Shown in pieces: positions 1-29,911 of a stretch of 29,911 nucleotides of DNA. Position 1 is the stretch's first letter, and each line of letters opens with the position of its first letter. This DNA is from a virus. The DNA lies in the IMG/VR virus record IMGVR_UViG_3300003937_000130, positions 1 through 29,911 of that record, one strand, 5' to 3'. Both the position numbers and the translations under genes were made by a program. Below the pieces are notes generated by a model. That model did no database searches and was not told where the DNA came from. It saw only the letters and a list, made by a program, of their open reading frames with translations.

Positions 1-73
1 GGGGGTTATGTATCATCCACACAAGTAAGATGCACCAGATGAAGTTCCACACATTCCAAAACACTTTCTTCAT
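1..73 (-). CDS. Membrane micropeptide, 3' end outside window
   Basis: The ATG at 73 is preceded by a strong ribosome binding site (AGGAGAG, then AACT). The frame stays open to the window edge and gives 24 residues starting MKKVFWNVWNF and continuing with an aromatic, hydrophobic run (IWCILLVWMI). This looks like a signal-anchor or single membrane span after two lysines. It starts 27 bases downstream of the stop of the preceding gene, so it belongs to the same early operon. Function unknown. Such small membrane proteins are frequent in phage early regions, but no role can be read from the sequence. The C-terminus is cut by the window. Confidence 0.7.
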   Translation of the reverse strand, partial: MKKVFWNVWNFIWCILLVWMIHNP

Positions 74-99
74 AGTTCTCTCCTAACTATTAGGGCTAA

Positions 100-339
100 T
101 TAATCTTCACTCCAAGGTGCGGGGGTTATTTGTATTTCTTCCATCCACTCTAAATATTCTTGGGTAGATATTGTCGCGACTGTTTCCGAATTTTCAAACT
201 CAATTCGGCAGATCGAACCGGACATGTAAAAACTTTGGATTTCATCAAAACCCTTGAAGAATCGCTGAATAAAAGCTTCTTCGTTATTAAAAGCAAATGT
301 CACTGCTTCTCGCAGCTGTTTGATAAATTTCTTACTCAT
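100..339 (-). CDS. Hypothetical protein, 79 aa
   Basis: Small acidic soluble protein (MSKKFIKQLREAVTF...) with a C-terminal PAPWSED. The start ATG at 339 overlaps the stop of the upstream gene by four bases (ATGA), and an AGGGA motif lies just upstream, so translation is probably coupled. No transmembrane segment, cysteine cluster or recognisable catalytic motif is visible. Gene spacing, ribosome binding site and operon position support a real gene. I do not recognise the family. Confidence 0.7.
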   Translation of the reverse strand: MSKKFIKQLREAVTFAFNNEEAFIQRFFKGFDEIQSFYMSGSICRIEFENSETVATISTQEYLEWMEEIQITPAPWSED

Positions 340-626
340 TTCTTATTCCCTGCTCCTGTAGTGGCTATCTCTTTTGCAAATCTCCCCGCAACCACAACCA
401 AGCCTCTTTGCGTGTATCGACGGTAGATTGATCGTGAGAATTGACGACCATTAATAACTATGTCAAGCCTTGTATAAGCGCTGCTTTTTTCATCCCCCTG
501 GGAGTAGACACTAACCATTCCGTAAGGCGTGGTGACCGTGCCCTCTAGGTAGTTATATTCTTTACCAAAGCTAATAAGTAAGCCTGTATTGCCTGAGACT
601 CTCCAAGATCTGTCTGTTGTTTTCAC
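336..626 (-). CDS. Hypothetical protein, 96 aa, GTG start
   Basis: The reading frame begins with GTG at 626, preceded by AGGAGAG and a 6-base spacer (AACAAT, then A before GTG); no ATG fits a ribosome binding site better. The product is rich in beta-prone segments (TVTTPYGMVSVYSQGD, RLDIVING) and has a basic, hydrophobic C-terminal part (QRGLVVVAGRFAKEI). No membrane span or known motif. It overlaps the following gene by four bases (ATGA). Function unknown; position suggests an early accessory protein. Confidence 0.7.
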   Translation of the reverse strand: MKTTDRSWRVSGNTGLLISFGKEYNYLEGTVTTPYGMVSVYSQGDEKSSAYTRLDIVINGRQFSRSIYRRYTQRGLVVVAGRFAKEIATTGAGNKK

Positions 627-657
627 TATTGTTCTCTCCTATGAGTAGGGTTCCCCT

Positions 658-953
658 TTAGAGTTTATCAAAGCTTCTTATCCCATCGTCACCACAAAAC
701 TTTGCGGCCTGCTGTCTAGCATTGTATTTAATCATAATCTCTTTGTTTTGTCTTATGGTTTCATCTAGAACCTCTACAGACCTTTTGTTAAGCATTCCAT
801 ATTTAGCTTTTCTCATACCTTTATTGGAATTTCTCAGCCTTCTGTGCAGCTCTTTTATAACCTTGTCTTGCTTGTTATAATATCTTTCTTACTTTGGATA
901 TTCTCCCAAGCTGCTGGGTTTCCCCACAGTTTAAATAGAAGTTGCCTAAGCAT
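658..953 (-). pseudogene. Possible interrupted small gene (two frames)
   Basis: Two short minus-strand frames abut here. The first starts at ATG 953, overlapping the end of the upstream gene, and encodes 32 residues (MLRQLLFKLWGNPAAWENIQ then SKKDI...) before a stop at 855-857. The -1 frame is open from about 887 down to the stop at 658-660 and encodes a basic, helical stretch (KQDKVIKELHRRLRNSNKG, then MRKAKYGMLNKR, ending RSFDKL). Read together they would make one protein of about 98 residues, so a single-base indel or sequencing error around 880-892 is likely. Alternatively the second part is an independent 52-aa gene starting at ATG 816, but that start has no good ribosome binding site. 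Confidence 0.4.
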
Positions 954-1182
954 TGTTGCACCCACCCTTATTTCTGGGTAGATCATTATCATAGTTTCTA
1001 TGTTTAGCTAGTTCATCTTCTAACTCTTTTCTAGCCACACAAAAACTTCTTGGATTATTATCGTAACATCTTATTAGTGTGTTTGATAGCACTACCAGTT
1101 CATGTAGTCTCATGTTTGTTTCACGTATTATTCTATCTTTATCACCAATAACTTCTAGCAGTGAGGCAATGTTATTACACAT
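946..1182 (-). CDS. Hypothetical protein, 78 aa
   Basis: Starts at ATG 1182 with AAGGAG seven bases upstream, and overlaps the end of the preceding gene by eight bases. The product (MCNNIASLLEVIGDKDRIIR...) looks mainly helical, with a possible short coiled coil in the first 45 residues, and has a polar, basic C-terminus. Three scattered cysteines do not form a clear zinc site. No family recognised. Its position directly after the helicase and zinc-motif genes suggests an early function. Confidence 0.65.
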   Translation of the reverse strand: MCNNIASLLEVIGDKDRIIRETNMRLHELVVLSNTLIRCYDNNPRSFCVARKELEDELAKHRNYDNDLPRNKGGCNNA

Positions 1183-1489
1183 TACTTATCTCCTTATTAC
1201 AAACTAGGCAGTCTCCTGTGAAACCATATCCAAAGTGTTTGTTACAGTACATTGGCCCCTTTACAGGTGGTATCCTTATAGGCCCATAGATGACCCATCT
1301 CTTCAGTGCTTGATCATTATCATCGTCAGCCCATATCCTTTCACCTAGGAACTTCCATGTTATGGTGGGAGAAATAGAAGCTTTGCATTGTAAAATTTCG
1401 TGACTGTTACTTCCTGTAATAGAGAAACAATGATAGTACTCCCCTACTTCTAGGTCGTTGTTTGATGTAATCTGTTTTATATCAGTCAT
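1175..1489 (-). CDS. Small protein with C-terminal zinc-type Cys/His motif
   Basis: The start is taken as ATG 1489 (MTDIKQ); the TTG just upstream is less likely because the AAGGAGAG motif sits at the proper distance for the ATG. The 104-residue product has a beta-rich middle (ISPTITWKFLGERIW, KRWVIYGPIRIP) and ends with CNKHFGYGFTGDCLVC, a Cys-x2-His-x9-Cys-x2-Cys arrangement that could bind one zinc ion. It overlaps the end of the helicase gene by eight bases, so the two are probably translated together. Metal binding is inferred from residue spacing only. Function unknown; a nucleic-acid or protein-binding adaptor is possible. Confidence 0.65.
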   Translation of the reverse strand: MTDIKQITSNNDLEVGEYYHCFSITGSNSHEILQCKASISPTITWKFLGERIWADDDNDQALKRWVIYGPIRIPPVKGPMYCNKHFGYGFTGDCLVCNKEISNV

Positions 1490-2825
1490 CAAGCTCTCCT
1501 TCTATTGTCAGGTAATCAGTTGGCCTAGTGTAGGCTGTGTAGGTTAATCGAGCCTTAGCTTCTTTACTACGACATGTATTAATATCCACTAAATCTACTA
1601 GTGCATGTTTTAGTGTACAACCCTGAGCCTTGTTAACGGTTATGGCATAGGTAAATCTAATGTCCGACACAGACTCTTTCAAACTAAAGAATGTTCTCCA
1701 CTTCTCAGAGGCTTCTACTGTAAACCCATTAGCTTTTAGTCCATGTGCTTCGCTAGACAGCTTCTTTAGTCTTTCTAAGAGCTTTACTGGACTGGCTGGT
1801 ACGAACACAATTTCTTCTATCTCTACACCATCCAAATCTTCAAACTTAATGAATGCTCCAGGAAGTCCATAGCTCTCAGTTTTCTCAACATCTTTCACTA
1901 TTATTAACTGGTTGTTCCTGATTAGTACTACACTAGCGTCTGATGAAGAGGTTATCGAGGTGTTAGCAATCATCTCTTCGCCAATAACTGGAGTTGGGTC
2001 TTTTCTACCCATAACCTTTCTGCGTATTTTGCGGTTCAGGTTTAAGCATCTCACATTAGTATAGGCAAGCACCTTAATATTGCGTGTGTTGCCATCTCTT
2101 ACGCCTGCTTCAAATGCTTTGTAGGCTATCTCTTCAATGTCATCCACATGACGCACCCCTTTGCCTGAACCATCAGGATTCAAAGCTGTTGTTAGCTTTG
2201 GTTGGGGTGCGCCATCGACGCATTTACGTGCTTTGTCAGACAGTTTATATATCATATCTGTCTTATCTACACGCTTAGGTTCGGTCAAGTGTAGGTATAG
2301 CTGAGTTGACTCATAAGCTGGTACACATTCTTCCTCACCTTCTTTAAACACTGGGAAACATTGCTTGTTGTCACCAATTTTTAAAACTCTGGCTCCACAT
2401 CTACGTGCTTCATTCATCAGTAGTTTGTCCTCGGTGTGTCCTAACATACCGGCTTCATCTACTATTATTACCATACCCTCTTTGAGTATGTCTTCAGCGT
2501 TCTTATTACGCATTAGCGGTGTAGATAGATACTCTGCTCCTGTATCCTTATCGACTTGTGGAATCCAACCCATAAAACTATGTAAGGTTGTCACCTCTCT
2601 ACCAGTAAAGTTTGCTAGAACACCAACTGCACTGTGAGTCATACTTGTTAGTACTGGTACAAAATTGGTGTTCTTCAGTATTACTTGGTCTATAAGGTGT
2701 TTGGCTGTATAGCTCTTACCAAAGCCAGCACTAGCCCATAGGCCAGCACAGGTGATGAGTGTATTGTTTAACCAATCCTCACACTTCTCTGCGGCAAGCT
2801 TTTGGTCTGGATATAGTTCTGACAT
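1482..2825 (-). CDS. Dda-like SF1B DNA helicase
   Basis: 447 residues, close to the 439 of T4 Dda. Superfamily 1 motifs are visible in order: Walker A ASAGFGKS (about 31-38), motif Ia TSMTHSAVG, motif II VDEAG (about 122-126), motif III IGDNKQCFPV (about 150-159), a TEPKR arginine motif, and near the C-terminus VNKAQGCT (about 397-404) and YTAYTRP, the last two matching motifs V and VI of RecD/Dda helicases. The family moves 5'-3' on single-stranded DNA and helps start replication forks and displace bound proteins; that role is inferred here. The start ATG 2825 has AAGGAAC upstream. A terminator and a candidate promoter precede it, so it may head its own transcript. A RecD2-like or TraA-like role is less likely given the length and lack of extra domains. 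Confidence 0.9.
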   Translation of the reverse strand: MSELYPDQKLAAEKCEDWLNNTLITCAGLWASAGFGKSYTAKHLIDQVILKNTNFVPVLTSMTHSAVGVLANFTGREVTTLHSFMGWIPQVDKDTGAEYLSTPLMRNKNAEDILKEGMVIIVDEAGMLGHTEDKLLMNEARRCGARVLKIGDNKQCFPVFKEGEEECVPAYESTQLYLHLTEPKRVDKTDMIYKLSDKARKCVDGAPQPKLTTALNPDGSGKGVRHVDDIEEIAYKAFEAGVRDGNTRNIKVLAYTNVRCLNLNRKIRRKVMGRKDPTPVIGEEMIANTSITSSSDASVVLIRNNQLIIVKDVEKTESYGLPGAFIKFEDLDGVEIEEIVFVPASPVKLLERLKKLSSEAHGLKANGFTVEASEKWRTFFSLKESVSDIRFTYAITVNKAQGCTLKHALVDLVDINTCRSKEAKARLTYTAYTRPTDYLTIEGELDD

Positions 2826-2935
2826 GGTAGTTCCTTATGGTTAGATTTTATCTTTCATGTGACATTTTATACATCTTCATATGTTAGGCCAATCTTAATT
2901 TACTGTACATACTATTCTCTCTATTATTAAATTTG

Positions 2936-2963
2936 TCTATACTAAGTGTAATTACATGACCAA
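2936..2963 (-). promoter_or_regulatory. Candidate sigma70-type promoter for helicase operon
   Basis: Minus strand reads TTGGTC (2963-2958), a 16-base spacer and TATAGA (2941-2936). The match is moderate (4 of 6 in each box). It lies directly after the terminator at 2962-2990 and about 110 bases before the helicase start, which is where a new promoter would be expected. Not proven; a phage RNAP promoter cannot be excluded. Confidence 0.3.
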
Positions 2964-2990
2964 GAAAACCCTGTCTAATAATAGACAGGG
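2962..2990 (-). terminator. Intrinsic terminator after the 88-aa gene
   Basis: Perfect 9-bp stem (CCCTGTCTA with TAGACAGGG, 2990-2982 and 2977-2969) with a 4-base loop, followed on the minus strand by TTTTCTT. It lies a few bases after the stop of the upstream gene, separating the SSB-like/88-aa unit from the helicase operon. Confidence 0.8.
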
Positions 2991-2998
2991 CTTCAATG

Positions 2999-3265
2999 TT
3001 AATCTAGGAACTCAATAGTTCCATCTGTATGTACGATGTATTTTCGCATAATCTCATACTCCACTATTGACCAGCCTTTACTCCAAGGCTCGTCTGTTCT
3101 GCACTTCCAGAACTCATCTCTCGTGCATTCACAACCATCTTCAAATACATAGTTGCCTTCTATTATTGCTACCCGCTCATTCCTACTAAAGAATAAATGT
3201 CTTACCTTCTTTCCTTTTAGCATAGCCTTGATGGCTTCTACCTTGGAAATTAGTTGTACACTCAT
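2999..3265 (-). CDS. Hypothetical phage protein, 88 aa
   Basis: The start is ATG 3265 (MSVQLISKVEAIKAML...), preceded by GGGAAG; a longer frame reaching 3298 would begin with TTG inside a strong hairpin and is rejected. The product has the general look of small phage proteins with an EAIKAMLKGKKVRH start and an EFWKCR...WSKGW core, rich in Trp and charged residues. No enzyme motif seen. It is the last gene of a short unit with the SSB-like protein and is followed by an intrinsic terminator. Function unknown. Confidence 0.75.
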   Translation of the reverse strand: MSVQLISKVEAIKAMLKGKKVRHLFFSRNERVAIIEGNYVFEDGCECTRDEFWKCRTDEPWSKGWSIVEYEIMRKYIVHTDGTIEFLD

Positions 3266-3283
3266 AGTACTTCCCAAGCTGTG

Positions 3284-3306
3284 GCCAGCCCCAAACAAGG
3301 GCTGGC
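3284..3306 (-). other. Strong intercistronic hairpin without U-tract
   Basis: GCCAGCCC and GGGCTGGC form a perfect 8-bp GC-rich stem with a 7-base loop between the SSB-like gene (stop 3318) and the 88-aa gene (start 3265). No T-run follows on either strand. It may protect the 3' end of the upstream message, mark an RNase site or weaken read-through into the 88-aa gene. Confidence 0.6.
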
Positions 3307-3317
3307 TCTTTGGTTAT

Positions 3318-3755
3318 TTAGAATGGGCTATCGTCGCTCGGTTCTGTAACGTTTCCATGAACCTGTGGCAAATCGCCACTGGCTTGTGCAAGAATAGTTA
3401 CATTACGTTCGTCAGCTAGCCAGGTCTTAAACTCTTCGTGAGCTTCAACCAACTTTTGGTCAAATGAACCAGCACGAGCTTGTTCTCCAAAGTAAGCAGA
3501 AGACACAATAGTACCAACAGCAGCAGCAACATCGGCTGAAGTGAAGTTACCAAAGTTCTGCCATTCGTTGTTGTAGTTGATTGCTACACGGTATGGCGTG
3601 TCTAAGTCCCACTGATTTGGGTGTACGTTGTATCCACGGTTGTCTCTTAGCAAGGCAGCTTTACAGCTTTTAACTTGCGCATCCGTCATCTTTGTTTTGC
3701 CTTCCCCAGCTACTGCTGCTTGAAGGTTATTTAGTTTTGATAGAATGTTATTCAT
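3318..3755 (-). CDS. Candidate ssDNA-binding protein with SSB-type acidic tip
   Basis: 145 residues. Its last residues, EPSDDSPF, closely resemble the acidic tip of bacterial and phage SSBs (DDDIPF type), which recruits replication and repair enzymes. The body (helical N-terminus; aromatic NYNNEWQNFGNF near residues 60-71; helical segment FDQKLVEAHEEFKTWL) is not obviously a classical OB fold by eye, so an SSB role is inferred from the tail, its placement near a Dda-like helicase, and its unusual leader. The start ATG 3755 has AAGAGA upstream. The 276-base leader contains a predicted pseudoknot and hairpins, suggesting translational control. Alternative: an unrelated early protein that ends in an acidic-aromatic tip by chance. 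Confidence 0.6.
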   Translation of the reverse strand: MNNILSKLNNLQAAVAGEGKTKMTDAQVKSCKAALLRDNRGYNVHPNQWDLDTPYRVAINYNNEWQNFGNFTSADVAAAVGTIVSSAYFGEQARAGSFDQKLVEAHEEFKTWLADERNVTILAQASGDLPQVHGNVTEPSDDSPF

Positions 3756-3802
3756 AATAGTTTCTCTTAGTTAATAGTTAATTTTAGTTCAATAGTTGTC
3801 AA

Positions 3803-3833
3803 GGTTACCAATTAACCATTTTGTTTGGTAACC
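3803..3833 (-). promoter_or_regulatory. Leader hairpin of the SSB-like gene
   Basis: GGTTACCAA and TTGGTAACC form a perfect 9-bp stem with a 13-base loop, about 48 bases upstream of the start codon. No T-run follows, so it is more likely a regulatory or stabilising element than a terminator. Confidence 0.55.
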
Positions 3834-3846
3834 CTGATATTTGTTG

Positions 3847-3889
3847 CTCTTAACCTCATTTATTACGCCAGTTAAGAGTCTATCGGCGC
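3847..3889 (-). promoter_or_regulatory. Predicted H-type RNA pseudoknot in SSB-like leader
   Basis: In the minus-strand RNA, GCGCC (3889-3885) pairs with GGCGU (3869-3865), and CUCUUAAC (3878-3871), which lies inside that loop, pairs with GUUAAGAG (3854-3847) further downstream. Loops are 6, 1 and 10 bases. This crossing order is exactly that of an H-type pseudoknot, with a 5-bp and an 8-bp stem. It ends 91 bases upstream of the start codon. T4 gene 32 uses a leader pseudoknot followed by an A/U-rich region as the binding site for its own SSB; a similar role is inferred here. Confidence 0.5.
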
Positions 3890-4031
3890 TCTTGGTACTC
3901 ACCCCAAGTGGTCGTTTCCTTGTTTCTCAACAACAAGAACACAACTATATGTGGGAATTTATCTCAACCATATAGCAGTCATTAAAGGCAACCAACTATG
4001 TTAGTAGGCTACCTATAATTCTATTAAGTCT

Positions 4032-4322
4032 TTAATCTCTAATTAAAGTGAACTCAAGTAATGGCGAAGTGATTATGCTGAATTTTACCAGTGGATGTAT
4101 TGTTCCTAAGTAGTTAACATCCTCTAACCAAAGCTCACTACCTTCTGGATTGATGTAATACTGTCTTTCTGCTGCTTCAGTTTTATTAAATACAACCAGT
4201 AATACTACAACCATCACAAGAAATGCAAGCCAGGGTGGCCTATTGTAGTTTGTAGCTGATTTCATGGGCTGTATGTCCTGCTCTTTCCCATACTTCTTCC
4301 AAGATTTATTCCTGTTAAACAT
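4032..4322 (-). CDS. Single-span membrane protein, 96 aa
   Basis: The start is ATG 4322 (MFNRNKSWKKYGKE...), preceded by TTGGAGAATAAC; an upstream TTG in frame would overlap that ribosome binding site. A basic N-terminus (about 30 residues) is followed by one membrane span around PPWLAFLVMVVVLLVVF and a 50-residue polar domain that would lie outside the cytoplasm (N-in topology). No lipobox. Function unknown; the shape would suit an i-spanin, a superinfection-exclusion protein or another envelope protein, but no endolysin or holin neighbours support lysis. Confidence 0.7.
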   Translation of the reverse strand: MFNRNKSWKKYGKEQDIQPMKSATNYNRPPWLAFLVMVVVLLVVFNKTEAAERQYYINPEGSELWLEDVNYLGTIHPLVKFSIITSPLLEFTLIRD

Positions 4323-4335
4323 GTTATTCTCCAAG

Positions 4336-4500
4336 CTACATTGAATTTGGTCTGATGAATTGCATTTCGGGCTTACTGGGTATTCTTCCAGTGGTGGTTA
4401 AGTTCTTGTAAGGGCAGTCTTCGCACTTTTTAGATGCTATTCTGTCACAACACTTGACCTTTACTTCGTCTACCCTGTTTGCTGGTGGTAGGTTTCCCAT
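4336..4500 (-). CDS. Cys-rich small protein, 54 aa
   Basis: The start is ATG 4500 (MGNLPPANRVDE...) because CCTAGGAGAAGTT precedes it perfectly; a longer frame from TTG 4533 has no ribosome binding site. The short product has CCDRIASKKCEDC in its middle, a Cys-Cys-x8-Cys-x2-Cys set that could bind zinc, flanked by polar, proline-containing ends. It lies 13 bases upstream of the membrane-protein gene. Function unknown. Confidence 0.65.
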   Translation of the reverse strand: MGNLPPANRVDEVKVKCCDRIASKKCEDCPYKNLTTTGRIPSKPEMQFIRPNSM

Positions 4501-4508
4501 AACTTCTC

Positions 4509-4544
4509 CTAGGAATACTTTTGGTTTAGCCAAGAATACATCAT
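4509..4544 (-). CDS. Possible leader micro-ORF, 11 aa
   Basis: ATG ATG with AAGGAT upstream opens an 11-codon frame (MMYSWLNQKYS) whose stop TAG overlaps the AGGAG of the next gene. Translation of it would pass directly over, and could expose or block, the downstream ribosome binding site. Very short, so only suggestive. Confidence 0.2.
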   Translation of the reverse strand: MMYSWLNQKYS

Positions 4545-4584
4545 TTGTATATCCTTAACTGTGAGTGTGCATATGGTGACAGCC

Positions 4585-4788
4585 TCAAATAACTTTAAAT
4601 TGCTTCTTAGCCATTGCTAGCTCTTCAAGTCTTCCGAACTGTTCATAGTACCGTCTGGTTAGGCCTTTCACGAAGCATGGCCTGCACTTACCAAGATTCT
4701 CATTGGCATACCCACCACCACAACTGCATACTCTCCTTGTGCCATCAGATGATTTTGCAAGTTCTTCGTATGGCTTGTGACGTGTCAT
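4585..4788 (-). CDS. Zinc-ribbon-like small protein, 67 aa
   Basis: The start is ATG 4788 (MTRHKPYEELAK...), preceded by CAGGAGTGCATGGT and overlapping the stop of the upstream micropeptide gene (ATGA). A longer frame to 4827 lacks a ribosome binding site and lies wholly inside the micropeptide gene. The product has CSCGGGYANENLGKCRPC, a Cys-x-Cys-x11-Cys-x2-Cys arrangement like a small zinc ribbon, followed by a basic helical tail (LTRRYYEQFGRLEELAMAKK). Nucleic-acid or protein binding is plausible. No named family recognised. Confidence 0.7.
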   Translation of the reverse strand: MTRHKPYEELAKSSDGTRRVCSCGGGYANENLGKCRPCFVKGLTRRYYEQFGRLEELAMAKKQFKVI

Positions 4789-4886
4789 ACCATGCACTCC
4801 TGAATCATAGGTATTATAACCAAACATATTAAGATGGATGATGATACTATATACACTAATATGTCTTGATGCTCTGGACTACTCAT
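4785..4886 (-). CDS. Membrane micropeptide, 33 aa
   Basis: ATG 4886 is preceded by an excellent ribosome binding site (CAGGAG, then AATATT). The frame gives MSSPEHQDILVYIV and then a continuous hydrophobic run (SSSILICLVIIPMI), one membrane span, ending QECMV. Its stop overlaps the start of the zinc-ribbon gene (ATGA), a typical coupled arrangement. It is the first gene of this early operon after the repeat-rich non-coding region. Function unknown. Confidence 0.7.
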   Translation of the reverse strand: MSSPEHQDILVYIVSSSILICLVIIPMIQECMV

Positions 4887-4909
4887 AATATTCTCCTGTT
4901 GCAATAAGT

Positions 4910-5048
4910 TTGGTAAACTAATCTACATTATATACTAACACTAGGTCGCGTACAAAGGTTAATATATACACAGCTTTACAGGCTCCCGTAGTTGATGAGG
5001 ACGGAAGCTGGTTGGTCGTATCACTATTGATGTAGATTAGTTTACCAA
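4910..5048. repeat. 19-base perfect inverted repeat, 101-base loop
   Basis: TTGGTAAACTAATCTACAT at 4910-4928 is the exact reverse complement of 5030-5048. The transcript could fold into one long stem enclosing 101 bases. The left arm ends 24 bases upstream of the micropeptide start at 4886, so the fold could affect its expression. The loop contains TGATACGACC on the minus strand, which resembles the 5' part of the T7 promoter (TAATACGACT), but no second copy was seen. Confidence 0.7.
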
Positions 5049-5596
5049 GCTCATTGAGCCTGTTACTGATTAAGACTCTATTATCCAAACAACTCACTAC
5101 TCTCAGTCTGGAATCTAGAATCAAGTCTAATATGTTATATGGTAATGTAATACAAGTGCTAGTGTCTATGCAGGTAATATACTAAGACTAACTCATATTG
5201 CTAGGTTAATAGTATGTCACTATAGCTCTAACTAGTACTACTACCTGTGCTTCTACTCAAGCTTAGGTAACACTAAATATATGTTACTAGCCCTAATTAT
5301 GAGGCTACATAGGTATTTATGCTGGTAAGTTGCCTATTTAAGCTAGTAAGTAAGCTATTTAAGCTAATTAGGGTGGCGACCTCGGCCCGCGACAGTATTC
5401 TAGCTGCCCTGTCGAGTCCAGCAGCAGACATAAACCTACTTAACCAGCCTCTGCCTATGCATCTACTTAGCCCTGCCAGCCCAGCCCTGTTTAGCTACAA
5501 GCCAGTCATAGCAAGGCCTCCAGCCAGATAGACACATATTCTGCACAGCTATTTGCCATACAACTATCTATGTCTATTCTGGCCTTGCACTACCTG

Positions 5597-5680
5597 ACCT
5601 ATGAAGTATCCCACCTATGAATGTAATAAAGCCTACAAGGTCGTAAACTACACTACCTATAAACTATTCCACCTAGGAAT
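5597..5680. repeat. Two 26-base direct repeats (iteron-like)
   Basis: Segments 5597-5622 and 5655-5680 match at 22 of 26 positions. Each holds two copies of a core ACCTAtgAA (the copies read ACCTATGAA, ACCTATGAA, ACCTATAAA, ACCTAGGAA), so the core occurs four times within 84 bases in the same orientation. This is typical of initiator or regulator binding sites. No protein partner can be named. Confidence 0.6.
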
Positions 5681-5727
5681 CTATTAAGCTCTTGACCGTG
5701 TCTTTTGGTGAGCCTTAGCGAACTAGG

Positions 5728-5838
5728 ATGAACTTAATACTACCAATACTAACATATGATAGAACTCTGTACGTTCAACAAGCTTTCCGGAACGACCTAG
5801 ACTTCTGGGTGAAGCAATGGCTACTTAAAAAGAAATAG
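5728..5838 (+). CDS. Possible plus-strand 36-aa protein
   Basis: The only short frame on the plus strand that looks protein-like: MNLILPILTYDRTLYV followed by QQAFRNDLDFWVKQWLLKKK, amphipathic, with a basic C-terminal tail. Against it: the AGG of a ribosome binding site directly touches the ATG, and the 3' end runs into the terminator that serves the minus-strand polymerase gene. It could also be a remnant. Kept at low confidence because every other gene here is on the minus strand. Confidence 0.25.
   Translation: MNLILPILTYDRTLYVQQAFRNDLDFWVKQWLLKKK
5751..5778 (-). promoter_or_regulatory. Candidate sigma70-type promoter
   Basis: Minus strand reads TTGAAC (5778-5773), 16 bases, TATGTT (5756-5751). 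It lies just after the polymerase terminator and upstream of the repeat-rich region and early operon, pointing toward them. Consensus match is moderate (4-5 of 6 in each box). Confidence 0.3.
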
Positions 5839-5872
5839 TGAGGCACACCCAAGCTACTGAGTGTACCTCACT
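5825..5872 (-). terminator. Intrinsic terminator of the RNA polymerase gene
   Basis: AGTGAGG pairs with CCTCACT (5866-5872/5837-5843) and, after one mismatch, ACAC with GTGT (5861-5864/5845-5848). The minus-strand RNA then continues ATTTCTTTTT. It starts about 20 bases after the polymerase stop codon. Confidence 0.8.
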
Positions 5873-5890
5873 TTACCAAACAACTCTCCC

Positions 5891-7933
5891 TTACTTAGCG
5901 AAGTAGTATGTTTCTACACCCAAACCATCAATAAGCTTAGGTATATCCATGAAGTCATGAAGAGTACGTTCTCCATCTTCAAACTGGCTGTGTACATATC
6001 CAGGGTTGTTACGAGATTTATTAACTCCCTTGAAGTACATGCCAGTGATGTCAGTCCCTCTAGGTGTCATGCCAGTATGCTCGTTAGAGATTGTACCAAA
6101 CATGTCCTTATAAGACTGCTTTATAGCTTGAACCAGCTTCCCATCTATCATGTCGTTTATGTTTACCCTAAAGCAGTCATGAACTGATATGATATGTTGA
6201 GCACCCAACTTGTTTAGGTTGAGTATGATGAATCTAGCTAGTTGGCCATCTACAGCTTGCACCATGTTAACAAACCCAGTGCGCCCATGACGACCTAAGT
6301 CTACCTCTTTAGTTTTGAAGGATAGCATATTAAACTTCATATCCTCACCCTTAACTATTAGGTCGACTGTTGGAGCTACCATTCCATACTCAAGCACTCT
6401 GTTGTTGATGTCCACAGCCTTGAAGTATGGCATACGTACCTTAACTCCATCAGGCATTACATGTGTAGTTGCCTTATGAGTGTGTGGTATCCAGATTGGT
6501 AAGCCTTCTGAGTCTTGATCCCAAGTTCCATGAGCATCTTTCACAGCCTTGCGTAAGTTACTTACCTTACCAAAGGACGCTTCAATAGCTTGTGAGAACT
6601 CTTGAGCACGTTCTTCCCAATGTTTGCACACTATCTCAAACACCATCTTGGGATTAGTCTCACGAGTAACTCCTGCACCATTTAACATGCAATCTAGGAC
6701 ACTAAACTCCATGTCAGACTTCTTAACTCTACCGTAGTTATCACACTGGGTAAGAGCTTGGTAGCCTTGTCCATAGAATGTAGCCATGTATGGCTTCTTG
6801 ATGTCTCCACGCTTCACAGCGTTCCAAGACTCATCTAATAGCTTCATAGCACGTTCGTATGCATCATCAACCTTCTGGTTAGTGAATCCACATGCTTCAG
6901 CTAGTGCCTCATCATCTGTCATAAGTGCAGCCAATTGTGGGCCTGAACATTTAGCATCATACCCAAATGCCATGCCTATGTATGGCTTCTCACCTCTTGC
7001 TATCTTAATCAAGATGCCTGAAGCTTTTACAAATGACCACACCTTCTTGATAGGGCTGCGGTTATCTCTGATGTGCTTAATCATATAGTTGGTTAATTCA
7101 TCAAAGCCTAACTTACCAATAAGCTTACTTTCAGCCACTAGTTGCTTCCTATCCATACCACTTACCATGTCGGTCATCTCATCAAGTATTAACTCCATAG
7201 CTAGCTTAACATTATACTCCTTGCTAACACCTGATAAATTCATCATAGCACGAGCCATGTCTGACGCTTGACCATTTGGGCCGTGGCCATCACCTTGGTA
7301 AAGTCTACCACGGTTGTCATCGAAGAACTCACTAACCACTGGTACGTTTCCTTGGTTAACTAGATGATAACAGCCATCTATTACGTACTGCTCAGATGTG
7401 AGTTTGCTCTTGCCCATCTTGGCATAGACTCTTTGGCCTAGTTTGAGCATAACCTCATCTACTTCATACTTGGTAGCCTCTAACACTTCAATAGTGTCAG
7501 TCATACCTTTGCATGTGTTCTTGAGCTTACGTCTACGATCAACTATGCCTAAGTCAGCACTGTGAGGATAGGCTCGTTCCTTCTCAGCATACAAAGCAAC
7601 TAGGTATGGCCCTTCTATGAGCATTCCTTCTTCGTCTCTGGCTACTAGGTTGGAGGCCATTAGTACATCTAACCAATTCTCTATCTCTATGTTAGAGTAG
7701 GTCATACCCTCTATGCCTACGGGTATATTACGTATGGTACGTGTCATTACCCGTTCCCAATTGCTGTGGCTTATCTTTTCCTTCATCTCTATTAAAGCTG
7801 CTGATAAGATAATTGCTTGTATTGGTTGAAGACCTTTGTTGAAGATCACTTGAGTCATTGCACTTACTTTAGCTGTATTGTTCATAGCTTTACTTCCTAT
7901 AGTTGAGTTAGTTAGGTTAGTTGTATTAGTCAT
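5891..7933 (-). CDS. Single-subunit (T7/N4-type) RNA polymerase
   Basis: 680 residues. T7 RNAP motifs are clear: DNRGRLYQ (206-213, T7 DWRGR), DAKCSG (326-331, T7 D537 motif), R375 and K379 before MATFYG (383-388; T7 R627, K631, Y639), and VHDCF (584-588, T7 D812). Both metal-binding aspartates (D326, D586) and the O-helix Tyr are kept, so it should be active. Only about 205 residues precede the DNRGR motif, against about 420 in T7, so much of the N-terminal promoter-opening domain is missing; total size resembles the two N4 RNAPII subunits combined. Promoter choice may therefore need a helper protein. The start ATG 7933 has AAGGAGAACTAACT upstream. Likely transcribes middle or late phage genes. 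A micropeptide gene precedes it and a terminator follows. Confidence 0.93.
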   Translation of the reverse strand: MTNTTNLTNSTIGSKAMNNTAKVSAMTQVIFNKGLQPIQAIILSAALIEMKEKISHSNWERVMTRTIRNIPVGIEGMTYSNIEIENWLDVLMASNLVARDEEGMLIEGPYLVALYAEKERAYPHSADLGIVDRRRKLKNTCKGMTDTIEVLEATKYEVDEVMLKLGQRVYAKMGKSKLTSEQYVIDGCYHLVNQGNVPVVSEFFDDNRGRLYQGDGHGPNGQASDMARAMMNLSGVSKEYNVKLAMELILDEMTDMVSGMDRKQLVAESKLIGKLGFDELTNYMIKHIRDNRSPIKKVWSFVKASGILIKIARGEKPYIGMAFGYDAKCSGPQLAALMTDDEALAEACGFTNQKVDDAYERAMKLLDESWNAVKRGDIKKPYMATFYGQGYQALTQCDNYGRVKKSDMEFSVLDCMLNGAGVTRETNPKMVFEIVCKHWEERAQEFSQAIEASFGKVSNLRKAVKDAHGTWDQDSEGLPIWIPHTHKATTHVMPDGVKVRMPYFKAVDINNRVLEYGMVAPTVDLIVKGEDMKFNMLSFKTKEVDLGRHGRTGFVNMVQAVDGQLARFIILNLNKLGAQHIISVHDCFRVNINDMIDGKLVQAIKQSYKDMFGTISNEHTGMTPRGTDITGMYFKGVNKSRNNPGYVHSQFEDGERTLHDFMDIPKLIDGLGVETYYFAK

Positions 7934-7959
7934 AGTTAGTTCTCCTTAGTTAATGATAG

Positions 7960-8040
7960 TTATGCGAATGCCACAATGAACATGAATGTAACTGGTATTG
8001 TCCAAGTTAAAGCTCGGATGATATTATTAATGTCGATCAT
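7960..8040 (-). CDS. Membrane micropeptide upstream of RNA polymerase, 26 aa
   Basis: ATG 8040 with AAAAGGATACAACT upstream opens a 26-residue frame: MIDINNIIRALTW then a hydrophobic segment (TIPVTFMFIVAFA) ending at TAA 7960. The polymerase ribosome binding site follows 12 bases later. Good ribosome binding site, single hydrophobic span and operon fit support a real gene; it could also act as a leader peptide for the polymerase. Function unknown. Confidence 0.55.
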   Translation of the reverse strand: MIDINNIIRALTWTIPVTFMFIVAFA

Positions 8041-8541
8041 AGTTGTATCCTTTTAGTTAGGTAAATAGAATAGAAAAAGGTAAAGAGACTCCTTTACACA
8101 TTCATACTACCCAAGCAGCGCAAGGACATATCAATCTCAAAAAAATTTTTTTTATTATTCTGCCTAGCTTCGTGTCCAGACCTGGCTAACATGCTCGCCA
8201 GAACTTACTTAGTAAGCTGGTCAGTGCAAATAATGGCAAAGCACTGGCTATATATTATATTATATAACTAGGCTCTAGTTTGTAGCTAGCTAGCACTCTC
8301 CTAGATGGGTGGATAGGGCTGGTTAGAGCTAGCTAGGGCTATTCATGGCTTGAAGTGAGGCTAAGGTATGCCAAATAACTGCTTAAGAAATCCATAATTT
8401 GCCGGAACTTATTAGGGCGGCTTCGCCTCGCGTTACGCTAATTTTAAGCCTCTTTAGGCCTCTTTAAGAGGCAGTTCAGGGCACAGGGAGGGTTAAAATT
8501 AAAGTCCTCAGAAGGGCTTAAAAGCCCCTGAAAAGGGAAAA
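8041..8541. other. Hairpin-rich non-coding region before RNA polymerase operon
   Basis: About 500 bases with no supported gene. Perfect stems include CAGTGC/GCACTG (around 8222-8246), CTGGC/GCCAG (around 8181-8203), GTAAAG/CTTTAC (around 8079-8096), GGGCTTTTAAGCCC (around 8515-8527), CCTCTTTAAGAGG (around 8459-8472) and a GC-rich patch GGCGGCTTCGCC (8417-8428). There are GCTAGCTAGC palindromes (8284-8294) and an A/T block (around 8140-8153). Minus-strand transcripts entering the polymerase operon must start here, but no clean promoter was identified. Confidence 0.55.
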
Positions 8542-8569
8542 AGGCTCGACCTGTGGAAGCATCGAGCCT
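8538..8569 (-). terminator. Strong intrinsic terminator of the tail operon
   Basis: AGGCTCGA and TCGAGCCT pair perfectly (8569-8562 with 8549-8542) around a 12-base loop, followed on the minus strand by a run of Ts and TTTTCCC-like sequence. It lies 12 bases after the stop of the DUF1353-like gene and ends the long structural transcript. Confidence 0.85.
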
Positions 8570-8580
8570 AACCAACTTAC

Positions 8581-8997
8581 CTACATAGCTTTAGAAGTTA
8601 TGTGATATATTTTCTTACGGTGTTTGGGTTTGGCATACTTACCCTTGGCCAGCTTTAATCCGACCATGTATACGTTAACCCAGAACTTGCTTGTACCATA
8701 CAGTGTACATAGTTTTGCCAGCTCTAAGTCAGCTTCTACCCATCTGTTCATACCTATATGTCCCATACGCATTAGTTGGTATAGTGCATCATGGCATAAG
8801 CCAGCATGGTGGTTGTGTACAGTGTCTCTTACAGGGCCAGACATGCCATCCCAAGCATATCCAGCACGTACAGTTAATACTCCATCCCTTGTTAGTGTTA
8901 GGAACCTTGTGTTAATAGTTCGTGCTGGTCTAAATGAGGTTTGAAATATTTCATCTTCATCTAGTTGATACTTGTACTGACTCTTACTATACTTCAT
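8581..8997 (-). CDS. DUF1353-like protein
   Basis: 138 residues from ATG 8997 (MKYSKSQYKYQ...), chosen because TTAGGAAGACTT precedes it; a longer frame would start with TTG inside a strong hairpin. The sequence has the DUF1353 hallmarks: VRAGYAWDGMSGP, then HNHHAGLCHDALYQLMR, and a C-terminal basic helical part. The family is common in tailed phages and its role is not established; the conserved His/Asp cluster hints at a metal site. It is the last gene of the structural operon, directly after the fibre genes, and is followed by a strong terminator. Confidence 0.8.
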   Translation of the reverse strand: MKYSKSQYKYQLDEDEIFQTSFRPARTINTRFLTLTRDGVLTVRAGYAWDGMSGPVRDTVHNHHAGLCHDALYQLMRMGHIGMNRWVEADLELAKLCTLYGTSKFWVNVYMVGLKLAKGKYAKPKHRKKIYHITSKAM

Positions 8998-9010
8998 AAG
9001 TCTTCCTAAG

Positions 9011-9034
9011 CCCTGACTCAACTAAGAGTCAGGG
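9011..9034 (-). other. Strong intercistronic hairpin without U-tract
   Basis: CCCTGACTC and GAGTCAGGG form a perfect 9-bp stem with a 6-base loop, between the fibre-associated gene and the DUF1353-like gene, directly beside the latter's ribosome binding site (AGGAAG). It may limit translation of the last gene or stabilise the 3' end of the upstream message. Confidence 0.6.
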
Positions 9035-9037
9035 TCA

Positions 9038-9595
9038 TTACTTAGCATTACCAGCCTTGGGGTAGCTCTTCAGATCGCTTATAGCTTGCTCCCTACCTAA
9101 CAAAGAACCAACAGCTTGCGCGTATGTGTCTGCTTTTGTTAGAATACGAGTGACTACATCTGATTTTGTTAGAATACGAGTGACTACATCTGATTTTTGT
9201 ACACCCCTAGAAAAAACAATGGCGTTTATCATTGGTGTAGGGGCATTGGCATCTGCTGTGTAAGCGTCTGCCTCTGCCTTCTGTTGCGACCAAGTGTCTT
9301 TAGTCTTATCAGTATACTCGCTTGTAATTGCAGAGACCTTTTCATCAAAAAGCTCTCCAGCCTTCTGCTTAATAGAGGTTTTTAAGTTATCTACCGCATA
9401 CAGGTTTTCTTCTATTTCGTATTCATAAACAACACGATTCTCTTCTACGGTTACGACAGGCCCACTCCGTTTTTCAATTCGTGGGTCATACTCGTTATTA
9501 ATAACTACGTTGGGTAGCCAACGACCTCTGGCTACCCCAGAAGGCCGTTCACTGTTTCTAACTACTTTACCATTCACTACATCTGACCAGCTCAT
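9038..9595 (-). CDS. Tail-fibre-associated protein (fibre assembly/tip type)
   Basis: 185 residues. The N-terminal half holds a proline/tryptophan-containing region and a beta segment (ENRVVYEYEIEENLYAVDNLK). The C-terminal half is helical (KQKAGELFDEKVSAITSEY..., WSQQKAEADAYTADANAPTP) and ends with a KADTYAQAVGSLLGREQA motif, like the C-terminal part of many small proteins encoded just after phage tail fibres (DUF4376-like). A perfect in-frame duplication of ten residues (KSDVVTRILT) lies just before that motif. The start overlaps the fibre stop (TAATG). Role as fibre chaperone or fibre-tip component is inferred from position. Confidence 0.6.
   Translation of the reverse strand: MSWSDVVNGKVVRNSERPSGVARGRWLPNVVINNEYDPRIEKRSGPVVTVEENRVVYEYEIEENLYAVDNLKTSIKQKAGELFDEKVSAITSEYTDKTKDTWSQQKAEADAYTADANAPTPMINAIVFSRGVQKSDVVTRILTKSDVVTRILTKADTYAQAVGSLLGREQAISDLKSYPKAGNAK
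9134..9193 (-). repeat. Perfect 30-base tandem duplication
   Basis: Positions 9134-9163 and 9164-9193 are identical. The repeat is in frame and duplicates ten amino acids in the fibre-associated protein. The lack of any difference between the copies points to a recent event. Confidence 0.95.
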
Positions 9596-11763
9596 TAAGG
9601 TTCTCCATTTAATACTTTATTAACCCGCGCCAGTGTAGGGGGAGGGATATTAGAAATAGTAGCCATTACTTTACCCGGCTGTATTAGGTTTAATTTAGAC
9701 CCCTGGTTAATCTCTAGGGTCGATGATATTACATCTGATAACATTATTTCAGTACCCAGTGTTAGCACCCCTGCAACGTCTTCAACCACCCTGCCGTACA
9801 TTGCGATATTGGTGCTAGCTGTACCATCCCAGTAGCCTATCATAGCCTTATCGCCTTCTAAGTAGGTGCACCCTACTTCGGGGGTGTCACCCGCAGCATA
9901 ACTAGTAATAGTTGTTTCTGAGGAAATTGTAATATTATTACTGCCATCACGTTCTAATAACATCACCCTATTCTGGGGGGAATTATTAGATGATCTTTCA
10001 TAAGCGACTATAGTAACCCACCTGCCACCATCCAAAACCGCAGTGTCTATACTCTGACTAGAGCTGGTTCCTAATATCGGTGAAGAAGCATGTTCTGGCC
10101 CCACAGTAACAGTAGTACCTGTTACTGTAATGACATTCGCTGTAAAATCCTCCTTACGTGTAGCCGATGCTACAAATTCCGTGGCGGAAAACTTACCCAA
10201 AGAGACTGACGCTACGGCATTTAACGAAACCCCGAATTCTTGCAGCACACCAAACGTGACGGTTTCCCCACTTACTGAGCACACCCGTACCTGAGAGTCA
10301 CTGCCAATGCTTGTAGCTAGTAAAAATCTAGTGGAATCAACATTAACAGCAGAGTTTCTGTTAGATGCCCCCCAAGCACTAGCCCCCCCACTAAAAACAT
10401 TCTCAACACCTACATTAGTTATGTTGCCGACAGCATCTACGGTAATCACCCGCACATACATATCAGTTGTATCAACTTTTTTATAACCTAAGACTGCTTG
10501 TGTATCTGTCAGTCTACACACGAAAACTATACCATTGTCGGCAATCTGGGTTTGAGTAGCACGGTAGTTAATTGCCACCCCTGTTACTTCCATACAACCA
10601 TATTGTATGGTGTCTTCCGTAACACCATTCCACCCGACATAAAAAACTAAATCGTCGGATAAACGACACTGCTCCCAGTAATCCCACCGGGCAGTAGTTA
10701 CATCTAGGTTGGCCTCATAATCGATACCGTCAGTGGTACCATCCCAATTATCCCAGTCAATAAAATTAACTTTAGTCACAAACGTAAAGGGTGTTGACCA
10801 TTCACTGAAACCTGTGATATCTCCTTTATACCTAACTCTCCAGTAGTGGGTTAGTGTACCCTCAACCAATCCTGTTGCAGTTATACTTTCCAGATTAATA
10901 GCGTCTGTACCACTATCAAAGTATATAGTTGAGAAGTCACTATTACCAACTTGCCACTGACTAGCTGTATGCGTTTGTGATCCTCCAGGAATAGAGGTAA
11001 ATGAATCACCAGTAAGTTGGACACTACTGCTAATGTCAGTATCCGCATTAATGGGCAACAGATTAGTTGGCTTCTGTACGGATTCATTGACAGTTGTAAA
11101 ACTAAACACTGGTGAGAAGCCAGACCAACCTAGTGTATCACTTTGATATCTTACTCTCCAATAGTATACAGTTTCGTTTAACACTACTCCAGCTTGAGTG
11201 AATGATAGTAAGTTTACACCATCTATGCCACTATCAAAATCAATAATAGCAAAAGTATTATCTGTTGATATTTGCCATTGTGATGCTGTATGTACACTAG
11301 CTGGTGCAGAGGCAAAAGCATCGGCTACCAAGGTTACAACATCTGTTTGGTTAGTATCTGCATCTAGTGGAGTTTGGTTTGTTGGTACTTGTACTGCTGA
11401 TTCTGGAATGGTAAATGAGGCAGGAGTGCTTCTGCTAGACCAATCTCCATCAACATTTTGATAGCGCACATCCCAATAGAAATCTTCTCCAGTAGTTAGG
11501 CTTGGTGCTACCACCCAATTTTCTAAAGCACCTATAACACCTGATGATGTAACTATGTTAGACATACCAACATCAGTAGCTACCCTAAACTCTGAAGCTG
11601 CGTGTGCTGCATTTAGAGTAGTTCTAAATGCAGAAGCTATAAGGTCTGGTGTTAAGTCTACAGTTTCAAAACCATTTATAGGGCTTGTGGCGACCGGTGT
11701 AAGTATAATGCTTGCACCAGTTGCTTCGGCATCAAAATAATCCAATGCTGTTTTAGTACTCAT
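9595..11763 (-). CDS. Tail fibre / receptor-binding protein
   Basis: 722 residues. The first 331 form three repeats of about 105 residues with fibronectin-III-like character; landmark pairs are HTASQWQ and YYWRVRYQ...WSGFSPVFSFTT, the first copy being more divergent (AHAASEF, FYWDVRY). Residues about 340-722 are rich in short beta repeats of the type TATVGPE or ITSYAAGDTPEVGC, suggesting a beta-propeller or similar binding domain. No catalytic depolymerase motif seen. Fn3-like stalk plus variable C-terminal head is common in fibres that touch the host surface. Poly-G runs (on the coding strand) occur in the C-terminal half, which reads as somewhat different in composition. The start overlaps the previous stop (ATGA). 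Confidence 0.75.
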   Translation of the reverse strand: MSTKTALDYFDAEATGASIILTPVATSPINGFETVDLTPDLIASAFRTTLNAAHAASEFRVATDVGMSNIVTSSGVIGALENWVVAPSLTTGEDFYWDVRYQNVDGDWSSRSTPASFTIPESAVQVPTNQTPLDADTNQTDVVTLVADAFASAPASVHTASQWQISTDNTFAIIDFDSGIDGVNLLSFTQAGVVLNETVYYWRVRYQSDTLGWSGFSPVFSFTTVNESVQKPTNLLPINADTDISSSVQLTGDSFTSIPGGSQTHTASQWQVGNSDFSTIYFDSGTDAINLESITATGLVEGTLTHYWRVRYKGDITGFSEWSTPFTFVTKVNFIDWDNWDGTTDGIDYEANLDVTTARWDYWEQCRLSDDLVFYVGWNGVTEDTIQYGCMEVTGVAINYRATQTQIADNGIVFVCRLTDTQAVLGYKKVDTTDMYVRVITVDAVGNITNVGVENVFSGGASAWGASNRNSAVNVDSTRFLLATSIGSDSQVRVCSVSGETVTFGVLQEFGVSLNAVASVSLGKFSATEFVASATRKEDFTANVITVTGTTVTVGPEHASSPILGTSSSQSIDTAVLDGGRWVTIVAYERSSNNSPQNRVMLLERDGSNNITISSETTITSYAAGDTPEVGCTYLEGDKAMIGYWDGTASTNIAMYGRVVEDVAGVLTLGTEIMLSDVISSTLEINQGSKLNLIQPGKVMATISNIPPPTLARVNKVLNGEP

Positions 11764-12248
11764 AGTATTCTTCCTCTTAGTTGACCTAGGTTAATTTCCC
11801 AGACTAGTGCCTCTTCATTCCAAACAAACTCAAAGATGCGATTGTCAATGTCTAGAATAATAGAGGTTACGCCTAGTTCCATTATGTTCTTTCCATTTCC
11901 TTCAATTAGTACAGTAAAGATTGAATTCTCTGCCGTACTGCCAAAAGAGACTTTTTGCCTATCTATGGGGTCTGCTGGTAGCCTTCCAAGTACAGCAGCA
12001 GTTGAATTATCTAGTAATACTGTCTCTCCAACTTCTGCTTCATACCCAGTCTGTACAACTTTTATTTCGTTGTTGGCCTTAATAAAATAACCTACTAAGT
12101 TCATATACCAGTTCATGGTTTGCACTAGTGGCTTCTCAACGATCCAACCCAATATTTGCTTCGCATATCCAGGGTCTAACTTATTGACATCCCCATTAGA
12201 TAGGTCGTCATTACTCTCTGCCCAGATGGGCATTTTTCTTTCTGCCAT
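11760..12248 (-). CDS. Probable fibre-attachment / tail protein
   Basis: 162 residues. The N-terminus has the pattern PIWAESND...LDPGYAKQILGWIVEKP...NWYMNLVGYFIKANNE, which I associate with the baseplate-binding N-terminal segment found on many phage fibre proteins. The rest is beta-rich (TVLLDNSTAAVLG, SIFTVLIEGNGKNIMELG) and ends FEFVWNEEALVWEIN. It sits between the DUF2612-like baseplate gene and the fibre, so a connector between baseplate and fibre is the best guess. Start ATG 12248 has AAGGAG upstream. Confidence 0.6.
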   Translation of the reverse strand: MAERKMPIWAESNDDLSNGDVNKLDPGYAKQILGWIVEKPLVQTMNWYMNLVGYFIKANNEIKVVQTGYEAEVGETVLLDNSTAAVLGRLPADPIDRQKVSFGSTAENSIFTVLIEGNGKNIMELGVTSIILDIDNRIFEFVWNEEALVWEINLGQLRGRIL

Positions 12249-12260
12249 GATGTAATCTCC

Positions 12261-13037
12261 TTAAATCATGTTAAATACAAACTGGTAGCCAGAAGGTACA
12301 AAGAAAGGCTTCATAGCCTTAATTAGGTTTAGTGACTCTATATTAACTTTATCCAACTCTATTGTTAGAATAATTTTGTTCTTATACTCTGCTAGGTATG
12401 AGTAAGATGGATTAATAGAGTATATCATTCCACCAACACTTTCATCACCAACAGTTCCAAAAGTGCCAGAAAAGTTTGTTCCCAAAAATCCAAAATGATC
12501 TTTGTTTTCAATATCGTGATCTGCCTCTAATTTAAACACTGTTGGTATTTTACCTAACATTATAGCAATAACTTTATACATGAACTCTACATTTTGCACT
12601 AAAGCTCCGTTGCAAAATGCTTTGGCTCTTACTGCTCTCCTGAAAGCTGTGTCGGATAGTTGTATAACACTGGTGGTGGTTGACTTAAACTCTCCACCAA
12701 CTGCTCCATCACCAACTGTTCCAAATGTGTCAGCCCAAATTTCTCCAACCTCTCCTAGGAATCCAAAGTGATTATCATCTAATGTAAGTTCCCTAGATAT
12801 ACCAACAATCTTACCTAGGGTTGACAGGTGCTCACCAGTTGCATACTCTAGAAACCTCCCAGAGTACATTTTATCTAGTTGTGCATATAGTTCATCAAAC
12901 TCAAGTAGAAATGCATTTGCATAAGCTTTTAGGTTTACGCTATCATTATACTGACTTAACAACATTCCGTTATAAATGTCAGTACCTTTAGTTAGGTTAA
13001 CTATATCGTCAAGCGACTTCTCTTTAAATATAGGCAT
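12261..13037 (-). CDS. DUF2612-like baseplate protein
   Basis: 258 residues. N-terminal helical part (about 1-85), then a duplicated motif: HFGFLG...FGTVGDGAVGG (about 90-115) and HFGFLG...FGTVGDESVGG (about 181-203), each followed by helical or beta segments including AFRRAVRAKAFCNGA. The last part (LIKAMKPFFVPSGYQFVF) matches the ending expected of tail proteins of the P2 gpI/DUF2612 class that complete the baseplate wedge next to gpJ. Gene order (gp25-like, J, this, fibre) supports that. Start ATG 13037 is preceded by AGGAGTATGT. Confidence 0.75.
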   Translation of the reverse strand: MPIFKEKSLDDIVNLTKGTDIYNGMLLSQYNDSVNLKAYANAFLLEFDELYAQLDKMYSGRFLEYATGEHLSTLGKIVGISRELTLDDNHFGFLGEVGEIWADTFGTVGDGAVGGEFKSTTTSVIQLSDTAFRRAVRAKAFCNGALVQNVEFMYKVIAIMLGKIPTVFKLEADHDIENKDHFGFLGTNFSGTFGTVGDESVGGMIYSINPSYSYLAEYKNKIILTIELDKVNIESLNLIKAMKPFFVPSGYQFVFNMI

Positions 13038-13045
13038 ACATACTC

Positions 13046-14182
13046 CTATGCCACAACAATGGCAATGTCTGTAGAGCTTATTGCTGAGAACTCTCCATCA
13101 TTGATTGTTATGTTACTTGCAGTAAGTGTCTCTCCAAGCTTTCCAATAAGAAGTTGATCTACTTGTGCTGATCCATATTGTGTAATTAACCCAAACATGT
13201 GTGACCAAATTACATCTTCACTAGCTGCTAATGAGTTTACATACTCAGCCAAGGCTGCTCTAATACTATCAACAGCACCTGAAGTATCTTCACTTAGGAA
13301 AGTTATGTTTAGTGCTATCTCTGTATCAACTGATACTGCTTTACTAAAATATATGGTGTGTGGGTGTCCTTGACTGTCTGTAACCTCTACAGAAGTTGAC
13401 CCATAAGTAGGTGTTCCTAAGCTCTTATATGCAAGTATAGTTTCTGCAATCAACTGGTCACTTAGGCTTGTCTCTGTAATGTTGACATGTATATTTCCAA
13501 TAGGCGTACCATCTGGCAGTACTGTAATACCATCATTATTTAGAATCTCAACCTGACTGATGCCTAGTAGTACAAGCTTGCCTCTAAGGGCTTCTGTCAC
13601 ACTATCTGAAGCAGCCATAACAGCTTTGTTACGTTTGTTCCTATACTCTTGCTCAGTCTCTTCGGCTTTACCTATAACACCATCTTCAGCTTGACTGACT
13701 CCATCCCAACCAACTACAGGAGTGTCAATATTTACAATAGTTCCAGCTAGTATGGGAGTTGGGCCAGCTAGTTTAGCTATGGCTCCAACATTCGCTGGTA
13801 TAACTGCATCGAATTCAGTAACAAACTTATTGCCATTTACATCCGATACTTCATTACCAGCAGGCACTACTGTATCAATCGTACCTGTTAGGCTTACTGT
13901 GGCATAACTACGATCTGCATTGTTCTTTTGTATACCTGACATGTATCCTATGTTTCTTAAACCCTGTCCTGTAGCTGTGTTGGGGTTTCCTGAGTTATAG
14001 ACTATGGCTAGTTGTTGCCACATTTGAAATAGCTCATAGCTGTATATTTCAATATTTTGCCCATCAGGAGATTCTGGACTAAAATCAAATCCAGGGTTGA
14101 GTAATTCAAGCCTATCCTTAATTCTAGTTTGTATCTCTTCTAGGGTTGCGGGAGTAAATCCCTCATCCGTTAATCCTGCCAT
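13046..14182 (-). CDS. Baseplate J-like protein
   Basis: 378 residues from ATG 14182 (MAGLTDEGFTPATLEEI...), preceded by GGGGAATCACCTA and overlapping the previous stop (TAATG); an upstream TTG frame is less likely. Hallmarks of the Mu gp47 / P2 gpJ / T4 gp6 family: N-terminal helical region with LNPGFDFSPESPDGQ and QGLRNIGYMSGI, a middle beta domain (AVIPANVGAIAKLAGPTPI), and an ETEQEYRNKRNKAV segment. It forms the ring of wedge proteins in contractile baseplates. Confidence 0.85.
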   Translation of the reverse strand: MAGLTDEGFTPATLEEIQTRIKDRLELLNPGFDFSPESPDGQNIEIYSYELFQMWQQLAIVYNSGNPNTATGQGLRNIGYMSGIQKNNADRSYATVSLTGTIDTVVPAGNEVSDVNGNKFVTEFDAVIPANVGAIAKLAGPTPILAGTIVNIDTPVVGWDGVSQAEDGVIGKAEETEQEYRNKRNKAVMAASDSVTEALRGKLVLLGISQVEILNNDGITVLPDGTPIGNIHVNITETSLSDQLIAETILAYKSLGTPTYGSTSVEVTDSQGHPHTIYFSKAVSVDTEIALNITFLSEDTSGAVDSIRAALAEYVNSLAASEDVIWSHMFGLITQYGSAQVDQLLIGKLGETLTASNITINDGEFSAISSTDIAIVVA

Positions 14183-14544
14183 TAGGTGATTCCCCAAGGT
14201 ACGTCTAGTTCAATCTCTCCATATATAGTCTCGGCTACTAAGTATATAGTTAGCACCCTGTTCACTAGCTCAGACCTAATACTGGTTACTGAGCTAACTC
14301 CTTGGGTGTTTAGTACTATTACTTTTGCCCTATCTTCTATATCAAAGAGATTATAGTTTTTCTTAAAATCGTCAAAGTTTACCCAACCTATTGTGGGGTC
14401 TAACGCCCACTCTCCTAGCCAAGTCTTTAACTTTGATGATACCTGTTGTACTACAAACCTACCATCATTAACCCTATCTATGCCACCATTAGTGGATAGT
14501 ATAAGGTCGTTGCTAGCTTTGTCTAGTGCCATGTATGTTGTCAT
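14182..14544 (-). CDS. gp25-like baseplate wedge protein
   Basis: 120 residues, in the expected place before baseplate J. The central WLGEWALDPTIGWVNF and the DIEDRAKVIVLNTQGVSSV segment are typical of the T4 gp25 / P2 gpW / DUF2634 group, which joins the sheath to the baseplate wedge. The start overlaps the spike gene stop (ATGA), with AGGAG ten bases upstream. An internal Met at residue 5 is an alternative start. Confidence 0.8.
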   Translation of the reverse strand: MTTYMALDKASNDLILSTNGGIDRVNDGRFVVQQVSSKLKTWLGEWALDPTIGWVNFDDFKKNYNLFDIEDRAKVIVLNTQGVSSVTSIRSELVNRVLTIYLVAETIYGEIELDVPWGIT

Positions 14545-15308
14545 GATAGTGGCTCTCCTGTCTGTCCTGCACTTGATCCAGAGGTTATAGGATGTTTGTG
14601 AGTAGATAATTTTGTGCCTTTGCCAGTAACTTCACCAGTAGCCACTACTTCACCACCAGCATTCATATCACCATTAGCACCAATACTAGACTGTGATGTA
14701 ACATCACCTACAAACGATCCTCCACCCTCTACAACTAGCTCTCCTGATAGAGTCATCTTTGGAGTAGTAACTATAACTTCAATTTCTGCCACTACTTCAA
14801 CATTTGGAGCAGTAACCCTGACTAGGATATCACTACTGACATCAATTGACTTATCTTTATTTAAGCTTATAACTTGTGTAGAGTCAGAGTTTCTCCATTG
14901 AGCATCTTCTGCTGAGTACCCTGTGATGGCTCTTGGTATTGTATTTAAACCTACTAGGGCATACCCATCTTGTAGATCAAACATTCTACTAGCCCAAAAC
15001 ATAGGCTGACCACCACTTGTACCTGCTTCATCTTTATCTTCATATAGCCAGTGGTCATAACCTACTTGGCTAAAGAATATGATGCAAGTATCTCCAACTG
15101 CAATAGGCATAGTTAGTGACCAGCCACCTCCAGATAGGACGTGTACTGGTACACCCTCTATTAATCCTCTTGATCTTAAACTTCCCAAATCTTTAGATGA
15201 ATCAAAAATCCTTTCAACACACATTCTTACTGTTGCTGTTTGTGTTTCTGGGAAAAACTCCACTATTCTTCCTGGCATGTTAAAGTAGTAGCCATCAAAA
15301 TTATTCAT
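14541..15308 (-). CDS. Tail spike / baseplate central spike (gp138-like N-terminus)
   Basis: 255 residues. The N-terminal half (MPGRIVEFFPETQTATVRM...GVPVHVLSGGGWSLTMPIAVGD...FSQVGYDHWLY) matches the OB-like domain of Gp138/gpV-type spike proteins. Residues about 150-230 form repeating short beta strands (VRVTAPNVEVVAEIEVIVTT) as expected of a trimeric beta-helix needle. The C-terminus KLSTHKHPITSGSSAGQTG carries a Thr-His-x-His type motif, like the metal-binding tips of spike ends. Function: pierces the outer membrane. AGGAGGAG precedes the start. Confidence 0.85.
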   Translation of the reverse strand: MNNFDGYYFNMPGRIVEFFPETQTATVRMCVERIFDSSKDLGSLRSRGLIEGVPVHVLSGGGWSLTMPIAVGDTCIIFFSQVGYDHWLYEDKDEAGTSGGQPMFWASRMFDLQDGYALVGLNTIPRAITGYSAEDAQWRNSDSTQVISLNKDKSIDVSSDILVRVTAPNVEVVAEIEVIVTTPKMTLSGELVVEGGGSFVGDVTSQSSIGANGDMNAGGEVVATGEVTGKGTKLSTHKHPITSGSSAGQTGEPLS

Positions 15309-15320
15309 AACTCCTCCTTA

Positions 15321-16466
15321 TCAAAACCTAGTTAGTGTTGTTAATGTTGAAACTACTCCAGAGGCAGTTACTGTTGAGCCAGATTGAACCTTCTTACCAT
15401 AGTCTATAGCTCCCTCTACAACATCTCTTGCTGTAGGTAGCGATTCTCCAGGTAAATATGGAAAGTTATCCGCATGACCTGTAATACCTCTAATAATACA
15501 TCCAACTGACATTCCTATCATGGCTTGCCCAATATCATTACCAGACATGTTTATAACTCCATATAGTGCTCCATAGGCAGTCTTCTTTAACCTACCCATT
15601 GCAGTGTCTATGTAGTCTTCAGCAGCCTCTTCGGCTATCTTTGCTCCACCATGTATAAGGCATCCTACTGGGTTTCTTATACCTGTGTTAGTTTTACTTA
15701 GTAAGTCTGTTGGTGTAGATTCTCCACTTACCACTTTGGCAGGGTCTACATATATGCCTTGATCTGTAGAGTGAATTTCATAGGTGTATGATCCAGTTGC
15801 TGGGTCTATTCCTTTATTAATGTATGTAGTTACTCTTGGAATTCCTAAACTATCAACTCCATCAATAGAAAAGTCTTCACCCAAGTTTATAGTTGCTTCT
15901 TGGAAGAATCCTTCTGACTCTGCTGCACTCTCTGAGATATCTACTCCTGCTGCCCTCAAGTCATCAGCCCTAGCTAGTGCCGAGGCTCTAGGCATAGTTT
16001 TCCAACTCACTGGTGAGGGTGCTGCTCCATTTAAGGCAAAGCTTTCTTGAACTTCCTCTCCTGATAGGATGAATTTCATAGAGTCTACCATACCCACCAT
16101 TTGCTTAGTTTTAAAGCTGGTGAATATTACTGGTGTGTATATCCCTAAGTTTGTTAACACTGTTGTGCTTATCTTCAAGTTTACTAGATCGGTAAGTGCT
16201 TTAAATATAGTCTTACTGTTATCTGTTGAAGAGTATTGATATGAGGTATCTCCACCAACTATTAGTGAGTTAGAGATAATTGCCTCTATAACAACTTTCC
16301 TATTGTGTCTTATTGAGTGATTACTGACTTGAAAACCTGACTGTACTGGGAACTTTGTAACTTCTGAGGAAGCTTGGTGTCCCTCTGATACTACCGAGTG
16401 AAACCTTATTACTTGCTCAGAGTCACCAAGCATGTATGTAATTCTTGCTGGTGTTGTCTTTGCCAT
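15321..16466 (-). CDS. Dit-like / baseplate hub-associated tail protein
   Basis: 381 residues. The N-terminal 140 contain HSVVSEGHQASSEVTKFPV, SNHSIRHNRKVVIEAIIS and a later VGMVDSMKFILSGEEV, characters of Dit-like N-terminal domains in tail proteins that cap the tube. The second half (about 220-360) contains poorly conserved beta segments and a hydrophobic Gly-rich helix pair (MGRLKKTAYGALYGVINMSGND, GQAMIGMSVGCIIRG). Position between hub and spike genes fits a ring connecting tube and baseplate. Start ATG 16466 has AAAAGG upstream. Confidence 0.6.
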   Translation of the reverse strand: MAKTTPARITYMLGDSEQVIRFHSVVSEGHQASSEVTKFPVQSGFQVSNHSIRHNRKVVIEAIISNSLIVGGDTSYQYSSTDNSKTIFKALTDLVNLKISTTVLTNLGIYTPVIFTSFKTKQMVGMVDSMKFILSGEEVQESFALNGAAPSPVSWKTMPRASALARADDLRAAGVDISESAAESEGFFQEATINLGEDFSIDGVDSLGIPRVTTYINKGIDPATGSYTYEIHSTDQGIYVDPAKVVSGESTPTDLLSKTNTGIRNPVGCLIHGGAKIAEEAAEDYIDTAMGRLKKTAYGALYGVINMSGNDIGQAMIGMSVGCIIRGITGHADNFPYLPGESLPTARDVVEGAIDYGKKVQSGSTVTASGVVSTLTTLTRF

Positions 16467-16467
16467 A

Positions 16468-17433
16468 TTAAATACCTTTTTGCCAACTTATGGTGGGCAT
16501 ACTTTTACCTTCTGTTGGTGATGTTGCGGTTGCGACAGTTCTCCACTCGCTCGTGTAGTTTGATCCTTTATGCTGTACAGTTAAGGTTTGATACTTTGTA
16601 AACCCTGCTATTGTATCCTTAAGGAACTCGTTAGCTAATTGCCTAGTTTCCTCTGTAGCATCTATTGAAAAGGTAATTAATTTACTAGTGTCTAGGACTG
16701 CTGCTGGCCTAATGCGACCATCTAGGTTACTAGTAACAAACAATGTAGCTGGCCCTATTTTTGGGTTGGCTCTCATATTTGCTACATCTAGTATAATGTC
16801 AGGCTCTTTATCTTGTAGTGACGTTAGTGGAGTCTCTGATAGACTAGGCAAATACATGCAATTAAATCCACTGTCAATATCAGTATATAGCTTAAACCCA
16901 TATTGAAATTGTAGCCTACTTATACACTGTTGAGCAGTTCCTTGCACACTAGCTTGTGGTCTCAAAGATACTTGGTCAACTTTACCTTCTGGAAAAGATT
17001 GGAAAGTTATACCACCCAAGTATCCTATGTCCCTTAATATTTGCTGCATCTGATTTCTTAATGAAGGCCTTTGAACAATAATATCAACTTGCTCTTCTAA
17101 GTATTGTTTACGTAAACTGTCGTAGCAGTATAGGGTTGTTATACTATTTGGTAACCTTTTCTCCTCAAGCACATTGCTAATAAAGAATCTATTAGCAACT
17201 GTGTACTCTTGAGAGCCATGCAACTTAGTCTTTACTGTAACATAGTTTTCACCATTGGATAGTGCTCTAATGGTAGTCTCTTTTAAGTTGTAGATAGTAA
17301 ATGTTCCTCTACTAAATCCATCAACTAGCCTAACATCAAAGTCTACTCTAAGTCCTGCTGCATCAAATACAAGCTTGGTTCCATCTTGGTCTGTTACAGT
17401 TAACATAACTTCCTGACCAAATTCATTACTCAT
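16468..17433 (-). CDS. Baseplate hub protein
   Basis: 321 residues, directly after the tape-measure-position gene, where gpD/gp27/gp44-like hub proteins occur. Visible characters are the N-terminal DGFSRGTFTIYNLKETTIRAL segment, common in hub proteins of this class, ISNVLEEKRLPNSITTLYCYD, and a middle IVQRPSLRNQMQQILRDIGY helix. It would bind the tube end and the spike. Start ATG 17433 has a perfect AGGAGG with TCAA spacer. Assignment rests on motif style plus position. Confidence 0.7.
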   Translation of the reverse strand: MSNEFGQEVMLTVTDQDGTKLVFDAAGLRVDFDVRLVDGFSRGTFTIYNLKETTIRALSNGENYVTVKTKLHGSQEYTVANRFFISNVLEEKRLPNSITTLYCYDSLRKQYLEEQVDIIVQRPSLRNQMQQILRDIGYLGGITFQSFPEGKVDQVSLRPQASVQGTAQQCISRLQFQYGFKLYTDIDSGFNCMYLPSLSETPLTSLQDKEPDIILDVANMRANPKIGPATLFVTSNLDGRIRPAAVLDTSKLITFSIDATEETRQLANEFLKDTIAGFTKYQTLTVQHKGSNYTSEWRTVATATSPTEGKSMPTISWQKGI

Positions 17434-17451
17434 TTGACCTCCTAAGTCATG

Positions 17452-20400
17452 TTATTTTGCAAACCCAGTTGCACTATCTTCCTCTAGATATATCTGATCT
17501 CCATTTTCATTAACTTCAGTTATGGTAGAGTCAGGTGTTACTGTTGTGTTTACTTCTATATTGTTTACTACTGGAGTTGACCTATCTATCCTTCCTGTCA
17601 TAACTTGATTTACTCCAGGTTCTGGAATTGCCTCTCCACCATCTCTGGTAAAGTACTGGTAAGCCTCATTTAAGACACCTACTCCTGTACCAACCAAGGC
17701 TCCTGCTGCTGCTCCTACTGGGCCTCCAATAGAGCCAAGTCCACCACCTACGGCAGCAGCCTCTAGTATATCTAATCCAGAGTCAGCTATTCCACCATCG
17801 TCTTTAGTTCCTGTAAGGTATCTTGTAGTTGATGGAATCAGTGAGGCTATGGCAGCGGGTAGACTAAATTTGCCTACTGTACCTGCTGCCCTTTGTAGCA
17901 GGCTCTTGCCTAGTGTTGTCCTAGATGCTGCTGCTGCGGTTACTGTGCCTACTGCACCTGCTACTGCTGCTCCTGTACCACTGCTTGCCACATCTGAAGC
18001 TACTTCTGCTGTTGCTCCGGCTGCTCCAGATAATCTTCCCTGTGAGCTTATGGCTTCTTTAACCTCTCTAATCTCTTGCAAGACATCTTGAACACCTTGC
18101 ATAGTATCTGTAAGGCCTTCCTTATTAATTCTACCATCAACATCCATTACATCGACGCCATCTACACGTTCAAAGGCAGCTAATTCACTACCCATACCGA
18201 ACATGGCTGCAATCTGAGTCTTGGCTTCTGGTGAATCTACACTAAGTATTGCTTCAGTTGCAGTTGATACCCACTCTTGAGCATCTAGATTCTGAAATCC
18301 TGTGCGACTTGGTAGTGCTAAACCTCTTACCTCTGGAAGTGTTGATTTACCACGATCACTCATGATCTTAGTATATGCAGTAGAGGCAAGTGCTTCATCA
18401 TTATATGTTGTTACCAAAGCTCCTGCTCTGCCTATAACTGAGGTGGCATCTCTTTCAGATAAATTACCACGCACTAGGGCTTCTCTCATCCCACGTACAT
18501 TCTCTGTATCTAGTCCAACCTCACCAGCAAGTCTTACTTCATCCATTCCAGAAGTGTTGCCACTAGTAATTAGGCTTCCTATTTCACCCATAATAGTTGC
18601 AGCAGTTCTGGATGCTTTACCAAGCTCTTTAATATTATTGGCAGCTTCTTTAGATGCAGCAGCAGTTTCTTTATCAGCCTGAGCCGACTTGGCTGCTGCT
18701 GCTCTCTCTGCTTCTTGGAATCCAGCAGCAGGGTCTGAGTCAGCCCAAGCTTGTGCTATGGCTTCTGCTTCTTCGGATTTAGCAGTTTCATATCTTCGCA
18801 CCATAGCATCTCCAACATTACCTCCTTTAGTTCGGAAACCTGTCATTGGTACTGGTATGCTTGTATCTCTTATAAAAGATGCAGTTTGTCCAGTTACATC
18901 TACAGGAGTGGCTGATCCGCTATTACGTTCTTCTTTACTTTGTTTTATCATATTTTGCACTCCTCTAGCATCTAGTCCAGCCTCTATGGACTTGGCTTGT
19001 ATACCTGTTTTAAATATGTCTCCTTGCATCTCTACATCAGCTTTAACTATCTCATGTATAGATTCTCCAGTATACTTATCAAGTGCAAAGAAATGTGTTT
19101 GCTCTTCACCAGTTATTGCCATTTGTAATTGCATTTGTGGTGTATACTTAGCAAGGGCTTTACTCATAGCTCCAGTAGTAAGATACTTAAGCTCTAGCAA
19201 TCCCTCATTAGTTTCTCCTGTGGCATCTACTCCTTTTAACCTACCATCTGGAGATGCACCAAACCCTGGAAAATTCTTATTTTGTAGTAATCCGACTTCA
19301 GTATGTTGTAGTTCATTACCCAGTTGCTTCTGTCCACTTAAGAAAGCTTGAAGGGCTAACTTCTCGCCTTCATTGCCTTCTCTAGTATGAGCGTTTCCAA
19401 CAAACTTATCCTTCAGTCCCAACCTCTCTAGGGCTAGGTCTTGAGCTAACTCTTCTGGAGTAAGTCTCCTTCCACTTTCATTTATAAGTCTTGATGAAGT
19501 TATTAAACCTTTACGTGCTGCATACCATTCAGGAGTTCGTTGTCTTATACCTTCTATATTTTGCTCTTCGGAGCTTCCCTCAATAGCCTTTTCTATGAAC
19601 ACATCTACTTCAGAAATAGGGCGCATACCATATGCGCCCTCACGATCAGACCCTTTACCAATTTCCTTAGACATTTCTAGGCTAAACTTAGGTTCTCCTG
19701 CCTCTAAGGATGCTTGTTGAAAATCTAAGTCTTGTATAGCGGCCTCATTTAGCAAGTCCATACGTTCAGCTTGATCACCATAAGGAGTGTCCCAACCAGT
19801 CATTCTAATTTGACCTGCCGACTCATCTCTATTGGTTGGCATTTGCTCTCTTAATATCTTTCTGGCAAACTTAGCTTTGTATAAAGCTTGTCCATGTTGG
19901 TAATCTTGATACCTTGTAGCTTTAGCTTTATCTGCTCCAGAGCTTCCTCTGTTTATGCTTTTAGGAAATAGGCTACCTTTAAGGTTAGGCTTGTGTTCCC
20001 AAAAGGCACTATCTTCAGAGGTTAAGTTATTTTCTTCTGCATATATATCAAAACCTACTCTATCAAAACTAGTTCCTGTATATCCTCTATAGCTTGCAGT
20101 TGGTCTTATACCTGTCACTCCAGTTTCATTTGGTAGTGGCAGTATTGAGGCAGCATCTTCTGAGAATGTTCCATCCAAAAATCTGCTGGTAAGGCTCTGT
20201 TTAACTAAATCTTTCTTTACTCCGTATATAGAGTGTCCTTTAGAGCGTGGGTCTATGTATAACTCAGACAATTCATCAATATATCCAAGGGCTAGTTTTA
20301 AGTCCTCGTCCATCTTTCTTTGTCTGTCTTGTATCAGTGTGTGTCCTGCTAAATCAGAACCTGGCCCCTTATCAAAATACTCCCCAGAAGTGTTTTGGAG

Positions 20401-20865
20401 TACAGATAGGATCATCTTCTTATCTTGTGAAGAGTTAGGTATAGACACTGTTTCATCTATCCTGAGTTGGTTAGCCCATAAAGATGGATCACCTTGTATT
20501 TGTGAACCAAATTCTTCTACTGCTGCTGCTGCATCAAGTGGACTTATTCCACTAATGCTTCCACCTTGGGCAAGTACTTGTATACCTCTTTGTATACCTT
20601 CATCTAAATGTTGTATACGGCTGAGTTGAAGGTCGCCCTGAGTACCTCCTAAATATGCTTCATCTAGGCTATCAATGCCATATGCCTCTGAAGGGAACTC
20701 TTCGTCCTCTGCGATGGTATCAGACATCCTTCTAGGTGCTGGCCTATCCTCTGCGTATACATTAGTTATATTTGGATCAACGTAGGCATTAGCTGTATAC
20801 TTAACATTAGCTTTTCCCCTTCTACTACGCTTACCCATCTTTAGGATAGGTCTTTTATTTGACAT
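17452..20865 (-). CDS. Tape-measure-position protein with embedded YqaJ-type nuclease
   Basis: 1137 residues, between the tail chaperone and hub genes, where the tape measure belongs. Residues about 440-620 look like an intact YqaJ/lambda-exonuclease domain: RTPEWYAARKGLITSSR (443-459), TREGNEGEKLALQAF (494-508, E501), SPDG (538-541, D540), LLELK (556-560, E558 and K560) and YTPQMQLQMAITGEE (575-589). These are the catalytic Glu, Asp and Glu-x-Lys of the PD-(D/E)xK exonucleases. Residues 1-435 are not recognised. About 695-760 are Ala/Glu-rich helix, and 1030-1070 form a Gly/Ala glycine-zipper segment (AAAVGGGLGSIGG, GAAAGALVGTGVG) suited to membrane insertion. The start has AGGAAC upstream. 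Tape measures set tail length and often pass into the cell; a nuclease within one would travel in the virion. A virion internal protein replacing the tape measure is the alternative. Confidence 0.8.
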   Translation of the reverse strand: MSNKRPILKMGKRSRRGKANVKYTANAYVDPNITNVYAEDRPAPRRMSDTIAEDEEFPSEAYGIDSLDEAYLGGTQGDLQLSRIQHLDEGIQRGIQVLAQGGSISGISPLDAAAAVEEFGSQIQGDPSLWANQLRIDETVSIPNSSQDKKMILSVLQNTSGEYFDKGPGSDLAGHTLIQDRQRKMDEDLKLALGYIDELSELYIDPRSKGHSIYGVKKDLVKQSLTSRFLDGTFSEDAASILPLPNETGVTGIRPTASYRGYTGTSFDRVGFDIYAEENNLTSEDSAFWEHKPNLKGSLFPKSINRGSSGADKAKATRYQDYQHGQALYKAKFARKILREQMPTNRDESAGQIRMTGWDTPYGDQAERMDLLNEAAIQDLDFQQASLEAGEPKFSLEMSKEIGKGSDREGAYGMRPISEVDVFIEKAIEGSSEEQNIEGIRQRTPEWYAARKGLITSSRLINESGRRLTPEELAQDLALERLGLKDKFVGNAHTREGNEGEKLALQAFLSGQKQLGNELQHTEVGLLQNKNFPGFGASPDGRLKGVDATGETNEGLLELKYLTTGAMSKALAKYTPQMQLQMAITGEEQTHFFALDKYTGESIHEIVKADVEMQGDIFKTGIQAKSIEAGLDARGVQNMIKQSKEERNSGSATPVDVTGQTASFIRDTSIPVPMTGFRTKGGNVGDAMVRRYETAKSEEAEAIAQAWADSDPAAGFQEAERAAAAKSAQADKETAAASKEAANNIKELGKASRTAATIMGEIGSLITSGNTSGMDEVRLAGEVGLDTENVRGMREALVRGNLSERDATSVIGRAGALVTTYNDEALASTAYTKIMSDRGKSTLPEVRGLALPSRTGFQNLDAQEWVSTATEAILSVDSPEAKTQIAAMFGMGSELAAFERVDGVDVMDVDGRINKEGLTDTMQGVQDVLQEIREVKEAISSQGRLSGAAGATAEVASDVASSGTGAAVAGAVGTVTAAAASRTTLGKSLLQRAAGTVGKFSLPAAIASLIPSTTRYLTGTKDDGGIADSGLDILEAAAVGGGLGSIGGPVGAAAGALVGTGVGVLNEAYQYFTRDGGEAIPEPGVNQVMTGRIDRSTPVVNNIEVNTTVTPDSTITEVNENGDQIYLEEDSATGFAK

Positions 20866-20875
20866 AAGTTTGTTC

Positions 20876-21480
20876 CTAAATAGGTGTTGGTGGTGGCTCT
20901 ATTGGCCTGTTATGGTATTCTCTAATCTCAAGTATCTGGTGCATAACTTCTATATCATATAAAGTGTATGTACAGTCTGATAATTCTTTTAGAGTGATCA
21001 TGGGAGGATTTACTAGTAAAGGCTTTATTAAGTATCCATTTAACTCTGGGTATATACCACTATAGTCAACTGGTATCTTCTCACTCTCTCCTAACCTTGA
21101 TTGGTTTGGGAGACTGCCTTTGCTAAACCTAATTCGAAAAACGAGTTATACTGTGAATACATTACGTGAGCAAACAATTCCATCACTGTATGCATTCCTA
21201 AATCATCTATACTGTTCTCTGTTATCTTTTGTCCGGAAATACGAGCTTGCTGTATAAAGTGCAGCACTAGTTCTGTACTAGCCGTTGCATCATCAGAACC
21301 CATTACAGCTAGTATTGCGGCTGGAACATTAAGGGCTGATATTAAAATTACATTGTCTTGTCCTAAGTACTTACATGCTTGAGTTAAGTTTTCATATTGA
21401 ACCTTAACCGACCAGCTTGGGATATAGATGTCCCTGCCATCGTCTAGTTTTGCTTTATAGTCTTCCACTTGATTCTCCAT
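20876..21480 (-). CDS. Frameshifted tail assembly chaperone (GT-like product)
   Basis: Downstream of the 129-aa chaperone stop, the -1 frame stays open from about 21145 to the stop at 20876-20878, with no usable start before an internal ATG. It encodes LGESEKIPVDYSGIYPEL, then PPMITLKELSDCTYTLYDIE and VMHQILEIREYHNRP. The YDIEVMHQILEIREY style is typical of C-terminal extensions made by -1 frameshifting in tail chaperones of lambda and many myophages. The frames overlap over about 50 bases, with a candidate slip site at 21136-21142. The long product would be about 200 residues and help assemble the tail tube around the tape measure, whose gene follows directly. Confidence 0.65.
21091..21480 (-). 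CDS. Tail assembly chaperone (short, G-like product)
   Basis: 129 residues (MENQVEDYKAKLDDGRDIYI...). A short beta N-terminus is followed by helices (NLTQACKYLGQDN, STELVLHFIQQARI, HTVMELFAHVMYSQYNSFF), the usual make-up of phage tail chaperones. It lies between the tail tube and tape-measure-position genes, the normal place. Its last codons overlap the -1 frame of the extension. Start ATG 21480; the ribosome binding site is weak, perhaps because the hairpin at 21492-21515 lies just upstream. Confidence 0.75.
   Translation of the reverse strand: MENQVEDYKAKLDDGRDIYIPSWSVKVQYENLTQACKYLGQDNVILISALNVPAAILAVMGSDDATASTELVLHFIQQARISGQKITENSIDDLGMHTVMELFAHVMYSQYNSFFELGLAKAVSQTNQG
21136..21142 (-). 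promoter_or_regulatory. Candidate -1 frameshift slip site
   Basis: The minus strand reads G TTT TTC in the zero frame (Phe-Phe near the chaperone C-terminus), close to the canonical X XXY YYZ pattern. It lies just after the last -1 frame stop (TAA) and before the zero-frame stop (TAG), i.e. inside the only window where a shift can work. The first base does not allow perfect re-pairing, so this is a best candidate rather than a certain site. Confidence 0.4.
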
Positions 21481-21491
21481 AGTTGGTTAAA

Positions 21492-21515
21492 GGCCACACC
21501 CCAATTGGTATGGCC
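21492..21515 (-). terminator. Attenuator-type hairpin after the tail tube gene
   Basis: GGCCATACC pairs with GGTGTGGCC (one U-G pair) around a 6-base loop AATTGG, followed by TTTAACC on the minus strand. The weak T-run suggests partial termination, lowering transcription of chaperone and tail genes relative to the abundant tube and sheath. Confidence 0.55.
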
Positions 21516-21532
21516 CTAATCACTTACTAGGC

Positions 21533-22021
21533 TTATGCGCCTAAGTTATCTCTATCACCACCTGTGTCACGAGCCAGAACTACTTCTTCAAAGGTAATTA
21601 CCCAAGTGATAGTGTTCATGGTTTGTCCACGAGACATTGCAGGTATAGCTAGTATAACTCCATTAGTCAAGGTGGCTTCATCGTTGCCCATGTTGTCCTT
21701 CATCTTACCCTGAATAGGGAAGACCAAAGCACCATCAGCATCAGCTTGAGCTTGGAAGTAGTTTGCATAGTCCTGAAGAATTTTGTTCTCAGGTGCATTC
21801 ATTAATACTGGAAAGGTTAAGTCTCCAGCCCTAATACGTTGCATGCTCACTACCATATCACCATATGCCCCGAACTGAGTTGTTGCAATTGGTGCACGTC
21901 TTACTACATTGATAAGGTTCTCACCTGTACCAAAGCCAGTAATCTTTAAGCTAGAGTAATCTCCTACACTGTCAGGTACTGACAGGATCAGGTCTACGTT
22001 AGCAAAGCTATATTGATACAT
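21533..22021 (-). CDS. Tail tube protein (DUF3277-like)
   Basis: 162 residues, the next gene after the sheath, as in other myophages. Motifs: MYQYSFANVDLILSVPD, GFGTGENLINVVRRAP, YGDMVVSMQRIRAGDLTFPV and MNTITWVITFEEV, characters of the DUF3277 tube family, with the beta-strand pattern expected of a ring-forming tube subunit. Start ATG 22021 has AAGGAATAATTT upstream. Probably one of the most abundant virion proteins; a hairpin follows it. Confidence 0.85.
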   Translation of the reverse strand: MYQYSFANVDLILSVPDSVGDYSSLKITGFGTGENLINVVRRAPIATTQFGAYGDMVVSMQRIRAGDLTFPVLMNAPENKILQDYANYFQAQADADGALVFPIQGKMKDNMGNDEATLTNGVILAIPAMSRGQTMNTITWVITFEEVVLARDTGGDRDNLGA

Positions 22022-22047
22022 AAATTATTCCTTGTTAACTTATTAGT

Positions 22048-23520
22048 TTACTCTGAGAAAGAGCCAGATACGGCAACACCATGAAGAGCACCAGCACCAA
22101 CCATTCTATAGGTTAGTCCATTATATACTCTGTTGTTCTTATCACTTGCCGAAATCTCAGCCAGTGAAAGTGAGTCAACTTGGAAGCCTTCAGGTAGGAA
22201 CTCACCACTAGGTAGAAACCCTGGAGCAGACAATCCATTACGGACAGCAGCTTGTAGTGAACGCTCTAGCTGTGCTTTTGCCATGTTAATGCCAGCTTGT
22301 GTAAAAGGAATCTTAGTGCTTTGCTGATATAGTAAGTTAAACATATCAGTTTCATTACGATTCTCTAACCACATAAGTCCATGTGTGGTATCTAGCCAAG
22401 AGCCAGAAGCCATACGAGAGTCAACAAATGCATTAACAGACCCACCAATAACCACTACTGCTGAGCAGTATTTACTTTGCATAGCAGCAAACTCAGAAGG
22501 AGTTAAATCTTCTGCTGGTACGTTAGCAATTTGTTTAAGGTTTAAGGTGATAGTTGAGTTGATGTTAGCAAAGTTTACAGAGGCTGCACGTCCAAATACT
22601 GCTGATCCAGGGTAGGCATTTACAGACCTGCTAAAGACAGAGTGTGTAAATCGTGAGCCTGACAGTTTAAGTACAGAAGCTACATCTGTGTCTACAGAAG
22701 AATCTAGAACATCCAAGTTGTTGGAAGTACTCATGAAGATTTTCTTGTTTGCACTTGCCCAGTCAGAAATCTCTAGGGTAGTGTTTCCATTAGGTGGTGC
22801 TACCGTATGATCACGCAATGTCTTATCAACATCTATGGCTACAAATGCAGTGCCAGATGCCACAGCTTCTGCCAAGGAAACTACAGGAGTCTCAATGTCA
22901 AAGCCTTGTGAAATCTTAGCTACGGTTTGATCTAGCCCTAATGCAACAGCTAGTACGCCACTTGCGAAAGTAATGGTGGAAGCTACGCCAGCCGTAGGTG
23001 AGGTAACTAAAAATCCACCGTTGGCATATACACAAGTAGTTCCAGCTAGACCTACACCAAGTGCAGTTTCAACAGCCGCTGCTACTTCATCCATATCAGC
23101 AGAGGCAGATACATCTACTAGTGTATCAATCTCTGTGCCATCTACTGTAATAACAATTGCAGTGGGTGTTGGTAATAGTGCATTAATAGCTGTTATTGTT
23201 TCATGTGCTCCACCAGCTACAACAGCAGCGGTATCAGTTACATAGTTCATTAGTACTGTAAAGCTACGAGGTGTGGGTGTCTGACCAAAGTATGCAGAAG
23301 CTGCAAGGTAGACTTCCGAAGTAGCTTCCCAATCTAGGCCAACACTTTCAAGTGATGCATATGCCCTAGTACGTTCAGCACTAGAGATATCCATACCAGC
23401 CTTAGCTTGTCCTGGAGCATCAACAGCTAGGAAACCTAGTATGCCAAAGTCACCACTAGACACTCCAGTAGGAGATACAGAGATACTTACATCAGCAAAT
23501 TCAGTAATTTCAATTGCCAT
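22048..23520 (-). CDS. Contractile tail sheath protein (DUF3383-like)
   Basis: 490 residues. Recognised by the DUF3383 style: an N-terminal ISVSPTGVSSGDFGILGFL segment, YASLESVGLDWEATSEVYLAASAYFGQ, PRSFTVLMNY, and a C-terminal region with WLENRNETDMFNLLYQQSTKIPFTQAGI and GFLPSGEFLPEGFQVDS. Sheath proteins of this group wrap the tube and contract on infection. A beta-rich insertion (about 100-200; AIVITVDGTEIDTLVDVS and TFASGVLAVALGLDQ) resembles an outward surface domain. Start ATG 23520, AAGGAATAAAC upstream. Confidence 0.9.
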   Translation of the reverse strand: MAIEITEFADVSISVSPTGVSSGDFGILGFLAVDAPGQAKAGMDISSAERTRAYASLESVGLDWEATSEVYLAASAYFGQTPTPRSFTVLMNYVTDTAAVVAGGAHETITAINALLPTPTAIVITVDGTEIDTLVDVSASADMDEVAAAVETALGVGLAGTTCVYANGGFLVTSPTAGVASTITFASGVLAVALGLDQTVAKISQGFDIETPVVSLAEAVASGTAFVAIDVDKTLRDHTVAPPNGNTTLEISDWASANKKIFMSTSNNLDVLDSSVDTDVASVLKLSGSRFTHSVFSRSVNAYPGSAVFGRAASVNFANINSTITLNLKQIANVPAEDLTPSEFAAMQSKYCSAVVVIGGSVNAFVDSRMASGSWLDTTHGLMWLENRNETDMFNLLYQQSTKIPFTQAGINMAKAQLERSLQAAVRNGLSAPGFLPSGEFLPEGFQVDSLSLAEISASDKNNRVYNGLTYRMVGAGALHGVAVSGSFSE

Positions 23521-23529
23521 GTTTATTCC

Positions 23530-24069
23530 TTAGTTAGTGTTAATTTCTAAAGTATTAAGATATTTATTCTGTTGTTCATCAATGAACTCACCACTTACTG
23601 TCATGGAAGTTATGTTGTTTACAGTTTCTTCATATACTCTTGTTGTGTACATATCTATTGAGAACCCCTTTCGGTATTCCCATTCTTTTGATAGCTTGGC
23701 ATCCTCGCTTGATAAAGGTTCTATTCTAATAAACCCATATCCAGACTCAATCATTGCAGCCTTTATAGCTTCGGAAGTCCAGCCATTCATAATCTTTGAG
23801 CTTGGTATTCCAGTAGTATCAACTACACCAACTCTATATCTTAATTTAACTACACCTCTTGTTCTGTAGGTTGTGGTGTTGTCATTTTGAGCATATACTT
23901 CTTGTGATGGTATACCTATTTGGTATTCTTCTATAACCCTGATATGGGCAAATTCATCTTTAGGTTTAGGGGCATCCCTTTGCCTAGCTGCATAGGAGAA
24001 TTTTGATATTCCTACTATGGTATCTATCATACCTTGCAGTACAAATACATCTGCTTGATCAGGTGTCAT
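23530..24069 (-). CDS. Neck/tail terminator protein (LIC_12616-like)
   Basis: 179 residues from ATG 24069 (MTPDQADVFVLQGMIDT...), with GGAG eight bases upstream and an ATGA overlap with the previous stop; a GTG a few codons earlier is less likely. The middle (RVIEEYQIGIPSQEVYAQND..., RGVVKLRYRVGVVDTTG) and YGFIRIEPLSSEDAKLSKEWEYR resemble the LIC_12616/gp12-like neck terminator family that closes the tail end. Position just before the sheath supports it. Confidence 0.65.
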   Translation of the reverse strand: MTPDQADVFVLQGMIDTIVGISKFSYAARQRDAPKPKDEFAHIRVIEEYQIGIPSQEVYAQNDNTTTYRTRGVVKLRYRVGVVDTTGIPSSKIMNGWTSEAIKAAMIESGYGFIRIEPLSSEDAKLSKEWEYRKGFSIDMYTTRVYEETVNNITSMTVSGEFIDEQQNKYLNTLEINTN

Positions 24070-24440
24070 GGTGTCCACTCCTCAGATCGCTCAATAAGGA
24101 AAGACCAGAATCCATATGTTTGTTCATCAGACCTTTGTAGTACGTTATAGTACTCTCCTTTGAACCCTATCTTATCTGTCATTTCTAAAGTATACTTATC
24201 AGTCAGGTAAATAGTTCTATAGTCACTGTACCTTTGTCCTCCATCTTCTGAATGTAGTGCCTCGCCCTCTTCAAATTGTGAAAACTTGTTTCCGGCTAAG
24301 TTTACTACCTTCATAACAGATGATGTAATGCTACCTTCTATGAATTGATTATTTTCATCATATGTACCATCAGAAATAGAATACTTAGTTACAGATGAGA
24401 GCATTCTTTTATTGAATGCCCTTCTCATATTCATAGTCAT
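24066..24440 (-). CDS. Probable head-tail joining protein
   Basis: 124 residues. Beta-rich: NLAGNKFSQFEEGEALHSED, YSDYRTIYLTDKYTLEMTDKIGFKGEYYNVLQRSDEQTYGFW, a pattern seen in small head-closure proteins. It lies between the DUF4054-like adaptor and the neck terminator. Three Met codons (1, 3, 5) are possible starts; the first has GGAGC upstream. Family not named with certainty. Confidence 0.55.
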   Translation of the reverse strand: MTMNMRRAFNKRMLSSVTKYSISDGTYDENNQFIEGSITSSVMKVVNLAGNKFSQFEEGEALHSEDGGQRYSDYRTIYLTDKYTLEMTDKIGFKGEYYNVLQRSDEQTYGFWSFLIERSEEWTP

Positions 24441-24442
24441 AC

Positions 24443-24802
24443 TTAAGCTCCATACATACCAGTCAAAGCTATTCGCCTATAACTAATATATCTCTTTCCA
24501 TAGGATGTACCATTAAGTTCATCGAAGGTAGGATTGACATCGCCTACAGCATTCTTAATAGTTACGTCATCCACTTCTTGATGTTTAATGGGAGCTAGTA
24601 TGTTAGTATCTCCTGCCTCAGTTGTTTCAGCCACAACTAGAAAATGTGCAGTGTAATACATATGGGCTACATCGTAGTAGCCCAACCATTTATCTTCTGA
24701 ACTCATAAGCAGTGCAGTGTCATTTAGGAACATTTGAACTCTAGCATCATTTACATCACAGAACTCAGGAAACCTACTTTGAAAATCAGCTACACTTGCC
24801 AT
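24443..24802 (-). CDS. DUF4054-like head-tail adaptor
   Basis: 119 residues. The DUF4054 signature is present: VADFQSRFPEFCDVND at the N-terminus, FLNDTALLMSSEDKWLG and YDVAHMYYTAHFLVVAE helices, and the C-terminal YGKRYISYRRIALTG. These all-helical proteins form the adaptor ring under the portal. Neighbouring genes agree. Start ATG 24802 follows AAGGATAACAT. Confidence 0.85.
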   Translation of the reverse strand: MASVADFQSRFPEFCDVNDARVQMFLNDTALLMSSEDKWLGYYDVAHMYYTAHFLVVAETTEAGDTNILAPIKHQEVDDVTIKNAVGDVNPTFDELNGTSYGKRYISYRRIALTGMYGA

Positions 24803-24811
24803 ATGTTATCC

Positions 24812-25186
24812 TTAGCTTTTAGGTTTAAGATTACTCAATGCTGAATTAGTTTTAGGAGTTTCTTCCTTAACTTCAGCTTCTTCCTTAACTTCAGCTTCTT
24901 CACCAGCTTCAACCTTGGAGCCTGCAATAAGTGCATGTGCAGCTTCAAGTGCAGCTACGTTTTGCTCTTCAGCTTGCTCTTCAGTAAGTGCTGGAGCTTC
25001 TGTAATCTTCAAGTTACCTGCCTCTAGCATTTTCTCTGCTGGCACAGCGTACTCGGCCAACCATATAGCATCCTCTAATTCTAATGTTGCTTCTCCAGGA
25101 ACTGTCATATAGTTCTTGTTGGCTAATCCACGAGTAGACATGGCGCCTACAGACAGGTTTGCTTGTGTTGTATTTTGAACTTTCAT
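24812..25186 (-). CDS. Small acidic head protein with tandem repeat
   Basis: 124 residues. N-terminal part (MKVQNTTQANLSVGAM..., MTVPGEATLELEDAIWLAEYA) looks folded, with similarity in style to small proteins encoded after major capsid genes. The C-terminal third is acidic and repetitive, with EEAEVKEEAEVKEE from a perfect 18-base tandem repeat, and ends in a basic SNLKPKS. Function unknown; a head decoration or connector-associated role fits its place. Confidence 0.6.
   Translation of the reverse strand: MKVQNTTQANLSVGAMSTRGLANKNYMTVPGEATLELEDAIWLAEYAVPAEKMLEAGNLKITEAPALTEEQAEEQNVAALEAAHALIAGSKVEAGEEAEVKEEAEVKEETPKTNSALSNLKPKS
24863..24898 (-). repeat. Perfect 18-base tandem repeat in acidic tail
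   Basis: 24863-24880 and 24881-24898 are identical and encode the acidic hexapeptide repeat EAEVKE. In frame, so length changes would keep the protein intact. Confidence 0.9.
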
Positions 25187-25213
25187 AAATTCTCTCTTAG
25201 TGTTGTATGTTTA

Positions 25214-25558
25214 TTATGGTGCTGCTAACATAAGTTGGTTAAGCTTCTCATCTTGTATGGCATTACTAACCATCAGTGAGTCATAAAGAGCATCCAATTT
25301 GTCTAACGCAATTACTAGTCTATCATTAGTTCTGGTAAAGTGTGTTAGTTGTGTCTCTATTTGAGCCGTCCTAGTTCCAACAAGTTGCATCGCTAAATTT
25401 TGCGATGTTTGTGTGGAACTTAATGAACTTGATGCATCTTGCAACTGCTTAATTGCCCCATCATGAACTTCTAGTTTAGAGTAGAGGGTTACGAATGATC
25501 CCCCTACTATAATTGAAATTCCCATGAGGCCAACTACATTGTTTTTAATCCACTGCAT
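25214..25558 (-). CDS. Membrane-anchored coiled-coil protein in head module
   Basis: 114 residues: a short N-terminus (MQWIKNN), one membrane span (VVGLMGISIIVGGSFVTLY, about 8-26), then heptad-rich helix to the end (AIKQLQDASSSLSS, RTAQIETQLTHFTRTNDRLVIALDKLDALYDSLM). No signal cleavage or lipobox. It lies between the major capsid gene and a small head gene, an unusual place for a membrane protein. It could be a holin- or spanin-like protein, a superinfection-exclusion factor or a minor virion membrane protein. Start ATG 25558, AGGATAGGCCAAC upstream. Confidence 0.75.
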   Translation of the reverse strand: MQWIKNNVVGLMGISIIVGGSFVTLYSKLEVHDGAIKQLQDASSSLSSTQTSQNLAMQLVGTRTAQIETQLTHFTRTNDRLVIALDKLDALYDSLMVSNAIQDEKLNQLMLAAP

Positions 25559-25577
25559 GTTGGCCTATCCTATAAGT

Positions 25578-26666
25578 TTAGATTCCGTAGAAGTGTTGGA
25601 ATGCTGCTGGGCGAATCATCTCAACACCAGCAAATCTGCCGTAGCAGTTAACTTCAAATTCCAGGCCTTTGTATTGCACAGGAAGGTGCATGTAAGGGAA
25701 TGGCTCACGTACACGAGCATTATCTGGGCCATCTGCGTATACAGTGAAGCCTTCAGCAGAAGCACCAGTAGGATCGAATGCACCACCAGCACCATCATAA
25801 ATACCTTCAAGCTCATTGATGTCTTTGAAGTCATCAGCAGACTTGATGAACATGTTGTTGGCAATAAACCAATCCATGATAGATACATCAGATTGCAGTG
25901 AACGTGGAGTGTTCATTAGGTACTGCTTCTTAGCAACACTAATCAATACTTTGTTAGGTCGGAAAACCTTCTTAGTTTCTGAGTACATCTTAACGCAAGC
26001 AGAAGTTAGGTCAGCAATCACTTCATCAGGAGTCTTATCAGCACCCCACTCTGTAGCGGAACCACCACCAGTGGCAGCATCTACAGCAGTCTTAGGAACT
26101 GTAAGTGATGGTGCTCCAACAGGGCCACCAAAGATACCATGCAAAGAGCTATCAGCATCACCAAACCAAATGATTTGATTTACTTTCTCTTCATATGAAC
26201 GTCTAGTAGCTTCAGCTTTACGTGCTTCAAGAGGCAAGCCAGTAAGTTTAGCAGAGGCTATTTCTTGGCGAGAGTATCCAAATGCATTACCCAAAGTACG
26301 AACTGGGATAGTGTATTCTTTACCAGAGATGTCACCACGAGGTAGGTCAGTTGCCTTACCGGCGATGATCGCAGTCTCACCACGCTTATCATAGCTGCGG
26401 TAAGTGATCTGTGTAATACCTTCACCACCTTCCGAGTTTAGGGAGAAGCACTCACGACCCATTAGGTCTGGATAGAGTACATCATAGCTTTGAGCCTGAA
26501 CGTATTCAAGCTGTCTCTGAAAGAATACACCTTCATCATCCGACAAGATGATACCTTGGTTTATCAGATTCTCAACTGCATCGTTAATTACATAATCAAT
26601 TTTTGCATCATTAACCAATGGTGCGCCAGTTGCTTCATCTAGAGCGAACACTTTAACTGTCTTCAT
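25578..26666 (-). CDS. Major capsid protein (DUF2184-like)
   Basis: 362 residues. Style of the DUF2184/encapsulin-like major capsid family: N-terminal KIDYVINDAVENLINQG, GVFFQRQLEYVQAQSYDVLYPDL, middle YTIPVRTLGNAFGYSRQEIASA, EEKVNQIIWFGDADSSLHGIFGG, and C-terminal FPYMHLPVQYKGLEFEVNCYGRFAGVEMIRPAAF. No long N-terminal scaffold segment, so scaffolding is presumably provided by the protease gene upstream. Start ATG 26666, AAGGAAGAAATA upstream. Expected to be the most abundant virion protein. Confidence 0.88.
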   Translation of the reverse strand: MKTVKVFALDEATGAPLVNDAKIDYVINDAVENLINQGIILSDDEGVFFQRQLEYVQAQSYDVLYPDLMGRECFSLNSEGGEGITQITYRSYDKRGETAIIAGKATDLPRGDISGKEYTIPVRTLGNAFGYSRQEIASAKLTGLPLEARKAEATRRSYEEKVNQIIWFGDADSSLHGIFGGPVGAPSLTVPKTAVDAATGGGSATEWGADKTPDEVIADLTSACVKMYSETKKVFRPNKVLISVAKKQYLMNTPRSLQSDVSIMDWFIANNMFIKSADDFKDINELEGIYDGAGGAFDPTGASAEGFTVYADGPDNARVREPFPYMHLPVQYKGLEFEVNCYGRFAGVEMIRPAAFQHFYGI

Positions 26667-26692
26667 TATTTCTTCCTTTAATTCTTTAGTAT

Positions 26693-26707
26693 CCTAACTA
26701 GGTTAGG
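26693..26707 (-). other. Short hairpin in capsid gene leader
   Basis: CCTAAC and GTTAGG form a perfect 6-bp stem with a 3-base loop in the 61-base gap before the major capsid gene. No T-run. Could stabilise the capsid message; its geometry is also that of N4 virion-RNAP hairpin promoters, though one site proves nothing. Confidence 0.4.
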
Positions 26708-26727
26708 GTTTGAGAGCTTGTTAAAGC

Positions 26728-27234
26728 TTATGCAACAATGTCAATACGACATTTGATAACGTCACCAGCAATACCGCTTTCTTCGGCAAATACGTTTGAG
26801 GCAACAGATTCACCAGCAACAGTACCAGCAGCAGCAGCACCACCAGCACAAAGGCCAGTTGCCTCTACGAACACTAGTGCTTCACCAGCTACAGCAGCAT
26901 GGTCTACCAGCTTAATGTATAGGTAGCCTTGACGGATCAAAGATACAGATTCAGTCTCGTTGTATACAGTATCGTTACCAGTTGAAGGGCGTGTGCCAGC
27001 TTCATGGTTGTACTCTCGCTGGGAAAGTGCATATACGTTAGTTACACTGGTGGCTCCAATCTCTGGAGTACCTAGAGCAACACCACGATCAATGGATGCA
27101 TCACGTTGCATAGCTTTACCAAAACCAGCAGATACGCTAGTTAGTACACCAGTTTGTACAACTCGTGGGCCACTATCTACCAAGTCGCCTTCGTAGCCAT
27201 TAGCAGTGTAGATGTTAAAATCTTGAGTAGGCAT
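26728..27234 (-). CDS. Capsid cement/decoration protein (gp24-like)
   Basis: 168 residues, just upstream of the major capsid gene. Patterns: NGYEGDLVDSGPRVVQTGVL, IDRGVALGTPE..., SVSLIRQGYLYIKLVDHAAVAGEALVFVEATG and a Gly/Ala-rich stretch (CAGGAAAAGTVAG) before FAEESGIAGDVIKCRIDIV, typical of beta-tulip cement proteins that stabilise the shell. Start ATG 27234 with AAGGAATATATA. Confidence 0.75.
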   Translation of the reverse strand: MPTQDFNIYTANGYEGDLVDSGPRVVQTGVLTSVSAGFGKAMQRDASIDRGVALGTPEIGATSVTNVYALSQREYNHEAGTRPSTGNDTVYNETESVSLIRQGYLYIKLVDHAAVAGEALVFVEATGLCAGGAAAAGTVAGESVASNVFAEESGIAGDVIKCRIDIVA

Positions 27235-27282
27235 TATATATTCCTTAATTAATTTACTTATGATCGTTATAGATAGCTAATA

Positions 27283-28377
27283 TTAGCTGGTTTTGTTACG
27301 ATCAATCATTTTCTGTCTAGCGACAGCTACGGGGTCAACAGGCTTTGCATCTATAGTCACATGAGTATCTTGTGTCCTAAAGAGCTTGCTCATTGGGGTC
27401 TCACCTTTAGAGTGATCTACTAGGATTTCAAACATTGCATCTATATATGCATCGCTCTTGTCCTTTAGTTCTTTCTCTGGCATCTGATCTTCAACGACCA
27501 TACGCTTAATCTCATTGGTAGACTTGGAACCTAAGTCCCTCATGTCTGCAACGAGCCTGGCATTTTCAATAACTTCACAGCGTTCAACAACACCCTCACT
27601 AGCTGCTGTTTCAGCATCAGCAAGTTTGGCCTTAGCCTTAGCAAGTGCTATTTCAGACTCTTCAGAGGCTGTGGTCATATCGGCTACTAAAGTAGTTTGT
27701 ACTTCAAGAGCAGCTTCTACTTCAATAACTTTAGCTTGTGAATCAGCTAGCTCAAGTTGTACAGACAATAGCTCATCTGCCAAATGCACTTCAGCTTCAT
27801 CAGATATACGGCAGGAAGAGCCTGCTCGTCCTTTAGCTACAATAGCTATATGGTTAGCCCTAATGTTGCGTTGGTATAGTTTACCTTCAACTTCTTCGAT
27901 ATCACAGGTATATCCAGCGGATAACTCTTGTGTACCATCTTCCAATGCATCAATTGCATCTTGTGCAGTTAAAATTAATACACCACCAAGGGTATCTTCA
28001 TCTCTAACTGGCATACCTTCCAACATACCTACTTGAAGCTCTTTAGAGTTTTCAGCAGTTACTGGAATTTGTACACCATCAGTCATGGGATGTCCAATAG
28101 TAACTGGGGAACTTCGGAATGAATCCATAGAACCTTCATCAAACACATCAGCTTCATCGCGGAATACTGTAACTACTTTATCGGGATCAACATCAACTAA
28201 GCCTAGTTGTCCTGCTGTATAGAGTTGAGTACCAGTACGTGCAAACTTACAAGGCACATGCATTTGACCTGCATCTGTCATAGTTCGTTTACTGGGTACT
28301 TTAATTCTATCAGATAGAGAAACACCAATAAGTGCCTCATCAAATAACATGCGATGGCTAATAACTTTACTTCGCAT
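27283..28377 (-). CDS. Prohead protease/scaffold fusion (DUF2213-like)
   Basis: 364 residues from ATG 28377 (MRSKVISHRM...), preceded by ACAGGAGATAAAG; a longer frame upstream overlaps the portal gene and lacks a ribosome binding site. Residues about 1-190 match the DUF2213 protease-like region, with candidate catalytic residues in SPVTIGHPM (His about 96) and ELSAGYTCD (Ser about 153). Residues about 200-270 form a long alanine-rich coiled coil (LSVQLELADSQAKVIEVEAA..., SEIALAKAKAKLADAETAA), the expected scaffold part, followed by a conserved-looking C-terminal helix set. The protease would cut scaffold during head maturation. Confidence 0.8.
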   Translation of the reverse strand: MRSKVISHRMLFDEALIGVSLSDRIKVPSKRTMTDAGQMHVPCKFARTGTQLYTAGQLGLVDVDPDKVVTVFRDEADVFDEGSMDSFRSSPVTIGHPMTDGVQIPVTAENSKELQVGMLEGMPVRDEDTLGGVLILTAQDAIDALEDGTQELSAGYTCDIEEVEGKLYQRNIRANHIAIVAKGRAGSSCRISDEAEVHLADELLSVQLELADSQAKVIEVEAALEVQTTLVADMTTASEESEIALAKAKAKLADAETAASEGVVERCEVIENARLVADMRDLGSKSTNEIKRMVVEDQMPEKELKDKSDAYIDAMFEILVDHSKGETPMSKLFRTQDTHVTIDAKPVDPVAVARQKMIDRNKTS

Positions 28378-28391
28378 CTTTATCTCCTGTT

Positions 28392-29699
28392 TCATTTTTT
28401 GTTTGGGTCGTCGCCAACTACAGCGTCTTTGCTTACACAACCATATGTTTTAAGCTCATCTAAGGCAGAGCTTCTAGAAATAATACCTGCCTCAGTAATT
28501 GAGACAACTCCTTCAGAGAACTTGGTTAGCCTTTCAGCTTTCTGAGCTGCACTTTCTGGAAAGATACACTTCCATTCATACTTAAACTTATCTTCATCTA
28601 TTCCGAAGTGTGCAGCTAATAGTTTATCTACAACTTTTAACCTTGGTACGAAGATATCTTTATGTAACCCTTGTAAGGTTTCAATATAGTTTACTAAATC
28701 TGATTCACCAGTAGCATTCATTCCATCAGGCGATGCTGATAAGAAACGAGTTGCTGGTATTGATACAGAAGCAGCTACCATTTTTAAGTATTCCCAGATT
28801 AAATCTTTAACTCCTGAGAGTTGAATCTTCTTCTGGTCAAACTCTTCAGTAGAGTCTAATATAGATACACCAAAAACTGATTTGATGCTTTTCCAATCTG
28901 TAAAGCGTTGTAACATTGCATTAGTGCCATCATCAGATTGCAGTATGTTAGCTAAACCCTCTACCTTAATAACATCTGTGTTAGCTTCTTGCACCATTTG
29001 TGCAGCAGCAAAACTAGTTGTATGAAAGTTGTCAATCTGTCTAACTAGCGGTATGAGTACACTATCACTATACCAAAGGTTACGTTGTCGCTCATAAATA
29101 GGCAACTCGGTTCCTTCAAATCTAATTAGTCGGTCTTTATGTATTGGGGATGTAGTATTTACAAACTGATAATGATCAGGCATTCCAAAAGTAACACTCA
29201 TTGGTCGCTGGTCAATCTCACCTAGGGTAACAATACGTGTACGATCAACAACGTGCATTGAGCGTAAACATCCTGGACGTAGGTTCCTCCAATTCACTGG
29301 CTTATCAGTTGTTCGGCCATCGTCTATATCAAGTACTATGAAACTAGTACCATATAGTCGTGCCCACTTATAAGCTTCCCTAAACAGTTTATCAACTTCA
29401 AATGCTTGATCAGCCTGTGTGGCTTCTTCATCTGTAAACTCTCGCCACTCTCTTGTCATATCTTGTGGGACTATTTGGCATACTTTTTGACTTAGCCAAT
29501 CCTCACGATATCTTACACTTAATGTTACATGATCATAATTAAGTCCAGAGTGGTTCCACTGATTACTTGTTGCCTTGTCTTTTGAAGTACCAAGCCCAGT
29601 TGCCAAATTAGATAGCCCATCAGCTAGTCTGCTGTGGGCATGCAAGTTTGATATGGTAACTTCAGTACTATCAATAGGAGGCATTTTTTGTTCAGGCAT
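28392..29699 (-). CDS. Portal protein (DUF1073-like)
   Basis: 435 residues. Motifs: GLNYDHVTLSVRYREDWLSQKVCQIVPQDMTREWREF, AYKWARLYGTSFIVLDIDDG, DHYQFVNTTSPIHKDRLIRFEGTELP and the C-terminal WKCIFPESAAQKAERLTKFSEGV, all in the style of DUF1073 portals (the Phage_portal_3 group). Dodecameric DNA channel of the head; it starts the head gene block. Start ATG 29699 has AAGGAGG. Some relatives carry a fused Acb1-type anti-CBASS domain at the C-terminus; the length here leaves no room for one. Confidence 0.88.
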   Translation of the reverse strand: MPEQKMPPIDSTEVTISNLHAHSRLADGLSNLATGLGTSKDKATSNQWNHSGLNYDHVTLSVRYREDWLSQKVCQIVPQDMTREWREFTDEEATQADQAFEVDKLFREAYKWARLYGTSFIVLDIDDGRTTDKPVNWRNLRPGCLRSMHVVDRTRIVTLGEIDQRPMSVTFGMPDHYQFVNTTSPIHKDRLIRFEGTELPIYERQRNLWYSDSVLIPLVRQIDNFHTTSFAAAQMVQEANTDVIKVEGLANILQSDDGTNAMLQRFTDWKSIKSVFGVSILDSTEEFDQKKIQLSGVKDLIWEYLKMVAASVSIPATRFLSASPDGMNATGESDLVNYIETLQGLHKDIFVPRLKVVDKLLAAHFGIDEDKFKYEWKCIFPESAAQKAERLTKFSEGVVSITEAGIISRSSALDELKTYGCVSKDAVVGDDPNKK

Positions 29700-29746
29700 T
29701 TAATACCTCCTTCAAAGTTTTAAATTCATTGGTGTCTCCATTTGTC

Positions 29747-29860
29747 TTACGACCTAGTATCAGTAATTGCATCTAGGGCTGTTTGATCTATTGCAGAAAT
29801 GATTGCTCTGGTAATAACTTCTACAACTTCCGTTTTACCTACTATAACCTCAACAGCCAT
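29747..29860 (-). CDS. Small protein upstream of portal, 37 aa
   Basis: ATG 29860 with GGAGATCACCTA upstream opens MAVEVIVGKTEVVEVITR followed by AIISAIDQTALDAITDTRS. Mostly short beta then helix; no membrane span. Its start overlaps the stop of the preceding gene by one base (TAATG), and the portal follows 47 bases later. Function unknown; a small DNA-packaging or head gene is plausible by position. Confidence 0.6.
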   Translation of the reverse strand: MAVEVIVGKTEVVEVITRAIISAIDQTALDAITDTRS

Positions 29861-29911
29861 TAGGTGATCTCCGCTGAAATTAGTATGCTACCTTTGTACT
29901 TAGTGTTTCTT
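29860..29911 (-). CDS. 3' end of an upstream gene (partial)
   Basis: The frame ending at TAA 29862-29860 is open to the window edge and encodes RNTKYKGSILISAEIT. The TAATG overlap with the next gene supports it as a true gene end. Too short to identify; terminase or another packaging gene would be normal here. Confidence 0.5.
   Translation of the reverse strand, partial: RNTKYKGSILISAEIT

Follow-up and report, generated by a model that had tools for sequence, protein, structure and literature searches.

The tail operon and the gene at the tape-measure position

The window analysed here, a viral DNA stretch of 29,911 nucleotides, carries on its minus strand a contractile-tail operon in which a tail completion or terminator gene (23530..24078; phrog_12771) is followed by genes for the tail sheath (22048..23520; phrog_205, E 6e-86), the tail tube protein (21533..22021; phrog_280) and the tail assembly chaperone (TAC; 21091..21480; PF21822, phrog_11820). 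An open -1 frame of about 90 codons on the 3' side of the chaperone gene (20876..21150) is probably its programmed-frameshift extension. Next come a gene at the tape-measure position (17452..20865), encoding a protein of 1137 aa, and genes for the baseplate hub (16468..17433; phrog_196), a Dit-like tail protein (15321..16466; PF21821), the baseplate spike (14541..15308; PF18352 and a weak match to Phage_spike) and two baseplate wedge proteins (13046..14544; phrog_120, phrog_6, PF04865). The order sheath, tube, frameshifted chaperone, this gene, hub and spike had been read from the sequence in a first-pass annotation, and this order is indeed found, with the reservation that the frameshift is supported by the open frame only, a slippery site not having been located.

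The gene at 17452..20865 is a single open frame on the minus strand, the plus-strand reading being riddled with stops, and its assignment to a tape-measure protein (TMP) is based on gene order and homologues. A location between the chaperone and hub/Dit genes is that of tape measures, and the product is a long, mainly helical chain with hydrophobic and glycine-rich segments, of which the helical part is modelled with only partial confidence. A TMP Pfam match to the window protein was not obtained, and hhalign comparison with three outgroup TMPs gave an E value of 0.52. Tape measures are proteins that diverge fast. A separate tape-measure gene elsewhere, named earlier as an observation that would refute the assignment, was not seen in a 57-kb relative or in the record of the relative 4HA13. 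The TMP of 4HA13 has 1204 aa. Chasevirus tails are 110–130 nm long (PMC8472413), which corresponds to about 730–870 helical residues; the surplus in the 4HA13 protein is compatible with folded domains and proves nothing.

The segments of the window protein, all encoded on the minus strand, begin with an N-terminal helical domain without an assigned known fold (residues 75–345; 19831..20643), recognised from the AlphaFold model (pLDDT mostly 70–90) and from its conservation in homologues. The nuclease domain (residues 445–650; 18916..19533) is followed by predicted long helices at residues 684–708 and 715–783, which may form a ruler-like segment (18517..18816; AlphaFold, low confidence), and by a helical core (residues 784–900; 18166..18516; pLDDT about 76–87) that is common to the TMPs of Nefertitivirinae; the hhalign alignment with those proteins spans the nuclease as well as this core. 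On the basis of composition and homologues, residues 931–1085 (17611..18075) constitute a Gly/Ala-rich hydrophobic C-terminal region, and overlapping GxxxG repeats at residues 1040–1063 bear out the glycine zipper that had been noticed near the C-terminus. Homologues from Cleopatravirinae possess an SLT transglycosylase near the C-terminus, which is lacking in the window clade.

A lambda-exonuclease-like domain within the protein

The YqaJ profile PF09588 matches residues 446–587 over profile positions 1–149 of 150 (E 1.3e-10), with a score of 42.1 bits for the window protein and 47 bits in a six-frame search, the curated cut-off being 22 bits, and phmmer retrieved LHK-Exo among PDB chains (E 1.7e-10). 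The motif series of YqaJ/lambda-type enzymes is present at the residues first proposed: RTPEWYAARKG at 443–453, E501, SPDG with D540, LLELK with E558 and K560, and QMQLQM at 577–582. A single-chain AlphaFold prediction of the domain, built from the window and IMG/VR rows only, reached a pLDDT of 93.3 and a pTM of 0.88. This model could be aligned by VIA-align to LHK-Exo (3sz4; Z 19.3, rmsd 3.2, 178 aligned) and to lambda Exo (3sm4; Z 18.1). Structure prediction, suggested earlier as a check, hence returned the PD-(D/E)XK core of lambda Exo.

The residues D540, E558 and K560 align with the catalytic D119, E129 and K131 of lambda Exo, and R451, S458, S538 and Q577 align with its R28, S35, S117 and Q157, the residues of the 5'-phosphate pocket. 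Across 20 homologues with identities down to 19%, W447, R451, E501, D540, E558, K560, Q577, Q579 and Q581 are invariant, and the catalytic equivalents are also retained in both Cleopatravirinae and Nefertitivirinae. The domain is under purifying selection, with dN/dS values of 0.05–0.20 in the nine pairs whose divergence sufficed for an informative estimate. Judged from sequence and the predicted model, residues ~445–650, as delimited by PF09588, VIA-align, invariant columns and the lambda Exo residue mapping, are a complete lambda-exonuclease/YqaJ domain with an intact active site; a chance match is excluded by the profile score, the predicted fold and the conservation across homologues taken together. 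Catalytic activity is inferred from these features, and we consider it very likely.

Occurrence of the fused nuclease in related phages

The fused nuclease was found in 24/24 related contigs with sufficient downstream sequence, contigs being counted only if 3.5 kb or more of sequence followed the sheath, and in all ten cultured Chaseviridae tested, which represent both subfamilies. Every complete genome searched had exactly one YqaJ, and this was always the fused copy. Among the cultured members, phage flopper has Escherichia coli K-12 MG1655 as its host, and phage MSO-5 has Shewanella oneidensis MR-1. In a separate scan, fused copies lay in tail modules in 45/45 cases, as compared to 0/35 for free-standing copies, which were located away from tail genes. 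No single-strand annealing protein gene was present beside a fused gene, tail genes surrounding all 45 loci as well as the window gene. The window domain thus resembles lambda exonuclease, LHK-Exo and SXT-Exo in fold (Z 18–19), the E/D/ExK set, the 5'-phosphate-pocket residues and PF09588 score, whereas the free members of that family found here are proteins of 203–282 aa and the window domain is internal to a much longer tail protein, encoded in a tail operon without an adjacent annealing-protein gene.

A YqaJ domain was absent anywhere in the outgroup myovirus genomes (Pakpunavirus, Felixounavirus and Vibrio PP270), and among bacterial and archaeal genomes a scan detected no fused prophage copy and a single free-standing YqaJ of 229 aa, on a Gilvibacter MAG contig. 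A whole-protein single-sequence search of IMG/VR returned no relatives because peptide patterns are too divergent, and relatives were recovered through the sheath and then by domain-profile searches. Similarly, tblastn against cultured phages detected free-standing YqaJ enzymes only, the chasevirus copies being so diverged that they surfaced only via the sheath. Other tape measures with this insertion, for which a profile search had been proposed, were in this way found both among environmental relatives and among cultured Chaseviridae. For one contig (L003), the possibility that the N-terminal part is a separate protein was rejected; the frame 5' of the second open reading frame is open with matching residues, which makes a frameshift the likelier reading, probably through an indel that arose in assembly or sequencing, and the case was not counted. 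The lack of YqaJ at G015/L024 was rejected as a case of domain loss, the locus being truncated 991 bp after the sheath.

The window phage is the same kind of myovirus as the Chaseviridae, with which it shares the sheath, the gene order and a T7-like RNA polymerase. Since the sheath is only 30–38% identical, it is regarded as a distant relative, and formal membership is not claimed. The Chaseviridae proteins at the TMP position (PHROG 19855, 'virion structural protein') occupy the same place and carry the nuclease, with a homologous helical core in Nefertitivirinae; the window protein itself gave no match to PHROG 19855. In the tree, the free forms fall to one side (98/97) and the fused forms of environmental origin group together (99/95), with the two chasevirus groups on long branches, so that a single fusion origin is compatible with the tree and not proven by it. 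The better argument for such an origin lies in the homologous flanking core and the identical position. The fusion is read as an old trait, present no later than in the ancestor that the two Chaseviridae subfamilies share.

That the fusion is real can be considered practically certain, the original claim of an exonuclease domain within a tape measure being backed by the family and fold of the domain, its active site, synteny and its distribution over the whole phage family. The first-pass annotation also knew of no such fusion and regarded it as the best candidate for a new system. No published description of a tape-measure/YqaJ fusion was found in the literature, but the feature is not confined to this contig, and the gene is already labelled 'yqaJ' or 'exonuclease' in some database records. 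The fusion accounts for the conflicting names tape measure, tail fiber, exonuclease and hypothetical that the same gene has received across records.

Probable virion carriage and possible role of the exonuclease

The tape measure of the chasevirus 4HA13, which has its YqaJ domain at residues 453–589, comes second among abundant virion peptides in published mass spectrometry (PMC9699118, Fig. 7). Absence of the protein from virions, which would have refuted the proposal, is not met in this relative. Presence of the nuclease part in virions is inferred, as the figure legend names the protein as such, and it is very likely.

In phage 812, TMP trimers contact the DNA end and exit before the DNA (PMC12886913), and lambda-Exo enzymes are ring trimers that work on dsDNA ends (PMC3118119). 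The reading that we prefer, with a probability of roughly 45%, is that the gene encodes the TMP of a Chaseviridae-related contractile-tailed phage with a built-in, virion-delivered, end-specific 5'-3' exonuclease, which most likely processes the phage's own incoming ends. The tail would assemble around the tape measure, nuclease included, so that the virion would contain the nuclease. On ejection, the tape measure would exit the tail ahead of the genome and, since it leaves first, the nuclease would enter the cell in cis with the linear phage DNA, the end of which would be the first dsDNA end that it meets. Resection of the 5' strands would produce 3' single-stranded tails, which RecBCD uses poorly as substrates and which could anneal via long direct terminal repeats, with a gp2.5-like annealing protein, to yield a circular genome. 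The 4HA13 genome has a direct terminal repeat of 3,120 bp, and the 57-kb relative encodes a gp2.5-like annealing protein.

The substrate is inferred, and action on the phage's own DNA ends is plausible without being probable. It is somewhat more tentative that, throughout the family, a tape-measure exonuclease enters together with the genome and reworks the genome ends at a time when no phage gene has yet been expressed, for circularisation, shielding from RecBCD-type nucleases or both. The 57-kb relative has a separate T7-type exonuclease and 4HA13 a separate 5'-3' exonuclease, so that end resection is not obviously missing, which argues against own-end processing, and a nuclease that meets the genome before replication could damage it unless restrained. 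When the size of a folded lambda-Exo ring is set against the width of the tail-tube channel, the ring is probably the wider, so that the domain would have to be monomeric, staggered or unfolded, or else lie outside the lumen; a trimeric form and the location in the particle are inferences as well. The channel measures roughly 4 nm (PMC9022992).

A different target, namely host, plasmid or competing-phage DNA, would make the nuclease a delivered weapon, with which virion carriage and the intact active site are consistent. Bacterial contractile injection systems carry nuclease cargo. However, lambda-Exo enzymes require a DNA end whereas the host chromosome and plasmids are circular, the few copies per virion are little for degrading a chromosome, and the domain is fixed throughout the family, unlike typical conflict genes, which are patchy. 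For SXT-Exo, endonuclease or nicking activity was not detectable (PMC3118119). Attack on host or rival DNA is without positive evidence and must be regarded as unlikely.

Quite unlikely too is a role in assembly, where the nuclease would trim or hold the end of the packaged DNA when head and tail are joined, in the way of T4 gp4 in head completion. Within the tube of phage 812, the tape-measure trimer meets the DNA end with its N-terminal end (PMC12886913), the DNase activity of T4 gp4 is needed in morphogenesis, and a virion-associated homologue was described (PMC7824862). Yet about 440 residues precede the nuclease, so that the N-terminal domain should sit nearest the DNA end. T4 gp4 is also a virion-associated nuclease; it differs in being a small protein of its own in the head, not the tail, and in belonging to a different nuclease subfamily. 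The lack of any other YqaJ in these genomes would fit a protein that, before it is assembled into particles, serves the phage as a cytoplasmic recombination exonuclease of the lambda type, its tape-measure location being incidental. This is very unlikely in view of the T7-type exonuclease, gp2.5-like protein and ligase of the 57-kb relative, the invariable tail-module location of the fused form, the lack of an adjoining recombination gene in the window, and the expected late synthesis with structural proteins. Least credible is a mere DNA-binding or structural element, since invariance of all metal/catalytic residues at identities to ~20% is unexpected if catalysis is irrelevant, even though tape measures touch DNA and activity has not been measured.

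If in-cis end remodelling is true, it would be a previously undescribed, virion-delivered DNA-processing function of a tape measure. These proteins are usually viewed as rulers and channel formers, some with wall- or protein-cutting domains; with a fixed DNA exonuclease inside, the first phage protein at the cell interior may be a DNA enzyme. The early fate of the DNA ends of phages with linear genomes, within the first minutes, is a long-open question that becomes testable. Lysozyme-type tape measures and T5 pb2, with its Zn carboxypeptidase, likewise hold an enzyme that is delivered or exposed at ejection, but their targets are cell wall or protein, whereas that of the window domain is, by inference, DNA. 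SNIPE (PMC13190303) likewise links a nuclease to a tape measure when DNA enters the cell, but it is a membrane nuclease of host defence, which associates with the tape measure of the phage and cleaves the phage's DNA, whereas the window nuclease is owned by the phage.

The nuclease domain and its place in the tail module

The stop-free reading frame at 17452-20865 (minus strand) encodes P0001, a protein of 1137 amino acids. A Pfam search with P0001 returned YqaJ at residues 446-587 (42.1 bits; cut-off 22), and a six-frame search of the whole record gave this gene as its single YqaJ match (47 bits). Among solved structures, LHK-Exo was matched (phmmer, E 1.7e-10), and the exonuclease motifs that the first-pass annotation had assigned to this protein were all found at the residues it named. 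The tape-measure protein contains no cysteine over its entire length.

A full-length model built from 20 homologues is confident at residues 75-345 (helical N-terminal domain), 445-650 (nuclease) and 784-900 (small helical core), and weak elsewhere. The nuclease in this model aligns with lambda Exo (3sm4) and LHK-Exo (3sz4) with VIA-align Z scores of 19.0 and 18.9. A separate model of the domain (pLDDT 93.3, pTM 0.88) scored 17.4-18.1 against lambda Exo entries and 19.3 against LHK-Exo, so that the exonuclease core, for which structure prediction had been proposed as a check, is present in the predicted fold. In a profile alignment, D540, E558 and K560 fall on lambda Exo D119, E129 and K131, and W447, R451, S458, S538 and Q577 on W24, R28, S35, S117 and Q157 (lambda Exo numbers counted from the 1avq chain, with a two-residue offset applied). 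In lambda Exo, R28, S35, S117 and Q157 make up the 5'-phosphate pocket, and on the basis of this correspondence a 5'-end-directed exonuclease is predicted, its activity being inferred from sequence. Residues 931-1085 in the C-terminal part are Gly/Ala-rich with GxxxG repeats, as expected for a putative membrane-active part of a tape measure. The N-terminal helical domain (window 19831-20643) is kept within the clade, and a search with the whole model listed no fold match for this part.

The minus-strand gene order is portal, head maturation protease, major capsid protein, connector proteins, tail terminator, sheath, tube, tail assembly chaperone (followed by an open -1 frame), the YqaJ-bearing gene, baseplate hub, Dit-like protein, spike, two wedges and DUF2612. 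This is the usual contractile-tail order and, judged by gene order, the YqaJ-bearing gene occupies the tape-measure slot, as was originally proposed. Since the window is only a 29.9-kb IMG/VR fragment, its closest long relative, a 57.5-kb contig (G001, which carries L028), was checked for a second tape measure, which would have refuted the assignment. Its sole ORF above 1000 amino acids is the P0001 homologue, and none was found among the larger non-structural ORFs scanned, which are replication, nucleotide-metabolism, packaging or RNA-polymerase genes or lack a tape-measure match. The published annotation of chasevirus 4HA13 contains no second one either.

Searches confined to open-licence papers found no description of a tape measure/YqaJ fusion, which the first-pass annotation did not know to be described either; other papers may mention one. 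While each part is known, their combination, its fixation across the family and its likely delivery appear to be undescribed.

Distribution and evolution of the fused form

A sheath-based search retrieved 48 related environmental loci, and, of those with a full-length sheath followed by 3.5 kb or more of sequence, all 24 contain the nuclease. Full-length aligned homologues are 19-37% identical to P0001, and 15 of the 18 invariant alignment columns (L003 excluded) lie inside residues 445-650. A domain-profile scan, also proposed earlier as a means to find other tape measures with this insertion, gave 80 loci that split cleanly. All 45 fused copies are proteins of at least 670 amino acids (complete ones 1131-1723) whose neighbours include hub, Dit, chaperone or tube genes, whereas all 35 free-standing copies are 203-282 amino acids long without tail genes nearby; no probability is given for this split, because the loci are not independent. 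Each of 16 environmental records contains exactly one YqaJ, in fused form. In L003 (2678-6314) the tape measure is broken into two ORFs; ahead of the second start the frame is open and matches, which points to a frameshift and not to a pair of genes. The longest homologues (L015:3523-8694 and L049:12674-17845, 1723 amino acids) have repeats of some 60 residues separating the nuclease from the core, which suggests that tail length may vary by repeat expansion.

The cultured relatives are Chaseviridae, where YqaJ was found in the same gene in 10 of 10 phages tested (Cleopatravirinae, Nefertitivirinae and Shantouvirus). The VPs20 protein searched by itself scored slightly below the Pfam cut-off, but another search placed it above, and its catalytic residues are kept. 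Seven complete chasevirus genomes have one YqaJ each, fused, and the domain is absent from three other myovirus groups (Pakpunavirus, Felixounavirus and Vibrio PP270). Two chasevirus domains matched 78 and 28 phage records by tblastn, a few of which are free-standing exonucleases. An SLT transglycosylase, a typical tape-measure feature, is also present in seven of the chasevirus YqaJ-bearing proteins (in 4HA13 close to the C-terminus); 4HA13 (L052:38683-42297) and six other chaseviruses thus have two enzymes on one tape measure.

Annotations of the chasevirus gene include tape measure, tail fiber, virion structural protein, exonuclease, yqaJ, putative endonuclease and hypothetical protein. In Aeromonas phage ZPAH14 (OM810291.1, L053:11524-15141) the gene at the tape-measure position is noted as 'D345L'/'yqaJ', showing that automatic annotation caught the nuclease only. 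The sheath of PP952070.1 (Staphylococcus phage Pel53), a record labelled as a phage of Staphylococcus hyicus, is chasevirus-like and 32% identical to that of the window; the host label of this record looks doubtful, the family otherwise occurring on Gammaproteobacteria.

For the nuclease domain, dN/dS was 0.05-0.20 in nine informative pairs, and in most pairs constraint on the domain is at least as strong as on the remainder of the protein; saturation of synonymous sites in several of the pairs makes these values rough. Profile comparison of environmental and Nefertitivirinae proteins gave homology spanning nuclease and helical core (422 columns, E 3e-9). The two chasevirus subfamilies align over the C-terminal core, and environmental and Cleopatravirinae proteins over the nuclease alone. 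The tree is compatible with a single origin of the fused form.

Probable virion presence and possible function

The first-pass annotation proposed virion mass spectrometry, and published data on 4HA13 answer this in part for a relative: where the most abundant virion peptides by LC-MS/MS are listed in a figure legend, the tail tape measure protein comes second (Figure 7, PMC9699118). The 4HA13 record has one gene with a tape measure product (38683-42297), with YqaJ at residues 453-589, so the listing covers this protein; the legend names it as a whole, and the presence of its nuclease segment in the particle is inferred. Chasevirus tails measure 110-130 nm (PMC8472413) and that of 4HA13 116.5 nm. 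With each helical residue spanning about 1.5 angstrom, tail length would take up 730-870 of the 1204 residues of the 4HA13 protein; the remainder would suit folded domains, a fit that is no proof of a ruler function.

The tail channel is occupied by trimers of the tape measure, whose C-termini sit in the baseplate (JBD30, PMC11445458), and in phage 812 the N-termini contact the DNA end and tape-measure exit sets off genome release (PMC12886913). Relatives of lambda Exo assemble as trimeric rings, start from a DNA end and lack endonuclease activity (SXT-Exo, PMC3118119). This shared threefold form is no more than suggestive, and a 4-nm channel looks too narrow for a folded exonuclease ring. The nuclease would be delivered just before the genome and, because the tape measure exits ahead of it, the nearest double-stranded end would be the leading genome end.

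Rival models are that the domain acts as a weapon, in assembly, as a moonlighting recombination enzyme or as a scaffold. The 57-kb relative encodes a T7-type exonuclease, a gp2.5-like annealing protein and a ligase apart from the fused YqaJ; this speaks for a task tied to delivery and makes routine recombination a less likely role. Long terminal repeats are a feature of chasevirus genomes (3,120 bp in 4HA13), and early 5' resection of such repeats by a delivered nuclease would permit circularisation and may blunt RecBCD attack, which is an inference.

Behind its tail genes the window encodes one single-subunit RNA polymerase (5891-7933, minus strand). The 57-kb relative has two (L141:5576-7417 and L142:15695-17479), each about 19-34% identical to that of the window; two T7-like polymerases in one small myovirus are unusual.
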